Origin: Leptotrichia hongkongensis
GTDB taxonomy: Bacteria > Fusobacteriota > Fusobacteriia > Fusobacteriales > Leptotrichiaceae
NCBI RefSeq assembly: GCF_007990635.1
Contig: NZ_AP019846.1
Location: 124,001-188,000 of the forward strand
DNA: 64,000 bases
Direction: 5' to 3'
Shown here: piece after piece, positions 1 through 64,000 of the stretch
Position numbering within the stretch: the stretch's first letter is position 1
How the letters are laid out: every line of letters begins with the position of its first letter
Program-made: the position numbers and the translations under genes
The notes under the pieces: model-generated
The model's database searches: none
The model's input: only the letters and a program-made list of their open reading frames with translations
Told to the model about the DNA's origin: nothing

Positions 1-661
1 ATTAGGAGCATTAAATGGAGAAGCTCAATGGGTAGACAGAATCATGGAATTAATGGATGCAGTTGATGACTACATTCCAACACCAGAAAGACCAGTAGAC
101 CAAGCATTCCTAATGCCGATTGAAGACGTGTTCACAATAACAGGAAGAGGAACAGTTGTAACAGGAAGAGTAGAAAGAGGAGTAATCAATGTTGGTGAAG
201 AAGTAGAAATCGTAGGAATCAAGCCAACAACAAAAACTACTGTAACAGGAGTAGAAATGTTCAGAAAATTATTGGATTCAGGACAAGCTGGAGACAACAT
301 TGGAGCATTGTTAAGAGGAACTAAGAAAGAAGAAGTGGAAAGAGGACAAGTACTTGCAAAACCAGGAACAATCAATCCACATACAGGATTCAAGTCAGAA
401 GTATACGTATTGACAAAAGATGAAGGAGGAAGACATACACCATTCTTCACAGGATACAAACCACAATTCTACTTCAGAACGACTGACATTACAGGAGAAG
501 TAAACTTGCCAGAAGGTGTAGAAATGGTAATGCCTGGAGATAACATTGAAATGACAGTTGAACTAATTCACCCAATCGCAATGGAAGAAGGATTAAGATT
601 TGCGATAAGAGAAGGTGGAAGAACAGTAGCTTCAGGAGTAGTAGCAACTATTACTAAATAG
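1..661 (+). CDS. tuf: Elongation factor Tu (3' part)
   Basis: This is the C-terminal half of EF-Tu, the GTPase that brings aminoacyl-tRNA to the ribosome. The reading frame is open from the window edge (codons begin at base 2) and runs to TAG at 659-661, so the GTP-binding domain lies outside the window. What is visible covers the end of domain 1 ([13 protein letters not shown]), domain 2 ([14 protein letters not shown]) and domain 3 ([25 protein letters not shown]), and ends as expected with [12 protein letters not shown]. Position directly before rpsJ is the usual end of a str operon (rpsL-rpsG-fusA-tuf). No other interpretation fits. Confidence 0.98.
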
Positions 662-706
662 TTTTCTGTAAGGAACTTTCTTAAAGATAAAAAATAAAAA
701 TAATTA

Positions 707-735
707 TTGCAGATAATGAAAATATTTGTTATAAT
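707..735 (+). promoter_or_regulatory. Promoter for the rpsJ (S10) operon
   Basis: TTGCAG at 707-712 and a perfect TATAAT at 730-735 are separated by 17 bp in the tuf-rpsJ gap. Transcription would start near 742, leaving a leader of about 115 nt before rpsJ, so the S10-spc cluster can be transcribed separately from the str operon. Confidence 0.75.
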
Positions 736-781
736 GATTAGAAATGTAATAGAAAAATAGTCCAAAAATATTAAATCAAAA

Positions 782-814
782 AGAGAGATTAGGTTTTTAT
801 AATCTAATTTCTCT
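782..814 (+). promoter_or_regulatory. Leader hairpin upstream of rpsJ
   Basis: AGAGAGATTAG (782-792) pairs with CTAATTTCTCT (804-814): 11 pairs including one G-U, with an 11-nt loop. It lies between the predicted transcription start and rpsJ. There is no clean U-run after it, so a simple terminator is unlikely. Autoregulatory leader structures are known for S10 operons in other bacteria; whether this one binds L4 or any other protein is unknown. Confidence 0.5.
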
Positions 815-857
815 AGTTATTAAAATAATCAGGACAAAAAAAACAGGAGGAAAAACT

Positions 858-1163
858 TTGGATAAAATAAGAATATATTTACAATCTTATGATCACAAGC
901 TGTTAGATCAATCTGCTAAAAAAATTGCAGAAGTAGCTAAGAAAAATGGTTCAGAATTAGCAGGACCACTTCCATTACCTACAAAAACTAAAAAATATAC
1001 AGTTTTAAGATCAGTTCACGTAAATAAAGATTCAAGAGAACAATTTGAAATGAGAATTCACAGAAGATTTGTAGAAATCAAAAATTCAAATCAACAAATC
1101 GTAAATGCATTAGCATCATTAAACTTACCATCAGGTGTGGGAGTTGAAATTAAGCAATCGTAG
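858..1163 (+). CDS. rpsJ: 30S ribosomal protein S10
   Basis: S10 is a component of the 30S head and also partners NusB in antitermination. The 101-residue product matches the family length and carries its hallmark stretches: IYLQSYDHKLLDQSAKKI near the N-terminus, PLPLPTKTKKYTVLRS in the middle and HVNKDSREQFEMRIHRR. The start is TTG at 858, chosen because AGGAGG lies 5 nt upstream and no ATG is available in frame nearby. It is the first gene of the S10 cluster, behind its own promoter and a hairpin leader. Confidence 0.97.
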   Translation: MDKIRIYLQSYDHKLLDQSAKKIAEVAKKNGSELAGPLPLPTKTKKYTVLRSVHVNKDSREQFEMRIHRRFVEIKNSNQQIVNALASLNLPSGVGVEIKQS

Positions 1164-1228
1164 GCTTAGTACAAGTTGGCTATTTCAAGAAAATTGTCAA
1201 CCAATATATTAAGGAGGAAAAATAAAAA

Positions 1229-1855
1229 ATGATATTAGGTAAAAAAATCGGAATGACTCAAATTTTTGAAGACGAAAAATTAATTCCAGTTACAGTAATT
1301 GAAGCAGGGACTAACTTCATTACACAAATTAAAACTGAAGAAAAAGAAGGATATAATGCTATCACATTAGCTTATGGAGATAAAAAAGAAAAAAACACTA
1401 CTAAACCATTATTAGGTGTATTTAAAAAAGCAGGAGTTACTCCAAAAAGATTTCTTAAAGAATTTAAAGTAGCTAATCCAGCTGATTTTACATTGGGACA
1501 AGAAATTAAAGTAGATGTATTAGAAGGTATCGAATTCGTTGATATTTCTGGGACTTCAAAAGGTAAAGGAACTGCAGGAGTTATGAAAAGACATAACTTT
1601 GGTGGAAACAGAGCTTCACACGGGGTTTCAAGAAACCACAGACTTGGAGGTTCTAACGCAGGAGGAGCTGCATCAAACAGTAATGTGCCAAAAGGTAAAA
1701 AAATGGCTGGAAGATTGGGAGCTGAAAAAGTAACAGTTCAAAACTTACAAGTTATAAAATTTGATGTAGAAAACAATCTTTTATTAGTAAAAGGTGCTGT
1801 TCCAGGACCCAAAAATGGTTACTTAGTTATCAAAAAATCGGTAAAGAAATATTAA
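1229..1855 (+). CDS. rplC: 50S ribosomal protein L3
   Basis: L3 binds near the 3' end of 23S rRNA and reaches the peptidyl-transferase centre. The 208-residue protein starts MILGKKIGMTQIF, the family's signature start, and contains the central loop with HNFGGNRASHGVSRNHR and GKKMAGRLGAEKVTVQNL. The ATG at 1229 follows AAGGAGG. It lies 65 bp after rpsJ and 21 bp before rplD in the standard S10-operon order. Confidence 0.97.
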   Translation: MILGKKIGMTQIFEDEKLIPVTVIEAGTNFITQIKTEEKEGYNAITLAYGDKKEKNTTKPLLGVFKKAGVTPKRFLKEFKVANPADFTLGQEIKVDVLEGIEFVDISGTSKGKGTAGVMKRHNFGGNRASHGVSRNHRLGGSNAGGAASNSNVPKGKKMAGRLGAEKVTVQNLQVIKFDVENNLLLVKGAVPGPKNGYLVIKKSVKKY

Positions 1856-1876
1856 TAGGAAAGAGAGGAGGATAAC

Positions 1877-2521
1877 ATGCCAGTTTTAAATATATATAAA
1901 TTAGACGGTTCACAAGCAGGAACTATTGAAGTAAATAACGACATATTTGGAATTGAACCAAATAAACACGTAATGCACGAAGTTTTAGTAGCAGAATTAG
2001 CTGAAGCAAGACAAGGATCTGCCTCAACAAAAACAAGAGCAGAAGTAAGAGGTGGAGGAAGAAAACCTTTTAGACAAAAAGGAACAGGAAGAGCAAGACA
2101 AGGATCTACAAGAGCACCACACATGGTAGGTGGAGGAGTAGTTCACGGACCAAAACCAAGAAATTATGCTAAAAAAGTAAATAAAAAAGTTAGAAAATTA
2201 GCTTTAAAATCAGCTTTAGCAACAAAAATTAATGAAGGAAATGTAATTGTGCTAGATGATTTTGCATTAGAAACACCAAAAACAAAAACATTTATTAATT
2301 TTGCAAAAGCATTAAATTTTGATGGTGTAAAACAATTATATGTAACAAGTGATGACGCTGATAATATAGATAGAGATTATTTCTTATATTTATCAACAAG
2401 AAATATTGAAAAAGTTGCAGCAATAAATACAAGAGATTTAAGCATCTACTGGTTAATCAAACAAGATAAAGTAATTTTAACTAAAGAAGCTCTTGCAACT
2501 ATCGAGGAGGTGCTAGCATAA
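1877..2521 (+). CDS. rplD: 50S ribosomal protein L4
   Basis: L4 is an early-assembly 50S protein that lines the exit tunnel; in E. coli it also represses its own operon. The 214-residue product shows the tunnel-loop sequence typical of the family ([29 protein letters not shown]) at about residues 50-80, and the C-terminal Rossmann-like half. ATG 1877 follows GAGGAGG. The stop codon overlaps the start of rplW by one base (TAATG), so the two are translationally coupled. Confidence 0.97.
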
Positions 2522-2805
2522 TGCATATTACTGATATTATCAAAAAACCTGTAATTAATACAGAAAAAGCAAGAAATTTATTAGAAAACAATGAATATGT
2601 TTTCATAGTAGATAGAAGAGCAAACAAACTTCAAATAAAAGATGCAGTTGAAAAACTATTCAATGTAAAAGTTGAAGGTGTAAATACTTTAAATATTAAA
2701 CCAAAAAATAAAAGATTCAGAATGTCAATGTATAAGACAGCCGCTATCAAAAAAGCAGTTGTTAAATTGAAAGATGGAGAATCTATTACGGCTTACGAAG
2801 GATAA
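2521..2805 (+). CDS. rplW: 50S ribosomal protein L23
   Basis: L23 sits at the tunnel exit and docks the signal recognition particle and trigger factor. The 94-residue sequence has the family features [22 protein letters not shown], the [18 protein letters not shown] segment and the basic loop KPKNKRFR. The ATG overlaps the rplD stop by one base; its ribosome-binding site (GAGGAGG at 2505-2511) lies inside the end of rplD. A gap of 185 bp follows before rplB, larger than usual in this operon. Confidence 0.97.
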
Positions 2806-2837
2806 TAAAATTATAGTACTTAATAATTTCAAAAAAT

Positions 2838-2854
2838 CTCTTTAATATAAAGAG
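2838..2854 (+). promoter_or_regulatory. Intercistronic hairpin between rplW and rplB
   Basis: CTCTTTA (2838-2844) and TAAAGAG (2848-2854) form a perfect 7-bp stem with a 3-nt loop, followed after eight bases by TTTTTT (2863-2868). It may be a partial terminator or an mRNA-processing structure. The T-tract is displaced from the stem, which weakens the terminator reading. Confidence 0.4.
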
Positions 2855-2866
2855 TAATTATATTTT

Positions 2867-2898
2867 TTGTGGAAATTATTCGATAAAAATGCTATAAT
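2867..2898 (+). promoter_or_regulatory. Possible internal promoter before rplB
   Basis: A perfect TATAAT at 2893-2898 lies about 90 bp upstream of rplB. The best -35-like sequence, TTGTGG at 2867-2872, is 20 bp away, which is long. Together with the hairpin just upstream it suggests the L2 part of the operon can be transcribed independently, but the evidence is weak. Confidence 0.35.
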
Positions 2899-2990
2899 AG
2901 ATAAGTTATGTAAATTTGTAGAAATTATTCAGTTTTTTGAATGATTTAAGAAAATAAAAATGAGAAATAGGAAGAGAGGGAACATAAGTT

Positions 2991-3818
2991 ATGCCAATAA
3001 AAAAATTAAAACCGATGACTAGTGGGACACGGCATATGTCGATATTAGTTAATAAGGACTTAGATAAAGTAAGACCTGAAAAATCTTTAGTTGAACCATT
3101 AAATTCATCTTATGGAATTGACAACTATGGACATAGAACAGGTAGAAACAGACATAAAGGACACAAAAGATTATATAGAGTAATTGACTGGAAAAGAAAT
3201 AAAATTGGAGTGCCTGCAAAAGTTGCAACTCTTGAATATGATCCAAACAGAACTGCAAACATCGCATTGTTACACTATGTTGATGGAGAAAAAAGATATA
3301 TTTTAGCTCCAAATGGACTTAAAAAAGGTGACATCGTATTAGCAGGAGAAGGTGCAGATATCAAACCTGGAAATGCACTAAAATTAAAAGACTTACCAGT
3401 AGGGACTGTTATTCATAATGTAGAACTTATGCCTGGTAAAGGTGGACAGTTAGCAAGATCAGCAGGAACAGCTGCAAGACTTGTTGCAAAAGAAGGAACT
3501 TACTGCCACGTCGAATTACCATCTGGAGAATTAAGACTTATTCATAAAGAATGTATGGCAACAGTTGGAACAGTAGGAAACTCTGAACATTCATTAGTAT
3601 CATTAGGAAAAGCTGGAAGAAATAGACACTTAGGAAGAAAACCTCACGTTAGAGGATCTGTAATGAACCCTGTAGATCACCCACACGGAGGAGGAGAAGG
3701 AAGATCTCCAATAGGTAGAAAATCACCAGTTACACCTTGGGGTAAACCTACACTTGGTAAGAAAACTAGAGGTAAAAAACTTAGTGATAAATTTATTGTT
3801 AGAGGAAGAAAAAAATAA
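2991..3818 (+). CDS. rplB: 50S ribosomal protein L2
   Basis: L2 is required for subunit association and peptidyl-transferase activity. The 275-residue length is normal. Family landmarks are present: [23 protein letters not shown] region near residues 38-60, [14 protein letters not shown], and the C-terminal [37 protein letters not shown] containing the conserved histidine of the HPHGGG loop. The start ATG at 2991 is preceded by GGAAGAGAGGG some 10 nt upstream. Unusually long gaps (185 bp before, 215 bp after) isolate it within the cluster. Confidence 0.98.
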
Positions 3819-4033
3819 TTGCTTAAAAGTTGAATTGATATCCCAAAATATATTAATGATATTTTTAAATAAAGAACGTAGAAATGGACTGTGCCAGTCA
3901 AATAAACACATAAAATATTTGAATGGAAATTTGGCTGAATATAAAAATATTGCTTAATACATTGAATTAAATATTAAAATGAGATGTATTGAGTAACATT
4001 TCTCGATTTAAAAAATGAAATAAGGAGGAAAGA

Positions 4034-4306
4034 ATGTCTCGTTCATTAAAAAAAGGACCTTTTGTTGATGCGTATTTATTAGAAAAAATAGAAGCATTAG
4101 GAGGTAAAAAACAAGTTATTAAAACATGGTCTAGAAGATCAACTATATTCCCTCAATTTATTGGACATACTTTTGCAGTATATAACGGTAAAAAACATAT
4201 TCCTGTATATGTAACTGAGGAAATGGTTGGACATAAGTTAGGTGAATTTGCGCCAACTAGAACTTTCTATGGACATGGAAAAGATGCTAAAAAAGGTAAA
4301 AAATAG
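4034..4306 (+). CDS. rpsS: 30S ribosomal protein S19
   Basis: S19 is in the 30S head, close to the A-site tRNA. The 90-residue protein begins [19 protein letters not shown] and has the diagnostic [48 protein letters not shown] core. ATG 4034 follows AAGGAGG. The 215-bp gap upstream holds small inverted repeats (for example AATACAT/ATGTATT at 3956-3962 and 3984-3990) but no credible gene; a 67-codon frame at 3754-3957 mostly overlaps rplB and has no recognisable content. Confidence 0.98.
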
Positions 4307-4346
4307 AAATTAATATTTATAAATTAACGAAAGGAGAGGACTTTGA

Positions 4347-4685
4347 ATGGCAGTAGTAGCTAAATTGAAATATCAAAGATTAAGCCCTCAAAAAGCAAGA
4401 TTAGTTGCTGATATTGTAAGAGGAAAAAATGCACTGCAAGCATTGAATATATTAAAATTTACAAATAAAAAAGCAGCATTATATATAGAAAAAACATTAA
4501 GATCAGCAATTGCAAATGCTGAACATAATAATAATATGGATCCTGATAAACTGTTTGTATCAAAAATATTAATTGATAAAGGACCTGTATTAAAAAGAAT
4601 CAGCCCAAGAGCAATGGGAAGAGCTGATGTTATTAGAAAACCGACAGCTCATATCACAGTAGAAGTTGATGAAAGAGAAGATTAA
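4347..4685 (+). CDS. rplV: 50S ribosomal protein L22
   Basis: L22 binds all 23S rRNA domains and its beta hairpin lines the exit tunnel, where macrolide-resistance changes occur. The 112-residue protein has [23 protein letters not shown], the [10 protein letters not shown] segment and the tunnel hairpin region [30 protein letters not shown] 4347 lies behind AAAGGAGAGG. The gene sits 40 bp after rpsS and 25 bp before rpsC, the standard order. Confidence 0.97.
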
Positions 4686-4710
4686 TTCAGAAAAATAAGG
4701 AGGTAAGTCT

Positions 4711-5367
4711 GTGGGACAAAAAGTAGATCCTAGGGGGATAAGATTAGGAATCACAAGAACTTGGGATTCAAAATGGTTCGCTGAGGGGAAAGAATACGTA
4801 ACAAATTTTCATGAAGATTTGAAAATAAAAAAATATATTAAGAAAAACTATTACCATGCAGGGATTTCTTCTATTCAAATAGAAAGAACATCACCTACAG
4901 AAGTAGCAGTTATTATAGAAACTGGAAAAGCTGGAATTTTAATTGGAAGAAAAGGTCAAGAAATTGAAGCTTTAAAAGTAAAATTAGAAAAATTAACTGG
5001 TAAAAGAGTACAAATTAAAGTACAAGAAATCAAAAATCCTAATAAAGATGCTCAATTAGTAGCAGAAAGTATTGCAACTGCAATTGAAAAAAGGGTTGCT
5101 TATAAAAGAGCGGTTCAACAAGCTATTCAAAGAGCAGAAAAAGCTGGGATTAAAGGAATTAAAGTTATGGTATCGGGAAGATTGAATGGTGCCGAAATTG
5201 CAAGAAGTGAATGGACACTTTCAGGAAGAGTACCACTACATACTTTAAGAGCAGATGTTGATTATGCAACAGCTACTGCACACACTACATACGGTGCTTT
5301 AGGATTAAAAGTATGGATATTTAATGGTGAAGTTCTTTCTACTACAAAGGAAGGAGAAAACGAATAA
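4711..5367 (+). CDS. rpsC: 30S ribosomal protein S3
   Basis: S3 lies at the mRNA entry channel and takes part in the ribosomal helicase. The 218-residue sequence begins with the family start [14 protein letters not shown] and includes a KH domain with the [14 protein letters not shown] motif around residues 72-85, then the C-terminal domain with [21 protein letters not shown] and [27 protein letters not shown]. The start is GTG at 4711 after AAGGAGG. It ends 1 bp before rplP. Confidence 0.98.
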
Positions 5368-5368
5368 T

Positions 5369-5794
5369 ATGTTAATACCTAAAAGAACGAAATATAGAAA
5401 ACAGTTCAGAGGAAAAATGGGTGGCGTAGCAACTAAAGGAAATAAAGTTGATTTTGGTGAATTTGGACTTGCCGCTAGAGAATTTGGTTGGATTACTTCA
5501 AGACAAATAGAAGCTTGTAGGGTAACAATTAATAGAACATTTAAAAGAGAAGGTAAAATTTGGATTAGAATATTCCCTGATAAACCTTATACAAAAAGAC
5601 CTGAAGGAACAAGAATGGGTAAAGGTAAAGGTAATGCAGAAGGTTGGGTAGCAGTAGTTAAAAAGAATAAAATAATGTTTGAAGTTGGTGGAGTATCAGA
5701 AGAGAAAGCCAAGGAAGCATTAAGAAAAGCTGGACATAAACTACCTATAAAAGTTAAATTTGTAAGAAAAGAAGAAGTAGGTGGTGATAAGTAA
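5369..5794 (+). CDS. rplP: 50S ribosomal protein L16
   Basis: L16 organises the A-site tRNA binding region of the 50S subunit. The start was set at ATG 5369 ([15 protein letters not shown]), the universally conserved L16 start, although the frame is open 45 bp further upstream inside rpsC; GGAG at 5353-5356 serves as the binding site. The 141-residue length matches the family. Landmarks: [44 protein letters not shown] and the C-terminal [11 protein letters not shown]. The stop overlaps the rpmC start by one base. Confidence 0.98.
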
Positions 5795-5985
5795 TGACAA
5801 TTAACGAAATTAGAGAATTATCATTGGAAGAATTGGAAGTTAAAGTAAATGAATTGAAACAAGAATTGTTTAATTTAAAATTTCAAAAAACTCTTGGACA
5901 ATTACAAAACACTGCTAAAATACGAGATGTTAAAAGAACAATAGCAAGACTAAAAACTGTTGTAACTGAAAAAACTGGTAAATAG
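5794..5985 (+). CDS. rpmC: 50S ribosomal protein L29
   Basis: L29 is a small two-helix protein at the tunnel exit near L23. The 63-residue product has the pattern [31 protein letters not shown] followed by [23 protein letters not shown], typical of the family. ATG 5794 overlaps the rplP stop (TAATG); the ribosome-binding site is GTAGGTGG inside rplP. Confidence 0.96.
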
Positions 5986-5996
5986 GAGGATCAAGA

Positions 5997-6257
5997 GTGG
6001 AAAATAAAAGAAACGAAAGAAAAGTAAGAGAAGGAATCGTTGTTTCTAACAAAATGGATAAAACTGTAGTTGTTCTTGAAGAAACAATGAAATTACACAA
6101 ACTTTATAAAAAGAGAGTAAAAACTTCTAAAAAATATAAAGCACATGATGAAAACAATGATTGTGGAATCGGAGATAAAGTGCAAATTATGGAAACTAGA
6201 CCATTAAGTAAAGATAAAAGATGGAGAGTTGTTACAATCTTAGAAAGAGCTAAATAA
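5997..6257 (+). CDS. rpsQ: 30S ribosomal protein S17
   Basis: S17 is a primary 16S rRNA-binding protein with an OB fold. The 86-residue sequence contains the family stretches [40 protein letters not shown] and [24 protein letters not shown]. The start is GTG at 5997 with AGGAGG 7 nt upstream. It is 11 bp after rpmC; a 95-bp gap follows. Confidence 0.97.
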
Positions 6258-6352
6258 TTTAATCTTATTAAAAAAATTGCTTGATGTTTTATTTTCAATA
6301 TTAAAACGGAAGAAGATAGTGTGAGTTAACATTTGAGAGGAGGAAATTTTAA

Positions 6353-6721
6353 ATGGTTCAACAACAAACGATACTTAATGTTGCTGATAACACTGGAGCC
6401 AAAAAAATCATGGTTATTAGAGTATTAGGTGGATCAAGAAGAAGATTCGGTAAAATAGGAGACATCGTAGTAGCGAGTGTAAAAGAAGCTATACCAAATG
6501 GAAACGTAAAAAAAGGTGATGTAGTAAAAGCTGTAATCGTTAGAACTAGAAAAGAATTAAAAAGAGCAGACGGTTCATATATAAAATTTGATGATAATGC
6601 GGCTGTTATACTAAATACAGCATTAGAAGTAAGAGGAACAAGAATTTTTGGACCTGTAGCAAGAGAATTAAGAGCGAAAAACTTTATGAAAATAGTTTCT
6701 CTAGCACCAGAAGTATTATAG
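6353..6721 (+). CDS. rplN: 50S ribosomal protein L14
   Basis: L14 forms inter-subunit bridges with 16S rRNA. The 122-residue protein has [39 protein letters not shown] near the N-terminus and the C-terminal [10 protein letters not shown] and [13 protein letters not shown] motifs. ATG 6353 follows GAGGAGG. It begins the spc-type segment of the cluster; in E. coli an operon boundary falls here, and the 95-bp upstream gap is consistent with one, but no clear promoter was seen. Confidence 0.98.
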
Positions 6722-6736
6722 GAAGGAGAGTTAAAC

Positions 6737-7120
6737 GTGGCTAAACCAAATTTAAAATCAGTACCTAAAAGATTACATGTTAAAACTGGAGATACAGTTA
6801 TTGTGATTAGCGGTAGATCAAAAGATTTGTTGCGTAATGAAAAGAGTACACAAACTGGAGATAAAGGAAAAATTGGAAAAGTATTAAAAGTATTCCCTAA
6901 AACTGGAAAAATAATTGTTGAAGGTGTAAATATCAAAAAAAGACATATTAAGCCTAATGCAATGAACCCACAAGGCGAAGTTGTAGAAAGAGAAATGCCA
7001 ATCTTCTCATCTAAAGTAATGCTTTGGGATGAAGGAGCAGGGAAACCTACAAGAATAAGAAGAGAAATAAGAGACGGTAAAAAAGTAAGAATATCAGTTG
7101 TATCTGGTAATGAAATATAA
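6737..7120 (+). CDS. rplX: 50S ribosomal protein L24
   Basis: L24 starts 50S assembly by binding the 5' region of 23S rRNA. The 127-residue protein is longer than the typical 100-105: it has about a dozen extra N-terminal residues and an insertion (around LLRNEKSTQTGD) within the KOW motif region, which otherwise reads TGDTVIVISG...DKGKIGKVLKV. NIKKRHIKP and the MPIFSSKVML stretch are conserved. The start is GTG at 6737 behind GGAAGGAG. Spacing to neighbours is 15 and 25 bp. Confidence 0.96.
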   Translation: MAKPNLKSVPKRLHVKTGDTVIVISGRSKDLLRNEKSTQTGDKGKIGKVLKVFPKTGKIIVEGVNIKKRHIKPNAMNPQGEVVEREMPIFSSKVMLWDEGAGKPTRIRREIRDGKKVRISVVSGNEI

Positions 7121-7145
7121 TATTTTAGAGAGGAGGATGTCATAA

Positions 7146-7700
7146 ATGGCTGAAAAATATATTCCAAGATTACAGAAATTATACAAAGATGAAATTGTTT
7201 CATCACTAATGAAAGAATTAAACTTATCTAACGTTATGCAAGTACCTAAACTTGATAAAATCGTAGTTAATATGGGGATTGGAGAAGCAGTAAGCAATTC
7301 TAAATTAATCGATACAGCAATTGCTGAATTATCACAAATTACAGGGCAACAGCCTGTACCAAGAGCAGCTAGAAAATCAGAAGCTGGATTTAAATTAAGA
7401 GAAGGACAAAAAATTGGAGCAAAAGTTACATTAAGAAAAGAAAAAATGTATGAATTCCTAGACAGATTAATTAGTATCACATTACCAAGGGTAAGAGATT
7501 TTGAAGGTGTTTCACCTAAAGGATTTGATGGAAGAGGGAACTATACATTAGGATTAAAAGAACAAATCGTATTCCCTGAAATCGAAATTGATAAAGTAGA
7601 TAAAATCTTCGGATTAGGAATTACAATTGTATCTACAGCACAAAATGATGAGCAAGGAAGAGCTTTATTAAAAGCATTCGGAATGCCGTTTGCAAAATAG
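7146..7700 (+). CDS. rplE: 50S ribosomal protein L5
   Basis: L5 binds 5S rRNA and contacts S13 and P-site tRNA. The 184-residue sequence has the family features [42 protein letters not shown], and [35 protein letters not shown] 7146 follows GAGAGGAGG. Its place between rplX and rpsN is standard. Confidence 0.98.
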
Positions 7701-7730
7701 TATTATTTTGAAGGAGGTGTAATTTAATCA

Positions 7731-8018
7731 ATGGCTAAAAAAGCAATGGTTGAAAGAAACTTAAAAAGACAAAAAACAGTTGATAAATATGCAGCTAAAA
7801 GAGCTGAATTAAAAGAAAGAGCTAAAAAAGGTGATAGAGAAGCAGTTTTAGAATTATCTAAATTACCAAGAAATGCTTCGCCTACAAGAGTTAGAAATAG
7901 ATGTCAAATTAACGGAAGACCAAGAGGATATATGAGAGAATTTGGTATTTCAAGAGTTATGTTCAGACAATTAGCAGGAGAGGGAGTTATCCCAGGAGTA
8001 AAAAAATCAAGTTGGTAA
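7731..8018 (+). CDS. rpsN: 30S ribosomal protein S14, zinc-free type
   Basis: S14 is a 30S head protein needed late in assembly. At 95 residues this is the longer form without the CxxC...CxxC zinc ribbon; only one cysteine is visible (in [21 protein letters not shown]). The C-terminal [18 protein letters not shown] is the family ending. Zinc-free S14 paralogues in some bacteria are zinc-starvation backups, but here it occupies the operon position, so it is probably the main copy. ATG 7731 follows AAGGAGG. Confidence 0.96.
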
Positions 8019-8039
8019 TTTTGAGAGGAGGAAGAATTA

Positions 8040-8435
8040 ATGTATTTAACAGATCCTATTGCTGATATGCTTACTAGAATCAGAAACGGAAACATGGCTA
8101 AACATGCACAAGTTGCAGTACCATTTTCAAGAATTAAAGAAAGTATAGCAAATATATTAAAAAATGAAGGATATATAAACGGTTACGAAATTAAAGAAGA
8201 AGGAGCTATAAAAAATATAGTTGTTTCTTTAAAAACTGTAGATGGAGAAGCTGTAATTAAAGGATTGAAAAGAATTTCAAAACCTGGAAGAAGAGTTTAC
8301 ACATCTGTAGAAAATTTACCTAAAGTATTAGGTGGATTAGGAATTGCCATTGTCTCAACACCACAAGGTGTTATTACAGACAAGGAATGCAGAAAGCATA
8401 ACGTTGGTGGAGAAGTTCTTTGCTACGTGTGGTAA
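8040..8435 (+). CDS. rpsH: 30S ribosomal protein S8
   Basis: S8 binds the central domain of 16S rRNA and, in E. coli, represses the spc operon. The 131-residue protein begins with [16 protein letters not shown] and ends with [34 protein letters not shown], the family's C-terminal signature. ATG 8040 follows GAGAGGAGG. Gaps to rpsN and rplF are 21 and 32 bp. Confidence 0.98.
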
Positions 8436-8467
8436 TTTACGCATTTTATAAATTAGGAGGATAAACA

Positions 8468-9001
8468 ATGTCAAGAATAGGTAAGAAACCTATAACTATA
8501 CCTGCTGGTGTTGAAGTTAAGCAGGATGGGAACACTTTTACTGTAAAAGGGCCAAAAGGACAATTAGTAAGAGAATTAAGCAGTGAAATTAAAGTAAATA
8601 TTGATGGTAACGAAATTACATTTGAAAGACCAAATGATTTACCAAATATCAGAGCTCTTCATGGAACTACAAGAGCAAACTTAAACAATATGATTGTTGG
8701 AGTAAGTGAAGGATTTACTAGAGGATTAGAATTAGTCGGAGTAGGGTACAGAGTACAAGCTAGCGGAAAAGGATTAACTTTATCTTTAGGATATTCACAT
8801 CCAGTTGAAATTGAAGCAGTAGAAGGAATCACTTTTAAAGTTGAAGGAAATACTAAAATTTCTGTTGAAGGAATTGACAAACAATTAGTTGGACAAGTTG
8901 CTGCAAACATCAGAGCTAAACGTCCACCTGAACCATATAAAGGAAAAGGTGTTAAATACGCTGATGAAGTAATCAGAAGAAAAGAAGGTAAGAAAGGATA
9001 G
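8468..9001 (+). CDS. rplF: 50S ribosomal protein L6
   Basis: L6 is a two-domain protein near the factor-binding stalk base. The 177-residue sequence begins [17 protein letters not shown] and ends with the signature [26 protein letters not shown]. Duplicated beta-sheet domains correspond to about residues 1-80 and 85-170. ATG 8468 follows TAGGAGG. It is 13 bp from rplR. Confidence 0.98.
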
Positions 9002-9014
9002 GAGGTAGATTTTA

Positions 9015-9377
9015 ATGGTAAAAAAACTTGATAGAAATAAATTAAGACAAAAAAAACATAGAAGTATTAGAAGAAAAATCGTTGGAACTGCTGAAAGACC
9101 TAGACTTGCTGTGTATAGAAGTTTACAAAATATCTTTGTTCAAGTAATTGATGATACTACAGGAAATACTTTAGTTTCTGCGTCAACTATTGAAAAAGGT
9201 GCAAAAATTGAAAAAGGTTCAAATATTGAAGCAGCTAAACAAATAGGAGAAAGAATTGCTAAAAAAGCATTAGATAAAGGGATTACTGCTGTTGTATTCG
9301 ACAGAGGAGGATACGTGTACACAGGAAGAGTTAAAGCTGTGGCAGATGCTGCAAGAGAAGCAGGATTAAAATTCTAA
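9015..9377 (+). CDS. rplR: 50S ribosomal protein L18
   Basis: L18 joins L5 in binding 5S rRNA. The 120-residue product has the basic N-terminus [35 protein letters not shown], the middle TLVSAST and the end [28 protein letters not shown], all typical. ATG 9015 follows TAGGAGG, which overlaps the rplF stop. Confidence 0.98.
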
Positions 9378-9395
9378 AGATAAGGAGGATTTATT

Positions 9396-9905
9396 TTGGC
9401 TAGAGATAGAGATAACAGAGAAAGAGAAAGTGAATATAAAGAAAGACTTTTAAGAATAAGCAGAGTTTCTAAAACTGTTAAAGGAGGAAGAAGAATTTCA
9501 TTCTCAGTATTAGCAGCTGTTGGAGATGAAAAAGGAAAAGTAGGTATCGGTTTAGGAAAAGCTAACGGTGTACCTGATGCAATCAGAAAAGCCATCGCAA
9601 ATGCTAAGAAAAACTTAGTAAATGTTTCATTAAAAGGTGGAACATTACCGCATGAGCAAATTGGTAAATATAATGCAACATCTGTATTATTGAAACCAGC
9701 TTCAAAAGGGACAGGAGTTATCGCTGGTTCAGCAACTAGGGAATTATTAGAGTTAGCAGGTGTAAAAGACGTGCTTACAAAAATTAGAGGTTCAAAAACT
9801 AAAGATAACGTTGCAAGAGCAACTTTAGAAGGATTAAAACAATTGCGTTCTCTTGAAGATGTAGCAAGACTTAGAGGAAAATCAGTTGAAGAAATTTTAG
9901 GATAA
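9396..9905 (+). CDS. rpsE: 30S ribosomal protein S5
   Basis: S5 sits at the mRNA channel and affects decoding fidelity. The 169-residue protein has an N-terminal double-stranded RNA-binding fold (RISRVSKTVKGGRRISFSVLAAVGDEKGKVGIGLGKA) and the C-terminal KGTGVIAGSATRELLELAGVKDVLTKIRGSKTKDNVARATLEGL. The start is TTG at 9396, with AAGGAGG 6 nt upstream and no nearby in-frame ATG. A leading MARDRDNREREREYKE-like acidic/basic segment is ordinary for the family. Confidence 0.97.
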   Translation: MARDRDNRERESEYKERLLRISRVSKTVKGGRRISFSVLAAVGDEKGKVGIGLGKANGVPDAIRKAIANAKKNLVNVSLKGGTLPHEQIGKYNATSVLLKPASKGTGVIAGSATRELLELAGVKDVLTKIRGSKTKDNVARATLEGLKQLRSLEDVARLRGKSVEEILG

Positions 9906-9926
9906 TAAGGTTAGGAGGTAAAATTA

Positions 9927-10106
9927 ATGTCTAAAGTAAAAGTAACGCTTGTAAAAGGAATTAATGGAAGAAAACCTAATCATGTTGCGACTGTAAAATC
10001 ACTTGGATTAAGAAAAATCAGTCAAAGTGCAGTTCATAACAAAACTGCTGATATTGAAGGAAAAATTAAATTAGTTTCTTATTTACTTAAAGTAGAGGAG
10101 GTTTAG
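9927..10106 (+). CDS. rpmD: 50S ribosomal protein L30
   Basis: L30 is a small non-essential-type 50S protein. The reading frame from ATG 9927 to TAG 10104-10106 encodes 59 residues beginning MSKVKVTLVKGINGRKPNH, with VKSLGLRKISQSAVHNKTADIEGKI, the family core. TTAGGAGG lies 7 nt before the ATG. The rpsE-rpmD-rplO order is standard. The rplO ribosome-binding site (GAGGAGG) overlaps the end of this gene. Confidence 0.96.
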   Translation: MSKVKVTLVKGINGRKPNHVATVKSLGLRKISQSAVHNKTADIEGKIKLVSYLLKVEEV

Positions 10107-10111
10107 AATAG

Positions 10112-10726
10112 ATGAATCTTAATGAATTAAGACCTGCTGCTGGATCGAAAAGAGAAAGAAGAAGAGTAGGAAGAGGACACGGAACTGGTTGGGGAAAAAC
10201 AGCTGGTAAAGGTCACAATGGACAAAAACAAAGATCAGGTTCTTATGTATCACCTATATTTGAAGGTGGACAAATGCCTATTATTAGAAGAATCCCTAAA
10301 AGAGGATTTTCTAATTCACCATTTAAAAAAGATATAATAGCAATTACATTGGCTGATATCGTAGAAAAATTTAACGATGGAGATGTAGTTAGCTTACAAA
10401 CATTAGTTGAAAATGGAATAATTAAAAACCCTAAATTTATAACAAAATATTCTGATGAAGCTTTGAGAAATGTAAAAGGTAGAAAAGCAGTAAAAGAATA
10501 TTTAAATGCAAATATTGAATCTTATGTTAAAGAAAAAGATTTTACAAGTGTTTTAAAAATTATAGGGAATACAGAAGTTAACAAAAAATTAACTGTAAAA
10601 ACACATAAAATTTCTAAGACAGCTAAAGAATTAATTGAAAAAGCTGGAGGAAGTGTAGAATTAGTAGAAATAAAATCATATTCAGCTAAAGCAGGAAATA
10701 ATAAAAAAGAAGATGGGAATAAGTAA
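10112..10726 (+). CDS. rplO: 50S ribosomal protein L15 with internal insertion
   Basis: L15 is a late-assembly 50S protein. The N-terminus (MNLNELRPAAGSKRERRRVGRGHGTGWGKTAGKGHNGQK) and the end (LKIIGNTEVNKKLTVKTHKISKTAKELIEKAGGSVELV) are canonical. The 204 residues exceed the usual 145 or so: about 40 extra residues (roughly 109-147) interrupt the site where KNPK normally runs directly into the kilGnGe segment, and a polar tail of about 18 residues follows. Composition of the insert (charged, helical) looks natural and in frame. ATG 10112 follows GAGGAGG. Confidence 0.95.
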   Translation: MNLNELRPAAGSKRERRRVGRGHGTGWGKTAGKGHNGQKQRSGSYVSPIFEGGQMPIIRRIPKRGFSNSPFKKDIIAITLADIVEKFNDGDVVSLQTLVENGIIKNPKFITKYSDEALRNVKGRKAVKEYLNANIESYVKEKDFTSVLKIIGNTEVNKKLTVKTHKISKTAKELIEKAGGSVELVEIKSYSAKAGNNKKEDGNK

Positions 10727-10772
10727 GATTTAATATCTTGCTTTTTCTTCATATACTAAAGGAGTGATAGAA

Positions 10773-12080
10773 TTGACTCTAGCTGAAGCAGTAACAAGCA
10801 GGGTAAAAGCTATTTTTAATATACCCGAACTAGAAAAAAGAGTAACATTTACATTACTTATGATAATGGTTGCAAGAGTTGGAATTCATATAGCAGTTCC
10901 GGGAATTAATACAGAAGCTTTTAAAAATTTCCAGCAGGGAAATGCAATTGCTCAATTTTTAAACTTATTTTCGGGTGGAGCTGTTGAAAGAGCTTCAATT
11001 TTTGCTTTGGGAATTGTCCCATATATTAATGCTTCCATTGTGTTTCAATTGTTAGGAGTAATCTTTCCTAAAATAGATGAAATGCAAAAGGAAGGTGGAA
11101 AAGAACGTGATAAAATTACGCAATGGTCGAGATACGTAACGATTGTGCTGGCAGTGATTCAATCATTTGGAATTGCAGTATTAATGCAAAATCAAGGATT
11201 GGTTTTAGAACCAGGTCCTAAATTCATACTTAGTACTGTAGTTCTTATTACAGGTGGAACTTCGTTCTTAATGTGGATTTCTGAGAGAATTTCAATAAGA
11301 GGTATTGGAAACGGTACATCAATGTTAATTTTCTTAAATATTGTTGCAGGACTTCCATCTGTTATTAGTGCAATGTTTAATGGTTTACCTAGTGGAATGG
11401 GAAAAGTTCTATTAGTGTTATCAATCGTAGCATTTGTGGTATTTATTGCATTAATGGTAATTGTACAGCTTGCTGAAAGAAGAATTCCTATTCAATATGC
11501 AGGGAAAGGAAGTCTTGGATTTGGTGGAGGACAGAGTACTGTTGGAAAAAGAACATATTTACCATTAAAAATAAATATGTCTGGAGTAATGCCGATAATC
11601 TTTGCGTCAGTATTGATGGCAGCACCGCCGTTTTTAGTTTCAATGATGAAAGCTGGAAGTTTGAAAAACTTTTTGACAGCTCAGTTTGAACCAAAAGGTG
11701 TTTTATATCTATTATTATTTGCAATATTAATTACAGTATTTTCATTTTTCTATACGCTTACAATTGCTTTTGATCCTGATAAGGTTGCTGATGATTTGAA
11801 GCAAAGTGGAGGAACAATTCCTACAGTAAGGGCAGGAAGAGAAACTGCTGACTATTTAGAAAAAGTTGCAACAAGAGTAACATTTGGAAGTGCAATATTC
11901 TTATCATTATTAGGTATTATGCCAAATATTTGGTTTGGATATATTTTAAATCTTCCGGTAATGCTTGGAGGAACAAGTTTACTAATCTTAGTTGGAACAG
12001 CAGTAGAATTATTGTTACAAATAGATTCTTACCTAGCGGTTAAGCAAATGAAAGGATTTATAAACAGAAGAAATCGTTAA
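10773..12080 (+). CDS. secY: Protein translocase subunit SecY
   Basis: SecY is the ten-helix channel of the SecYEG translocon in the inner membrane. The start was placed at TTG 10773 (MTLAEAVTSRVKAIFNIPELEKR); GTG at 10764 is in frame but lies inside the AAAGGAGTG binding site. About 435 residues, normal length. Recognisable parts: plug and TM2 region (GGAVERASIFALGIVPYINASIVFQLL), the YAGKGS... loop, and the C-terminal cytosolic loop (FDPDKVADDLKQSGGTIPTVRAG). It is the last gene of the cluster: a strong terminator follows and adk, map and infA are absent. Confidence 0.98.
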   Translation: MTLAEAVTSRVKAIFNIPELEKRVTFTLLMIMVARVGIHIAVPGINTEAFKNFQQGNAIAQFLNLFSGGAVERASIFALGIVPYINASIVFQLLGVIFPKIDEMQKEGGKERDKITQWSRYVTIVLAVIQSFGIAVLMQNQGLVLEPGPKFILSTVVLITGGTSFLMWISERISIRGIGNGTSMLIFLNIVAGLPSVISAMFNGLPSGMGKVLLVLSIVAFVVFIALMVIVQLAERRIPIQYAGKGSLGFGGGQSTVGKRTYLPLKINMSGVMPIIFASVLMAAPPFLVSMMKAGSLKNFLTAQFEPKGVLYLLLFAILITVFSFFYTLTIAFDPDKVADDLKQSGGTIPTVRAGRETADYLEKVATRVTFGSAIFLSLLGIMPNIWFGYILNLPVMLGGTSLLILVGTAVELLLQIDSYLAVKQMKGFINRRNR

Positions 12081-12105
12081 GAATAGTATAAATAAAATAT
12101 TTTTG

Positions 12106-12138
12106 AAGTACACTTAATTGTGTACTTTTTTTATTTTT
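12106..12138 (+). terminator. Terminator after secY
   Basis: AAGTACAC (12106-12113) pairs perfectly with GTGTACTT (12120-12127), a 6-nt loop, then a long T-rich tract to 12138. This is a strong Rho-independent terminator that ends the ribosomal-protein cluster. Confidence 0.92.
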
Positions 12139-12345
12139 TTGGAAGGATTATTTATTGCGGTAAATATTTATTTTTGATAATCAAATTTGTAACAAAATTA
12201 TCATAGAACAGACTAACTCTCTCTCTATATATATAGTTATCTATAGTTAAATAAATAAAAGTTCTGTCTATTAGTTGAAATTATATTTTAAAATTATTAA
12301 TAATTATCAAAAAATCCCACAATAAATTTGTATATAAAAATATTC

Positions 12346-12374
12346 TTGAAATTTTAATTTATATATGGTATACT
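12346..12374 (+). promoter_or_regulatory. Strong promoter for the outer-membrane protein gene
   Basis: TTGAAA (12346-12351) and TATACT (12369-12374) are 17 bp apart, with a TGG extended -10 just before the hexamer. The 12139-12345 stretch upstream is A+T-rich with a CTCTCTCT/TATATATA run and holds no gene I can see. Confidence 0.8.
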
Positions 12375-12408
12375 AATGAAGTAAATAAAAAATAATAGGA
12401 GGATTATT

Positions 12409-13125
12409 ATGAAAAAATTAATTTTATCGATTTTTATGATTACAGCATTAGCTTCTTTTGCTGAAGGAAATACAGTTGATGTTAGAGCAGGATTTGATTT
12501 CAGTTCAAAAGCAAAAATCAAGGATGAAGATGGAAGTTTTGATTTATTAAAAAGAGGTTTTGAACTTGGTGCAGAATATAGAAGAAATCTAGGAACAGGA
12601 TTTGAAGTTGGAGGAGGTATATTTTATAAGACAAACAGCTTTAAGAAAAATGCAGTAGGTGAACCAATTCTTGATGAAGATGGCTCAGAATTAAATATAA
12701 CAAGTAAAAAATTCAATGCTCTTCCAATTTATGCAACTGCAAGATATAATTTTGCTACACCTTCAGAAGATATAGTTCCTTACGTAAAAGCTAATTTAGG
12801 ATATTCAATAAATTCAGGAAAGCTAGAATCAAAATATGCTCAGAATACTACAGAATACCCTGATTCAGCTGGAAGGATAGATGAAAGTTATAAATTTAAA
12901 AATGGGTTGTATTATGGACTTGGTACAGGATTAAAATACAAAAATTTCTTTGTTGATTTGTCTTATAATGTAATTAGAAGTAAAGTTGAAAATACATATA
13001 TGAGTTCAGTTTACCACACAAATGTTAATGGTGTTAAAGGTACAACATATGAATATGATAAATGGAATACGAAAGTTAATAACAAATTTGTTACATTAAG
13101 CTTTGGATACAGTTTCGGATTCTAA
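12409..13125 (+). CDS. Outer-membrane beta-barrel protein (OmpX/OmpA-barrel-like)
   Basis: The 238-residue protein has a clear Sec signal peptide (MKKLILSIFMITALASFAEG, cleavage near residue 19) followed by alternating hydrophobic/polar strands (GAEYRRNLGTGFEVGGGIFYK, YATARYNF, YYGLGTGLKYKNFFVDLSYNV) and ends in FVTLSFGYSFGF, a terminal aromatic as in BAM-assembled barrels. Roughly eight strands would fit. It stands alone between its own promoter and a terminator, consistent with an abundant monocistronic surface protein. ATG 12409 follows AGGAGG. Ligand and exact family are unknown. Confidence 0.8.
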   Translation: MKKLILSIFMITALASFAEGNTVDVRAGFDFSSKAKIKDEDGSFDLLKRGFELGAEYRRNLGTGFEVGGGIFYKTNSFKKNAVGEPILDEDGSELNITSKKFNALPIYATARYNFATPSEDIVPYVKANLGYSINSGKLESKYAQNTTEYPDSAGRIDESYKFKNGLYYGLGTGLKYKNFFVDLSYNVIRSKVENTYMSSVYHTNVNGVKGTTYEYDKWNTKVNNKFVTLSFGYSFGF

Positions 13126-13130
13126 TAAAT

Positions 13131-13176
13131 AAAAAGATCTCTAATTTAGAACAATTTCTATTTTAGAGATTTTTTA
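13131..13176. terminator. Bidirectional terminator
   Basis: ATCTCTAA (13137-13144) pairs with TTAGAGAT (13163-13170). A T-run follows on the plus strand (13171-13175) and the A-run at 13131-13135 gives a T-run on the minus strand, so it can end both the barrel gene and the convergent ABC-transporter operon. Confidence 0.85.
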
Positions 13177-13198
13177 TTTACTATTCTTAATTATGAAT

Positions 13199-14005
13199 TT
13201 AATTTTTTAAATATTTTTTTCTCAAAAAATATGAAATAAATTCCAATATAATTGCTACACCAAATATTAGATATACAAATACCCCAATTTCTCTTATATC
13301 AAAGTACATGGTTCCAGCCATAAACATATCATAACCAATTCCCCCAGCTCCAGCTGCAGCTCCTACTAATACAGCATTTGTAAAGTTTATCTCAAAACGG
13401 ATGAATGTCCAGGATAGAATGGAAGTTACAGTGCTTGGTAAAATTCCTTGAAAAATAATTTTCCAGAATGATGCTCCAGTTGCTTTTAGAGCTTCTATAA
13501 TACCGTTATCTATTTCTTCGATACTTTCAGAATAGGCTTTTACAAGGTAGGCGACACTATGGAAAGCCATACCAATAATAGCTGCTTCAACACCAATATT
13601 TGCAACGACTGAAAATACCATAACCCATAATATTGTTGGAATTGCACGAATAAATGTAATTCCTATTTTAACAGCTTTTGATATATACGAGCTTGATAAA
13701 TTTTTAGCTGCAAAAAACGAAAAAAACAATGCAATAAATGAGCCGATTATTGTGGTAAGTACGGCAAGGGCAATTGTTACAGCAAGGCTAAGAAATACTT
13801 GGCTATATGTGTATCTGTCAGACAATCTTGGGGAAAAGAACATTGTTTTTAAGTCTTTAAAAAAATGTACAGTTGCTTTAGCAATATTCACATTATCAAA
13901 ATCCATTGTAGTTAATGTATAAATTGTAATAATTGACAAAACAGATAAAGTTGTGTATAGATAGAATCTTGATTTTGTAAATTTTCTAATTTTTATTTTT
14001 TTCAA
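13199..14005 (-). CDS. phnE: PhnE-type ABC transporter permease
   Basis: Inner-membrane permease of the phosphonate/phosphite/organophosphate ABC family. The 268-residue protein has an N-terminal anchor, a periplasmic stretch and then a five-to-six-helix permease core; the EAA-type loop reads EIDNGIIEALKATGASFWKIIFQGILP around residues 163-190. GAAAGAGGIGYDMFMAG is also typical of PhnE. ATG at 14005-14003. It is third in a minus-strand operon after the ATPase and another permease, 29 bp downstream of the latter. The true substrate is not evident from sequence. Confidence 0.85.
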   Translation of the reverse strand: MKKIKIRKFTKSRFYLYTTLSVLSIITIYTLTTMDFDNVNIAKATVHFFKDLKTMFFSPRLSDRYTYSQVFLSLAVTIALAVLTTIIGSFIALFFSFFAAKNLSSSYISKAVKIGITFIRAIPTILWVMVFSVVANIGVEAAIIGMAFHSVAYLVKAYSESIEEIDNGIIEALKATGASFWKIIFQGILPSTVTSILSWTFIRFEINFTNAVLVGAAAGAGGIGYDMFMAGTMYFDIREIGVFVYLIFGVAIILEFISYFLRKKYLKN

Positions 14006-14034
14006 AGGATATTCACCTTCTTTCTGTTTGATAT

Positions 14035-14829
14035 TTACATCAGTTCATTTCTAAGTTTGTTTGAGAGCATTTCTATTCCAATTACAATAACGGTAACAAC
14101 TAGAATTACCAGTCCTGCGGCATCGTAACGAAAACTTTTATAATACAGGCTGAATGTAAATCCAATTCCAGTTCCTGTTAAAATACCAACTAAAGTTGAT
14201 TCACGAACTCCAGTTTCAATAAAGAAAAGAAGCCATGATACAAGTTGTGAAGATACACTTGGAATAACTCCACAAAATATTATTTGAAAGTATGAAGCTC
14301 CTACTGATTTTAGGGCTTCAATTACATCGCCCGCAACATCATCAATTGTTTCAGAAAAGGCACGTGTAAGATAGCCAAACGTAATTAGAAATAATGCGAG
14401 AAATCCTGTAAATTGGCTCTGCTTGAATGAAAATACCAGTATTAATGCCCATGCTACGATTGGAATATTTCTAAAAAAAGAAGCAATTACTTTTGTTATA
14501 ACTTTGGTAAAAATATTTATTCCAGTCGAATTTGAGCCAATTATTGCAAGAAAAAGGGCAAAAATTGATGAAATCATTGTGGAAGTTATAGCAAGCAGGA
14601 CAGTCTTTAATGCTGAATCTAAAATTTCAGGAAAATATTGCAGAGCATTTTGTGTAGGAATAAATTTTTGTAAAAGCCAAAAGATTCCAGCTGGAATTGA
14701 AGAAAATGCCATTCCATTTTGGAAGCCTGAAATAATAGATGAAATCCCATAAAGTATTACAATTGTTGATAACAGTATAATTTTTGAATAAAATCGCTGT
14801 TTAAAAATATCTTTTTTTGTTAAATTCAT
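14035..14829 (-). CDS. phnE: PhnE-type ABC transporter permease (second copy)
   Basis: A 264-residue permease homologous to its downstream neighbour, with the matching coupling loop VAGDVIEALKSVGASYFQIIFCGVIPS and the motif GILTGTGIGFTFSLYYKSFRYD near the end. At least five hydrophobic segments are visible. Two unequal PhnE paralogues next to one PhnC suggest a heterodimeric membrane channel, an arrangement also known in other phosphonate-type transporters. The start ATG (14829-14827) has AAGGAGAT upstream on the minus strand. Confidence 0.85.
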   Translation of the reverse strand: MNLTKKDIFKQRFYSKIILLSTIVILYGISSIISGFQNGMAFSSIPAGIFWLLQKFIPTQNALQYFPEILDSALKTVLLAITSTMISSIFALFLAIIGSNSTGINIFTKVITKVIASFFRNIPIVAWALILVFSFKQSQFTGFLALFLITFGYLTRAFSETIDDVAGDVIEALKSVGASYFQIIFCGVIPSVSSQLVSWLLFFIETGVRESTLVGILTGTGIGFTFSLYYKSFRYDAAGLVILVVTVIVIGIEMLSNKLRNELM

Positions 14830-14852
14830 AAAATCTCCTTATTTTATCAAAT

Positions 14853-15596
14853 TTATTCTTCATCCTTATAAATAAATTCAACCATTTTTTCTGTAAGTTT
14901 TTCTGCCTTATCATCAAAAATTTTTTCTCCTTTGTTAAGTGCAATTATTCTATCTGAATATTTTTTTGCAATGTCAACTTGATGAAGATTTACAATACAC
15001 GTAATTTTTAGTTCTGTAACAATTTTTTTTAGATAATCCATTATGTTTTCAGCAGTTTTTGGATCAAGTGAGGCGATTGGCTCATCACAAAGAAGTAATT
15101 TTGGTTTTTGCATGATTGCCCTTGCAATACCGACACGTTGCTTTTGTCCGCCTGAAAGTTCACTACATTTTTGATAAGCATATTTAGTCATATTTACTCT
15201 TTCTAGAAAGCTAAAAGCTTCTTTTTTTTCTTCCTCTGAATAAATACCCAATATTCCAGCAATTATTGATTTATAACCAAGCCGTCCATGAAGTACGTTT
15301 TCAATAACAGTTAGCCTTTCCACAAGATTATAACTTTGAAAAATCATTCCAATTTCTCGTCTTACAAGTTCTATTTGTGTTTTTTTCAAGCTCTCAATAT
15401 TTTTATCTTCAAATAAAATTGAACCTTGTGAAATATCAATCATTTTGTTGATACTTCTAAGTAATGTTGATTTTCCAGAACCTGATGGACCAATAACCGA
15501 TATAAATTCTCCTTTTTCCACATCGAATGAAATATTTTTCAAGGCATTTGTTCCGTTATTATATTTTTTTGAAACATTTTTTATACTTAATAACAT
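14853..15596 (-). CDS. phnC: PhnC-type ABC transporter ATP-binding protein
   Basis: Cytoplasmic ATPase energising the two PhnE permeases. In the 247 residues: Walker A GPSGSGKST (36-44), Q-loop at FQSYN (86-90), signature LSGGQ (147-151), Walker B LLLCDE (167-172), and a HGRLGYKS stretch characteristic of PhnC as opposed to other ABC subfamilies. First gene of the operon; ATG at 15596-15594 follows GAAAGGA. No phnD-like periplasmic binding-protein gene lies adjacent on either side, nor do C-P lyase genes. Confidence 0.88.
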   Translation of the reverse strand: MLLSIKNVSKKYNNGTNALKNISFDVEKGEFISVIGPSGSGKSTLLRSINKMIDISQGSILFEDKNIESLKKTQIELVRREIGMIFQSYNLVERLTVIENVLHGRLGYKSIIAGILGIYSEEEKKEAFSFLERVNMTKYAYQKCSELSGGQKQRVGIARAIMQKPKLLLCDEPIASLDPKTAENIMDYLKKIVTELKITCIVNLHQVDIAKKYSDRIIALNKGEKIFDDKAEKLTEKMVEFIYKDEE

Positions 15597-15640
15597 AAAA
15601 AATTCCTTTCTAAATGATTTTACTATACAAATAATATTTT

Positions 15641-15672
15641 AAAAAATAAGGCATATCAATCTTGGTATGCCT
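15641..15672 (-). terminator. Terminator after the coiled-coil protein gene
   Basis: Read on the minus strand, AGGCATA (15672-15666) pairs with TATGCCT (15655-15649) and is followed by TATTTTTT. It ends the upstream minus-strand gene before the phnC operon begins. Confidence 0.8.
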
Positions 15673-15680
15673 AAAAACTT

Positions 15681-17195
15681 TTATTTATTTCCAATATTAA
15701 TTTTGCTAGTGTTCTTATTGCTATTTTGTTTTTCTGTATTATTATTTGTGTTACTGTTATTGCTATTGACAGAGCTTGGATTACTTAAAACATTAATAGT
15801 AGAATTATTATTTTGACTATTATTTTCAGCAGTTTCATTGGCTGTCTGTTCAAATGTGATAATTGTTCCCAGTGATAGCAAGTCTCTTTGAAGTTTATCA
15901 AGTTTATTTTTTTGGACATATACATTATCAATTAATGTTTCGATATTTTTGTTATCTTCTTCATATTTAGACATAATTTGCTGATAATTATTATTTCTTA
16001 GGTTTTCAATTTTTTGAGTCAGTAGTGTTTTTTCCTCATCAGTTAATACAGTATGATTTAAATTTTTGAAATTGCTGTTTTCTAAAATAAGCTCTGAGGC
16101 AAGTTTTACAATTCTTCCTTCAAGTAAATCATTTTTTGAATATTCAATAAGAGAACTTATTTTATTGATTGCAAATAAAGTTTTGGAAGTGAAATTATCT
16201 TTGTTATAAATAATTTCATAACCATTATTAATCCCTTTTATCAATGCTTTTGAATTATTTTCCAGTAAAACTTCTCCATTTATCTGCGAGTTGTTTCCAT
16301 TTAGCCCTTTAACCGCAATTTTACCATCATTAATATTTATATCCGAAATTCTTATGTTCAAATCCTTTATTTCTTTTATAAGGGAAGTAGCTTTTAAAGC
16401 TGTATTTAATGAAGTTTCTAAATTTTTTCCTTTGTCTAGGAATATATATAGATTCATATTTTGAACATTATTGTTAGAATTATTGTTAAAATCATTCAAT
16501 GAAATCTCTTTTTCAAGCTTAGTCAAATTATCAGAAACATTTGCAAGTGCAATATCCCTTTCAAGCTCAATTTCAGAAATATTTTTTTCAATGTTTTCTT
16601 TTTCAGAATTGATAGATTTTATTAATGGCTTAATTTCGTTATTTAATTCTACAATTTTTTGAGCTTTGCTCTTCAAGTCTGTAAGCCCTACATAGTCTTT
16701 TTTCAGAACATTAATTTTTTCAATATTCTCTTTCCATTTGCTGTTAATAAGGTTGTTTGTATTATTTGACAATGTTGTAACCTTATCAGTTGTTTCCTTG
16801 ATAAAATCTGCAGTTGTCTTGTCAGATTTTTCTTGAGAAGTAAGAGAATTTATTTTTTCAGTAAAAGTGTCAATCTGAGAATTTTTTTCTTTATATATGC
16901 TTTCAAGATTTACATCATCCAATTTCAAATTAGATAATGTTAATTTTGGTACAAGGTTAAATAGTCCGCTTTGTACAATGCCAACTGTAGCTCGACCTTT
17001 TCCAAGACTTTTTCCATTGACTACAAAATTATCGAAAGTCATTTCACTGTTTCTTACAGAAAATTTTACATTTTCAAATTCCGAATTTTTTGATTTTGTC
17101 ATATATGTGACAATATTGCTGGAAAACATCACGCCAAAGAGCAGCATAACCAAAGCTATTAATATAAGACTTAATAAATATTTCAAAATTTTCAC
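15681..17195 (-). CDS. Membrane-anchored coiled-coil protein, AsmA/TIGR03545-like
   Basis: A 504-residue protein of uncertain function. Residues 1-30 form one transmembrane anchor. Residues 40-95 (FSVRNSEMTFDNFVVNGKSLGKGRATVGIVQSGLF, then LTLSNLKLDDVNLES) resemble the beta-taco repeats of AsmA-like proteins and of TIGR03545-type proteins from memory. Residues 100-230 are predicted coiled coil; a second beta-rich part lies near 270-330; the last 50 residues are an Asn/Ser/Thr low-complexity tail. Most of the chain would be periplasmic. AsmA-like proteins move lipids across the envelope, but that role is only an inference here. The start is GTG at 17195 behind AGGAGG. Confidence 0.6.
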   Translation of the reverse strand: MKILKYLLSLILIALVMLLFGVMFSSNIVTYMTKSKNSEFENVKFSVRNSEMTFDNFVVNGKSLGKGRATVGIVQSGLFNLVPKLTLSNLKLDDVNLESIYKEKNSQIDTFTEKINSLTSQEKSDKTTADFIKETTDKVTTLSNNTNNLINSKWKENIEKINVLKKDYVGLTDLKSKAQKIVELNNEIKPLIKSINSEKENIEKNISEIELERDIALANVSDNLTKLEKEISLNDFNNNSNNNVQNMNLYIFLDKGKNLETSLNTALKATSLIKEIKDLNIRISDININDGKIAVKGLNGNNSQINGEVLLENNSKALIKGINNGYEIIYNKDNFTSKTLFAINKISSLIEYSKNDLLEGRIVKLASELILENSNFKNLNHTVLTDEEKTLLTQKIENLRNNNYQQIMSKYEEDNKNIETLIDNVYVQKNKLDKLQRDLLSLGTIITFEQTANETAENNSQNNNSTINVLSNPSSVNSNNSNTNNNTEKQNSNKNTSKINIGNK

Positions 17196-17235
17196 AAAAA
17201 ACCTCCTTTTGAGATATGATAAAACTTTTTAATAT

Positions 17236-17273
17236 CAAGCTTCTGTAAGATTAAATAATTAACTTGAAGCTTG
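17236..17273. repeat. 8-bp inverted repeat in the gap before the coiled-coil gene
   Basis: CAAGCTTC (17236-17243) and GAAGCTTG (17266-17273) form a perfect inverted repeat with a 22-bp centre, in the leader of the minus-strand coiled-coil protein gene. It may be an operator or an RNA hairpin; no T-run follows on the minus strand. Confidence 0.35.
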
Positions 17274-17381
17274 GGTTTAAAGTTTACTGTAGTTTTTACA
17301 TCAAATAAGCTGTCAAAAATAGATGTTATAAATTTATATCTATTTAAAACAGCTCCTTTCCAAATTTTTAAAAGTTTTAGA

Positions 17382-18263
17382 TTATTTAATATTTTTTAAT
17401 GCTTCATCCATATTTGATAATTTAAATTCATCAGAAATTGATTTTAGGTAAGTTTGTTGTTCAATCTGTCTTTTCTGATTTCTTAATTGAGTTTTGATAC
17501 CTTCTTTAACACTTTCAAAAGGTATCAGTCCTTTAGGATTTCTTTCAAGAACTTTCACGACATACAAACTTTTTCCATCATTTACAACTTTGTTAACAAC
17601 CTGTCCTGCCTTAACATCCTTGATAGCTTCACTTACTGAACCAAATCGGCTTGCTAACTGACTTAGAAGAATTGATTGTGTTTGTCCGTTTTGTTCAGTT
17701 CCAGGATTGTATTGATTTACGTAGGCAGTAAAATTATTAGGATTTGCAACAGCTTCCTTTAATGCCTGCTCAGCTTTTGCTGTATCAGTAGGCTGGAATA
17801 CTATAACTTGCAATCGCACTGAATCTTCAGGTTGTGTAAAACTAGCTTGGTTGGCGTCGTAGGCAGCTTTAGCATCAGCATCTGTAATTTTGGCTCTTTC
17901 GTTGATTTCACTTAATGTTGCAAGACTTGCCAGTAATTGTTCCTGTAAAATTTCTTGGCTTTGTGTATATTTCTTGTCTTTATCAAGTTTTTTTTCTTTT
18001 GCTTTTAAGGCAAGAGCTCTGTTTAGAGCGATATTTTTAATAATAGAATGTTTCATTTGTGTAATTTGCTCAGGAGTAAGTTCTTTTTCAGAAATTCCAC
18101 TAGAAAATAGACTTTTTTCCAGTTCGTTATTAACTTCCTTTTCATAAACTTTTATTTTTTTGTCTGACGATTCAAATAGTACTTTACCTCCGTTACTATT
18201 TCCACAAGACAACGCAAGTGTGCATAATGCTGTCAAGATAACTATTTTAAATTTATTTTTCAT
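17382..18263 (-). CDS. SurA/PrsA-like peptidylprolyl isomerase lipoprotein
   Basis: A 293-residue envelope chaperone candidate. The signal peptide ends in LALSC with the lipidated cysteine at residue 20. A SurA-type N-terminal helical domain (about 30-135: EKELTPEQITQMKHSIIKNIALNRALALKAKEKKL...) is followed by a parvulin-like region (about 140-245: DSVRLQVIVF...YNPGTEQNGQ...VKAGQVVNKVVNDGKSLYVVKVLER) and a C-terminal helix. Several parvulin catalytic positions are degenerate, so it may act mainly as a chaperone. ATG at 18263-18261 follows GGAGGAAAAG. Its own promoter is visible upstream. Confidence 0.82.
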   Translation of the reverse strand: MKNKFKIVILTALCTLALSCGNSNGGKVLFESSDKKIKVYEKEVNNELEKSLFSSGISEKELTPEQITQMKHSIIKNIALNRALALKAKEKKLDKDKKYTQSQEILQEQLLASLATLSEINERAKITDADAKAAYDANQASFTQPEDSVRLQVIVFQPTDTAKAEQALKEAVANPNNFTAYVNQYNPGTEQNGQTQSILLSQLASRFGSVSEAIKDVKAGQVVNKVVNDGKSLYVVKVLERNPKGLIPFESVKEGIKTQLRNQKRQIEQQTYLKSISDEFKLSNMDEALKNIK

Positions 18264-18311
18264 TTTTTCTTTTCCTCCAAAATGGTTTTATGTTTTTAAG
18301 ATTATATCTTT

Positions 18312-18340
18312 AGTATATCATAACATTACAAACATTTCAA
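18312..18340 (-). promoter_or_regulatory. Promoter for the SurA/PrsA-like gene
   Basis: On the minus strand TTGAAA (18340-18335) and TATACT (18317-18312) are 17 bp apart, about 50 bp upstream of the start codon. Confidence 0.75.
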
Positions 18341-18525
18341 ACTTTATTAAAAAAAGAGTTGTAGTGTACTTAAAACTTTAGAAAATTAATAAAAATAGTT
18401 ATTACTATTGGATTAAAGAGGTTAAATTATTAAGAGATACTTGGAAATAAAATCCTTATTGTAACAGTTAAATCTCTCTATGAGGTAAGCAGAGTGGGAT
18501 GACGCTTACTTAGTTCGCTTTTAAT

Positions 18526-18554
18526 ATTTACTTTCTTTTAAATCAAAGCAATGT
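18526..18554 (+). repeat. 29-bp direct repeat, left copy
   Basis: The sequence from 18526 (begins ATTTACTTTC, ends AAAGCAATGT) is identical to 19639-19667. The two copies bracket the insertion sequence. The right copy abuts the glmS promoter, so the left copy looks like a target-site or neighbouring-sequence duplication made on insertion; 29 bp is long for an ordinary target duplication. Confidence 0.8.
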
Positions 18555-18593
18555 TGTGAGATAATACATATGTGACAAGAATATACAAAAAAA

Positions 18594-18648
18594 GAAAGGT
18601 TTCTGATATAATGTAAATCTACCAAACCACATTAAGGAGAAACCTTTC
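18594..18648 (+). promoter_or_regulatory. Leader inverted repeat of the insertion sequence
   Basis: GAAAGGTTTC (18594-18603) is the exact complement of GAAACCTTTC (18639-18648), ending 2 nt before the transposase ATG at 18651. A TATAAT-like -10 (18608-18613 region) lies between the arms. A transcript entering from outside would fold the right arm, hiding the end of the AAGGAG site, while a transcript started inside lacks the left arm. This is the logic of read-through protection known from IS10 and IS50; function here is inferred. Confidence 0.55.
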
Positions 18649-18650
18649 AT

Positions 18651-19569
18651 ATGAGTAGTATATCAGAAATATACCGTGTTCGTCAACGGGCAATTGAGTA
18701 TGCAATAAAACATAATAATAATTCAAAGGCAGCAGTGAAGTATAAGACATCACGTCAGCAGATAAAACGTTGGAGAGACAGATACGACGGAACAGTCCAG
18801 TCTCTTCTGCCAAAAAGCAGAAGACCTAAAGGCCACCCAAACCAGCACACGCAAGAAGAAATAGAGCTGGTTATGAAAAAGTACAGGAAATTTGGCTATG
18901 AAGGGCTGGCAGAAGTCTATGTTAAAGCAAGAAAGGAAGGCTACAGCCGTACATACGATTCAATGTGCAAGATAATAAGGAAAATGAAGGGCAATGCCAA
19001 AGAAAAGCCTAAAAAGCAGCATAAAAGAAAAAAGAAAGTTGAACAGGCGAAGTACCTGGGAAAGAGTGCAGATAGACATAAAATATGTTCCAGAAGAATG
19101 CATACAGTTTGGAACACGTGACCAGAAGTATTATCAAATAACAGCATTAGATGAATATACAAGAAAAAGAGTGTTAAGGATAGCAGATGAAAAAAGCACC
19201 TATCAGACTGCAAAGTTTCTAGAGAACTTGGAAAGGGAGCTGGGATTTGACATAAAGAAAGTTCAGACAGATAATGGGAAAGAGTTCACAAATTCTGAAA
19301 GTGATAAGAAAACACTGTTTGAGCTGAAACTGGAGGAGAAGGGGATAGAGTACGTGACAACCCGTCCATATTCGCCATGGGAGAATGGAAAAGTGGAAAG
19401 AAGCCACAGGCTTGACAGCAAGTACTATGCAGACAAGAAATTTAAAAGCAAGGAAGAACTGTTAAGGGCAATAAGGAAATACAATACAAGATACAACAAC
19501 ATATCAAGAAAAGTACTGGGCTTTAAGAGTCCAAATGAAGTATTAAAAGAGTACAAGGAAAATCAGTAG
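18651..19569 (+). pseudogene. Frameshifted DDE transposase
   Basis: The N-terminal part (18651 to about 19060) carries a helix-turn-helix domain (NNNSKAAVKYKTSRQQIKRWRDRYDG) and a second DNA-binding segment. The catalytic part continues in the +1 frame to TAG at 19567-19569 with all three acidic motifs: QIDIKYV (D), QTDNGKEF (D) and SPWENGKVERSHR (E). The frame changes near 19046-19062, where frame 0 reads KYLGKSADRHK and frame +1 reads WERVQIDIKYVP. One extra base (or two missing) explains it. There is no A-rich slippery run at the site like those used for programmed -1 shifting in IS3 elements, so I treat it as a mutation. Confidence 0.8.
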
Positions 19570-19638
19570 GTTAAAGATACATTAGGAAAGAAATATTTTT
19601 TTAATATATTTTTGTAACAAATGTTTGACATCTATACA

Positions 19639-19667
19639 ATTTACTTTCTTTTAAATCAAAGCAATGT
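19639..19667 (+). repeat. 29-bp direct repeat, right copy
   Basis: Identical to 18526-18554. It ends 1 bp before the TTGAAA -35 element of the glmS promoter, so insertion of the element left the promoter hexamers intact while separating it from whatever lay upstream. Confidence 0.8.
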
Positions 19668-19668
19668 A

Positions 19669-19697
19669 TTGAAAAAATATAAAAAATTTGATATAAT
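19669..19697 (+). promoter_or_regulatory. glmS promoter
   Basis: TTGAAA (19669-19674) and TATAAT (19692-19697) with 17 bp between them, about 30 bp before the ribozyme cleavage site. Confidence 0.85.
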
Positions 19698-19726
19698 CAT
19701 TTGAACTAGAAAATAAAAATTGAAAA

Positions 19727-19870
19727 GCGCCAGTCCTTTTGGGATAATTAATAGGAAAAATATTGCTTTAAAAGGAGACGAGGGAAAAGAGTTATCGAAT
19801 TATCGGCGGATGCTCTTTAGGTGGTTACAACCTTAATGATACACAAAAATTCTGAGTAATTGGAGTTACA
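19727..19870 (+). ncRNA. glmS ribozyme (glucosamine-6-phosphate-activated)
   Basis: The leader carries the conserved core of the glmS self-cleaving riboswitch: AGCGCCAG with predicted cleavage before G19727, stem P1 formed by TCCTTTT (19734-19740) and AAAAGGA (19770-19776), then GACGAGG, TTATCGAATTATCGGCGGATGC (split at 19792-19813) and the pseudoknotted P2.1/P3 region GGTGGTTACAACC. In known cases GlcN6P bound in the core acts as a coenzyme for cleavage, exposing a 5'-OH that marks the mRNA for decay, so enzyme output falls when product is plentiful. The 3' limit is approximate because the peripheral P3-P4 helices are less conserved. Confidence 0.93.
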
Positions 19871-19923
19871 AAGGTATTATAGTAGCATTTTCTAGTAATT
19901 TTATATTATTGAAGGAGAAAATT

Positions 19924-21753
19924 ATGTGTGGAATTGTAGGTTACATTGGAGCTAAAAATGCTCAGGAATTTGTTATTGACGGGTTAGAAAAGTTGGAGTA
20001 CAGAGGATATGATTCAGCTGGAATTGCTGTTAATACTGGAAATGAGAAATTTGAGATTGTAAAAAAAGTGGGAAGATTGCAGAATCTAGCTGATGAACTA
20101 GAAAAACATCCGCTTTTAGGGACAGTTGCGATAGGACATACAAGATGGGCAACACATGGTAAGCCATCTGATGAAAATTCACATCCTCATTTTAACAAGG
20201 ATAAAACATTAGTTGTTGTTCATAATGGAATCATTGAAAATTATCTGGAATTAAAAAAAGATTTAGTTGCAAAAGGATATGAGTTTAAGTCAGAAACTGA
20301 TACAGAAGTTGTGGCTCACTTGTTAGATGAACTTTATACTGGAGACTTGATTGAAACAGTAAAGAAATTGTTAAAAGTTATAAAAGGTGCATATGCACTT
20401 GGGATTATGTCTGTAAACGAGCCTGACAGAATTATTGCGGCAAGAAAGGAAAGTCCGCTTATTGTAGGGCTTGGAGATGGAGAAAACTTTATTGCGTCGG
20501 ATATTCCTGCAATTTTGAAATATACTAGAGATGTATATTTGATTGAAAATAATGAAATTGTGGAAATAAAAAAAGACTCTGTAAAAATTATGGATGTAGA
20601 CGGAAATGAGATAAAAAGAGATGTAACTCATATTGAGTGGGATTTGGAAGCTGCTTCTAAAGGTGGATATGAGTATTTTATGGAAAAAGAAATTTTTGAA
20701 CAGCCAGAAGTGCTTATAAAAACTTTGAACAGCAGAGTTGACGAAAATTATAACATTAATTTTGATGATGCAGGGCTTACAAAGGAATATTTGGAAGGAA
20801 TTAACGATATTTATATTGTAGCCTGTGGGACCGCTTACCATGCTGGGCTTGTTGGAAAGCATATTATTGAGAAAAAAACAAGAATCCGTGTGGATGTCGA
20901 CATTGCATCAGAATTTAGATATAGAAATCCTGTAATTAATGATAATGCTTTAGTTATTGTGTTAAGCCAGTCTGGAGAAACTTTAGATACACTTGAAGCT
21001 ATGAAAGAGGCAAAAAGACATGGAGCAAGAGTCGTTGCAATTACAAATGTAGTTGGTTCTTCGATAGCAAGGGAAGCAGACCATGTTATTTACACTTGGG
21101 CAGGGCCTGAAATTGCTGTTGCCTCTACAAAGGCGTATACAACTCAGATGGTTATTTTATACTTGATGGCAATAGACTTTGCATATAAATTTGGAAAAAT
21201 TACAAAAGATGAAGCTACTGAGAACATTAAGAAATTATATGAAGTGGAACAAAGCATTCAGAAAATGCTGGAATATAATGAAAAAATAAAAGATGTTGCA
21301 GATAAGATTAAAGATAATGAAAGCATGTTCTATCTTGGACGTGGGCTTGACTATGTAATTGCTGTAGAAGGTGCATTAAAATCTAAAGAAATTTCATATA
21401 TTCATTCAGAAGCTTTTGCCTCTGGAGAATTAAAACACGGAACTATAGCACTAATTACAGATGGAGTGCCAGTTGTTGTAAATGTTACACAATCGGACTT
21501 GTTTGAAAAATCAGTATCAAATATAAAAGAAGTTACCTCAAGAGGAGCTTATGTTATTGCGATTGCAAAAGAAGGAAATACAGTTGTAGAAGAAGTGGCT
21601 GATGAAGTGTTCTATATTCCAAATGTAGAAGATGACTATGCAGGATTTCCTACAATCGTAATTCATCAGTTATTGGCATATTATTTATCAAAATTAAAAG
21701 GAAATGATGTTGATAAACCAAGAAACTTGGCAAAATCAGTAACTGTGGAATAA
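19924..21753 (+). CDS. glmS: Glutamine-fructose-6-phosphate aminotransferase
   Basis: GlmS makes glucosamine-6-phosphate from fructose-6-phosphate and glutamine, the first step to UDP-GlcNAc for peptidoglycan and LPS. The start is ATG 19924 so that Cys2 (MCGIVGYIG) is the N-terminal nucleophile; a TTG at 19909 is in frame but would block that and precedes GAAGGAG. The 609 residues comprise an Ntn glutaminase domain (1-240, with GHTRWATHGKPSDENSHPH) and two SIS isomerase domains (VACGTAYHAG, SQSGETLDTLEAM; YLGRGLDYVIAVEGALKSKEISY), ending NLAKSVTVE. It is controlled by the ribozyme in its leader. Confidence 0.97.
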   Translation: MCGIVGYIGAKNAQEFVIDGLEKLEYRGYDSAGIAVNTGNEKFEIVKKVGRLQNLADELEKHPLLGTVAIGHTRWATHGKPSDENSHPHFNKDKTLVVVHNGIIENYLELKKDLVAKGYEFKSETDTEVVAHLLDELYTGDLIETVKKLLKVIKGAYALGIMSVNEPDRIIAARKESPLIVGLGDGENFIASDIPAILKYTRDVYLIENNEIVEIKKDSVKIMDVDGNEIKRDVTHIEWDLEAASKGGYEYFMEKEIFEQPEVLIKTLNSRVDENYNINFDDAGLTKEYLEGINDIYIVACGTAYHAGLVGKHIIEKKTRIRVDVDIASEFRYRNPVINDNALVIVLSQSGETLDTLEAMKEAKRHGARVVAITNVVGSSIAREADHVIYTWAGPEIAVASTKAYTTQMVILYLMAIDFAYKFGKITKDEATENIKKLYEVEQSIQKMLEYNEKIKDVADKIKDNESMFYLGRGLDYVIAVEGALKSKEISYIHSEAFASGELKHGTIALITDGVPVVVNVTQSDLFEKSVSNIKEVTSRGAYVIAIAKEGNTVVEEVADEVFYIPNVEDDYAGFPTIVIHQLLAYYLSKLKGNDVDKPRNLAKSVTVE

Positions 21754-21801
21754 GATAATTAGTTAATAATTATAAATAATAAAAAAATGGAGGAAAGAAT
21801 T

Positions 21802-22113
21802 ATGAATTTTGATGATTTGAAAAAAGGAGCAGAAGATGCTCTTAAAAAAACAGTAGACGGAGCAAAAGACTTAGCTGACAAGGCTGCTGACAAAACAAAG
21901 GAAATTGCAGGAAGCGAAGTTGCTCAGAATATTAAAAAAGGAACAGAAGATGTTCTAGGTAAAACTGTGGAAGGTGCAAAAGATTTAGCAGAAAAAGCTG
22001 CAAATAATAAAATTGTACAAGATGTGAAAAAAGGCGCTGAAGAAGCAGTAGACAAAACAGTAGAAGGAGCTAAGGGATTAGCAGATAAAGTTACTGGAAT
22101 GTTCAAAAAATAG
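21802..22113 (+). CDS. Small amphipathic-repeat protein (LEA/apolipoprotein-like)
   Basis: A 103-residue cytosolic-looking protein with no signal peptide. It consists of about three 33-residue repeats: KKGAEDALKKTVDGAKDLADKA, KKGTEDVLGKTVEGAKDLAEKA and KKGAEEAVDKTVEGAKGLADKV. Each is rich in Lys, Ala, Glu and Asp with an 11-residue-like periodicity, so one long amphipathic helix is expected, as in LEA-type or YtxH/CsbD-like stress proteins. ATG 21802 was chosen because the upstream in-frame ATG (21787) is part of the TGGAGGAAAG binding site. A terminator follows. Function is unknown; stress protection or membrane binding is conjecture. Confidence 0.7.
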   Translation: MNFDDLKKGAEDALKKTVDGAKDLADKAADKTKEIAGSEVAQNIKKGTEDVLGKTVEGAKDLAEKAANNKIVQDVKKGAEEAVDKTVEGAKGLADKVTGMFKK

Positions 22114-22145
22114 TAAAAACAAAAATGTAATAAAAAAGGTTAGTT

Positions 22146-22180
22146 GGAGTATCAATTTTGGTACTCCATATATTTTTTAT
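22146..22180 (+). terminator. Terminator after the amphipathic-repeat gene
   Basis: GGAGTATC (22146-22153) pairs with GGTACTCC (22160-22167), one G-T or mismatch position, followed by TATATTTTTT and more T-rich sequence. Confidence 0.82.
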
Positions 22181-22198
22181 TTATTTTTTTAAAATTCT

Positions 22199-22227
22199 TT
22201 GTTATTTTTTATGAAATTTGGTATAAT
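22199..22227 (+). promoter_or_regulatory. Promoter upstream of the M50 protease gene
   Basis: TTGTTA (22199-22204) and TATAAT (22222-22227), 17 bp apart, with TG one base before the -10. The leader to 22483 would be about 250 nt and contains no gene I can recognise. Confidence 0.65.
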
Positions 22228-22483
22228 TAGCTTAAATAAAAATAAACTTGGGTTATGAATTTGAAAAAAGTTAGGAGAGTTGAAAATAAGAAGTATTTAT
22301 CAGTTAATATAAAAGAGGCTTTTAAATATAAATGAAAGAAAGCATGAAAAAGTCTGGAATACATAAACTAAAAATTGGTATATCGTTTTGGAAAAAAGAA
22401 GCGAAAGTGGGGATTGAAGAGGAGTAAAAGAGAAATGTGGCAGGAATAGGACGAAAGACCTGCAATTTTGGAAAGGAAGTTTT

Positions 22484-23248
22484 GTGAAAATAGTAAAAAA
22501 TTATTATGACAGGTTTAAGGTTTTAAATCCCCAATATTCAGAAATAAAACTGGGGATTATTGCTGCTATTATTATTTATTTTATTGCAAGGATTTTTTTT
22601 GTGGTAGAAATTTCAAGGGATATGATAATTTCACTTTTGGTATTTGTAATATCAATGACTCTTCACGAAGTGGCGCACGGATATGTGGCATATAAATTTG
22701 GTGATGATACTGCCAAAAGAGAAGGAAGAATTACCCTAAATCCTCTTAAACATATTGATTTGACAGGAATAATTCTACCAGTTCTTATACTTTTGAGCGG
22801 ATTCAAATTTTTGGTAGGATGGGCAAAGCCTGTTCCAGTTAATTTTTATAATTTAAGACCGCATCGGCTAGGACTATTCTGTGTTGCAGTTGCTGGAATA
22901 GTAGTAAACTTTATTCTTGCAGGAATTTCACTTGTATTTTTAAAACTAGGTAGTAAATACCTGGATATGGATAATATTTTTATGACAGTCATGATTTATG
23001 TTTATGTAATAAACCTTTTGCTTGGACTGTTCAACTTGATACCAATAACTCCGCTTGATGGAGGTAGAATAGTTTATTCTTTTTCGGGAAATAAAATTAG
23101 AGAGTTTTATAATAAAATTGAAAGATATGGAATTTTAATTATATTTGTAATTGTTTATTTTAGCGGCTCTCGTTTAACACAAGGTTTCTTAGTAATTGTG
23201 GATTTTTTTTTGAAACTTGCAGGAATAGATATTAACTTAACTTTTTAA
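22484..23248 (+). CDS. Site-2-protease-family (M50) membrane metalloprotease
   Basis: An integral-membrane zinc protease of the S2P family, of the short type without a PDZ domain. In 254 residues there are about six hydrophobic segments; the zinc motif HEVAH is at residues 61-65 within a helix, and the third ligand motif NLIPITPLDGGRI lies near residue 190. KYGDDTAKREGRITLNPLKHID-like sequence after the HExxH is typical of YwhC/Rip2-type proteases. Substrate unknown. The start is GTG 22484 behind GGAAGG. It is unrelated in sequence detail to the PDZ-containing RseP at 33940. Confidence 0.88.
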   Translation: MKIVKNYYDRFKVLNPQYSEIKLGIIAAIIIYFIARIFFVVEISRDMIISLLVFVISMTLHEVAHGYVAYKFGDDTAKREGRITLNPLKHIDLTGIILPVLILLSGFKFLVGWAKPVPVNFYNLRPHRLGLFCVAVAGIVVNFILAGISLVFLKLGSKYLDMDNIFMTVMIYVYVINLLLGLFNLIPITPLDGGRIVYSFSGNKIREFYNKIERYGILIIFVIVYFSGSRLTQGFLVIVDFFLKLAGIDINLTF

Positions 23249-23278
23249 AAAAATTATAAGAAAATTCAATAAAAAATT

Positions 23279-23307
23279 TTGAAAATCAAAAATATGGGAT
23301 ATAATAT
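23279..23307 (+). promoter_or_regulatory. Promoter for the secreted paralogue pair
   Basis: TTGAAA at 23279-23284 with TATAAT at 23300-23305 (15-bp spacer) or TAATAT at 23302-23307 (17-bp spacer). It lies about 75 bp before the first paralogue. Confidence 0.5.
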
Positions 23308-23380
23308 AGTATTACAATTTTGAAGGTAAGTTTAAATATTAGAAAAGGTATTTTTATCAAAGTTTAAGGATGTGGTAAAG

Positions 23381-24262
23381 ATGAAAAAATTATTTTTGAT
23401 TTTAGGAATATTTTTTGCAATAAATTTTGAGGTGTATGGATTTACACAAAAGGAAAAAATTCAAGAAACTTTATCAAAGCTTGGTATAAAACAGGCTTTA
23501 ATTGATGAAACGATAGCTTTGGATTATGAAATTAGAGATACAGAATATTTTGAAAATGATGAAAAAATTATTCGTGAAAGAGTGGCAAAACTTGAAAAAC
23601 TTCTTCAGAAGGATGAGAGAAACTATATAGCTGCTCAAGCTCTAATTACTATTTTTGAATCTAAAATAAGTGGAGATTATAAAAAATATCTTGACTTATT
23701 TGTAAAGTATACACCTTATGAATACGAAAAAACTTTTTCAAAAATGATGTACGCTCTAGATAAGGGAGATATGTCAAATTTTGAAAAATATATGGATGAA
23801 ATTCCTAAAAAATATAAAGATACAGTAGTAGTAACATTAGCAAAAATTTTTGTGGCAAAGAACTTTGAAGAAAAACAGATGCTTACAGAAAAAGTTTTGA
23901 AATTATTAAAAAATGAGAGCGAAAGACGAAAAATCGGAGTTTCTGATGAAGAATACTATTTTATGAAATTGACTTATTATTTGAATAAAATCCGTAATTT
24001 ATTTGATAAAGGAGAGGTAAAAACTGCTGTTGCAGAGTATCTTGAAAATATTGTGAATGAGAATATAAGTGAAGAAATACAAAATTATAATTTAAGGGCT
24101 GAAGTTATACTTTACTTTAATGTTGTGATAATGAATGAGGAAATAAAAGAAGATTTGTTAAAAATAAGCAATGGAGCAAAATTGGAAGATACTTGGATTG
24201 CTAAGAAAATCCAGGCTGAAACTGAAAAGGACAAGGATTTCTTATCAAAAATGGTAAATTAG
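23381..24262 (+). CDS. Secreted helical-repeat protein, paralogue 1
   Basis: A 293-residue protein with a signal peptide (MKKLFLILGIFFAINFEVYG) and an all-helical remainder. I do not recognise a named family. The opening KIQETLSKLGIKQALIDETIALDYEIRD matches the start of the next gene's product, and spaced Tyr/Leu/Ala helices suggest TPR-like repeats. ATG 23381 is preferred over GTG 23372 because AAGGA at 23366-23370 is well spaced only for the ATG. It lies 17 bp upstream of paralogue 2, so both are probably one transcript. Confidence 0.65.
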   Translation: MKKLFLILGIFFAINFEVYGFTQKEKIQETLSKLGIKQALIDETIALDYEIRDTEYFENDEKIIRERVAKLEKLLQKDERNYIAAQALITIFESKISGDYKKYLDLFVKYTPYEYEKTFSKMMYALDKGDMSNFEKYMDEIPKKYKDTVVVTLAKIFVAKNFEEKQMLTEKVLKLLKNESERRKIGVSDEEYYFMKLTYYLNKIRNLFDKGEVKTAVAEYLENIVNENISEEIQNYNLRAEVILYFNVVIMNEEIKEDLLKISNGAKLEDTWIAKKIQAETEKDKDFLSKMVN

Positions 24263-24279
24263 GAAAGAGGAGAAAGTTT

Positions 24280-25434
24280 ATGAAAAAAATTTTTGTATCA
24301 TTATCATTGCCAGTATTTTTTTCTTTAGGATACGAATTACCAGCATATACTAGAGCTGAACTTATACAGGACAGGCTTTCAAAAATTGGTATAAAGCAAA
24401 GTGTTATTGATGAAACAATAAAATTTGAATATGATATTAAAGATGAAAAAAATTTTTTTACAGAAGATGGGCATGAAAATGATAACCTTTTGAAATTAAA
24501 GGAAATTTATGAAAAAGATGAAAGAAATGAAACATTAGGATCAGTTCTTGTAGGAGCCTACATAGTAGGAGGAAAGAAGGACTTTAAAAAAGCAAGGGAA
24601 TATATGGATAAAATTGCTCCTTATTCAACGAGATTTGATAAACTTTCAAACGAATTTACCTATTACAAACTAAAAGGCGATGAAAAAAAAGCAAAATTTT
24701 ATTACAATCTTATAAAACGTTACTATAAAAATTCGGCAGTGATGGAGCTTGTTGACACATTGAGCGAGAATCTGGATATGGTAATGTTTATTGAAACATT
24801 AGGTGACTATTTGACTGAAGAGGAAGATAAAACTAATAATGAGGCAAATGATTTGCCTAATGGATTTTTATACGATAATAAAAAGGGAATTATTGAAAAT
24901 AAGGATAAAAAAGATGATTCAGATAAGGAAGAAGTATTAGAAAATACACAAACTTATAGTGAAAGTGTAAAGGAGATTCTTGATAACGGAAAGGAAACCC
25001 TAGATACTCAAAAACAAGAAATTAGTAAATATGAACGAATAATTAATTATTTTAAAATTCCGAAAAATCAAAAGGAGTTTGGGATTCCAGATGACTATAT
25101 AAGAGGATTTAAATTAAAAATCGCAGAAGTAAAAATAGCAAAAAATATGATGAACTATGGAATAGAAAATGCTGTAAAATATTATCTTGACAATGTTTCG
25201 ACAAAAGATGTGAGCTATGAAGACGTTTATTTTAACGAACAGTCAGAGCTGGCATTGTATCTTGCGGTTGCCCAAATGCTTTCTGTTGCTGATGATAATG
25301 TGGTATCAAAATATCGAAAAGAATTTGAAAATACAAGAGTAATCAAGCTACTAGATGAAGTTTTGAAAAATGAGAGAAAAAAGGAAAAAGAAAGAAATGG
25401 GAAGACTCAAAATAAAAATCATATAAAAAGCTGA
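24280..25434 (+). CDS. Secreted helical-repeat protein, paralogue 2
   Basis: A 384-residue product with a short signal peptide (about 1-20) and the shared motif RLSKIGIKQSVIDETIKFEYDIKDEKNFF just after it. Helical repeats resembling TPRs (for example KKAREYMDKIAPYSTRFDKLSNEFTYYKLKGDEKKAKFYYNLIKRYY) fill residues 70-170; an acidic, low-complexity linker (about 185-245) separates a C-terminal helical part absent from paralogue 1; the end is strongly basic (KNERKKEKERNGK). AAAGAGGAG precedes ATG 24280. A periplasmic scaffold role is a guess. Confidence 0.65.
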   Translation: MKKIFVSLSLPVFFSLGYELPAYTRAELIQDRLSKIGIKQSVIDETIKFEYDIKDEKNFFTEDGHENDNLLKLKEIYEKDERNETLGSVLVGAYIVGGKKDFKKAREYMDKIAPYSTRFDKLSNEFTYYKLKGDEKKAKFYYNLIKRYYKNSAVMELVDTLSENLDMVMFIETLGDYLTEEEDKTNNEANDLPNGFLYDNKKGIIENKDKKDDSDKEEVLENTQTYSESVKEILDNGKETLDTQKQEISKYERIINYFKIPKNQKEFGIPDDYIRGFKLKIAEVKIAKNMMNYGIENAVKYYLDNVSTKDVSYEDVYFNEQSELALYLAVAQMLSVADDNVVSKYRKEFENTRVIKLLDEVLKNERKKEKERNGKTQNKNHIKS

Positions 25435-25543
25435 TAGATGCAGATTATAAAAGAATATAGAAGAAATTCGTGAGTACAAATAAATTTAAGCAGTTGGAAG
25501 GATATGTGCAGATACAGCCAGTAACTCAATAAGAAATTATAGA

Positions 25544-25592
25544 AACTCAGATGAACTTGATTGCAAAAATAGGTTGTCTGAGTTTTATTTTT
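25544..25592 (+). terminator. Terminator after the paralogue pair
   Basis: AACTCAGA (25544-25551) pairs with TCTGAGTT (25577-25584), with a partly paired 25-nt interior (GAAC/GGTT) and TTATTTTTAT afterwards. Confidence 0.75.
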
Positions 25593-25644
25593 ATGATAAC
25601 ATAATAAATATCATTTTAAATTTATAGAACGAAAGGAGGAAAAG

Positions 25645-26235
25645 TTGAAAACTGTAGCAAAAGAAACAATCATTGAATTTGAAGAAAAAAAATCAAAATT
25701 TATTGGCTACATTAAGCCAGTTTCGACAGTAACTGAAGCAGAAAAATTTATTGATTCTATAAAAAAAATGCATCCAAACGCAACTCATAATGTGCCGCTT
25801 TACAGAGTAATGGAAAATGGGCAGGAGTATTTTAAGTACAATGATGATGGAGAACCGAGCAATACAGCAGGAAAACCAATGGCGGAAATACTGAATATTT
25901 TGGATGTGTATAATGTGGCATTAGTTGCTACAAGATATTTTGGAGGAGTAAAGCTGGGAGCTGGTGGACTTATAAGAAATTATGCCAAAACTGCAAAACT
26001 TGCTGTTAATGAAGCACAAATTATAGAATATGTAGAAAAAAATATTTTTATATTAGATTATGACTATGAATATACTTCAGAAATAGAGGCATTTTTAAGC
26101 GCAAATAGCGAAAAATTTGGTATAGAAATATTAGAAAAAAATTACTCAAGCAGAGTTACTATGAAAATAACAGCAGATGGTGAAGTTGAAAATGAATTAA
26201 ATGGTCTACAGAAAATAATAGTGATAAAAATGTAA
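25645..26235 (+). CDS. YigZ/IMPACT family protein
   Basis: A 196-residue protein of the conserved UPF0029 family. The N-terminal domain has the signature region NDDGEPSNTAGKPMAEIL at about residues 71-90 followed by VALVATRYFGGVKLGAGGLIRNYAKTA; the C-terminal 65 residues match the DUF1949 ferredoxin-like domain. In eukaryotes the related IMPACT protein modulates translational control through GCN1; in bacteria the role is unclear. The start is TTG 25645 behind AAAGGAGG. No operon partner: tRNA genes follow after their own promoter. Confidence 0.9.
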   Translation: MKTVAKETIIEFEEKKSKFIGYIKPVSTVTEAEKFIDSIKKMHPNATHNVPLYRVMENGQEYFKYNDDGEPSNTAGKPMAEILNILDVYNVALVATRYFGGVKLGAGGLIRNYAKTAKLAVNEAQIIEYVEKNIFILDYDYEYTSEIEAFLSANSEKFGIEILEKNYSSRVTMKITADGEVENELNGLQKIIVIKM

Positions 26236-26280
26236 AAAAATATTGATTTTCAAGAAACCCAATTTTTTCAAAAAAAATTG

Positions 26281-26309
26281 TTGACAAATAAAATCAAATA
26301 TGATATTAT
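26281..26309 (+). promoter_or_regulatory. Promoter for the tRNA cluster
   Basis: A consensus TTGACA (26281-26286) with TATTAT (26304-26309), 17 bp apart, about 45 bp upstream of the first tRNA. Confidence 0.88.
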
Positions 26310-26353
26310 ATTTCTTGTCTGTTAGTGATAATAACAAATAAGGGAATGAATGT

Positions 26354-26428
26354 GCGGCCTTCGTCTAGTGGTTAGGACCTCGGGTTTTCATCCCGGTAAC
26401 AGGGGTTCGATCCCCCTAGGCCGTACCA
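26354..26428 (+). tRNA. tRNA-Glu (TTC)
   Basis: Cloverleaf of 75 nt with acceptor GCGGCCT/AGGCCGT (first pair G-U), anticodon loop TTTTCAT giving TTC, T arm GGGGTTCGATCCCC, and encoded CCA. Confidence 0.95.
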
Positions 26429-26472
26429 AGTTTAAAATTGAATAATTAAAATATTAAATGGTGAATATTTAT

Positions 26473-26548
26473 GGTCGCATAGCTCAGCTGGGAGAGCACC
26501 TGCCTTACAAGCAGGGGGTCATTGGTTCGATCCCAATTGTGACCACCA
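26473..26548 (+). tRNA. tRNA-Val (TAC)
   Basis: Acceptor GGTCGCA/TGTGACC, anticodon stem CCTGC/GCAGG around CTTACAA (anticodon TAC), T loop GGTTCGATCCC, CCA encoded; 76 nt. Confidence 0.96.
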
Positions 26549-26552
26549 TTAT

Positions 26553-26629
26553 GGAGGTGTAGCTCAGTTGGTTAGAGTGCTTGCCTGTCACGCAAGATGT
26601 CGCGAGTTCGAGTCTCGTCACTTCCGCCA
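26553..26629 (+). tRNA. tRNA-Asp (GTC)
   Basis: Acceptor GGAGGTG/CACTTCC, anticodon stem CTTGC/GCAAG around CTGTCAC (anticodon GTC), T loop GAGTTCGAGTCTC, discriminator G, CCA encoded; 77 nt. Only 4 nt separate it from tRNA-Val. Confidence 0.96.
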
Positions 26630-26635
26630 TTTAAT

Positions 26636-26711
<76 letters not shown>

Positions 26712-26734
26712 CTATTTAAAATTTAGAATGTTGT

Positions 26735-26819
26735 GGAGAGGTTCCCGAGTGGCCAAAGGGATCAGACTGTAAATCTGCCGGCTCAGCCTTCGAAGGTTCG
26801 AATCCTTCCCTCTCCACCA
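26735..26819 (+). tRNA. tRNA-Tyr (GTA)
   Basis: A class II tRNA of 85 nt with a long variable arm (CCGGCTCAGCCTTCG region). Acceptor GGAGAGG/CCTCTCC, anticodon loop CTGTAAA (anticodon GTA), T loop GGTTCGAATCC, CCA encoded. Confidence 0.96.
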
Positions 26820-26886
26820 TTTTTTTTTATAAAAATAAAAATTATTATAAATATCAAATTATAATTCGCAGGAGGAATTATCAACT

Positions 26887-27246
26887 ATGGTTAGAAAAAT
26901 AAAAGGAGCAGGAAATAAATCTGGTGGAAATCAACAGGATATAATCAAACAAGCTCAAGTGATGCAACAAGAAATGTTAAAAATTCAAGAAGGATTAAAA
27001 GATAAATTCGTAGAAACATCTGTTGCTGGTGGAGGAATTACGGTAAAAGCAAATGGACAGAAAAAAATTGTAGATTTATCAATTTCATTAGATGTATTAA
27101 AAGATGCAATTGAAGAAAATGACGCAACAATTGTTTCAGACCTAATCATAAATGCAGTAAATGAAATTTTAGACAAAGCTGAAGAAATGGCTGAAAAAGA
27201 AATGGAAGTAGTTACTGGTGGAGTAAGTATTCCAGGATTATTCTAA
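26887..27246 (+). CDS. ybaB: YbaB/EbfC family nucleoid-associated protein
   Basis: A small dimeric DNA-binding protein often encoded beside dnaX and recR; here it stands after tRNA genes instead. The 119 residues show the family pattern: QQDIIKQAQVMQQEMLKIQEGLKDKFVETSVAGGGITVKANGQKKIVDLSI and then DLIINAVNEILDKAEEMAEKEMEVVTGGVSIPGLF with the conserved PGLF ending. ATG 26887 follows GCAGGAGG. A strong terminator follows, so the gene is probably cotranscribed with the tRNAs or has its own undetected promoter. Confidence 0.95.
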   Translation: MVRKIKGAGNKSGGNQQDIIKQAQVMQQEMLKIQEGLKDKFVETSVAGGGITVKANGQKKIVDLSISLDVLKDAIEENDATIVSDLIINAVNEILDKAEEMAEKEMEVVTGGVSIPGLF

Positions 27247-27275
27247 AAATAAAAATTTTGAATAAATGTTTTATG

Positions 27276-27311
27276 AAAACCAGAGTAATGTCTGGTTTTT
27301 TATTTTTTCAT
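27276..27311 (+). terminator. Terminator after ybaB
   Basis: AAAACCAGA (27276-27284) and TCTGGTTTT (27291-27299) form a perfect 9-bp stem with a 6-nt loop and a T-rich tail. Confidence 0.92.
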
Positions 27312-27370
27312 AATTAATTCTATAATTGTATTCTGAATGATTTATACTAAACCTCATTTAAAAAATGAAT

Positions 27371-27484
27371 TTATAGTAAAACTGATTTAAAACAAAACTC
27401 AAAAGTTATGACTATTTTACTCAAACCCTAAATTTATATAATTTTTAGTAGTTTAATTTTAAATAGGTTTGAGTATATTATAAA
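27371..27484 (+). repeat. MITE-like intergenic repeat (family 1), copy A
   Basis: About 114 bp starting TTATAGTAAAACTGATTTAA and ending GGTTTGAGTATATTATAAA. It matches copies at 33783-33889 (inverted), 52611-52722 and 56170-56280 with scattered changes. ACTCAAACC and GGTTTGAGT inside the unit are inverted repeats, and the outer ends are loosely inverted. It has no coding capacity. Confidence 0.8.
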
Positions 27485-27548
27485 ATTTTATAATAAAGGA
27501 TAAAAACTTAGTATTTTAAAATAATTAAAGTATAATTTTTTTGTTTTA

Positions 27549-27597
27549 ATAAACCGACGGAGCTTTTATTTATTCGACTACAACTATTTGATGACTG
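27549..27597 (-). repeat. Fragment of structured repeat (family 2), inverted
   Basis: The complement reads CAGTCATCAAATAGTTGTAG, then CGAATAAATAAAAGCTCCGTCGG, matching the right half of the copy at 63610-63745 (CAGTCGTCAAACAGTCGTAG, then TGAACAAATAAAAGCTCCGTC). Only the right arm and flank are present. The remaining stretch 27312-27820 around these two repeats has no gene I can see. Confidence 0.65.
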
Positions 27598-27820
27598 AAA
27601 GTTTAATTGAAACTAAAAGTACGGAAAATTTGTTAGAAGGAAAATAACTGTTTGGTTTTTAGAGCAAACTTTAAATTAAATAAAATATGCTAATTAATAT
27701 AATTTATGATAAAAATAACTATAGAATGATTTAAAGTATAAAATAGAAAAAATGACTTATCTAAATTATTAAAGATAAATTTAATATTTGAGATATAAAA
27801 AAAAGAAAGGAGATGAAAAA

Positions 27821-28987
27821 ATGAAGAAAAATATTAATAAGATGATAATATTAATGTTTTTATGCATTATTGTTTATAATTTAGGGCATCCCGCTACACC
27901 TGCACTAATTGAACTGAGAGGGTGGAAGAAGAGTATTTCGGGAGAACTTCTGGCGTTTATGAGTACAGCGATGTTTATTTCTTCGCCTTATTTGGGGGCC
28001 TTAGCAGATAAAGTTGGGATGAAGAGAATATTTGTGTTTATGCCAGTTTGTTATGGAATGTCACAACTTATTTTTGGGTTTGGGGTAAATTTACCGTTTA
28101 TATTTTTGGCACGTATGATTTCGGGATTTGCATCCGGAGGAACATATGCCGTGGCATTTGGATATGTGAGTCAGCTTTCTGAAAAAGGCGAGAAAGCAAA
28201 AAATATTGCAAAAGTAAGTTCTGCAACTGTAATCGGTGGAGCAATTGGGCAGAAAATAGGAGGATATGCTGCAACTGTTACTAATGATCCGAGAACTTCC
28301 TTTGCACTACAGTTTATTGGTGGAAGCATTGTTTCAATAATTATTTTACTGATTATGAAGGAAATTGTGAAAAAGAATGACGATTTGGAAGAGAAAAGTA
28401 AAAAGGACTTAAATCCATTTGCAACCTTTAGATATATTAAGGAGTTAGATGGTTATTCCAAGTTCTTCTGTCTTATAATTTTACTTTCAGGAATAGGAAT
28501 TTATTCTTATGGAAGTGCTTTAAACTATTTTTTGAAATTTTATGAAAAAGTTTCTTCTGATACAATTGGAACTTTTGTTATGTGTTCGTCATTGCTTGCT
28601 TTTTTTGGAACTGCATTTTTGCTGGGAAAACTGTTGAAAAAATTTAAGGAAAAAAGTATTTATAAATTTTTGATTTTTGTTGGAATAATATTGATGGCAA
28701 TTATTTTATTTAGAGTTAAATTTGGTGTAACTCCATATCTTTTGATGGCTTTTTATACAATGACTTATGAAATTGTACGTTCTCTTGGAAATACTATTAT
28801 TGCTCAGAGATATAAAGAAAATCAGGGAAAAATATTAGGAGTCGCTTCTGCAGTAGGTTCTCTTGGAACTGCAATTGGTTCGCTTCTTTCAGGGTATTTA
28901 TTAAATTTTAACCCTTTTTTACCGTTTGTTGTGAATATTATTGTGATGTTTTTTGTGCTAGTTTTAATTTTAGTAAAAAAATTGTAA
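27821..28987 (+). CDS. Major facilitator superfamily transporter
   Basis: A 388-residue inner-membrane transporter with about 12 hydrophobic segments. The loop between helices 2 and 3 reads GALADKVGMKRIF, matching the MFS motif GxLaDrxGrkr, and helix 4 has ARMISGFASGGTYAVAFGYVSQL, as in drug or sugar efflux members. ATG 27821 was chosen because AAAGGAG lies 10 nt upstream, not the upstream TTG/ATG in frame. The gene is monocistronic. Substrate cannot be deduced; efflux-type is more likely than uptake. Confidence 0.85.
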   Translation: MKKNINKMIILMFLCIIVYNLGHPATPALIELRGWKKSISGELLAFMSTAMFISSPYLGALADKVGMKRIFVFMPVCYGMSQLIFGFGVNLPFIFLARMISGFASGGTYAVAFGYVSQLSEKGEKAKNIAKVSSATVIGGAIGQKIGGYAATVTNDPRTSFALQFIGGSIVSIIILLIMKEIVKKNDDLEEKSKKDLNPFATFRYIKELDGYSKFFCLIILLSGIGIYSYGSALNYFLKFYEKVSSDTIGTFVMCSSLLAFFGTAFLLGKLLKKFKEKSIYKFLIFVGIILMAIILFRVKFGVTPYLLMAFYTMTYEIVRSLGNTIIAQRYKENQGKILGVASAVGSLGTAIGSLLSGYLLNFNPFLPFVVNIIVMFFVLVLILVKKL

Positions 28988-29134
28988 TTTTTTCCTTTTA
29001 GATATTTGTTAAATTAGATAAATATGGTAAAATTAATATAGAATAGAAAATTTTTGGAGATATTTAGTTTAAAATAAACTGCAAAAATATTAAAAGTTAA
29101 AATTGTTTAAATAAAAATTTTTAGGAGGCATACC

Positions 29135-30853
29135 ATGGAATATATGAAAAAATATGAATACTGGTTAAATTCAGAAGCTGTTGATGAAAAAGACAAGGAA
29201 GAGTTAAGAAGTTTAGCTGGAAATGAAAAGGAAATCGAAGATAGATTTTTTAAGGATTTGAGCTTTGGAACTGGTGGAATTAGAGGTGTTCGTGGGATTG
29301 GAACTAACAGAATTAATAAATATGTAATTAGAAAAGCAACTCAAGGGCTTGCAAATTATATGCTGAAATTCAATGAAAAATTGGCAAAAGAAAAAGGAAT
29401 TATAATTGCTCACGACTGTAGAATTGGTTCAAGGGAATATGCATTGAATACTGCAAGAGTTATGGCTGCTAACGGAATTAAGGCATATATTTATGAAGAC
29501 TTGCGTTCTACGCCTGAATTGTCATTTGGGGTAAGATATAAAGGTACTATGGCTGGGATTGTCGTAACTGCGTCACATAACCCTGTGGAATATAACGGAT
29601 ACAAGGTTTACTGGGATGATGGAGCTCAAGTTGTAGATCCTCATGCACCTGCGATTGTTGCTGAAGTTAATAAAATTCAGACTCTTGAAGAAATTAAAGT
29701 AATTTCTGAAGCAGAAGGAAGAGAAAAAGGATTAATTATCCAATTGGATGGAAAAATTGATGATGATTATTTAGATGCAATAAAAACACAAACTTTAAAA
29801 ACAGATATTCCAGGGAAAGAAAACTTTAAAATAGTTTACACTCCACTTCATGGAACTGGTGGACGTCCAATGAAACGTATTTTATCTGATTTTGGGTACA
29901 ATTTTGAAGTTGTGAAGGAACAAATTGAGCCAGACGGGAACTTTCCAACTGTAACTTATGCAAATCCTGAAGAAAAAGCGGCATTTAAGCTTGGAGTAAA
30001 ATTAGCTGATGAAATTGGGGCAAAAATAGTTATGGCAAACGATCCTGATGCAGATAGAATAGGTATTGCTGTAAAAGATGATAAAAATGAATGGTATTAT
30101 CCAAATGGAAACCAAGTTGGATTATTGTTACTGCAATATCTTTTAAACAATAAAAAAGACATTCCTGCAAATGCAAAAGTTATAACAACAGTTGTTTCTA
30201 CACCGATGATTGATGTAGTTGCACCTTCAAAAAATGTTGGAGTTATGAAAACATTGACAGGATTTAAATATATTGGAGAAAAAATTAGACAATTTGAAAA
30301 CAAGGAATTGGATGGAACATATTTATTTGGATTTGAGGAAAGTTACGGATATTTGATTGGAACACATGCAAGAGATAAAGATGCGTTGGTAACTTCAATG
30401 GTAATCGCTGAAATGGCTACTTACTATGATTCAATCGGAAGTTCAATTTACGAAGAATTGCAAAAATTATATAAAGAATTTGGATATTATCTAGAAGGAA
30501 TAAAATCTGTAACGCTTAAAGGAAAAGATGGAATTGAACAAATGGCTGCTCTTATGACTAATTTGAGAGAAAATGTAAAAGACCAGTTGATTGGTAAAAA
30601 GATTAAAATTAAACGTGATTTCTTTTCACATAAGGAATACAACTTGGAAACAGGAGCAGAAACTGAAATAAAATTACCAAAAGAAAACGTTTTACAATTT
30701 GTTCTGGAAGATGATACTTACATTACAGCCCGTCCATCTGGAACAGAGCCAAAAATCAAATTCTATTTTAGTGTAAATGCAGATTCAAATGAAAATGTAA
30801 AAGCAAAACTTGATAAAACAATGGAAGAATTTTCAAAATTTTTAGGATTATAA
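29135..30853 (+). CDS. Phosphoglucomutase/phosphomannomutase family enzyme
   Basis: An alpha-D-phosphohexomutase of 572 residues, the length of the PgcA/YbbT-type phosphoglucomutases. The catalytic serine is in TASHNP (145-150, Ser147); the magnesium-binding loop is NDPDADRIGIA near residue 305; the sugar-binding loop is FEESYGYLIGTHARDKDA; the phosphate-binding loop is ARPSGTEPKIKFY near the end. It interconverts glucose-1- and glucose-6-phosphate (or the mannose equivalents), feeding envelope sugar or glycogen synthesis. ATG 29135 follows TAGGAGG. A terminator follows. Confidence 0.93.
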   Translation: MEYMKKYEYWLNSEAVDEKDKEELRSLAGNEKEIEDRFFKDLSFGTGGIRGVRGIGTNRINKYVIRKATQGLANYMLKFNEKLAKEKGIIIAHDCRIGSREYALNTARVMAANGIKAYIYEDLRSTPELSFGVRYKGTMAGIVVTASHNPVEYNGYKVYWDDGAQVVDPHAPAIVAEVNKIQTLEEIKVISEAEGREKGLIIQLDGKIDDDYLDAIKTQTLKTDIPGKENFKIVYTPLHGTGGRPMKRILSDFGYNFEVVKEQIEPDGNFPTVTYANPEEKAAFKLGVKLADEIGAKIVMANDPDADRIGIAVKDDKNEWYYPNGNQVGLLLLQYLLNNKKDIPANAKVITTVVSTPMIDVVAPSKNVGVMKTLTGFKYIGEKIRQFENKELDGTYLFGFEESYGYLIGTHARDKDALVTSMVIAEMATYYDSIGSSIYEELQKLYKEFGYYLEGIKSVTLKGKDGIEQMAALMTNLRENVKDQLIGKKIKIKRDFFSHKEYNLETGAETEIKLPKENVLQFVLEDDTYITARPSGTEPKIKFYFSVNADSNENVKAKLDKTMEEFSKFLGL

Positions 30854-30860
30854 TTTTTTA

Positions 30861-30930
30861 AAGAGATCAGAAGATTACTTAAACTAAATGTCTAATTTTT
30901 TGGCAAAAGTTTAGTTTTCCTGATCTTTTT
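30861..30930 (+). terminator. Terminator after the phosphohexomutase gene
   Basis: AGATCAG (30864-30870) pairs with CTGATCT (30920-30926); the long interior can also pair (ACTTAAACTAAA with TTTAG). TTTTTTATT follows. Confidence 0.7.
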
Positions 30931-31006
30931 TATTAGAAAGCTATAGATATTTTATAATAAAAAAAATAATAAAATTTTTAGAGAGAATTTGTGGAAAGAA
31001 TAAAGT

Positions 31007-32383
31007 ATGGAAAAAATAAAAGAGAAAAATATTGATGCGATATACATTCATATCCCATTTTGTGACAAAAAATGCGAATATTGTGATTTTTGTACGTATA
31101 TTAATATGGAGAAAGAATATAGAAAATATGTAGATTATTTGATTAGGGAAATGAGAATGTATCCCAAATATAAGTATGATACGATTTATTTTGGTGGTGG
31201 AACGCCATCATTACTGCCAGTTGAGATGATAAGAGAAATAATGGATGAACTGGAGTGGAGCGAAAATGCTGAAATTACTTTGGAATTAAATCCAACGGAT
31301 ATGACTTTGGAAAAATTGAAGGAAATTCGGGAAATTGGGATAAACAGATTAAGTATTGGTATACAGAGCTTTCAGAATCACGTTTTAAAATTTATTGGAA
31401 GACAGCATAGTTCAGAAGATGCGATAAGTGTGTATAAAATGGCTAGAGAAGCTGGATTTGAGAATATAACTGTGGATTTGATGTTTGGAATTCCTAATCA
31501 AAGTATTGAGGATCTGCAGAAGGATTTGAATATTTTGAAAGAATTAAAGCCTGAAAATGTGTCAATTTACTCGCTTATCTGGGAGGAAGGGACTGTTTTC
31601 TGGAGTAAATTGCAAAAGGGGATTTTGTCGGAAATTGATCAGGATGTAGAAGCTCAGATGTATGAGATGATTATTGAGTTTTTTAATGAAAATAGGTATT
31701 GTCATTACGAAATATCAAATTTTGCACGGATTGATGGGAATTTTAAGCAAAATAAAAATATTAGTGAAAATTGTGATTTAGAAAATAAAATAGGTTTTCA
31801 AAATTTTTCAGAAATTAAAAATAATGAAGAAATATTGAAAAATGTGGAAGATTTTGAAATAATTAAGAAAAAACAGAAAAATAGTGGAAGACACAATTTG
31901 AAATATTGGAGAAATATAAAATTTGTTGGTGTAGGAATGAGTGCTGCTAGCTATTATAGTGGAAATAGACATAGTAATGTAAGAACATTTAAGAAATATT
32001 ATGATTTAATTGATAGCGGAAATTTGCCGATTGATGAAAATACAATTGAAATTGTAGATGAAATCGAAAGTGAAAAACTGAAAAAAATGCTGGGACTAAG
32101 ATTAATTCAAGAGGGAATTGAATATTTTGAGAATGTGAAAGTTGAAAAACTTATAAAAAATGGACTACTTGAAAAATTTGTTGTGAAAAAAGTTGAGTTT
32201 TTAGATAAAAATATTGGAAAAGCTGAAAAAAATATTGTAACAAAAGAAAAAGAAATAAAAAATAAAGTTAAAAATAATGAAGATTTGAATGAAAATATAG
32301 TAGAAAATGCTTATGAAATAAGGCTTAGATTAACAAAAAGAGGAATGTTGCTTGCAAATGATGTATTTGTTGAATTTATTTGA
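31007..32383 (+). CDS. hemW: HemW-type radical SAM protein with insertions
   Basis: HemW is a coproporphyrinogen-oxidase-like radical SAM protein thought to be a heme chaperone. The N-terminus has PFCDKKCEYCDF with the cluster cysteines at 19, 23 and 26, then YFGGGTPSLL and RLSIGIQSF. The HemW region SGRHNLKYWRNIKFVGVGMSAASYY is present. At 458 residues it is longer than the usual 370-390: about 50 charged residues (ARIDGNFKQNKN...KKKQKN) precede SGRHN, and another Lys/Glu/Asn-rich insert (about 400-435) interrupts the C-terminal winged-helix part. The frame is intact. ATG 31007 lies behind GGAAAG. Confidence 0.88.
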   Translation: MEKIKEKNIDAIYIHIPFCDKKCEYCDFCTYINMEKEYRKYVDYLIREMRMYPKYKYDTIYFGGGTPSLLPVEMIREIMDELEWSENAEITLELNPTDMTLEKLKEIREIGINRLSIGIQSFQNHVLKFIGRQHSSEDAISVYKMAREAGFENITVDLMFGIPNQSIEDLQKDLNILKELKPENVSIYSLIWEEGTVFWSKLQKGILSEIDQDVEAQMYEMIIEFFNENRYCHYEISNFARIDGNFKQNKNISENCDLENKIGFQNFSEIKNNEEILKNVEDFEIIKKKQKNSGRHNLKYWRNIKFVGVGMSAASYYSGNRHSNVRTFKKYYDLIDSGNLPIDENTIEIVDEIESEKLKKMLGLRLIQEGIEYFENVKVEKLIKNGLLEKFVVKKVEFLDKNIGKAEKNIVTKEKEIKNKVKNNEDLNENIVENAYEIRLRLTKRGMLLANDVFVEFI

Positions 32384-32439
32384 AAAAAAGGTTATAATAG
32401 TGTTATTGTAAAATATGTAGCAAGTCAAAAGGAGCAGGA

Positions 32440-33123
32440 ATGGAACTTGATAATGTAAAAATTCAGCAAAATTATAATAAAATTTTTGAAGATATAAAAA
32501 AATATTCGCCGTATCCTGAAAAAGTAAAAATTTTGTTTGTTAGTAAATATTTTGACGTGGAAAAGCATAAGGCTATAATTGATATGGGTTATGATTATTT
32601 TGGTGAAAATCGGGCTCAGCTTTATCGGGACAAGCTAAATGAATTTTCAGATGAAAAATATAAAAATATCAAATGGGATTTTATTGGAAGGTTGCAAAAA
32701 AATAAAATAAAGTATATAATTAATAGTGTGAATTTAATACATTCGATTGATTCTTATGAACTTTTAGAAGAAATAAATAAAAAAGCTATTGAAAATTCCA
32801 AAATTATAAATGGATTGGTTCAAATTAATGTTTCAAGGGAAGAATCCAAAACAGGAATTTATATTGAAAACTTTAAAAAGGATAGTGAAAAATATTTTTC
32901 TATGAGTAACGTAAAAATAGCAGGTTTTATGACAATGGCTCCGTATGAAGCTTCAGAAAAGGAAATAAACAGTTATTTTTCAAATATGAGAGAGTTAAAG
33001 GAAGAATATCAAAAAAAATATAATTATATTACCGAACTTTCCATGGGAATGTCGAATGACTATATTGAAGCATTGAAAAATGGTGCGACAATAATTAGAA
33101 TAGGAAGTAAATTATTTGAATAG
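32440..33123 (+). CDS. YggS/PLPBP family pyridoxal phosphate-binding protein
   Basis: A 227-residue single-domain PLP-binding TIM-barrel protein that helps keep PLP and amino-acid pools in balance. The PLP lysine should be in LFVSKYFDVEKH (near residue 38); GENRAQ, WDFIGRLQKNKIKYI, LIHSIDS and LSMGMSNDYIEALKNGATIIRIGSKLF are all family signatures. It directly precedes sepF with 11 bp between them, the pairing seen in Gram-positive division clusters. ATG 32440 follows AAAGGAGCAGG. Confidence 0.93.
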   Translation: MELDNVKIQQNYNKIFEDIKKYSPYPEKVKILFVSKYFDVEKHKAIIDMGYDYFGENRAQLYRDKLNEFSDEKYKNIKWDFIGRLQKNKIKYIINSVNLIHSIDSYELLEEINKKAIENSKIINGLVQINVSREESKTGIYIENFKKDSEKYFSMSNVKIAGFMTMAPYEASEKEINSYFSNMRELKEEYQKKYNYITELSMGMSNDYIEALKNGATIIRIGSKLFE

Positions 33124-33134
33124 GAGGTTATGCT

Positions 33135-33674
33135 TTGGGACTTAAAAGAAAATTAATGGAATTTTTTGGCGATGATATTGAAGATGATGATGATGAGTTA
33201 TCTGAAGAGTTGTCAAATGATGAAAGAAAAGAAATGGCAGTAGAACAGCCACAGCAAAATCAGCAGTCTAAAGCTCAGCAAAAAGTAGCAGTAAATCGTG
33301 TAGAACAAGAAAAACAGCCAGAAGAGAAAAAAGGAATAGGAAGTCTTTTTGGTGTAGGAAAAAAGGAGGAAATTGTAAAGATGCCATCGTCTAAAGTAAG
33401 CTATGTTTCGATTATAAGACCGAAAGTTTTTGAAGATTCAAGATTAATTGCAGATGCAATAAAAGAAAATAAAGTTGTAACATTCAGTTTGGAATTTTTA
33501 GAATATGAAGTGGGACAAAGAGTAATAGATTTTGTAAGTGGAGCGGCATATGCAATGAATGCTCATCTATCAAAAGTTACTGATAAAGTTTTAACTTCTA
33601 TTCCAGTTGGAATTGACTATGAAGATATTGATGCTTCATTAGGAGAAGAGTCAAGAGACAGTAACTTGTTATAA
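33135..33674 (+). CDS. sepF: Cell division protein SepF
   Basis: SepF bundles FtsZ filaments and anchors them to the membrane. The 179-residue protein has an N-terminal amphipathic helix (MGLKRKLMEFFGD), an acidic then Gln-rich linker (about 15-80), and the C-terminal dimer domain (about 88-170: SYVSIIRPKVFEDSRLIADAIKENKVVTFSLEFLEYEVGQRVIDFVSGAAYAMNAHLSKVTDKVLTSIP, family-typical). The start is TTG 33135 with AGGAGG 6-7 nt upstream. Of interest because two FtsZ-like genes without C-terminal tails lie at 52856 and 54670 in the same window. Confidence 0.93.
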   Translation: MGLKRKLMEFFGDDIEDDDDELSEELSNDERKEMAVEQPQQNQQSKAQQKVAVNRVEQEKQPEEKKGIGSLFGVGKKEEIVKMPSSKVSYVSIIRPKVFEDSRLIADAIKENKVVTFSLEFLEYEVGQRVIDFVSGAAYAMNAHLSKVTDKVLTSIPVGIDYEDIDASLGEESRDSNLL

Positions 33675-33710
33675 TTAAATATTAAAATATTGTGTTAAGT
33701 TTTAAAATTT

Positions 33711-33760
33711 AGCTGTTTTTTTTGAGATATTTTCTCATTTAAAGCAGTATTTTTTAATAG
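33711..33760 (+). terminator. Probable terminator after sepF
   Basis: GAGA/TCTC flanked by imperfect pairing of CTGTTTTTTTT with AAAGCAG (about 33712-33749), followed by TATTTTTTAA. Imperfect, so only moderate support. Confidence 0.45.
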
Positions 33761-33782
33761 ATTTATAAAAAGAAATTATTAA

Positions 33783-33889
33783 TTATACTTAAACCTATTT
33801 TAAATTAAACTGCTAAAATTATATAAATTTATGGTTTGAGTAAAATAGTTATAGCTTTTGAGTTTAGTTTTAAATAAGTTTTACTATAA
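33783..33889 (-). repeat. MITE-like intergenic repeat (family 1), copy B, inverted
   Basis: The complement of this stretch matches copies A, C and D along about 105 bp, including TAGTTTAATTTAAAATAGGTTT and ACTATTTTACTCAAACCAT (given in pieces). It lies between sepF and rseP, about 50 bp before the latter. Confidence 0.8.
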
Positions 33890-33939
33890 AATAGCTTGAA
33901 ATAAATATGAAAACAAAAGAAAAGTAGGAGAATAGATAA

Positions 33940-35139
33940 ATGGGAATAATTTTTACAATAGTAATTTTGGGATTAATTGTATTTTTGCATGAATTGGGGC
34001 ATTTTGCAACGGCTAAATATTTTGGGATGCCTGTTACTGAGTTTGCGATTGGAATGGGGCCAAAGATTTTTTCGTTAAAAAAGAATGAGACGACTTATTC
34101 AATCAGAATTTTACCTTTAGGAGGATTTGTTAATATTGAGGGAATGCAGCCTGAAAGGTTTGATTTGGAAGTATTTAAGAAGGAAAAAATGGATGAAATT
34201 ATTGAGGAATTGAAAAATGAAACAGGTAACAAGTATAATGATAATGAAATTGAAGATGAAATATTTGTTGATGAAGTGGAAAGAAGGCTTAGCAAGGTTG
34301 TAGAAAAGGAATTAAAGAGACAGGAAAATATTCAAAAAAATGGATTTTTTGCAAAGTCGCCATTTAGCAGATTTGTTGTGCTGATTGCGGGAGTTGTGAT
34401 GAACTTTATCTCTGCATTGGTAGTATTATTTATAATTCTTTCAGTAGCAGGAGTGCTGCCGCCTAAATATTCTCAAGCTATAGTTGGAGGAGTTGAGCAA
34501 AGTTCAAAAGTAAATGGAAGATTGAAGGTAAATGATAAGATTTTGGCAATTAATGGTAAAAATATATCCAATTGGAGTGAAATGACAAAAAGAATTGGAG
34601 AAATTAGTAAAAATTATAAAAATGAAGATATAGCTCTAAAAATCTTGAGAGATAATAAGGAAATTACTGAAAATGTAAAATTAACTTACAACAAGGAAGT
34701 AAAGGGAAACATACTTGGAGTACATCTGTTAAGCCAAAAATCAACATTTGGAGAAAGAGTAAAAATTAGTTTTTCTATGTTTGGAGATTATTTTAAAATG
34801 ACACTTGATGGTGTGAGAATGCTTATAACAGGAAAAGTGGCAATGAAGGAGATGACAGGGCCTGTAGGACTTCCTAAGATAGTTGGCGAGGCTTATGGGC
34901 AAGGAGGGATTTTTGCCATGCTTGGAGTATTTGTATTAATTTCCATAAATATTGGAATTATGAACTTGCTTCCAATTCCAGCGCTTGATGGGGGAAGACT
35001 GATATTTGTCATTCCTGAATTTTTTGGAATAAAAGTAAATAAAAAAATAGAAGAAAAAATACATATGATTGGGATGATATTTTTGCTTGTATTGATGTTA
35101 GTTATTGTATTTTTTGATGTTACTAAGTATTTTCAATAG
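33940..35139 (+). CDS. rseP: RseP-type intramembrane zinc protease
   Basis: A site-2 protease of 399 residues that in other Gram-negatives cleaves anti-sigma factors or remnant signal peptides. The zinc motif HELGH is at 17-21 in the first helix; a PDZ domain lies around 175-265 (VNGRLKVNDKILAINGKNISNWSEM); the third ligand motif NLLPIPALDGGRLI is near residue 345. A charged insertion of about 60 residues (EVFKKEKMDEIIEELKNE...) follows the first membrane segment, a variable site in this family. ATG 33940 follows AGGAGA. It is 17 bp upstream of the ABC1 kinase gene. Confidence 0.93.
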   Translation: MGIIFTIVILGLIVFLHELGHFATAKYFGMPVTEFAIGMGPKIFSLKKNETTYSIRILPLGGFVNIEGMQPERFDLEVFKKEKMDEIIEELKNETGNKYNDNEIEDEIFVDEVERRLSKVVEKELKRQENIQKNGFFAKSPFSRFVVLIAGVVMNFISALVVLFIILSVAGVLPPKYSQAIVGGVEQSSKVNGRLKVNDKILAINGKNISNWSEMTKRIGEISKNYKNEDIALKILRDNKEITENVKLTYNKEVKGNILGVHLLSQKSTFGERVKISFSMFGDYFKMTLDGVRMLITGKVAMKEMTGPVGLPKIVGEAYGQGGIFAMLGVFVLISINIGIMNLLPIPALDGGRLIFVIPEFFGIKVNKKIEEKIHMIGMIFLLVLMLVIVFFDVTKYFQ

Positions 35140-35156
35140 AGAGGAAAATAAATTAG

Positions 35157-36800
35157 ATGGTAGATTTTATACAGAAAACAAAAAGGCTTGTAAAGCTTTC
35201 TTCAGTAATTGCTCAATATGGATTTGATGAACTATTTAAAAGGGGAGACTTGGAAAAGTATATTCCTGGAAATATAAAAAGAAGATATAGTGACAAAATT
35301 GATGAAATAAATTCTTATACTTTTTATGAAAGAATAAGAATGGCGATTGAGGAAATGGGGCCTGTATATGTAAAATTTGGGCAAATGTTAAGTAATCGAA
35401 AAGACATTTTACCTGAAGAAATGCTTTTACAGCTTCAAAAATTACAAGATAGTGTGGAGATTGAAGAAGTAGATGTAAGAAAAAAAATGAATCTCGAACT
35501 TGGAATAGAAGTAGATGATTATTTTTCTGAAATAGAGGAAGAGCCGATGGCATCAGCTTCAATAGGGCAGGTGTTTAGAGGAAAATTAAAAAATGGGGAA
35601 AAAGTTGTTGTAAAGATTCAAAGAGAAAATATAAAGCCTGTAATTGAAGCAGATTTGGAAATTATGAAAAATCTTGCAAAAGCTTTGGAAAATTATTATG
35701 AAGAAATGAAAAAAATGAATATTGTAGATGTTGTGGAAAGTTTTGAAAAAATGCTCAATGATGAGCTTTCACTTAGTAACGAGCTTCGTAATATAGAGCG
35801 TTTTGCAAATAATTTTAAAGGGGACGAGAGAATTCACGTTCCAATCGTATACAAACATCTTTCCAATAACCACGTTCTTACAATGGAAATGATAGAAGGC
35901 TTTAAAATTACTGATAAGGAAAAAATAGTAGAAATAGGTAAAAAACCTGAAGAAGTTGCAAGAACTGGACTTGATTTGTATTTGGTACAGTTTTTAAAAC
36001 ATGGATTTTTTCATGCTGATCCCCATCCTGGTAATATTTTTATAAAGGAAAATGGGCAAATTGCATTTATTGATTTTGGTGCAATGGGCAGGCTTTATCC
36101 AAATGAGCGAGAACTTTTAATAAATTTGATTATTTATTCATTGAAAAAAGATGTAAAAAAAATGATTGAAACTATACGAAAACTGGCTATAAAATTTGAA
36201 GTTGCAGATGAAAGAAAGTTTGAGCGGGAACTTTACGGATTAATTGAGATGGTGGACGGGAATTCATTGGAAAGTATAGATATTGTTACGATTTTTGAAA
36301 AGGCAAGGAAAATATTCAGCGATAACCAAATTCTGCTTTCTGAAGATATTTACCTATTAATAAAGGGAATTGGTCAAATTGAAGGAATTGGTCGGCATTT
36401 GAATCCAAGTCTTAATATAACAAGAATTATGCAGCCATATATGGATAAAATAGCAAGAGAGCGGATGAATCCAGTAAATATTTTTAAAAAGGGAGCAGAA
36501 AAATTGGAAACCTTTTCTGATAACTGGTTAACTTTACCTACAGATTTAAAAAATATTTTGGAAAAAATTCAAAAAAATGAATTAAAACATAAGCATGAAA
36601 TAATTGGTTTTGAGAAATTTCAAAAAACTTTTGAGCAATTAGTACTGGCAATTATTATTTCATCAATATTTGTGGGTTCATCAATACTAGCTCTAGCAAA
36701 CATTCCTCCAAAAATATTTGGAATTTCTGGATTGGGATTATTAGGATTTGTTATTGCAGGAATTATGGGAGTAAATTTATTTTTTAAAAGTAAAAAATAA
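35157..36800 (+). CDS. ABC1/UbiB family atypical kinase
   Basis: A 547-residue protein-kinase-like ATPase of the AarF/UbiB/ADCK group. The family's KxGQ motif appears as VYVKFGQMLSNRKDILPEE, the A-rich loop as ASASIGQVFRGKLKNGEKVVVKIQR, and the catalytic/metal sites as HGFFHADPHPGNIF and IDFGAMG. Two hydrophobic helices end the chain, anchoring it to the inner membrane. UbiB supports ubiquinone synthesis in proteobacteria; quinone-poor anaerobes also have homologues, where the role is probably in lipid or isoprenoid handling. Start ATG 35157, 17 bp after rseP, so cotranscribed. Confidence 0.9.
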   Translation: MVDFIQKTKRLVKLSSVIAQYGFDELFKRGDLEKYIPGNIKRRYSDKIDEINSYTFYERIRMAIEEMGPVYVKFGQMLSNRKDILPEEMLLQLQKLQDSVEIEEVDVRKKMNLELGIEVDDYFSEIEEEPMASASIGQVFRGKLKNGEKVVVKIQRENIKPVIEADLEIMKNLAKALENYYEEMKKMNIVDVVESFEKMLNDELSLSNELRNIERFANNFKGDERIHVPIVYKHLSNNHVLTMEMIEGFKITDKEKIVEIGKKPEEVARTGLDLYLVQFLKHGFFHADPHPGNIFIKENGQIAFIDFGAMGRLYPNERELLINLIIYSLKKDVKKMIETIRKLAIKFEVADERKFERELYGLIEMVDGNSLESIDIVTIFEKARKIFSDNQILLSEDIYLLIKGIGQIEGIGRHLNPSLNITRIMQPYMDKIARERMNPVNIFKKGAEKLETFSDNWLTLPTDLKNILEKIQKNELKHKHEIIGFEKFQKTFEQLVLAIIISSIFVGSSILALANIPPKIFGISGLGLLGFVIAGIMGVNLFFKSKK

Positions 36801-36870
36801 GTACTGGCAAAATAAAAACTATTTTTTTAGGACTATAATTAGTCAATTTAAAAAATAAAGGAGAGCTGCC

Positions 36871-37542
36871 ATGGAAAATAATGTTTTATTAGCAACATTT
36901 GAAAATCAGCTAAGCGCATTTGAGGCTCTAGCTGACATAAAGACAAAATATTCAGGGGAAAATTATGTAATTACTCAGGCTGCAGTTGTAAGAAAGGAAG
37001 ACGATAAGCTGAGTTTCAAGGATGGATTTGAAGTAAATGCAAATGGAAATATAGGATTTTTAAATGGAGGGCTTCTTGGAGGCCTTATTGGAATTATCGG
37101 AGGTCCGTTGGGAGTTATTTTTGGTGGAGCAGTAGGAGCTATGATAGGTGAAAGCCAAGGTGAAAAGGCTGACAAAAAAATAATAAGCATATTTGAAGAT
37201 GTTTCAAAACACCTTGTAAATAATCATTATGCGTTGATTTTACTAACTTCCGAATCAGGGAATACAGAACTGGATAATTTTTTGAATAAATATAATCCTG
37301 AAACAATCCTTCGAAAAGATGCCAAAGTTGTTCAGAAAGATTTAGAATTTGCAAAAGAATATGAATCAAAACTAAAAACAGATATCGAATATAAGGAATT
37401 AAAGGAAAGATTTGAAAGCAAATCAAAAGAAGTAAAAGAAAATTTAGCTGATTTTTCAGAAAAGATAAAAGCTAACGCAGAAGCATTTACAGAAGATTTG
37501 ACAAAATTTGTATTGGATTTGAAAAATAAATTTAAAAACTAG
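36871..37542 (+). CDS. DUF1269-like glycine-zipper membrane protein
   Basis: A 223-residue protein with a DUF1269-like N-terminal domain (VLLATFENQLSAFEALADIKT...VITQAAVVRKEDDKL) and a central glycine zipper (GFLNGGLLGGLIGIIGGPLGVIFGGAVGAMIGESQ cut here into pieces: GGLLGGLIGIIGG and GVIFGGAVGAMIG). The last 75 residues are a charged helix with coiled-coil character. Family members are associated with stress and membrane permeability, but no mechanism is known. ATG 36871 follows AAAGGAG. TATAAT at 36834-36839 may belong to its promoter; a terminator follows. Confidence 0.75.
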   Translation: MENNVLLATFENQLSAFEALADIKTKYSGENYVITQAAVVRKEDDKLSFKDGFEVNANGNIGFLNGGLLGGLIGIIGGPLGVIFGGAVGAMIGESQGEKADKKIISIFEDVSKHLVNNHYALILLTSESGNTELDNFLNKYNPETILRKDAKVVQKDLEFAKEYESKLKTDIEYKELKERFESKSKEVKENLADFSEKIKANAEAFTEDLTKFVLDLKNKFKN

Positions 37543-37549
37543 AGAAAAT

Positions 37550-37579
37550 ACAGGGGTAGAAATTTTATCCCTGTTTTTA
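37550..37579 (+). terminator. Terminator after the DUF1269-like gene
   Basis: ACAGGGGTA (37550-37558) pairs with TATCCCTGT (37566-37574), including one G-T, then TTTTTAA. Confidence 0.85.
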
Positions 37580-37661
37580 AATTAAAATATATTTGAAATA
37601 CAGAACTGTTAAGTTTATAGAAGCAAAAAATTATACTTAATGTAGATATGTGGAGGTTTAG

Positions 37662-37948
37662 ATACAAAAGAAAAATGTAAATTTAACAATAAAAGAGTTT
37701 GTGTTTAAAAAATTTCCTGTGGAATTAAAAGTTATTTTCGTTATTGCCATTATAGTTAATATAACTTGTTTAGTATTTAATTTTTGAGGTAAAAAAATTT
37801 CGGGAATGAAATATTTTCAATAAGTATGTTCTTTTTTTAGGTTACTGGATATTTTGTTATTTGACTAGAAGAAAAGAGCTAAAAATAGAAAATGGGAATT
37901 TTACTAGTATAAAAAAAATATTTGGGGAGAAAAATGATAAATTTATTT
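37662..37948 (+). pseudogene. Possible remnant of a small membrane protein gene
   Basis: Between the terminator and marR an open stretch from about 37662 encodes KEFVFKKFPVELKVIFVIAIIVNITCLVFNF before TGA at 37785-37787, a plausible membrane helix. After a frame change, a second stretch reads KYVLFLGYWIFCYLTRRKELKIENGNFTSIKKIF, ending past the MarR start codon. GGAGG at 37652-37656 precedes the first part. The two pieces look like one decayed two-helix protein, but no homologue was recognised, and chance cannot be excluded. Confidence 0.35.
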
Positions 37949-38353
37949 GAATTAGTAGAAGATATAGATAAGAAATTTTTAGAAAAATATTATGAAATTT
38001 TTGAAAGTATGGAAGAAAAGGTAGAGTTATCTAAAAGGGATTTCCATTATTTGCGAATAATTTTTGAAGCACAAAAAATAAACTTGACTGAGTTTTCAAA
38101 AAGGTCTAAAGTGTCAAAACCTGCAGTAACAAAAATAATAAACAAATATCTACAAAAGGGATATGTAATAAAAGAAGTTTCAGAAGAAGATAAAAGATTT
38201 TCATATATACAGCTTTTGGATGGAATGAAAATGTTTTTAGGAAAAAATCAGCAAATTGCAAACAGTATATATGAAAGTTTCTTAAATGTATTAGATAAAA
38301 ATGAAAGAGAACAGTTAAAAAAACTATTAGTAAAAATAAAAAGTAATTTTTAA
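37934..38353 (+). CDS. MarR family transcriptional regulator
   Basis: A 139-residue winged-helix DNA-binding protein. The helix-turn-helix reads INLTEFSKRSKVSKPAVTKIINKYLQKGYVIKEVSEEDKRFSYIQLLDGM, with the wing at EEDKRFSYI, typical of MarR. ATG 37934 (MINLFELVED) is behind GGGGAG; the longer TTG reading at 37922 would overlap that site. It precedes a TetR-efflux operon by about 150 bp but is separated from it by the efflux promoter. Ligand unknown; control of the neighbouring pump is possible but unproven. Confidence 0.88.
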   Translation: MINLFELVEDIDKKFLEKYYEIFESMEEKVELSKRDFHYLRIIFEAQKINLTEFSKRSKVSKPAVTKIINKYLQKGYVIKEVSEEDKRFSYIQLLDGMKMFLGKNQQIANSIYESFLNVLDKNEREQLKKLLVKIKSNF

Positions 38354-38434
38354 AAAATAAATAAGAAAAAATGACAAAAATCTGAAAATATGATTTATAT
38401 CCGTATTTTAATGGATTTCTAAGTAGAAAAATGA

Positions 38435-38463
38435 TTGACAAAATAGAAAAAAAATTATATTAT
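38435..38463 (+). promoter_or_regulatory. Promoter of the TetR-efflux operon
   Basis: TTGACA (38435-38440) and TATTAT (38458-38463), 17 bp apart. A second TATAAT at 38466-38471 is too far from a -35. Confidence 0.8.
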
Positions 38464-38470
38464 ATTATAA

Positions 38471-38484
38471 TGACTTACGGGTCA
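38471..38484 (+). promoter_or_regulatory. Candidate TetR operator
   Basis: TGACTTACGGGTCA (38471-38484) is a short inverted repeat (TGAC/GTCA) placed just downstream of the -10, over the likely transcription start. TetR-family repressors usually bind such sites in their own promoters. Assignment to the adjacent regulator is inferred from position. Confidence 0.5.
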
Positions 38485-38509
38485 ATCTTGATTGTTAGGT
38501 GGGAGATAC

Positions 38510-39136
38510 TTGGAAAAAAAGAAGAGTGTAAAAATCCAGAAAAGAAAGAAAATAATAGATAAAGAATGGGAATTATTTATAAAAAATGGATATGAGGAAA
38601 CAAAGGTTGAGGATATTACAAGGGAGTTAGAGATATCTAAAGGGAGTTTTTATACATATTTTGCAACAAAAGATGAATTATTGTATGAGATTTTGGAAAA
38701 AATAAAAAAGAAAATAATAAATGTTCTTGGGGCTATAGATATTAGTCAGCAGCCAGATAAGGTTTTAGAAGATTATGTAAGAGCTAAAATGAATAGTGCC
38801 GTTCAACTTTTGAACAATATGAGATTAAATATTGTTCAAAAAAATGTGTTAAATCCTAAATTAAGGAATTTCTTTGAAGAATTGCGGGAAATATCTGTTA
38901 ATTTTATAAAAATAAATATTGTTGAAAAATTTAATAAGAAAAATGGTAATAAATATAATTTACAAATCATATCAGAATTCATATTAATATCAGTAGAAGA
39001 ATTTTTATTTGACGAACTTGTCTTGAAAAGTTTTAGAAACATGAAGGAAGATGAGATAATCAATATAAAAAATACAGATAAAATTGAAATATCATTGAAA
39101 GAAATAACAAAATTTATAAATAATGCATTAAAATAA
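38510..39136 (+). CDS. TetR/AcrR family transcriptional regulator
   Basis: A 208-residue regulator. The N-terminal helix-turn-helix reads IIDKEWELFIKNGYEETKVEDITRELEISKGSFYTYFATKDELLYEIL, the standard TetR pattern; the remaining helices form a ligand domain without recognisable specificity. The start was placed at TTG 38510 (MEKKKSVKIQKRKK) since GGTGGGAG is 5-10 nt upstream; a TTG at 38492 has no binding site. It is the first gene of the operon with tolC-like, adaptor, RND and PII-like genes, 21 bp before the tolC-like gene, and probably represses it. Confidence 0.9.
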   Translation: MEKKKSVKIQKRKKIIDKEWELFIKNGYEETKVEDITRELEISKGSFYTYFATKDELLYEILEKIKKKIINVLGAIDISQQPDKVLEDYVRAKMNSAVQLLNNMRLNIVQKNVLNPKLRNFFEELREISVNFIKINIVEKFNKKNGNKYNLQIISEFILISVEEFLFDELVLKSFRNMKEDEIINIKNTDKIEISLKEITKFINNALK

Positions 39137-39157
39137 GTTCAGGAAGGAAAACAGAAA

Positions 39158-40432
39158 ATGAAAAAAAATAAAAACAAAATAGCAGTAACAGTGTTACTCC
39201 TATTAATGTCAATTCCTAATTTTGCACAAAAAATAACTATTCAGGAAGCGGCAGAAATGGCGGTAAAAAATAATAAAGATATAAAAATTGGAATGCTGGA
39301 AGTAGATAGAGGGCAAATTGATGTTAGCAGAACTTGGAAACAGAAATTTTTCAAAGTAAGCTACAATGCTTCGGCAAACGCCTACTTTAAAGATATCATA
39401 TCAAAGAAGACTGGAGAAGCATATCAGCAATACTTATCACTATCACAGCCAATTTATACAGGCGGGAAATTAAGACTTGGAAATGAAATTAGTAAGGACA
39501 ACTTAAAATTAGCAGAATTGAAACTGGATAAAACAAAAAAAGATACAGTTTTGAGTACTGTTCAAGCGTACATTGATGTATATGATGCGATTAGTACACT
39601 TGGAGTTTTACAAAAGTCTAAGGAAGCGCTAGATGAGAATTATAAAATTCAGACTGAGAAATATAAATTAAGAATGGTTACAAAGCCTGAATATAGAGAA
39701 GCAGAACGAAGCATAAAAGCTATAGAGGCACAAATTGTGGAACAACAGGGGAATATTGAAATAGCAAAGGAATCTTTAGGAATATTAATTGGGGTGTCGA
39801 ATCCAAGCAGTATTGAAATAGTGCCGTTTGGGGTGGAAGATAATTTTACCAAGACGATTGACCTATCAAAGGATATGGAAAAATTGACAACACAAAATAC
39901 TGAGTATAAAATCGCACAAAAGCAAATTGATATAAGCAGAAAAAATACAAAACTTGAAAAATCAAGTTTTCATCCAACAATTAACGGAACGTTAAGCTAT
40001 GGGGCATTACGATCACAAGATAAATTGAAAAATGTATTTGAAACAAAGAATCTATCATCAGCTGCGGGAGTAACATTTACTTGGGATATTTTTGACTGGG
40101 GTAAAAGAAAAGAAGATGTAAGATATGCTCAAAAAACTGAAGAAATTGCAGAAGTTAAATCAGGACAGACGTTGGATCAGGTAAGGGCAAATATGAAAAA
40201 AACATATTATCAGCTACAGGCACTTGAAAAAAGTTTGGAAGCATTGAAGGTGGCTGTGGAAAGTGCAGAAGAAACTTATGAACTGGAAAAGGAAAGATAT
40301 AACTATAACTTGATAACAATGAATAATTTACTTGATGCAGAGGCGAAATTGAGACAAAGCCGTGTAAATTATGCGACTTCAAAACTTAAGTATTATTATC
40401 TTGTGTCACAATACGGAGCTTTTCTTGATTAA
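39158..40432 (+). CDS. TolC-family outer-membrane efflux protein
   Basis: The outer-membrane exit duct of the tripartite pump. A signal peptide (about 1-24, ending NFAQK) precedes two tandem TolC repeats: helices such as EAAEMAVKNNKDIKIGMLEVDRG and KLRLGNEISKDNLKLAELKLDKTKK in the first half, and KSLEALKVAVESAEETYELEKERYNYNLITMNNLLDAEAKLRQSRVNYATSKLKYYYLVSQYG in the second, the latter being the family's conserved C-terminal helix pattern. 424 residues. AGGAAGG precedes ATG 39158. Confidence 0.9.
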   Translation: MKKNKNKIAVTVLLLLMSIPNFAQKITIQEAAEMAVKNNKDIKIGMLEVDRGQIDVSRTWKQKFFKVSYNASANAYFKDIISKKTGEAYQQYLSLSQPIYTGGKLRLGNEISKDNLKLAELKLDKTKKDTVLSTVQAYIDVYDAISTLGVLQKSKEALDENYKIQTEKYKLRMVTKPEYREAERSIKAIEAQIVEQQGNIEIAKESLGILIGVSNPSSIEIVPFGVEDNFTKTIDLSKDMEKLTTQNTEYKIAQKQIDISRKNTKLEKSSFHPTINGTLSYGALRSQDKLKNVFETKNLSSAAGVTFTWDIFDWGKRKEDVRYAQKTEEIAEVKSGQTLDQVRANMKKTYYQLQALEKSLEALKVAVESAEETYELEKERYNYNLITMNNLLDAEAKLRQSRVNYATSKLKYYYLVSQYGAFLD

Positions 40433-40468
40433 TCGGATTTAAAATATGAAAATAGGAGGAAATAAATA

Positions 40469-41584
40469 ATGAAATTATATAATAAAAAAATCGTAGTGGC
40501 ATTGGCAGTACTTGTAATGTTTACTATATCTTGCGGGAAAAAGAAAAAAGCAGAAGTTGTCAATGCAAGACCTGTAAAAGTGCAAGTTATTGGACAAAAC
40601 TCAATTTCTTTAGGATATACAGCAAGCGGTACTTTGAAGGGAATCGAGGAAGTACCGTATACAGCGACTTCATCAGGAGAGATAGTTGTCATAAATGCAA
40701 AAAATGGGGATAGTGTAAATGCTGGTCAGGTAATAGTGTCAATTGATAATCAAGCTGCAAGATCAAATGTGAGAAGTGCAGCTTCAAATGTGAATACAGC
40801 CTCATCAAACATTAGTTCAGCACAAGCAGCACTTGAAGAAGCTAGAATCAATTACGAAAAATATAATATGCTTTATAATAAGAGGCTAGTAACCGAAACA
40901 GACTATTTAAAGGCAAAAACTAATTATGATGCTGCAAGAGCCCAGTTAAATGCCTCAAAAAACAGCCTAAGCTCAGCACGGGCAGCACTGGATTCGGCAA
41001 ATGACACAAATAGAAAATCCGTAATAAAGACAAATACAACGGGAACTATTGCAAATATGAAGCTGGAACTCCATCAGCAAACATCAGCTGGAAGTGCCTT
41101 GTTTACTGTGGTAAATGAATCGGAAATGCAACTGGAAGTGGGAGTTTCACCAGAAGTAATAAATAAAATCCATGTAGGGACACAGGCAAAAGTAAAAGTT
41201 GACGAACTACAAGGGGAAGAACTGGTAGGAACAGTTTATGAAGTATCTGCCGCAGCAAGCAGTGCAACAAGACAATTTACTGTAAAAATTAAAATTCCTA
41301 ATCCAGATAGAAGGCTAAAAAGTGGAATGTATGGAACAGCAAGTATAGATACTGGTGCTGAAAACGGATTAGTTATCCCTAAAAAAGCCATTGTTGTAAG
41401 AGGGGTAGAGCAAGTTGTTTATATAGTTCAAAATGGTAAGGCTATTGCTATTCCTATAAAAATTACAAATCAAAATCAGGATTATGCAGCAGTTACAGGA
41501 AATGGATTAACAAGTGGAGTAGAATTAATAGTAGACGGACAAAATGTTGTGCAATCTAATGAAGCAGTTAGAAAAGTGCAATAA
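40469..41584 (+). CDS. RND efflux periplasmic adaptor lipoprotein
   Basis: The membrane-fusion protein linking the RND pump to the TolC-like duct. The signal peptide ends in FTISC, lipidated at Cys22. A biotinyl-lipoyl half-motif (GEIVVINAKNGDSVNAGQVIVSID) and its partner (VIKTNTTGTIANMKLELHQQTSAGSALFTVV) flank a long Ala/Ser-rich alpha hairpin (about 90-170); beta-barrel and membrane-proximal parts follow (GTQAKVKVDELQGEELVGTVYEVSAAA; LKSGMYGTASID). 371 residues. AGGAGG precedes ATG 40469. An inverted repeat CAGTCA/TGACTG (about 41624 and 41665) lies in the 151-bp gap before the pump gene. Confidence 0.92.
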   Translation: MKLYNKKIVVALAVLVMFTISCGKKKKAEVVNARPVKVQVIGQNSISLGYTASGTLKGIEEVPYTATSSGEIVVINAKNGDSVNAGQVIVSIDNQAARSNVRSAASNVNTASSNISSAQAALEEARINYEKYNMLYNKRLVTETDYLKAKTNYDAARAQLNASKNSLSSARAALDSANDTNRKSVIKTNTTGTIANMKLELHQQTSAGSALFTVVNESEMQLEVGVSPEVINKIHVGTQAKVKVDELQGEELVGTVYEVSAAASSATRQFTVKIKIPNPDRRLKSGMYGTASIDTGAENGLVIPKKAIVVRGVEQVVYIVQNGKAIAIPIKITNQNQDYAAVTGNGLTSGVELIVDGQNVVQSNEAVRKVQ

Positions 41585-41735
41585 TTTTTACTATTGATGA
41601 CGAAATTAATATTTTTTATAATCAGTCAGACAGATTTTGAAAGTTTAATGTTTCTAGATTCGTTTGACTGTATTTATAAAAACAGAGATAAAATGAATTT
41701 AAAACAGAAGCAAAAATAAAATTAAGGAGAAAAAA

Positions 41736-44700
41736 ATGACAATAGCAGATTTTGCAACGAAAAGAGTTGTTTCTACAACAATGATATTAGTATTTATGGT
41801 CTTTTCAGGTGTTGTAGCAATGCGGTCAATGAAGCAGGAATTGATACCAGATTTTAACTTTCCGCTGGTAGCTGTTAATACAACGTGGACTGGAGCAGCT
41901 TCTGAGGATGTTAAGACTCAGATTTCAAAAAAGATAGAAGATGCGGCACTTAATGTTGACGGTATTAAAAATATTTCTACAAGTTCAACTTATGGAAGTT
42001 CAAGTGTAATGATAGAATTTAACTTTGGTACAGATACGGATATAAAGCAAGTACAGATTCAATCTGAAATTGATAAAATAAAACAGGATTTGCCATCTGA
42101 TGCCAATGATCCAGTAGTTTCAAAATTGAATACAGCTGGGGGAAATTCGGATATGGCGATGATGATTGCGATAAGAGGAGCAGATCAGGCGATAATTACT
42201 TCATTTATAGAGGAAACACTAGAACCAAGGCTTAAAAGAAACAGAGGAGTTGGAAACATATCAGTATTTGGTAATGCTACAAGACAGATAAAGGTAAGGC
42301 TGGATCCATATAGATTGCAGGCATACAATTTATCTCCGAGTGAAATATATTCTAAAATTAAGGCGGCTCATACAATTGTACCAGGAGGAACAGTAAAAGA
42401 TGGATCAAAAGAATTCATCTTGAGGGTTGATGGTGAATTAAAGCAGCTGGATCAAATACAGAATATTATTATTTCAAACAATAATAATCAGACAGTAAGA
42501 TTAAGCGATGTTGCAAATGTTGAATATGGAACTAAAGATAAAACTTCTTATTCAAAATATGATGGTCAAGACATGGTTTCTGTTGTAATTCAAAAAAGTA
42601 AGGATGGAAATCTAGTTGAAATTGCAAATATTGCAAAAAAAGAATTGGAAAATATGAAACCGTTATTTCCATCAGGTTCAAAGTATGAAATAATAGTTGA
42701 TAACAGTATAAGAGTAAAAGACGCGATTTCCAATGTAACAAATAGTGGTTTACAGGCATTAGTAATAGCAGTACTTGTCTTATTGGTATTCCTAAAGGAT
42801 TTAAGGGCCTCGCTTGTGGTTGGAATGTCAATTCCAATATCAGCTGCATTTACTTTCTTTCTTTTAAATACACAAGGAATTTCACTAAACTTAATTTCAC
42901 TTATGGGGCTTGCACTTGCGATAGGATCACTGGTTGATAATGCAGTCGTTACGCTAGATAACATATTTGATCACATCCAGATTAATAAAGAGCCAGCACT
43001 TGTTGCGGCGATACGTGGAACAAACGAGGTAATAGTTCCTATGATAGCTTCAACGGCAACATCAGTTTGCGTATTTCTGCCAATCGTATTATTTCCAGGG
43101 TTTGCAAAGGAAGTATTTGCGGGAATTTCGCTCTCAATGATGTTCGCACTGTCAACTTCGATTGTTGTGGCAATGCTGTTTATTCCAATGGCATCAAGTC
43201 TCTTCTTAAATATTGAGAAAATATCTGGAGCAGAAGGGAAAGCGCATAGATTTAATGCGTTTAGAGATAAATACAAAGATCTTGTAAAACAGGCTTTGGA
43301 TCATAGAAAAGCAGTTATAATCGGAGTAATTGTACTATTTTTTGTAGTTGTTTTTGGACTTGGAAGAACTGTAAAAACCTCATTTTTCCCAACGATTGAC
43401 AATGATGAGTATTCGGTAGTAGCACAGCTTTCGACAGGACTTGATGTAGAAGTGGCACACGAAATTTCTAAGCAGATGGAACAGATTGTAAAAGAAGATC
43501 CTGTTACAAAAAATTATACTACTATAGTAAATGCTCAGGCGGCAATAGTCAATGTCGATGTAAAAAAAGACACGATGAAAGCAATGGAAAGAATGCGTCA
43601 AAAAATGAGCGACATTCCAAATGTTACAATCGCTGTTTCCCCATCAAAAGCTGGAGGACGTTCAGTTTCAAAAGATTATTCATTCCAAGTGGAAGGGGAT
43701 AATGCTGAAGAAATCAACAGAATTGCCAATGCGATTATGGCAGACATGAAGCGGCAGACATGGTTTAAAGATGTAAAATCATCATCAGAAGGCGGATATC
43801 CACAGGCACAGCTTGAAGTAAACAGAGTAAAGGCTGAAAGTTATGGGCTAAGTGTTACAGATATAACTAGAATGCTGAATCAAACTGTCTTAGGAGTAGA
43901 TCCGATAGAAATTACTGAAAACACAGAAACATTAAAAGTTTATATGGAATTTGAAGAGCAGTATAAAAATTCACTTGACAAAATACTGAATATAATGATA
44001 AAAACAAGTGGAGGACAATTTGTAAGACTAGGAGATATTGCCACAATGAAACAGGTGGAAGGTGCAGCCTCTATAGAAACTTATAATGGTTCTCAAATTG
44101 TAACAGTAGGAGCAAATTTGGATAAATCAAAAGGTTTGAATGATGCATCAAAATTTGTAAATGAATCATTCAAAAAAACAAATCCAGCTATAGGATATAA
44201 AATAGCTCCAGCAGGAAAGGCTCAAAACCAGAAGGAAATGGGTGGAGAAATTATGAATGCCCTTATTCTTTCGGTAGCACTTATTTATGTTGTCTTGGCA
44301 ATACAGCTGGAATCATTTATTTTACCGTTAATAATGATGTTAGCATTGCCATTATCGATGATTGGAGTAATGTTTGGGCTGGCTGTAACAAGAATACAGC
44401 TGAGCATGTTCGTTATGATTGGTATTCTAATGCTGTTTGGTATGGCGGTTAATAATGCAATTGTATTACTGGATTTCGTATCAAGTTTACGGCAAAAGGG
44501 GATGGAAATTAGAGAGGCCCTTGTGGAAGCGGCAGGTTCACGGCTTCGTCCGATACTTATGACAACACTTACAACGGTGCTTGGATGGATTCCAATGGTA
44601 TTTTCAAGCAAGGGAAGTTCGGGTTATTATCAAGGAATGGCAGTAGCGGTTATGTTTGGACTTTCATTCTGTACATTGCTGACATTATTCTTTATACCTG

Positions 44701-44801
44701 TAGCTTATTCTATAGTTGAAGAAAGAAAAGAAAGAAGACAAAAGGAAAAAGAGGAAGCAAGAAAAGCAAAAAAAATGGCTGAAAGATCACAAAATAAATA
44801 A
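41736..44801 (+). CDS. RND efflux transporter permease
   Basis: The proton-driven inner-membrane pump (AcrB superfamily), 1021 residues with 12 expected helices and two large periplasmic loops. N-terminal motif FATKRVVSTTMILVFMVFSG; helix 4 reads GLALAIGSLVDNAVVTLDNIFDH, where the acidic pair of AcrB is D-N, as in many RND relatives; C-terminal GRLRP-like SRLRPILMTTLTTVLGWIPM is conserved. Helix 10 has GMAVNNAIVLLDF. The substrate range is unknown. It ends in a basic, Lys/Arg/Glu-rich cytosolic tail. AAGGAG precedes ATG 41736; the PII-like gene follows 31 bp later. Confidence 0.94.
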   Translation: MTIADFATKRVVSTTMILVFMVFSGVVAMRSMKQELIPDFNFPLVAVNTTWTGAASEDVKTQISKKIEDAALNVDGIKNISTSSTYGSSSVMIEFNFGTDTDIKQVQIQSEIDKIKQDLPSDANDPVVSKLNTAGGNSDMAMMIAIRGADQAIITSFIEETLEPRLKRNRGVGNISVFGNATRQIKVRLDPYRLQAYNLSPSEIYSKIKAAHTIVPGGTVKDGSKEFILRVDGELKQLDQIQNIIISNNNNQTVRLSDVANVEYGTKDKTSYSKYDGQDMVSVVIQKSKDGNLVEIANIAKKELENMKPLFPSGSKYEIIVDNSIRVKDAISNVTNSGLQALVIAVLVLLVFLKDLRASLVVGMSIPISAAFTFFLLNTQGISLNLISLMGLALAIGSLVDNAVVTLDNIFDHIQINKEPALVAAIRGTNEVIVPMIASTATSVCVFLPIVLFPGFAKEVFAGISLSMMFALSTSIVVAMLFIPMASSLFLNIEKISGAEGKAHRFNAFRDKYKDLVKQALDHRKAVIIGVIVLFFVVVFGLGRTVKTSFFPTIDNDEYSVVAQLSTGLDVEVAHEISKQMEQIVKEDPVTKNYTTIVNAQAAIVNVDVKKDTMKAMERMRQKMSDIPNVTIAVSPSKAGGRSVSKDYSFQVEGDNAEEINRIANAIMADMKRQTWFKDVKSSSEGGYPQAQLEVNRVKAESYGLSVTDITRMLNQTVLGVDPIEITENTETLKVYMEFEEQYKNSLDKILNIMIKTSGGQFVRLGDIATMKQVEGAASIETYNGSQIVTVGANLDKSKGLNDASKFVNESFKKTNPAIGYKIAPAGKAQNQKEMGGEIMNALILSVALIYVVLAIQLESFILPLIMMLALPLSMIGVMFGLAVTRIQLSMFVMIGILMLFGMAVNNAIVLLDFVSSLRQKGMEIREALVEAAGSRLRPILMTTLTTVLGWIPMVFSSKGSSGYYQGMAVAVMFGLSFCTLLTLFFIPVAYSIVEERKERRQKEKEEARKAKKMAERSQNK

Positions 44802-44832
44802 TAATAAACTTTAAAGAAAAGGAGGTGTTTTC

Positions 44833-45129
44833 TTGAAGAGGGTAGAAATATATTTTGATTCATACTTTATGGATAAAATAAAGGAAGAAATGCGTGAATA
44901 CGGAATTGAGCAATATACAATAATTCCACAAGTTTACAGCCGTTGGAGCAAAACATTAAAACATTTTAACAGCCACGTCTGGCCCGGAACTGACAGCATT
45001 CTTGTAACGTATCTGGAAGATGAGCAGGCAAGGGAAATTATGCGGCTTATCAAAATTATGAAAATAGATTTAGGTAAGTCAATCTCAATGGGTGCAGCAC
45101 TTTTACCGGTAGATGATATTATTTTGTAA
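44833..45129 (+). CDS. PII-like transporter-associated protein
   Basis: A 98-residue protein resembling the PG0541-type P-II-like proteins that accompany RND efflux genes in Bacteroidota and spirochaetes (from memory). The N-terminus KRVEIYFDSYFMDKIKEEMREYGIEQYTIIPQVYSRW follows the beta-alpha-beta start of PII, and a T-loop-like stretch (KTLKHFNSHVWPGTDSILVTYLEDEQAREIMRLIKIMK) comes after. The start is TTG 44833 behind AAAGGAGG. The operon position suggests it binds a small ligand or the pump itself; no catalytic residue is expected. Confidence 0.72.
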   Translation: MKRVEIYFDSYFMDKIKEEMREYGIEQYTIIPQVYSRWSKTLKHFNSHVWPGTDSILVTYLEDEQAREIMRLIKIMKIDLGKSISMGAALLPVDDIIL

Positions 45130-45182
45130 AAAATATGAATAAAAAAATAGTTTGAGTATAAAAAAGAACGGAGTGATTATTA

Positions 45183-45806
45183 ATGGCAGTTTTTGAATTG
45201 AAACATCCACTAATTGAACATAAACTTTCAAATTTGAGAAATAAAGATACAGACACTAAACTTTTTAGGGAAAGCTTAAACGAAATAGCAGGACTTATGG
45301 TTTATGAAGCAACAAAACATTTGCCGCTCAAGGAGATTGAAACAGAAACTCCTATTCAGAAAACCACTACAAAAGTTCTAGATAAACCAATAACGTTAGT
45401 TCCCATCCTAAGAGCAGGACTTGGAATGATAGATGGAATATTGCAGCTTCTTCCAAACGCAAAAGTAGGTCATCTAGGAGTTTACAGAAACGAAGAAACT
45501 CTAGAGCCAGTCTACTACTATGCAAAAATGCCTACAAACGTTGTTGAAAGTCAAGTTTTCGTAGTAGATCCAATGCTTGCAACAGGTGGTTCAATGATTT
45601 ACACACTTGACTATTTGAAAGAAAAAGGCGTAAAAAATATAACTGTACTTTGTATCATTGGTGCTCCTGAAGGAATAAAGAAATTTACTGAAAAACATCC
45701 CGATGTTGACTTGTACATAGCGGCAATTGATGATGGACTTAATGAACATGCGTATATCTATCCAGGATTGGGAGATGCGGGAGATAGAATATTTGGAACA
45801 AAATAG
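45183..45806 (+). CDS. upp: Uracil phosphoribosyltransferase
   Basis: Pyrimidine salvage enzyme that makes UMP from uracil and PRPP. The 207 residues start with [43 protein letters not shown], and contain [14 protein letters not shown], the PRPP-binding loop [21 protein letters not shown] and the uracil site [24 protein letters not shown], all diagnostic. ATG 45183 follows ACGGAG. A strong terminator follows. Confidence 0.97.
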
Positions 45807-45825
45807 TAAAATGGATTTTTTAGGA

Positions 45826-45859
45826 AAATACTCTAATTAAAACAATTAGGGTATTTTTT
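45826..45859 (+). terminator. Terminator after upp
   Basis: AAATACTCTAATT (45826-45838) pairs with AATTAGGGTATTT (45844-45856) through 13 positions including one G-T, followed by TTTC. Confidence 0.93.
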
Positions 45860-46078
45860 CATATTATTATGTTTTTTCTTTTTTATTTCTGTAGGATTGC
45901 TCATTGCCGCAAATCCTTACCTTGCAATAAAGATTTATCCTAATAATTAAAATTATGGCAAGATTGCTACGCAATAACCTATGGCTAGTCTACGACATTT
46001 TTCTGCACTGACAAAAAACTCGCTATGCTCAAACAGTTTTGTCAGCACAGAAAAATGCTCCGACGGATTTTAAAGAGT
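45860..46078 (+). repeat. Structured intergenic repeat (family 2), copy 1
   Basis: A T-rich lead, then AGGATTGCTCATTGCCGC with AATCCT (first small hairpin, 45894-45917), a copy-specific insert, the conserved CCTATGGCTAGTCTACGAC (45978-45996), and a large hairpin: left arm 45996-46016 (ATTTTTCTGCACTGACAAAA) and right arm 46037-46057 (TTTTGTCAGCACAGAAAAAT), matching at 19 of 21 positions with a 20-nt loop, then GCTCCGACGG. The same design recurs at 57251-57408 and 63610-63745, with inverted fragments at 56302-56365 and 27549-27597. Confidence 0.78.
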
Positions 46079-46164
46079 AAAAATTGTATTTTAATTATTT
46101 AAAAATATTGAGTTGTTATTCTTTATTAGAAAAGTTTGTAATAAATTTCTTATTTAACCGAGGT

Positions 46165-46359
46165 TTAGTATAATAATAATTTTTTCTTTTCTTCAAAATA
46201 AAAAAGAAGCAGAATCTCAAAAATTCCACTTCGTTTTTCATAACATCTTCTTCCGCTTCCTGCTCTATCTTTTTCATATTCTGCCCATCTTGAAGGACTA
46301 AACAAACTGCAACTAACCACAGCTATTCACAAAATAGTAATTAATATCAACTTTTTCAA
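46165..46359 (-). pseudogene. Broken copy of the small lipoprotein gene
   Basis: Read from TTG at 46359, the frame starts LKKLILITIL, meets TGA at codon 11 inside the signal peptide, and continues IAVVSCSLFSPSRWAEYEKDRAGSGRRCYEKRSG before losing similarity where functional copies read NVYCKDRDGNR. It is the last unit of the array and its end is merged with a terminator. Nearby 46079-46164 shows nothing recognisable. Confidence 0.75.
46196..46232 (-). terminator. Terminator closing the lipoprotein array
   Basis: On the minus strand GAAG (46232-46229) and GAAT (46226-46223) pair with ATTC (46215-46212) and CTTC (46209-46206), followed by TTTTTTATTTT. Confidence 0.7.
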
Positions 46360-46392
46360 ACTCATCAACTCCAATCAACAAAAAATAATTTG

Positions 46393-46566
46393 TTAGTAAA
46401 CTCTATTTCCATCCCTATCTTTACAATAAACATTTCCATATTGCTTATAACATCTTTCGCCACTTTCTCTTCTGCTTTCAGTTACTCTGTTCCAATAACT
46501 TGGACTAAAAAGTTCGCAACTTACTGTAGTCAGAGCAAGAATTACAATCAAAAACAATTTTTTCAT
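46393..46566 (-). CDS. Small lipoprotein, array unit 5
   Basis: A 57-residue lipoprotein precursor: signal peptide MKKLFLIVILALTTVSC with Cys17 lipidated, then a 40-residue mature part, ELFSPSYWNRVTESRRESGE, RCYKQYGNVYCKDRDGNRVY. Two further cysteines (CY...YC) could form a disulfide. The start is the ATG of MKK; the upstream ATGGAG contains the GGAG binding site. Family unknown to me; function unknown. Sequence similarity to its four neighbours is close. Confidence 0.75.
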   Translation of the reverse strand: MKKLFLIVILALTTVSCELFSPSYWNRVTESRRESGERCYKQYGNVYCKDRDGNRVY

Positions 46567-46596
46567 ATTCATCAACTCCATTCAAAAACTAAGTTA

Positions 46597-46767
46597 TTAA
46601 TAACGATTTCCATCCCTATCTTCACAATAAACATTTCCATATTGCTCATAACAATGAACTCCTCTATCTGCTGCTTTTTGTCTTGCTCTATCCCACGAAT
46701 TTGAATCAAAAAGTTCACAACTTACTATAGTCAGAGCAAGAATTACAAGTAAAATCAATTTTTTCAT
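46597..46767 (-). CDS. Small lipoprotein, array unit 4
   Basis: A 56-residue paralogue: MKKLILLVILALTIVSC signal peptide, then ELFDSNSWDRARQKAADRGV and HCYEQYGNVYCEDRDGNRY. The mature N-terminal half varies most between units while CY..YGNVYC.DRDGNR is nearly constant. The 30-bp spacer to the next unit is almost identical between units, including the ATGGAGTTGATGAAT translation start region. Confidence 0.75.
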   Translation of the reverse strand: MKKLILLVILALTIVSCELFDSNSWDRARQKAADRGVHCYEQYGNVYCEDRDGNRY

Positions 46768-46797
46768 ATTCATCAACTCCATTCAAAAACTAAGTTA

Positions 46798-46971
46798 TTA
46801 ATAACGATTTCCATCCCTATCTTCACAATAAAAATATCCACTGCTAGTTCTATAACACTCTTCTCCTCTATTTTTTCTGCTTTCACTTACTTTGTTCCAA
46901 TAACTTGGACTAAAAAGTTCACAACTTACTGTAGTCAGAGCAAGAATTACAAGTAAAAACAACTTTTTCAA
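46798..46971 (-). CDS. Small lipoprotein, array unit 3
   Basis: A 57-residue paralogue starting at TTG (LKKLFLLVILALTTVSC), mature part ELFSPSYWNKVSESRKNRGE then ECYRTSSGYFYCEDRDGNRY. The upstream half of the mature region equals unit 5 while the C-terminal half differs (TSSGYFYC for QYGNVYC), as if segments had been exchanged between units. Confidence 0.72.
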   Translation of the reverse strand: MKKLFLLVILALTTVSCELFSPSYWNKVSESRKNRGEECYRTSSGYFYCEDRDGNRY

Positions 46972-47036
46972 ATTTATCAACTCCATTCAAAAAAAATTTT
47001 AATATTTTAAATAATTGAATTTATAGATTAAATCAT

Positions 47037-47198
47037 CTACTTACTATATTCACAATGAACATATCCACTAGAATATCGATAACATTTTTCTCCTCGTTCT
47101 TTTCTATATTGTTCTGTTTTTTTCCACTCACCAGGATTAAGCAATTCGCAACTAACCACAGCCATTCCCAAAACAGTAATTAATATCAATTTTTTCAA
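47037..47198 (-). CDS. Small lipoprotein, array unit 2
   Basis: A 53-residue paralogue from TTG 47198 to TAG 47039-47037: LKKLILITVLGMAVVSC, then ELLNPGEWKKTEQYRKERGE and KCYRYSSGYVHCEYSK. It is the most divergent intact member and lacks the DRDGNR ending. GGAG lies 9 nt before the start. Its signal peptide and spacing match the broken terminal copy at 46165, so those two form a subgroup. Confidence 0.68.
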   Translation of the reverse strand: MKKLILITVLGMAVVSCELLNPGEWKKTEQYRKERGEKCYRYSSGYVHCEYSK

Positions 47199-47231
47199 AC
47201 TTGTCAACTCCAATCAACAAAAAATAATTTG

Positions 47232-47405
47232 TTAGTAAACTCTATTTCCATCCCTATCTTTACAATAAACATTTCCATATTGCTTATAACAATGAACTCC
47301 TCTTTCTTCTCTTCTTTCACGAGCTTCATCCCATAATTTGGGATCTAATAAACCACAACTTACTGTAGTCAGAGCAAGAATTACAATCAAAAATAATTTT
47401 TTCAT
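47232..47405 (-). CDS. Small lipoprotein, array unit 1
   Basis: The promoter-proximal unit, 57 residues: MKKLFLIVILALTTVSC signal peptide, mature GLLDPKLWDEARERREERGV and HCYKQYGNVYCKDRDGNRVY. Glycine at mature position 2 contrasts with Glu in the other units. ATG 47405 lies behind ACGGAGATG. A promoter with a long A-tract (minus strand) lies 30-75 bp upstream. The histidine kinase gene ends upstream at 47560 in the same direction. Confidence 0.75.
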   Translation of the reverse strand: MKKLFLIVILALTTVSCGLLDPKLWDEARERREERGVHCYKQYGNVYCKDRDGNRVY

Positions 47406-47435
47406 ATTTATCATCTCCGTACATTCTTTTTTTGT

Positions 47436-47465
47436 ATTATAACATATTTTTATGATAATTGTCTT
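47436..47465 (-). promoter_or_regulatory. Promoter of the lipoprotein array
   Basis: On the minus strand TATAAT (47441-47436), preceded by TG at the extended -10 position, with AAGACA (47465-47460) 18 bp upstream. The -35 merges with a 17-base A-tract. Confidence 0.65.
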
Positions 47466-47480
47466 TTTTTTTTTTTTTTT
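47464..47480. repeat. 17-base homopolymer tract (poly-T on plus, poly-A on minus)
   Basis: Seventeen consecutive T (plus strand) at 47464-47480. On the minus strand it is an A-tract immediately upstream of and overlapping the -35 element of the lipoprotein promoter, where an UP element would lie. Long homopolymers change length readily during replication. Confidence 0.95.
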
Positions 47481-47559
47481 GAAATTAGAATAATATTATA
47501 AAAAACTATTTTTAAACAAGAGTTTAATTTTTTTGATTTTAAAAGGGAGTGAGAATACA

Positions 47560-49230
47560 TTACAAACTTGATTTAAAAGGAATTTTTATAATTACTTCTG
47601 CTCCTTCGGTTTTGTTGTCTTTATTTATAAATACGCCATAATTTTTGCCGTAATAGAATTTTATTCTTTTATCGACATTTTGAAATCCTACACCGCCTGT
47701 CTTGCTTTTTTTGAACTGTTTGGCTTTTTCAAAGCCTATTCCGTTGTCTTTGACTGAGATATTGATAGTGCTATTTTCTCTGTAAACGTCGATTGTAATA
47801 ATTCCGTTTCCAGAAAGGTTTTTTATTCCGTGATAGATGGAGTTTTCTACAATTGGCTGGATTATGATTTTTGGAACTTCGATGGAAAGAAGGCTTTCGT
47901 CTTCTATGTTGAAAAAATAGAAAAGTTTGTCTTCGTATCTCTGCTTTTGTATGAATAAATATTCTTTAGTGTGCATAATTTCATCTTTTAAGGGTATTTT
48001 TTCGTGACCGTTGCTAAGGGAAAGCCTAAAATAGTTTGCAAGTGATTTTGTAATGCTGATTACTTTTTCATTGTCTTCAAATTCTGCCATCCAAATAATT
48101 GTATCAAGCGTATTATACAGAAAATGTGGATTAATCTGGCTGTGAAGAGCCTTTATTTCATATTCCCGCAAATATTTTATCTTTTCGACCATTACATTAA
48201 AATGTTCTACAAGATTCTGAACTTCATAGCCTGTTTTTTCGCTTAAATGAAATTCCCGTAGATTATTTTCAAAGTTTTGCATATGATTTTCCAGTTTTAT
48301 TAAAGGCCTTAGAATCTTTGTTATTACGATAAATGTAATAATGGAAGAAAAAGCTAATGAAACTAGGAAAATGATAATAACTATGTGAGAAAAATTTTTC
48401 TTTAAGGTAACTAAGTCATTTGTGTTTGCAAGGCTTCTTAAATTCCAGTTTGTATTTTCAATCTGTGTTTCGTATAAGTATGTATCTTTATTTTTATTCT
48501 TTTCTGAAAATTTTGCAAGACACTTTTTATCAGCAAAGCATTTTACATCTTTGTAGTAAATAATATTGTTGTTTTTGTCTACTATAATATTGTCGATTTG
48601 TTTTCCAAAAGAAATGGAATTTAAATATCTTTCAAGAATTTCATATTTAATGTCAAAAACAATAACACCAAGATTTTCTCCCTTTGAATTTTTTATGTCC
48701 CGACTGATTGAAAGAAACCAGAGAGCTGAATTCATAGAGGAGGTGGAATTTTTTCTGCTGGGATTAAAAACGGGCATATCGGAATTGTTTATAGCATCGA
48801 CATACCATTTTTCCTTCATCATATTTTCTGATATTTTCATATCATTATTTTTGTCACTGGATACAATGTTACCATTTTTTCCGATTACAGTAATATTTTT
48901 AATTCCTTTATTACTATCAAGAATCGAATAAATCATTTTTTCAATGCTCTTTTTTGAATCTTCATTTCCTGATATTAAAAAATTTCTAACATCGGCATCA
49001 ACAGATAAGAGATTAATTATATTTTTCAATTTATCTGCATAGAGCGTAATATAACGGGATGTACTTATGACATTTCCGTTAGTATATTCAATTTCCTTGT
49101 TCATTATGATGTATTTTGAAGTATAGTAAAAAATACTGCTTAAAAAAAGTACAAACAGAAGATTTCCAATAATATAATAAAAAAACAGCTGAAGCAGCAT
49201 CGAGTTTTTCATAGTTCTTTTTAATTTCAT
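47560..49230 (-). CDS. YesM-type sensor histidine kinase
   Basis: A 556-residue membrane sensor. Helices near residues 13-35 and 280-305 enclose a periplasmic dCache-like domain; a HAMP-like linker follows (KILRPLIKLENHMQNFE). The kinase domain is of the His_kinase/LytS-YesM type with HSQINPHFLYNTLDTIIWM (phospho-accepting His in HFLYN vicinity) and an ATPase domain with PIVENSIYHGI, DNGIGF and GGVGFQNVDKRI. It overlaps its response regulator gene by 4 bp, so they are coupled. Position after the msrAB locus suggests it senses oxidative or periplasmic thiol stress; that is an inference. Confidence 0.9.
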   Translation of the reverse strand: MKLKRTMKNSMLLQLFFYYIIGNLLFVLFLSSIFYYTSKYIIMNKEIEYTNGNVISTSRYITLYADKLKNIINLLSVDADVRNFLISGNEDSKKSIEKMIYSILDSNKGIKNITVIGKNGNIVSSDKNNDMKISENMMKEKWYVDAINNSDMPVFNPSRKNSTSSMNSALWFLSISRDIKNSKGENLGVIVFDIKYEILERYLNSISFGKQIDNIIVDKNNNIIYYKDVKCFADKKCLAKFSEKNKNKDTYLYETQIENTNWNLRSLANTNDLVTLKKNFSHIVIIIFLVSLAFSSIITFIVITKILRPLIKLENHMQNFENNLREFHLSEKTGYEVQNLVEHFNVMVEKIKYLREYEIKALHSQINPHFLYNTLDTIIWMAEFEDNEKVISITKSLANYFRLSLSNGHEKIPLKDEIMHTKEYLFIQKQRYEDKLFYFFNIEDESLLSIEVPKIIIQPIVENSIYHGIKNLSGNGIITIDVYRENSTINISVKDNGIGFEKAKQFKKSKTGGVGFQNVDKRIKFYYGKNYGVFINKDNKTEGAEVIIKIPFKSSL

Positions 49231-50009
49231 AGTTTCTCCAGCACACTTTTTTTAAATTCTTTCGGTGTCATTCCAAAAGTTTTTTTAAATTTTGAATTGA
49301 AATAATTAAAGTTTTCCATTCCTACAAGCTCTCCAATTTGATAATTTTTCAAATCCGTTGTCAAAAGCAGCAGCTTTGCCTTTTCCATTCGTATATTATT
49401 CAAATAGTCCTGAAAAGGAATACCAAACAAATTTTTAAAAAGTGAACTCAAATATCCAGAAGACAAATTCATTTCATCAGCCAGAGAATTTAAGTTAAAG
49501 GAAACATCACTGTATTTTTCTTCAATTTTTTTTGTTAAAATATCTTTGTACTTGCTATGAGAAATATTTTTATCAGATTTTTCAGCTTGGCTAATTTTAT
49601 TAATAATTTTTCTTGCTTCGTTATATTTTTTATCTTCTTCCAGCTTATAGATAAGTTTTGAAATTATCTCATTTATATCTGTCTTTGAAACAGGTTTTAA
49701 AATATAGTCTTCAACTCCGATTTTTAAAGCCTTTTGAGCATATTCAAAATAGTCATATCCAGAAATAATGGCTATTTTAACATCACTTTTCAGCTCTTTC
49801 ATCTCCTCGGCAAGAGTCAGCCCATTTTTAAAGGGAATATTTATATCCAGCAAGACAAGGTCAGGCAAGACTTCAGAAAAAGTCTTAAAGGCAGAATTAC
49901 CATCTTCTGCCTCATAAACATCACTTATCTTATATTTTTCAAAATCAATAAAGGTTTTAATACCTCTTCTTATAATCGGTTCATCATCAATTATTAAAAT
50001 ACTGTACAC
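49227..50009 (-). CDS. AraC-type response regulator (YesN-like)
   Basis: A 260-residue transcription factor. Receiver domain at 1-120 with acidic cluster DD (8-9), phospho-acceptor Asp55 in LVLLD, and Lys in ILKPVSKTD; C-terminal AraC helix-turn-helix pair at about 160-255 (LADEMNLSSGYLSSLFKNLFGIPFQDYLNNIRMEKAKLLL, GELVGMENFNYFNSKFKKTFGMTPKEFK). ATG at 50009, immediately adjoining the stop of the thioredoxin-like gene. A comparable MsrAB-linked two-component system (ModRS) is described in Fusobacterium nucleatum, as I recall. Confidence 0.92.
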   Translation of the reverse strand: MYSILIIDDEPIIRRGIKTFIDFEKYKISDVYEAEDGNSAFKTFSEVLPDLVLLDINIPFKNGLTLAEEMKELKSDVKIAIISGYDYFEYAQKALKIGVEDYILKPVSKTDINEIISKLIYKLEEDKKYNEARKIINKISQAEKSDKNISHSKYKDILTKKIEEKYSDVSFNLNSLADEMNLSSGYLSSLFKNLFGIPFQDYLNNIRMEKAKLLLLTTDLKNYQIGELVGMENFNYFNSKFKKTFGMTPKEFKKSVLEKL

Positions 50010-50480
50010 TTATTTAACAGCTCCTTTGATTTGTGCGGCTGTCAGATGTCCCGGCAAAGTTTTAACAATATTTAAGTTCCCATCCAGTACAATGTTTGAA
50101 GGATATCCCAAAACTTTTGCCCTTTTTAGCACTTCACCCTTTTCATCCAGCAAAACAGTAGTGTTTTTGTAATTAAGCCCTTTATACCACTGAATAAATT
50201 TAGCTGTAGGTTTTTCTCCCTTTTGTCCTGGAGAAGCAATTGTTATAACTGTAAAATTCTTACTTTTATCTGCACTCAAAGAATTAATTTCGCTTAATCC
50301 CGAAAGACAGATAGGACACCATGAAGCCCACATTTTAATATATATTTTTTTACCTTTGTACTTGTTAAGGGAAACAGGTTTATTATTAATATCCTTTAAC
50401 TGAACTCCCTGTAGTGTATTTCCAAATGAAATCGCTCCAAAACTTAATAAAGTTGCAATTGCTGCAATTAATTTTTTCAT
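50010..50480 (-). CDS. Thioredoxin-like TlpA/ResA family protein
   Basis: A 156-residue exported thiol oxidoreductase. The signal peptide covers about 1-20 (ISFGN); the active site is WCPIC (Cys55, Cys58) in IKMWASWCPICLSGLSEINSL; the cis-proline loop is LGYPSNIVLDGN. A TlpA-type insertion lies between. It would take electrons from CcdA, encoded just upstream, and reduce MsrAB in the periplasm. ATG at 50480 follows GGAAGT on the minus strand. Confidence 0.9.
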   Translation of the reverse strand: MKKLIAAIATLLSFGAISFGNTLQGVQLKDINNKPVSLNKYKGKKIYIKMWASWCPICLSGLSEINSLSADKSKNFTVITIASPGQKGEKPTAKFIQWYKGLNYKNTTVLLDEKGEVLKRAKVLGYPSNIVLDGNLNIVKTLPGHLTAAQIKGAVK

Positions 50481-50606
50481 AAAAATTACTTCCTTTCTGT
50501 ATTATAACAAATTTAAAATATTTTTTGTAATTATTTTTTTAAGTTATTTTGATTACTGATTGTTTTATAAAATTTAAAAAATTATAATTTTTAAAAAACA
50601 AAATTA

Positions 50607-51245
50607 TTAAAACTTATTCATTATTAGCAAAATTCCCATAAATATAATTAGAAATCCTCCAAAGATTTTAAAATAATTTGTGTATTGATTTAAAGCTCGT
50701 ACTTTTTTTAGCAATTCCTGAGAAAAAAAGGAAAATAGAACGAACGGAGTGGCAAGTCCTAAGACGTATATAAACATCAATAACCCTCCATAGACTGCAG
50801 ATCCTTTTTCCCCTGCAAGAGCAAGCACTGAGGCAAGAATAGGGCCTACACATGGAGTCCACCCTAGACTGAATGTCAGTCCTAGCAAAAAAGCCTGTAA
50901 TGAAGAATTTTTCCCAATTAAATTTAAATTTACAGATTTATTTTTTTCTAAAAAGTTAAATTTTAAGATGCCTGTCTGATGTAATCCCAGTATTATTACA
51001 ATTATTCCTGCCAAAACTTTTACAGTATCATTAAAGAAAATTCCCGTAAGGAAACTAAAACTAAAGCCTATGCTTACAAAAGTAAGCGAAAGTCCTAAAA
51101 TAAATAAAAAGGTATTAAGTACAGTTTTTTTTCCTTTGCTTAAAATTCCCAAATATACAGGAACAATGGGAAGAATACATGGAGATAGAAAACTTGCTAC
51201 CCCTCCTAAAAATACACTTCCTACCAGTAATGGCTGATTAAACAT
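50607..51245 (-). CDS. ccdA: CcdA-type thiol-disulfide transmembrane protein
   Basis: A 212-residue inner-membrane protein of the CcdA/DsbD-beta family with about six helices. The redox cysteines are in FLSPCILPIVPVYLG (helix 1, about Cys22) and LGWTPCVGPILASVLALAG (helix 4, about Cys131), the paired PC motifs of the family. It moves electrons from cytoplasmic thioredoxin to periplasmic partners, here presumably the TlpA-like protein and MsrAB. ATG at 51245, 24 bp after msrAB on the minus strand. Confidence 0.93.
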   Translation of the reverse strand: MFNQPLLVGSVFLGGVASFLSPCILPIVPVYLGILSKGKKTVLNTFLFILGLSLTFVSIGFSFSFLTGIFFNDTVKVLAGIIVIILGLHQTGILKFNFLEKNKSVNLNLIGKNSSLQAFLLGLTFSLGWTPCVGPILASVLALAGEKGSAVYGGLLMFIYVLGLATPFVLFSFFSQELLKKVRALNQYTNYFKIFGGFLIIFMGILLIMNKF

Positions 51246-51269
51246 AAATTATCTCCTATCCTGTTCATT

Positions 51270-52349
51270 TTACTGAACTAATTTTATTAAATATCCGTAA
51301 TGTTCTTTTTCCATATCTTTTAATGGGATAAATTTAATTGAAGCACTGTTTATGCAATAACGAAGCCCGCCTTTGTCTTTAGGTCCATCATCAAAAACGT
51401 GTCCCAAGTGGGCTTTTCCACTTCGACTAAGCACTTCTGTCCTTACCATATTAAAACTTGTATCATTTGCATAAGTTACAACATCTTTTGAAATAGGTTT
51501 TGTAAAACTTGGCCAACCACAGCCAGAATCATATTTATCCTTTGAGGAAAATAACGGCTCTCCTGTCGTTATATCCACATAAATTCCAGCTTCATGATTG
51601 TCCCAGTACTCATTTGAAAAAGAATGTTCAGTATTTTTTTTCTGTGTAACGCTGTATTGAAGTGGAGTAAGCCGTTTTTTCAATTCTTCATCACTTGGTT
51701 TTGGATAATCTTTTGGATCAATGATAACTTCATCTGCTTTAGTAATATCAATGTGGCAATATCCGTTAGGATTTTTTCTTAAATAGTCCTGATGGTATTC
51801 TTCTGCGAGTATATAATTTTTCAAAGGCTGAACTTCAACTTGAATTTTATCTGTATATTTTTTCTGCTCTTCTTCAATTTCCTGTAAAATAATTTCTTTA
51901 TCTTTAGGATTAGTATAATAAATCCCTGTTCTGTATTGTCTGCCTCTATCATTTCCTTGCTGATTAATGCTAGTAGGATCTACAACTTGAAAGTAATATT
52001 TAAGTAGTTTGCTCAAAGAAATTTTGTTTGCATCATATTTTACGTGAACTGTTTCTGCGTGATCCGTTGATGCGACAATGTTGTAACTCGTTTTTTCAGT
52101 TTTACCGTTTGCATAGCCAACTGTAGCATCCTTTACCCCGTCGATTCTTTCCATATATGCCTCAAGTCCCCAGAAACAGCCACCAGCAAGATAGATTTCC
52201 CTGATGTTTTCGTTTCCTGCCTGAATCATATTTTCTTTTTTTGGTTTATTTTCATTTCTGTTTTTACGATTTTTGTTTTTATTTGATAATACTACTGAAA
52301 ATAAAGTTAAAGATAGTATTAAAAATAATAGTAGACTTCTAGATTTCAT
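51270..52349 (-). CDS. msrAB: Fused peptide-methionine sulfoxide reductase MsrA/MsrB
   Basis: A 359-residue exported repair enzyme. An N-terminal signal anchor (1-22) is followed by a basic linker. The MsrA domain (about 50-200) has GGCFWG with catalytic Cys58 and [10 protein letters not shown]; the MsrB domain (about 225-355) has [32 protein letters not shown] and [11 protein letters not shown] with its catalytic Cys. It repairs both S- and R-methionine sulfoxide in periplasmic proteins. First gene of a five-gene minus-strand operon with ccdA, TlpA-like and a two-component system. The gap 52350-52610 shows no gene. Confidence 0.95.
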
Positions 52350-52610
52350 AAAACCGCCTCCCGACTTATATTTAAATATTTTTTGTATCTACAAGAATAG
52401 TATAGTCCAAAAATTGATAAAAAAAAATGAAATATAGTAATATTTTTCTATAATTTTATAATATACAGTTAATTCAATTAAAAATTTTTGGGAAAAATAT
52501 ATAAAAAACCAAATATTGAAATGAAAACAGTCTAACTTTCCACTCTTGTTTTAAATTAATAATGTTATATAATGGAATTTTTTTAATGATAAATAAAAGT
52601 AGGTTTGCTA

Positions 52611-52722
52611 TTATAGTAAAACTTATTTAAAACTAAACTCAAAATCTATGACTATTTTACTCAAACCATAAATTTATATAATTTTAGCAGTTTAATTTAA
52701 AATAGGTTTGAGTATATTATAA
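52611..52722 (+). repeat. MITE-like intergenic repeat (family 1), copy C
   Basis: Starts TTATAGTAAAACTTATTTAA and ends GGTTTGAGTATATTATAAA. It agrees with copies A and D throughout and lies about 130 bp before the first FtsZ-like gene. Confidence 0.82.
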
Positions 52723-52855
52723 AAAAATTTGACTTAAATTTAAAAAAATTTTAAAATAAAAAATAAAAAACAAAGATTTATATGTTATACTCCAAAGTTG
52801 CATATAATAAAAAAAGAAATACATTTACAGCAAGATTATTTGGGAGGATTGGACA

Positions 52856-53833
52856 ATGTGGGACATTGCCGAATGTGTTGAAGAAAAAAGTGACATTAAG
52901 AAAAAAACATTAAATGGAGTAAAAATAAAAATTATAGGAATAGGTAAAACAGGAAATAATGTAATAAATAAAATGACAGCAAGACAGGATATAAGAGCTG
53001 ATTTTATAACTGTAGATACTGAAAGGAGCAATCTAGATAATTCAAAAGCTGATACAAAAATATTTGTATCTTCAATGATTTCTTATGAAGCTGTAGAAGG
53101 ATTAAAAAAGCAAATTAAAAAAGAAATGGAAAAAGCAGATATGGTATTTATTATAGCTGAAATGGCTGAAAGAACTGGTGCCTTTGCCTCAGCTGTTATT
53201 GCAGAAATTGCAAAAACAATGGGCATATTAACAGTCGCAGTTGTATCAAGTCCCTTTAAATCTGAAACCTCCAATAAAATAAAACTTGCTAAAAAAGGAA
53301 AGAAAAAATTAAAACATCTCACGGATACAATAATAGTCATTCCATATCAAAAATTAAAAGAGCTATATAAAGAAAATCCAGCAATAAATATTTATGAAAA
53401 AGCAGAAAAAGCTTTTGTGATAATTGTAAAAGGAATATTGGATTTGATAAAAAAACAGGGAATTGTAAATTTAGACTTTGCAGACATTAAGTCTATATTG
53501 CAAAATTCAGGCAAAACAGTATTAGGCTTTGGAAAAGCAGACGGAGAGGACAGAGCAAAAAAAGCGGTAGAACAGGCACTAAATACCCCACTTTTAGAAC
53601 GTTCAATAAAAGGAGCAGGAAAAATACTAATGAATATAACCTCAGGAAATGACATACGCCTGGAAGAAATAAGCCAAATTGCCACAGCAGTAGCCAAAAG
53701 CACTGAAAATCCAGACTTATTTCTCGCATGGGGAACAGTCTTTGAAGAAACTAAATGTAGAAATTCTGAAGATTTTGAGCAAAAAGGGAGCTGTGTAAAA
53801 GTATATTTGATTGCAACAGATTTTTGCGATTAA
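52856..53833 (+). CDS. Divergent FtsZ paralogue A
   Basis: A 325-residue FtsZ homologue. Conserved parts: IKIIGIGKTGNNVINKM (26-40, T1-like loop), EIAKTMGILTVAVVSSPFK, DTIIVIPYQKL, and GIVNLDFADIKSIL with the T7 catalytic-loop Asp pair (205-210), then TVLGFGKADGEDRAKKAVEQALNTPLLE and LMNITSGNDIRLEEI. The tubulin signature GGGTGTG is replaced by AERTGAF (104-110), and the GAGANPEVG (T3) segment is missing. The chain ends after the C-domain (LIATDFCD), without linker or conserved C-terminal peptide. GTP binding is therefore doubtful. ATG 52856 follows GGGAGG. Confidence 0.88.
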   Translation: MWDIAECVEEKSDIKKKTLNGVKIKIIGIGKTGNNVINKMTARQDIRADFITVDTERSNLDNSKADTKIFVSSMISYEAVEGLKKQIKKEMEKADMVFIIAEMAERTGAFASAVIAEIAKTMGILTVAVVSSPFKSETSNKIKLAKKGKKKLKHLTDTIIVIPYQKLKELYKENPAINIYEKAEKAFVIIVKGILDLIKKQGIVNLDFADIKSILQNSGKTVLGFGKADGEDRAKKAVEQALNTPLLERSIKGAGKILMNITSGNDIRLEEISQIATAVAKSTENPDLFLAWGTVFEETKCRNSEDFEQKGSCVKVYLIATDFCD

Positions 53834-53869
53834 TAAAAATAATTTAAAAATTTATAAATAAAAAAAGTA

Positions 53870-53897
53870 TTGACTAATCAATTAGATATGATATAAT
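53870..53897 (+). promoter_or_regulatory. Promoter of the ToxIN locus
   Basis: TTGACT (53870-53875) and TATAAT (53892-53897) with a 16-bp spacer. The spacer contains CTAAT-CA-ATTAG, a small inverted repeat that could be an operator. Transcription would begin near 53904, just before the RNA repeats. Confidence 0.8.
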
Positions 53898-53917
53898 TAC
53901 ATTGAAAGAAAAAGTTT

Positions 53918-54034
53918 AAAAACAGGTGTTCCACTACCTTAAAATGAAGGACAGATAAAAACAGGTGTTCCACTACCTTAAAATGAAGGACAGATAAAAA
54001 CAGGTGTTGCACTGCCTTAAAATGAAGCAACTTT
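53918..54034 (+). ncRNA. toxI: ToxI-type antitoxin RNA: three 39-nt tandem repeats
   Basis: Three contiguous 39-bp units at 53918-53956, 53957-53995 and 53996-54034. Units 1 and 2 are identical; unit 3 differs in several places. Each begins AAAAACAGGTG and can fold as an H-type pseudoknot: AGGU pairs with ACCU around the loop GUUCCACU, and the loop's UCC pairs with the downstream GGA. In unit 3 the loop is GUUGC and the downstream partner GCAAC, a compensatory change that keeps (and lengthens) the pairing. In type III systems the toxin cuts the repeat RNA into units that then inhibit it. Confidence 0.88.
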
Positions 54035-54040
54035 AAATGC

Positions 54041-54068
54041 AAAGCTACCAATTATGGTAGCTTTTTTT
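54041..54068 (+). terminator. Internal terminator between antitoxin RNA and toxin gene
   Basis: AAAGCTACC (54041-54049) and GGTAGCTTT (54056-54064) form a perfect 9-bp stem with a 6-nt loop and T-run to 54068. It sits 12 bp before the toxin start. In known ToxIN loci such a terminator lets only a minority of transcripts reach the toxin gene and so sets the RNA-to-toxin ratio. Confidence 0.92.
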
Positions 54069-54080
54069 CGAGGGGGATTT

Positions 54081-54593
54081 ATGAAGTTATATGAAGTAGA
54101 TGAAAGTTATATAAATTATTTGAAACTTTTTGACAATAGAGTTTTAAATTATTCAGGAGAAAATTATACAAAAACACGAAAATATATTGGGGTGCTTTTA
54201 AAAGTGAATAATTGTGATTATTTGGCACCATTATCATCTCCAAATAAAAAAAGTGATTATACTAATGGAAAAATGCGAAAATCAAATAATTTTATTATAA
54301 GAATTACCGATAAACAAAGAAACGTTTTATTAGGAACTATAAAAATAAGCAATATGATTCCAATTTTTGATAAAGCTGTAATTAAATATTATGATATTCA
54401 CAAGGAAACGGATGAATGCTACAAGAAATTAATTTTAAAGGAATTAAGATTTATTTATGCTAATAAAGAAAAAATTAAAAAAACAGCAATAAAATTATAC
54501 AATCAAAAAATACATAATATGTCAATGGACTATATAAAGCATACGATTGATTTTTTATTATTAGAAGAAAAGGCGAAATTGTATAAAAAATAG
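54081..54593 (+). CDS. toxN: ToxN/AbiQ-family type III toxin endoribonuclease
   Basis: A 170-residue protein matching ToxN in length and pattern: MKLYEVDESYINYLKLFDNRVLNY at the start, KTRKYIGVLLKVNNCDYLAPLSSPNKK at about 31-57 with the family's YxGVL and APLSSP(K) catalytic-pocket segments, LGTIKISNMIPI near 85-95, and the helical end YKKLILKELRFIYANKEKIKKTAIKLY. ToxN cuts mRNA at A-rich sites and its own antitoxin RNA. The start is ATG 54081 behind CGAGGGGG; the longer frame from 54054 runs through the terminator. Several ToxIN systems abort phage infection. Confidence 0.9.
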   Translation: MKLYEVDESYINYLKLFDNRVLNYSGENYTKTRKYIGVLLKVNNCDYLAPLSSPNKKSDYTNGKMRKSNNFIIRITDKQRNVLLGTIKISNMIPIFDKAVIKYYDIHKETDECYKKLILKELRFIYANKEKIKKTAIKLYNQKIHNMSMDYIKHTIDFLLLEEKAKLYKK

Positions 54594-54669
54594 TAAAAAG
54601 TTCTAATATATTTGATAAAAATATGTTAAAATCTAGAAAAGAAAACTTTATATATAAAGGAGAAGAAAA

Positions 54670-55518
54670 ATGGAAGGTGTTGAAATAAAAGTTATTGGAA
54701 TTGGTACAGTGGGAAATGATGTCTTGAATAAGATGATGAAAAAAGAGATTGCAGAAGTTGAATTTGTGGGAATTGACACAAATAAAGGGAATTTGGATAA
54801 ACTGAATGTAGAATCAAAAATATTGGCTTCTGAGAATTTAAGTGAAAACGTCCAAAGTGCATTCAAAAATACAGATTTAGTATTTATTTTGACAGAAATG
54901 TCGGAAAAGAAGAATAACGAAATAGCCTGCATTGTTTCAGAAGTTGCAAAAACAATGGGAATATTAACAGTGGTTGTAGTTGCTACATCAATTAATTCAA
55001 ATGGAGAAGCTGAAGAAATCAAGAAATTAGAAGAAGTTTCTGATACTGTTATAGTTTTGCCTCTTAAAAAATTAATGGAAGCAGATTTAAGTACAACTTT
55101 TGGTAAATTATTTGAAAAAAGAGATGAAATTTTTATAAAAAATGTAGAATTTATAACAAATCTAATAAAAAAACAAGGGATAGTGAATCTTGATTTTGAT
55201 GATATAAAAATAATGCTAGGAAATTCAGGAGAAGGTGTAATAGTATTTGGTAAAGGTGAAGGACAGAATAAGGTAAAACTTGCTACAGAACAAATAATAA
55301 ACAGCCCTTTTATAAAAAATCTTCCAAAAGCGAGAAAGATACTGTTAAGCATTACAGCAGGACCAGACATTGGATTAACGGATTTACAGGAAATAACTAT
55401 GATTATAAATGAAAAATTTGGAGCAGATCAAACAAATATGCTATGGGGATATATTATGGATATTGATCTTGAAGATAAAATTGAAGTGGAAATGCTGATA
55501 ACGGATTTTTCTAAATAA
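54670..55518 (+). CDS. Divergent FtsZ paralogue B
   Basis: A 282-residue FtsZ homologue, more derived than paralogue A. It keeps IKVIGIGTVGNDVLNKM (6-22), EVAKTMGILTVVVV, DTVIVLPLKKL, KKQGIVNLDFDDIKIMLGNSGEGVIVFGKGEGQNK with the T7 loop NLDFDD (173-178), and LLSITAGPDIGLTDLQ. The GTP signature site reads SEKKNNE (78-84), with no glycine left, and the T3 segment is missing. The C-terminal tail is absent. Loss of nucleotide binding seems even more certain than in A. ATG 54670 follows AAGGAG. It is 76 bp after toxN. Confidence 0.87.
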   Translation: MEGVEIKVIGIGTVGNDVLNKMMKKEIAEVEFVGIDTNKGNLDKLNVESKILASENLSENVQSAFKNTDLVFILTEMSEKKNNEIACIVSEVAKTMGILTVVVVATSINSNGEAEEIKKLEEVSDTVIVLPLKKLMEADLSTTFGKLFEKRDEIFIKNVEFITNLIKKQGIVNLDFDDIKIMLGNSGEGVIVFGKGEGQNKVKLATEQIINSPFIKNLPKARKILLSITAGPDIGLTDLQEITMIINEKFGADQTNMLWGYIMDIDLEDKIEVEMLITDFSK

Positions 55519-55608
55519 ATGTATATGAAATAATACTAAAATTGAAGTATATAATATTTATTAGGAAAAAAGCAAATATGAAAAATTAGAAGTTATAGAG
55601 GTAAAAGT

Positions 55609-56046
55609 GTGATAAGAGAGATTAATGTACTAGATGCGAAGGATATACAAGAAATTTGTAAAGATGAGTTAGGATATGATGTTGATATTAATACTGTCAA
55701 GATGCAAATTGAAAAATTATCTATTGATTATAAACATCATATTATCGCAGTATATGAAGACAAAAAAACAAGTAAGGTTGTTGGTTTTGTTCATGCAGAG
55801 ATGTATGAAAGTTTATATAGTGATATTGGGTTAAATATATTAGGATTAGCAGTAAATTCGAATTTTCAAGGCAAGGGTATAGGAAAAAAACTGATGGTTT
55901 TTGTTGAAGAGTATGCTTTAAACAATAATATTAATTTCATTAGATTAAATTCGGCTTCTCATCGTTCAAAAGCACATAAATTTTATGAGAATATAGTTTA
56001 TACTTGTAATAAAACTCAAAAACGTTTTATAAAAATATTTCGATAA
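55609..56046 (+). CDS. GNAT-family N-acetyltransferase
   Basis: A 145-residue acetyltransferase. The acetyl-CoA loop reads LGLAVNSNFQGKGIGKKLMVFVEEYA (about 84-108), matching the Q/RxxGxG/A motif, and the C-terminal HRSKAHKFYENIVY gives the usual Tyr general acid region. The N-terminal IREINVLDAKDIQEICKDELGYDVD is typical of small-molecule GNATs. Substrate unknown. The start is GTG 55609 with GAGG about 8 nt upstream. A terminator follows. Codon use is as A+T-rich as the surroundings. Confidence 0.87.
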   Translation: MIREINVLDAKDIQEICKDELGYDVDINTVKMQIEKLSIDYKHHIIAVYEDKKTSKVVGFVHAEMYESLYSDIGLNILGLAVNSNFQGKGIGKKLMVFVEEYALNNNINFIRLNSASHRSKAHKFYENIVYTCNKTQKRFIKIFR

Positions 56047-56083
56047 AAAGGTGCTAATAATAAAATTTTAAAATTTAAGAGAA

Positions 56084-56120
56084 GTAAAAGCAGTAAGCTT
56101 ATGCTTCTTTTTCTTTTGAT
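56084..56120 (+). terminator. Terminator after the GNAT gene
   Basis: A nearly palindromic AAGCAGTAAGCTTATGCTT (about 56089-56107) followed by CTTTTTCTTTT. Confidence 0.75.
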
Positions 56121-56169
56121 AAAAAATTGTGAGAATATGCGTATACTAAAGTTCATTTAAATAACGAAA

Positions 56170-56280
56170 TTATAGTAAAACTTATTTAAAATCAAACTCA
56201 AGAGCTATGACTATTTTACTCAAATCATAAATTTATATAATTTTAGTAGTTTAATTTAAAATAAGTTTGAGTATATTACA
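56170..56280 (+). repeat. MITE-like intergenic repeat (family 1), copy D
   Basis: Starts TTATAGTAAAACTTATTTAA and ends AAGTTTGAGTATATTA. Full-length relative to copies A and C. Confidence 0.82.
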
Positions 56281-56301
56281 AACTTTTTTAAGAAAGGATA
56301 C

Positions 56302-56365
56302 AAACCTTTATTGCAAGGTAAGGATTTACGGCAATGAACAATCCTACTAAAATAAAAAAGAAAAA
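56302..56365 (-). repeat. Fragment of structured repeat (family 2), inverted, copy 4
   Basis: The complement reads TTTTTTATTTTAGTAGGATT, then GTTCATTGCCGTAAATCCTTA and CCTTGCAATAAAGG, matching the left part of copy 1 (45884-45937) including its copy-specific segment. The hairpin with long arms is missing. Confidence 0.72.
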
Positions 56366-56475
56366 ATATTTATTAATCAAAATATCCAAAAAATAATAAA
56401 ATCAAATTGTTGGAATTAGAAAAAATAAAAGTTGAAAAAAAATAGAAAAATTTTCTTTTTTTGGAAAAAATGTGG

Positions 56476-56481
56476 TATAAT
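56476..56481 (+). promoter_or_regulatory. Extended -10 element before the hldE-like gene
   Basis: TATAAT at 56476-56481 preceded by TGG (extended -10); no good -35 hexamer. It overlaps the start of a degenerate, truncated family-1 repeat (about 56490-56540: GCTCAAACC...GGGATTGAGTAAA). Confidence 0.5.
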
Positions 56482-56592
56482 TTGATGTATGCTCAAACCT
56501 TTTTAAAATTAAATAAACTTAGGGATTGAGTAAATTATGAATTAAAAACATTATAATGATAAATAGAATAGATAAATATATTGGAGAGAAAA

Positions 56593-57087
56593 TTGGAAAA
56601 AAGTTTTAAAGATAATTTGCTGACTGCTGATAAAATGAGAGATGAAATAGTGAGATTCCAGAAGGCTGGGAAAAAGGTAGTTTTTACTAACGGAGTTTTT
56701 GATATTTTACATGTTGGGCATTTGACTTATCTAGAGGAAGCCAGAAATTTAGGCGATATTTTGGTTGTAGGTGTAAATAGCGATGCTTCAGTTAAAGTGA
56801 ACAAGGGAGATAAAAGACCTATAAATAGTGAAACAAATAGAGCTTTTGTACTTTTGGGTACAAAATTTGTAGACTATACAGTAATTTTTAACGAAAAAAC
56901 ACCAGAAAAACTGCTGGATATTTTAAAGCCAGATATTCACGTAAAAGGCGGAGATTACAAAAAAGAAGACTTGCCAGAAACAAAAGTTGTTGAAAAAAAT
57001 GGCGGAGAAGTAAAGATTTTATCCTTCGTGGATAACATTTCCACAACTGAAATTATTAATAAAATTATTGAAGTGTATAAAAAATAA
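56593..57087 (+). CDS. hldE: D-glycero-beta-D-manno-heptose 1-phosphate adenylyltransferase
   Basis: The nucleotidyltransferase half of the ADP-heptose pathway for the LPS inner core (the C-terminal domain of HldE/RfaE, encoded alone here). The 164 residues have TNGVFDILHVGHLTYLEEARNLGD, the HxGH-containing nucleotide-binding motif, then LVVGVNSDASVKVNKGDKRPIN, KPDIHVKGGDYKKEDLPE and SFVDNISTTEIINKI, matching this subfamily. TTG 56593 is the chosen start (GGAGAG upstream); a TTG at 56581 overlaps the binding site. The kinase half is not nearby. Confidence 0.92.
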   Translation: MEKSFKDNLLTADKMRDEIVRFQKAGKKVVFTNGVFDILHVGHLTYLEEARNLGDILVVGVNSDASVKVNKGDKRPINSETNRAFVLLGTKFVDYTVIFNEKTPEKLLDILKPDIHVKGGDYKKEDLPETKVVEKNGGEVKILSFVDNISTTEIINKIIEVYKK

Positions 57088-57250
57088 AAAATTTTAAAAA
57101 TTATAGAAGAAATATTTGTTAATGAAATATATTTTTATTTAATACTAAATTTCATTTAAAAATAAAAATTTATTTTTATAATAAGGTTGTTTAATAACTA
57201 ATTTATAATCATTCAACTAAATTATTTTTATATTTTGATTAATAGATATT

Positions 57251-57408
57251 TTTCATATTACTATGTTTTTTCTTTTTTTATTTTTGTAGGATTGCTCATT
57301 GCCGCAAATCCTATGACCTATGGCTAGTCTACGACATTTTCCTGCACTGACAAAAAACTCGCTATGCTCAAACAGTTTTGTCAGCACAGAAAAATGCTCC
57401 GACAGATT
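57251..57408 (+). repeat. Structured intergenic repeat (family 2), copy 2
   Basis: T-rich lead, AGGATTGCTCATTGCCGC with AATCCT, then ACCTATGGCTAGTCTACGAC and the long hairpin (left arm ATTTTCCTGCACTGACAAAA, right arm TTTTGTCAGCACAGAAAAAT), then GCTCCGAC. Compared with copy 1 it lacks the 60-bp insert between the two hairpins. The surrounding gap 57088-57569 has no gene that I can see. Confidence 0.78.
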
Positions 57409-57569
57409 AGCTAAATTAGACTATATTAAAAAAATGAAAATTATATTTTAATTATTTGAAAATATTAGGTTTATATCCTTTAATTAGAAAAGTTTTTAAT
57501 AAATTCGTTATTTAAATGGACTTTAGTATAAAAATAGAATTTAATTGATATTTAGAAGTGAGAAAAATT

Positions 57570-58022
57570 ATGAAAAATAAAATATTAACATTTGATAAGA
57601 TAGATAAATTAGCAAAAAATTTAGCAGAAAAATTAAAAAATGGAGGCTGTCTAGGACTTATTGGAGATTTGGGAGCAGGGAAGACTACGTTTACTAAGAA
57701 AATTTGTGAATGTTACAATGTGACAGAAAATGTGAAAAGTCCGACTTTTACTTATGTTATTGAGTATAGCTCTGGAGATGTGCCTGTGTATCATTTTGAT
57801 GTTTACAGGATTAATGATTCTGAGGAGATTTATGAGATTGGGTTTGAGGATTATATTGGGGAAGATGGGAGTGTTGTGATTATTGAGTGGGCGGACAAGA
57901 TTTTGGATGAAATGTCTGAAGATGCGGTGTTTGTTGAGATAAATCATTATTCAGATGTGGCTCGTGAAGTATCAGTTTATACGATTGAAAATGGAGAAAA
58001 AGTAGATTTTGAAATTGAATAA
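57570..58022 (+). CDS. tsaE: tRNA threonylcarbamoyladenosine biosynthesis protein TsaE
   Basis: The ATPase of the t6A37 tRNA modification complex. The 150 residues contain Walker A GDLGAGKTTFTK (about 33-44), SPTFTYVIEY, HFDVYRI and IIEWADKI, all family signatures. ATG 57570 (MKNKILTFDK) was chosen; a TTG/ATG 12 bp upstream is possible. It precedes tsaB by 72 bp; the two partners of one complex thus lie together, with ftsY next. Confidence 0.95.
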   Translation: MKNKILTFDKIDKLAKNLAEKLKNGGCLGLIGDLGAGKTTFTKKICECYNVTENVKSPTFTYVIEYSSGDVPVYHFDVYRINDSEEIYEIGFEDYIGEDGSVVIIEWADKILDEMSEDAVFVEINHYSDVAREVSVYTIENGEKVDFEIE

Positions 58023-58094
58023 TTTAGTTTTTAATAGTTCAATTTTAAATGGATTCGAGTATAAAAGTAAAGAAAAATGAAAATGGAGAAAAAT

Positions 58095-58835
58095 ATGTTG
58101 ATATTTGCGATAACGACTACAACTAAGCTGGCTGGATTGTCGCTTTATGAGAAAGATAAGCTGCTGGGGGAAATTCATGTGGAAATGGCAAAAACACATT
58201 CTACTACGATTTTGGAGCAGATTGACAGCCTTTTGAAATGGACTGGGAAAAAGCTAGATGAAATTGAAAATGTAATTATTTCGATAGGACCAGGTTCGTT
58301 TACAGGGGTTAGAATAGCAATTTCAGTTGTAAAGGGGCTTTTTTTTGGACGAGATGTAAATTTTTATGAAGTGAATGAACTGGATGCACTTGGATTTCAG
58401 GGGTATTATAATTTGAAAAAAAGTTTGAAAAATGATGAAGATGTGGAAATATATTCGATGATTGATTCACGAAAGGAAAAGATTTATTGTGCGGGTTATG
58501 AAACTTTAAGTGAAAATAAACTAAAATTGGTAAAAAATTATGAAGTTGCAAAACTGGACAATGTAATTGATGAAATAATAGAAAATAAGGGAAATAATAA
58601 AAAAGTTTATCTAATTGGGGACGCAGTTTTTAATTATAAGGTTAAGATACTAGATAAATTGGGGAGTTGTGTAAAAATATTTGAAGATAAAAATTTGACA
58701 ATTAATACGATGACATTTGTGCAGATGCTTTTAGATAAAAATTTGGAAAATGCTAGTGTGGTAAGAAAGACTGATATTTTTAATCTGAAACCAGATTATC
58801 TGGAAAAATCACAGGCGGAAAGGGATAAGAAATAA
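58095..58835 (+). CDS. tsaB: tRNA threonylcarbamoyladenosine biosynthesis protein TsaB
   Basis: The ASKHA-fold partner of TsaD in t6A37 synthesis. The 246 residues show ITTTTKLAGLSLYEKDKLLGEIHVEMAKTHSTTILEQIDSLL and IISIGPGSFTGVRIAISVVKGLFF, both diagnostic, and the C-terminal DYLEKSQAERDK. ATG 58095 (MLIFAITTTT) is preferred since GGAG sits 6 nt upstream; the ATG at 58077 would put that site inside the gene. The stop overlaps the ftsY start (TAATG). Confidence 0.95.
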   Translation: MLIFAITTTTKLAGLSLYEKDKLLGEIHVEMAKTHSTTILEQIDSLLKWTGKKLDEIENVIISIGPGSFTGVRIAISVVKGLFFGRDVNFYEVNELDALGFQGYYNLKKSLKNDEDVEIYSMIDSRKEKIYCAGYETLSENKLKLVKNYEVAKLDNVIDEIIENKGNNKKVYLIGDAVFNYKVKILDKLGSCVKIFEDKNLTINTMTFVQMLLDKNLENASVVRKTDIFNLKPDYLEKSQAERDKK

Positions 58836-60025
58836 TGCTGAAAAATTTTTTTAAATTTGGAAAAAAGAAAAAAGATGAAGACCAGAAGAACACTTTGGAA
58901 AATCAAATAGAAAAAGAAATTCAAGAAAGCCAAAGTGAAATAGATAAAATTAAAGCTGAAACTGAAAAGGAAATAAAGGAAACAGCTGAGCAAATCTTAG
59001 GAAAAAATGCTAAAAAAACTGAAAATAATGAAAAAAACTTTGAAACTGAAAGAGAAAAAACTGAAAGTGTAGAAATAGAAGAAAAATCAAATGAGAAAAC
59101 AAAAGGAAAGCCTAAATTAAAACCTTTAAAGGATAGGCTGGCAACTCCTAAAAAAGGTTTTTTTGGAAAACTGAAGGAAATGCTTTTGGGTAAAGCGATA
59201 GATGACGATTTGTACGAGGAACTGGAGGAGTTGCTTATTCAGTCAGATATTGGAATGAATATGACAATGCAGCTAGTGGAGGAGCTGGAAAAATCAGTTT
59301 CACAAAAAAAACTAAAAACATCGGAACAAATTTACGATGAACTAAAGGAATTGCTTAAAGCAAAACTTATTTACAATGATGAAAACAGTACAAAATTAAA
59401 ATTACAGGATGGAAAACTAAATATTCTTTTGGTTGTTGGAGTAAATGGTGTTGGAAAGACTACTTCCATTGGTAAAATTGCAAAAAAATTGAAGGATAGC
59501 GGAAAAAAGGTTATTATTGGGGCTGGAGATACGTTTAGAGCCGCTGCGATTGAGCAAGTTGAGGAATGGGGAAAACGAACTGGTGTGGAGGTTATAAAAC
59601 AGGCACATGGGAGTGATCCTGCCGCTGTAATTTTTGATACAGTAAAAACTGCTAAAAATCGTGGATTTGATGTGGCGATACTGGATACGGCTGGAAGACT
59701 GCACAATAAACGTGATTTGATGAAGGAGCTTGAAAAAATAAACAAAATTATACGGGAACAGTCTGGAGAAACAGACTTTGAAACTTTGCTTGTGATTGAC
59801 AGCACAACTGGTCAGAATGGATTGGAACAGGCTAGAATATTTAATGAAATCGTAGATTTGACAGGAATTATATTGACAAAATTTGACGGAACAGCAAAAG
59901 GAGGGATTATTTTCCCGATTACAGAAGAGCTGAAAAAACCGATTAAATTTATAGGTGTCGGAGAAGGAATCGAGGATTTGAGGGAATTTGATACAAAAGA
60001 ATTTGTTGAAGCTATGTTTGATTAA
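58835..60025 (+). CDS. ftsY: Signal recognition particle receptor FtsY
   Basis: The SRP receptor GTPase for cotranslational membrane targeting. A Lys/Glu-rich acidic A domain (about 1-95) leads into the N domain (DDDLYEELEELLIQSDIGMNMTMQLVEELE) and the G domain with G1 GVNGVGKTT (192-200), GAGDTFRAAAIEQVEEW, ILDTAGRLHNK, TKFDGTAKGG and GVGEGIEDLREFD. 396 residues. Translationally coupled to tsaB by a one-base overlap. Confidence 0.97.
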   Translation: MLKNFFKFGKKKKDEDQKNTLENQIEKEIQESQSEIDKIKAETEKEIKETAEQILGKNAKKTENNEKNFETEREKTESVEIEEKSNEKTKGKPKLKPLKDRLATPKKGFFGKLKEMLLGKAIDDDLYEELEELLIQSDIGMNMTMQLVEELEKSVSQKKLKTSEQIYDELKELLKAKLIYNDENSTKLKLQDGKLNILLVVGVNGVGKTTSIGKIAKKLKDSGKKVIIGAGDTFRAAAIEQVEEWGKRTGVEVIKQAHGSDPAAVIFDTVKTAKNRGFDVAILDTAGRLHNKRDLMKELEKINKIIREQSGETDFETLLVIDSTTGQNGLEQARIFNEIVDLTGIILTKFDGTAKGGIIFPITEELKKPIKFIGVGEGIEDLREFDTKEFVEAMFD

Positions 60026-60053
60026 TAAATATAATTAAGAAAGGAGAGAAATT

Positions 60054-61058
60054 ATGAACACATTAGCGAATGAGTTAAAGGAAAAAGCTAAAAAGCTCCA
60101 CAAGACAATTATCTTGCCTGAAACAGAAGATGAGAGAGTCTTAAGGGCTACAGAAAAAATTATTAAGGAGGGAATCGCAAAAATTGCTCTAGTTGGAGAT
60201 GAGAAAAAGCTAAAGGAAAAAGCATCTGAAATTGGAATTTCGTTAGAAGGTGCAATTTTTTATAATCCTGAGTCATGTGCAACAATTGACGAGATGGCAG
60301 AACTTTTGAGAAAAAAAAGAGAGAAAAAAGGAATGACATTTGAAACTGCAAAAGCGACACTTATGTCAGATTCAAGATATTTTGCGGCAATGCTTGTACA
60401 TCAAGGAAGAGTAGACGGAATGGTAGCAGGTTCATCTTCACCAACAGCCCATGTCCTAAGAGCTGCAATTCACATAATTGGGCCAAAGGAAGGGCTAAAG
60501 ACAGTATCAAGTTCTTTTATTATGATAACAAATACTCCTGAATTTGGAGATAATGGTACTCTTGTGTATTCAGATGGTGGAGTAATACCTAGTCCAACAG
60601 CTATGCAGCTTGCCGATATTGCTATTTCTGCAGCGGAAAAAGCTAGATTTACTGCTGGGATAAAAGAGCCTAAAGTCGCATTTCTATCATTTTCTACAAA
60701 AGGGAGTGCAGATGGAGTGTCTGTAAGCAAAGTCAGAGAAGCTATCGAAATTTTAAAAGATAGAAATGTTGATTTTGACTTTGATGGAGAATTACAGCTT
60801 GATGCTGCGATTGTGCCAGAAGTAGCTGTTGCAAAAGCACCTGGATCAAAAGTGGCAGGACAGGCAAATGTATTGATTTTTCCAGATTTAGATTCAGGAA
60901 ATATTGGATATAAATTGACACAGAGACTGGCTAAAGCAAAAGCGTTAGGGCCATTAATTCAAGGGTTGGCACGTCCAGTTCATGATCTTTCAAGAGGATG
61001 CAGTGTGGAAGATATAGTAGAAGTTGTTGCAATTACTGCCGTTGAATCAGAAATGTAA
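60054..61058 (+). CDS. pta: Phosphate acetyltransferase
   Basis: Converts acetyl-CoA and phosphate to acetyl phosphate. The 334-residue short form lacks the N-terminal P-loop domain. Landmarks: TIILPETEDERVLRATEKI, MLVHQGRVDGMVAGSSSPTAHVLRAAIHIIG, VYSDGGVIPSPTAMQLADIAISAAEKARF, LSFSTKGSAD, VAGQANVLIFPDLDSGNIGYKLTQRL. AAAGGAGAG precedes ATG 60054. It lies 42 bp before ackA, forming the substrate-level phosphorylation pair for acetate fermentation. Confidence 0.97.
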   Translation: MNTLANELKEKAKKLHKTIILPETEDERVLRATEKIIKEGIAKIALVGDEKKLKEKASEIGISLEGAIFYNPESCATIDEMAELLRKKREKKGMTFETAKATLMSDSRYFAAMLVHQGRVDGMVAGSSSPTAHVLRAAIHIIGPKEGLKTVSSSFIMITNTPEFGDNGTLVYSDGGVIPSPTAMQLADIAISAAEKARFTAGIKEPKVAFLSFSTKGSADGVSVSKVREAIEILKDRNVDFDFDGELQLDAAIVPEVAVAKAPGSKVAGQANVLIFPDLDSGNIGYKLTQRLAKAKALGPLIQGLARPVHDLSRGCSVEDIVEVVAITAVESEM

Positions 61059-61100
61059 AACATAAATAAAAATACAGATAAAAAATTTGGAGGGAAATTT

Positions 61101-62297
61101 ATGAAAATTTTGGTAATAAATTGTGGAAGTTCATCAGCAAAATTTGAACTTATTGACATGACAAATGAGCAATCACTAGCTAAAGGAAATTGTGAAAGAA
61201 TAGGAATTGCAAATCCTATTTTCAGTTACAAGAATTTATTGACTGGAGAAAAAATTGATAAAATGGAAGTTCCAATGGAAAACCATACAGTTGCGGTAGA
61301 ATTGATTCTAAAAACACTTCAAGATGAGAAAATAGGAGTAATATCAAGTGTGGATGAAATAGATTCTATTGGGCATAGAATAGTACATGGAGGAGAATAT
61401 TACGATGATTCTGTAATCGTAGATGATGAAGTTATAAAAAACCTTGAGGAAATAGCACCGCTTGCACCTTTACATAATCCTGCACATCTTATGGGGATAA
61501 GAGTTATTCAAAAACTTCTTCCAGGAAAGAAAAATGTGGTAGTGTTTGATACAGCTTTCCATCAGACAATGCCGCCAAAAGCATACATGTATGCTTATCC
61601 TTATGAAGATTATACTGACTTGAAAGTGAGAAAATACGGATTTCATGGAACTTCTCACAAGTATGTAAGTGAAGTGGCAAGAGAAATGTTAGGAAAGGAA
61701 GATTCTAAAATTATAGTATGTCATCTTGGAAATGGAGCGAGCATATCAGCAGTAAAAAATGGTAAAGTTGTAGATACATCAATGGGAATGACACCGCTTG
61801 CAGGAGTTATGATGGGAACAAGAACAGGAGATGTAGATCCTGCCTCTGTTATTTATATAATGAGAAAAAGAGGACTTTCTTTGGATGAAATGAACAATAG
61901 AATGAATAAACAGTCTGGAATTTTAGGAATATTTGGAGAAAGTTCAGATTTTCGTGATTTAGATGCAGCAAGAAGAAGTGGAAATGAAAAGGCTCAATTA
62001 GCTTATGAAATGTTCTGCTATAGAATACAGCTTTATATTGGAGCCTATATTGCGGCAATGAACGGTGTTGATGCAATTGCCTTTACTGGTGGAATTGGAG
62101 AAAATTCAGTTGGAGTGAAAAAACATATATGTGAATCGCTTTCATACTTTGGAATCGAACTTGATGAAGAAAAAAATGCACAAAGATTACCAGGGAATAT
62201 AGAATTGTCAACCAAAAATTCAAAAGTTAAAATATATAAGATTGAAACAGCAGAAGAGCTTGTAATTGCAAGAGATACTTATAGATTAACAAAATAA
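61101..62297 (+). CDS. ackA: Acetate kinase
   Basis: Makes ATP and acetate from acetyl phosphate. The 398 residues begin MKILVINCGSSSAKFELID, the family's phosphate-1 motif, and contain IGHRIVHGGEYY, VVFDTAFHQTMPPKAYMYAYP, RKYGFHGTSHKYV, IVCHLGNGASISAVKNGK, DTSMGMTPLAGVMMGTRTGDVDP and AFTGGIGENSVGVK. GGAGG precedes ATG 61101. Cotranscribed with pta and followed by a terminator-like hairpin. Confidence 0.98.
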   Translation: MKILVINCGSSSAKFELIDMTNEQSLAKGNCERIGIANPIFSYKNLLTGEKIDKMEVPMENHTVAVELILKTLQDEKIGVISSVDEIDSIGHRIVHGGEYYDDSVIVDDEVIKNLEEIAPLAPLHNPAHLMGIRVIQKLLPGKKNVVVFDTAFHQTMPPKAYMYAYPYEDYTDLKVRKYGFHGTSHKYVSEVAREMLGKEDSKIIVCHLGNGASISAVKNGKVVDTSMGMTPLAGVMMGTRTGDVDPASVIYIMRKRGLSLDEMNNRMNKQSGILGIFGESSDFRDLDAARRSGNEKAQLAYEMFCYRIQLYIGAYIAAMNGVDAIAFTGGIGENSVGVKKHICESLSYFGIELDEEKNAQRLPGNIELSTKNSKVKIYKIETAEELVIARDTYRLTK

Positions 62298-62306
62298 AAA
62301 TACAGA

Positions 62307-62336
62307 TAGCCAAACTTTAGGGTTTGGCTTTACAAT
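62307..62336 (+). terminator. Terminator after ackA
   Basis: AGCCAAAC (62307-62314) and GTTTGGCT (62321-62328) form a perfect 8-bp stem with a 6-nt loop; the T-tract (TTTACAATAATTT) is weak. Confidence 0.65.
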
Positions 62337-62362
62337 AATTTATGACCAAAGAAAGGAAAACT

Positions 62363-62785
62363 ATGGCAACATTAAATATAATTTATTACACAGGTACTGG
62401 AAATACTGCAGATATGGCAAAATACATTGGTGAAGGAGCAGAAAATGCTGGAGCCGATGTAAAATTGATAAATGTAGAAGAAGCTGATGAAAGTGCAATA
62501 AATGCTGATTTTGTAGCATTTGGATCGCCTGCTGTCGGAGCAGAAGAAATTGCACCAGAAATGGTTGAATTCTTTGAAGGGATAAAAGAACAGATTGTTG
62601 GGAAAACAGTTGGACTTTTTGGTTCTTATGACTGGGGACAAGGCGGTTGGATGGAAACTTGGCGTGAAGAAATGATAAATGAAGGATTTTCTATTGTAAA
62701 TGATGGTCTTATAATTCATCTAGCTGTTGATGATGATGAAAAAATTGAGAAATGCAAGGAATATGGAAAAGCAATAGTTGGTTAA
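62363..62785 (+). CDS. Flavodoxin
   Basis: A short-chain flavodoxin of 140 residues that carries one or two electrons on FMN, replacing ferredoxin when iron is scarce. The phosphate-binding loop YYTGTGNTADMA (about 7-18) corresponds to the T/SxTGxT motif; FGSPAVGAEEI and LFGSYDWGQGGWMETWREEM give the two FMN-flanking loops. ATG 62363 is chosen because AAAGGAAAA precedes it; the upstream ATG at 62342 has no binding site. Confidence 0.93.
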   Translation: MATLNIIYYTGTGNTADMAKYIGEGAENAGADVKLINVEEADESAINADFVAFGSPAVGAEEIAPEMVEFFEGIKEQIVGKTVGLFGSYDWGQGGWMETWREEMINEGFSIVNDGLIIHLAVDDDEKIEKCKEYGKAIVG

Positions 62786-62823
62786 TTTTAACTTTAAAAA
62801 ATGAATTAATAAAATTTAGAAAA

Positions 62824-62883
62824 TCTATAGTTTGAATAAAAATTATAACTTTTGATATCAATTTTAAATAAATTACTGTAAAA
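62824..62883 (-). repeat. Degenerate family-1 repeat fragment
   Basis: The complement resembles the first 60 bp of copies A-D (TTACAGTAATTTATTTAAAA, then TTGATATCAAAAGTTATAA), with many changes. Probably an old remnant. Confidence 0.45.
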
Positions 62884-62912
62884 TTTTCATAGTTATAAAT
62901 ATGGAGGAAAAA

Positions 62913-63539
62913 TTGGGAAATTTATTAATACAGCTGGCTATAATGGTCTTTGTTGGAACACTTATAGGATGGTTTACAAATTATCTGGCAATAAAGCTGC
63001 TATTTAGACCTTATAAGGAAGTAAACTTTCTATTTTTTAAAATACAAGGATTAATTCCTAAAAATCGAGACAGAATATCAGAAAACCTTGCTGAAACAAT
63101 CGAAAAGGAGCTTATTTCAGTAGAGCATATTACAGCAAAACTAAAGGATAGTGATGTTATTAATGATGATGTTTTAGATAAACTGCTTGATAAAGTTATA
63201 GGAGAAAAGCTTAAAAATAGTGTGTTAGAAAAAAATCCACTATTAAAGATGTTTTTAAATGATTCGTTAATTGAAAAAATAAAATCATACTTTAAAAAGT
63301 CCATTTTGGAAAATAAAGAGGAAATAGTGGAAGAAATAATAAAAATCGCAGAAGATAAAATAAATTTTAAAGAAATTATGCTTGAAAAAATGAAAAATTT
63401 TTCATTAGAAGAAATGGAAAAAATTATTTTGTCTGTGTCTAAAAATGAATTGAAACATATTGAGATTATTGGTGGGGTATTAGGAGGAGTGATTGCATTA
63501 TTCCAGTTTTTCGTAATGTTATTATTAAAACAAATATAA
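62913..63539 (+). CDS. DUF445 family membrane protein
   Basis: A 208-residue protein with hydrophobic helices at each end. The N-terminal segment AIMVFVGTLIGWFTNYLAIKLLFRPYKEV and the following GLIPKNRDRISENLAETIEKELISVEHI are the DUF445/YheB pattern. The middle is charged and helical, and the C-terminus IIGGVLGGVIALFQFFVMLLL is the second anchor. Full-length DUF445 proteins are often about 370-400 residues, so this is a short form missing the repeated half. TTG 62913 is chosen as start (GGAGG in the preceding codons). Function unknown. Confidence 0.82.
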   Translation: MGNLLIQLAIMVFVGTLIGWFTNYLAIKLLFRPYKEVNFLFFKIQGLIPKNRDRISENLAETIEKELISVEHITAKLKDSDVINDDVLDKLLDKVIGEKLKNSVLEKNPLLKMFLNDSLIEKIKSYFKKSILENKEEIVEEIIKIAEDKINFKEIMLEKMKNFSLEEMEKIILSVSKNELKHIEIIGGVLGGVIALFQFFVMLLLKQI

Positions 63540-63609
63540 AGAATATTTTAAAATTTTATTTTAGATTATGTTGTTTATAGATATTTTTCTATAATTTTTA
63601 ATTTTTTTA

Positions 63610-63745
63610 TTTATTTTTGCAGGATTGCTCATTGCCGCAAATCCTGCACCTATGGCTAGACTACGACTTTTATTTGTCCAACTCCGAAACTCCTCCTTAC
63701 AGTCGTCAAACAGTCGTAGTTGAACAAATAAAAGCTCCGTCAATT
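63610..63745 (+). repeat. Structured intergenic repeat (family 2), copy 3
   Basis: AGGATTGCTCATTGCCGC with AATCCT and ACCTATGGCTAGACTACGAC are as in copies 1 and 2, but the long hairpin has other arms: left CTTTTATTTGTCCAACT (63667-63683) and right AGTTGAACAAATAAAAG (63718-63734), pairing at 16 of 17 positions, and an unrelated loop. GCTCCGTC follows. The gap 63540-63854 has no gene. Confidence 0.78.
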
Positions 63746-63854
63746 TATCTAAAGCTAAAAAAAATTATTATTAATAAAAATATCTTAAAATAAAAACTAT
63801 TATCTAATTTAGAAAATTTGGAAAATAAGAAATAAAAAATATTGAGGAGAAGGA

Positions 63855-64000
63855 ATGAATGAGGAAAGAATATTGGAACCTAAGGAATTAGGGGAGGACA
63901 ATATTCAAAGAAGTTTACGGCCAAAAACTTTTAAGGAATATATTGGCCAGAAAGATTTGAAAGAAAAAATGAATATATTTATAAAAGCTGCTAAAATGAG
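63855..64000 (+). CDS. ruvB: Holliday junction branch migration helicase RuvB (5' part)
   Basis: The first 48 codons are inside the window: MNEERILEPKELGEDNIQRSLRPKTFKEYIGQKDLKEKMNIFIKAAKM, where RSLRPKTFKEYIGQ is the conserved RuvB N-terminus just before the Walker A motif (outside the window). AGGAGAAGG precedes ATG 63855. RuvB is the AAA+ motor of the RuvAB branch-migration complex. Confidence 0.93.
   Translation, partial: MNEERILEPKELGEDNIQRSLRPKTFKEYIGQKDLKEKMNIFIKAAKM

Follow-up and report, generated by a model that had tools for sequence, protein, structure and literature searches.

The window analysed here is the whole 64-kb stretch of DNA, positions 124001-188000 of contig C1 of the source genome (G000:C1:124001-188000; genome size 2,284,180 bases). 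On its minus strand, a series of short lipoprotein genes is preceded by a predicted promoter, a long run of adenines and a conserved upstream block. From upstream to downstream, the features are:

47481 to 47546, minus strand: upstream block, kept along with the promoter even beside a differing neighbour gene (ortholog comparison)
47495 to 47500, minus strand: upstream TATAAT, separated from the tract by 14 nt; a candidate second promoter or else a portion of an upstream element (promoter comparison)
47464 to 47480, minus strand: A17 homopolymer (T17 on the plus strand), a proposed slippable contingency tract (sequence and ortholog lengths)
47460 to 47465, minus strand: -35-like hexamer AAGACA (promoter scan)
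47436 to 47441, minus strand: -10 element TATAAT, TG-extended (TGTTATAAT) (promoter scan; the same in all six orthologous promoters)
47232 to 47405, minus strand: lipoprotein gene 1, 57 aa, lipobox VSC, with a GGAG ribosome site upstream (family alignment)
47037 to 47198, minus strand: lipoprotein gene 2, 53 aa, TTG start (family alignment)
46798 to 46971, minus strand: lipoprotein gene 3, 57 aa, TTG start (family alignment)
46597 to 46767, minus strand: lipoprotein gene 4, 56 aa (family alignment)
46393 to 46566, minus strand: lipoprotein gene 5, 57 aa (family alignment)
46222 to 46365, minus strand: lipoprotein gene 6, with an in-frame TGA, a pseudogene remnant (family matches)

The lipoproteins of the array share an invariant lipobox cysteine followed by a tryptophan and two further cysteines (C17, W25, C39 and C48 of the alignment). 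Searches of Pfam returned no matches to them, and NCBIfam gave only signal-peptide matches below cut-off, so that the family could not be equated with a catalogued lipoprotein family in either collection. The source genome has 22 matches to the family, G006 has 34 and G009 has 18. Outside Leptotrichia the lipoprotein family fades out: two further genera of the same taxonomic family have matches to it, and these are weak. Downstream of the promoter, the first terminator-like site appears only at the sixth lipoprotein gene. Additionally, a dispersed intergenic repeat, CCGTCGGAGCATTTTTCTGTGCTG...GCGGCAATGAGCAATCCTAC, lies at 45900-46110 of the window and at L145, L147, L111 and L124. Whole or partial copies are found near several lipoprotein loci, and the repeat is possibly a miniature mobile element.

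The minus strand of the promoter region reads TTTTTTATAATATTATTCTAATTTC-A17-GACAATTATCATAAAAATATGTTATAATACAAAAAAAGAATGTACGGAGATGATAAATATGAAAAAA. An earlier note had described a 17-base homopolymer at the promoter, directly abutting the -35 element and without an equal in the window. The run was found at 47464-47480, and the next longest homopolymers in the whole 64-kb window are three runs of 9. With a run-extension probability of about 0.23-0.27 at k=7-8, only about 1e-4 runs of 17 are expected per window, so the tract is not a product of chance; it is an uninterrupted repeat of a single base far beyond chance length. In the promoter scan of the region, AAGACA-N18-TATAAT with a TG before the -10 gave 10 of 12 matches and was tied best among 20 sites. 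The first two bases of AAGACA are the final two A's of the run. Thus, the adjacency to the -35-like hexamer holds, while the relation is an overlap of two bases rather than mere contact. The tract lies in or beside the predicted core promoter of a gene whose product is probably surface-exposed, judging from its lipobox. On the plus strand the same bases form a T-run that might be read as the tail of an intrinsic terminator. This is extremely improbable, as no G+C-rich hairpin was found ahead of T17 and there is no plus-strand gene nearby, the last convincing one, encoding uracil phosphoribosyltransferase, ending at 45806.

Long A-tracts are associated with this lipoprotein family throughout the genome. 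Pattern searches of the entire source genome yielded exactly five tracts of at least 15 A's (A17, A19, A16, A16 and A17), the window tract included. Each of the five precedes a gene of the short-lipoprotein family by 58-91 nt and lies on the coding strand of that gene; the probability of this under random placement is about 1e-16, a post-hoc figure that nevertheless describes a very large effect. For tracts of at least 13 A's, 6 of 8 in G006 and 7 of 8 in G009 lie upstream of family members, and co-location amounts to 18 of 21 across the three Leptotrichia genomes. The reverse does not hold: many family members (in L144-L148) lack a tract, a point against the switch reading.

The length of the tract differs between related genomes even where its flanks are conserved. 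At the window locus, the six orthologous tracts measure 17 (G000), 16 (G003), 23 (G004), 16 (G006), 15 (G009) and 20 (G011), with flank identities of 0.96 upstream and 0.93 downstream. The end of a sensor-kinase gene adjoins the locus in G000, G003 and G004, while G006, G009 and G011 have a different neighbourhood and yet retain the promoter block from about 47546 onwards. Other ortholog groups show the same behaviour (19/14/21; 16/20/15; 16/11; 16/17/15/16; 17/19/18), as does that of a non-lipoprotein gene (11/17/16/12/14). Over eight groups, with lengths from 11 to 23, the tracts are unequal in 40 of 42 orthologous pairs, a comparison between species in which individual lengths may be off by a base or more because they are read from assemblies. 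Flank identities average 0.88-1.00 over the groups and are mostly 93-100%. The invariant length across strains that would have spoken against a switch is thus contradicted at the between-species level. A search for strains of the same species yielded only one relative among genome contigs, and a pattern scan of viral contigs yielded none. As a side observation, the orthologous lipoprotein promoters L041 and L018 have rebuilt tract regions, CCCT-A10 in one and A15 with an A-rich insert in the other, and their sequences suggest frequent expansion and collapse of the tract region.

Such variation could in principle be an artefact of assembly or sequencing, with a run that is real but short or with homopolymer miscalling taken for variability. 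A single-base indel, located in a short run of T's, sets mutL of the source genome apart from its congeners and may be an error of this type. However, the tract has at least 15 bases at the orthologous site in 6 of 6 genomes compared, and the control, consisting of A/T runs of 5-7 nt taken from these promoter regions, is almost invariant, with equal lengths in 143 of 148 aligned comparisons (control runs of 8 were unequal in 3 of 3). In addition, the bases that border the tract likewise set L090 and L088 apart from the other orthologs. An artefact is therefore very improbable.

Loss of mismatch repair was considered as a driver of tract variation and rejected. In the source genome mutS is intact, and congeners with intact mutL carry equally long tracts, so loss of repair is not needed to account for them. 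The mutL gene of the source genome (G000:C1:2176146-2177995; L155, L157) is split in its linker by a frameshift, the single-base indel mentioned above, while 11 of 12 congeners have mutL in one open frame and G002 is also irregular. The frameshift reflects one of two things, a mutator genotype or an error of the assembly. With an intact mutS and with mutL in place, albeit in an apparently frameshifted form, there is no need to assume extreme slippage.

The position of the tract relative to the downstream -10 is not fixed. The distance is 22 nt at the window locus and 3, 12, 33, 36 or about 40-50 nt in paralogs, so that, depending on the locus, the tract falls within the spacer, covers the -35, adjoins it or lies farther upstream. 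In the paralogs L050, L071 and L074, 3-6 nt separate the tract from the -10, and the tract of the variable lipoprotein (vlp) genes of Mycoplasma hyorhinis is probably similarly close to its -10. Extended -10-like elements follow the tract in several paralogs, with a summed score of 81 against a shuffle mean of 68.5 (0 of 300 shuffles reach 81).

The spacing on the other side of the tract is more regular. In most paralogous tract promoters, 12-14 nt separate a TATAAT from the tract that follows it, in the arrangement TATAATNNNNTTCTAATC-A(n), and zero-mismatch copies of TATAATNNNNTTCTAATC occur only at tracts among the matches listed. The upstream TATAAT (47500-47495) could serve as a promoter in its own right, and its conserved spacing means that the tract might sit in the transcript and not upstream of the promoter. 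If it were the working promoter, transcription would start about 5-7 nt before the tract, the A-run would form the 5' end of the transcript, and length would act through promoter escape, reiterative transcription or RNA stability rather than through an UP element. The constancy of this spacing, compared with the 3-50 nt to the downstream -10, and the restriction of TATAATNNNNTTCTAATC to tracts are consistent with such a start. So are L139 and L141, in which TGGTATAAT is followed by 14 nt, A14 or A22 and then the ribosome site, an order that requires the tract to be in the leader. At the window locus, in contrast, the upstream TATAAT has neither a TG extension nor a -35, whereas the downstream one has both TG and a -35-like hexamer, and an upstream start is unlikely for the array. 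Within the conserved upstream block there is also a palindrome, TTAAAC-TCTT-GTTTAA (47527-47512), a possible operator. The upstream motif was separately considered as a genome-wide operator and rejected, since its reversed control is matched at least as often when two mismatches are allowed.

Many bacteria have promoters that are stimulated by A-tracts lying ahead of the -35, so the tract could have a static role, as an A-rich UP element or bend on which promoter strength depends, with a length that drifts neutrally and without switching. The tract-free promoters within the lipoprotein family would fit such a role. However, a static UP element does not require 15-23 unbroken A's; interruptions would be neutral and yet are absent. 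The tract-bearing genes, moreover, form a set of surface and defence genes. Based on these considerations, a purely static element seems quite unlikely.

Overall, the A17 tract is probably a slipped-strand contingency element of the promoter, conferring length-dependent lipoprotein expression of some kind. The phase-variation reading proposed in the earlier note gains support from the genome-wide co-location of long A-tracts with the lipoprotein family and from the hypervariable lengths inside conserved orthologous promoters. According to this model, slipped-strand mispairing would occur in the promoter of the five-gene array, with A's gained or lost by replication slippage. Because the tract ends at the -35 position of the TGTTATAAT promoter, a change in its length would alter UP-like DNA beside the -35. 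The core promoter would also be displaced relative to the conserved upstream block, both in distance and in helical phase. The altered promoter would then change transcription of the entire array in steps. A mechanism based on an UP element or phasing is plausible by analogy with sabA of Helicobacter pylori (PMC4081817). A tract of this kind stands at five loci of the lipoprotein family in the source genome, each of which would be free to vary independently, and a population could thereby come to contain many different lipoprotein combinations. We infer slippage within strains, an effect on transcription that is graded, like a rheostat, and not strictly on/off, and a benefit from surface diversity.

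Lipoprotein genes are not the only ones in the genus with such tracts. Autotransporter-like, dynamin-like, glycerophosphotransferase and putative defence genes are also preceded by tracts of A11-A23. Proteins of these kinds are typical phase-variable classes. The autotransporter-like genes, so called from their N-termini because Pfam gave no matches, include L139 (A14) and L141 (A22) and, on the opposite strand, L080, L091, L100, L101, L112, L116, L121 and L133. In the latter eight, roughly 143-288 nt separate the tract from the beginning of the divergent gene, on whose coding strand it reads T, and the divergent genes have a common N-terminus, KxFAKRxKDFKYTDSAL. A dynamin-like GTPase gene (PF00350) is preceded by A23 or A17, and a CDP-glycerol glycerophosphotransferase gene (PF04464) by A18. 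A gene for a 338-aa protein without Pfam matches has a tract of A11-A19, and its PADLOC match to PDC-S26 is weak (E 1.6e-5). This gene is found at G000:C1:791075 (L056, L153) and at L067, L077, L094, L117, L123, L131 and L136; eight Leptotrichia genomes have the tract next to the -10 of this gene, which makes the gene a candidate for a phase-variable defence function.

These genes could be imagined as members of a single genus-wide stochastic regulon, with a reusable TATAAT-N12-A(n) module ahead of genes for lipoproteins, for autotransporter-like adhesins and for wall or glycan enzymes, as well as ahead of defence-like genes. The tract itself would be transcribed and would act via transcript slippage or escape at the RNA start. 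Such a regulon is distinctly improbable, and we know of no promoter tract for which this mode of action has been established. If the contingency-promoter model is correct, a common oral genus carries independently variable promoters over surface lipoproteins as well as autotransporter-like and defence-like genes, and differences in surface make-up between isolates would be built in. Counts of tract length in sequencing reads that already exist would allow a direct check of the set. A full-text literature search, with subscription journals mostly outside its scope, found nothing relevant on phase variation in Leptotrichia or Fusobacteria.

Systems of this type are already known from sabA and vlp, and it is the family-wide deployment in Leptotrichia that appears to be new. 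In H. pylori, T/A tracts adjoining the -35 tune transcription according to their length (PMC4081817). As at sabA, a contingency promoter of the rheostat type, the Leptotrichia tract is a single-base A/T run of hypervariable length adjoining the -35 of a surface-protein promoter (PMC4081817). The likeness extends to the recurrence of tracts at several surface genes in differing positions, that is, in the spacer, at the -35, upstream or downstream of the -10, and the same scatter of positions relative to the promoter is seen in H. pylori (Table 2, PMC4081817). In contrast to sabA, Leptotrichia belongs to another phylum, the Fusobacteriota, its coding strand carries poly-A instead of poly-T, and its promoter serves an array of lipoprotein genes, not an adhesin gene. 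The effect of length on transcription was shown in H. pylori and is a prediction for Leptotrichia. In M. hyorhinis, every variable lipoprotein gene of the vlp family has a poly-A tract in its promoter (PMC10502178), and Leptotrichia likewise has a family of lipoprotein genes in which several loci each have a promoter poly-A tract of their own. Unlike the vlp lipoproteins, the 53-63 aa Leptotrichia proteins do not show size-variable repeats. The window tract, moreover, lies upstream of the spacer between -35 and -10 and not within it, and homology with vlp is not expected.
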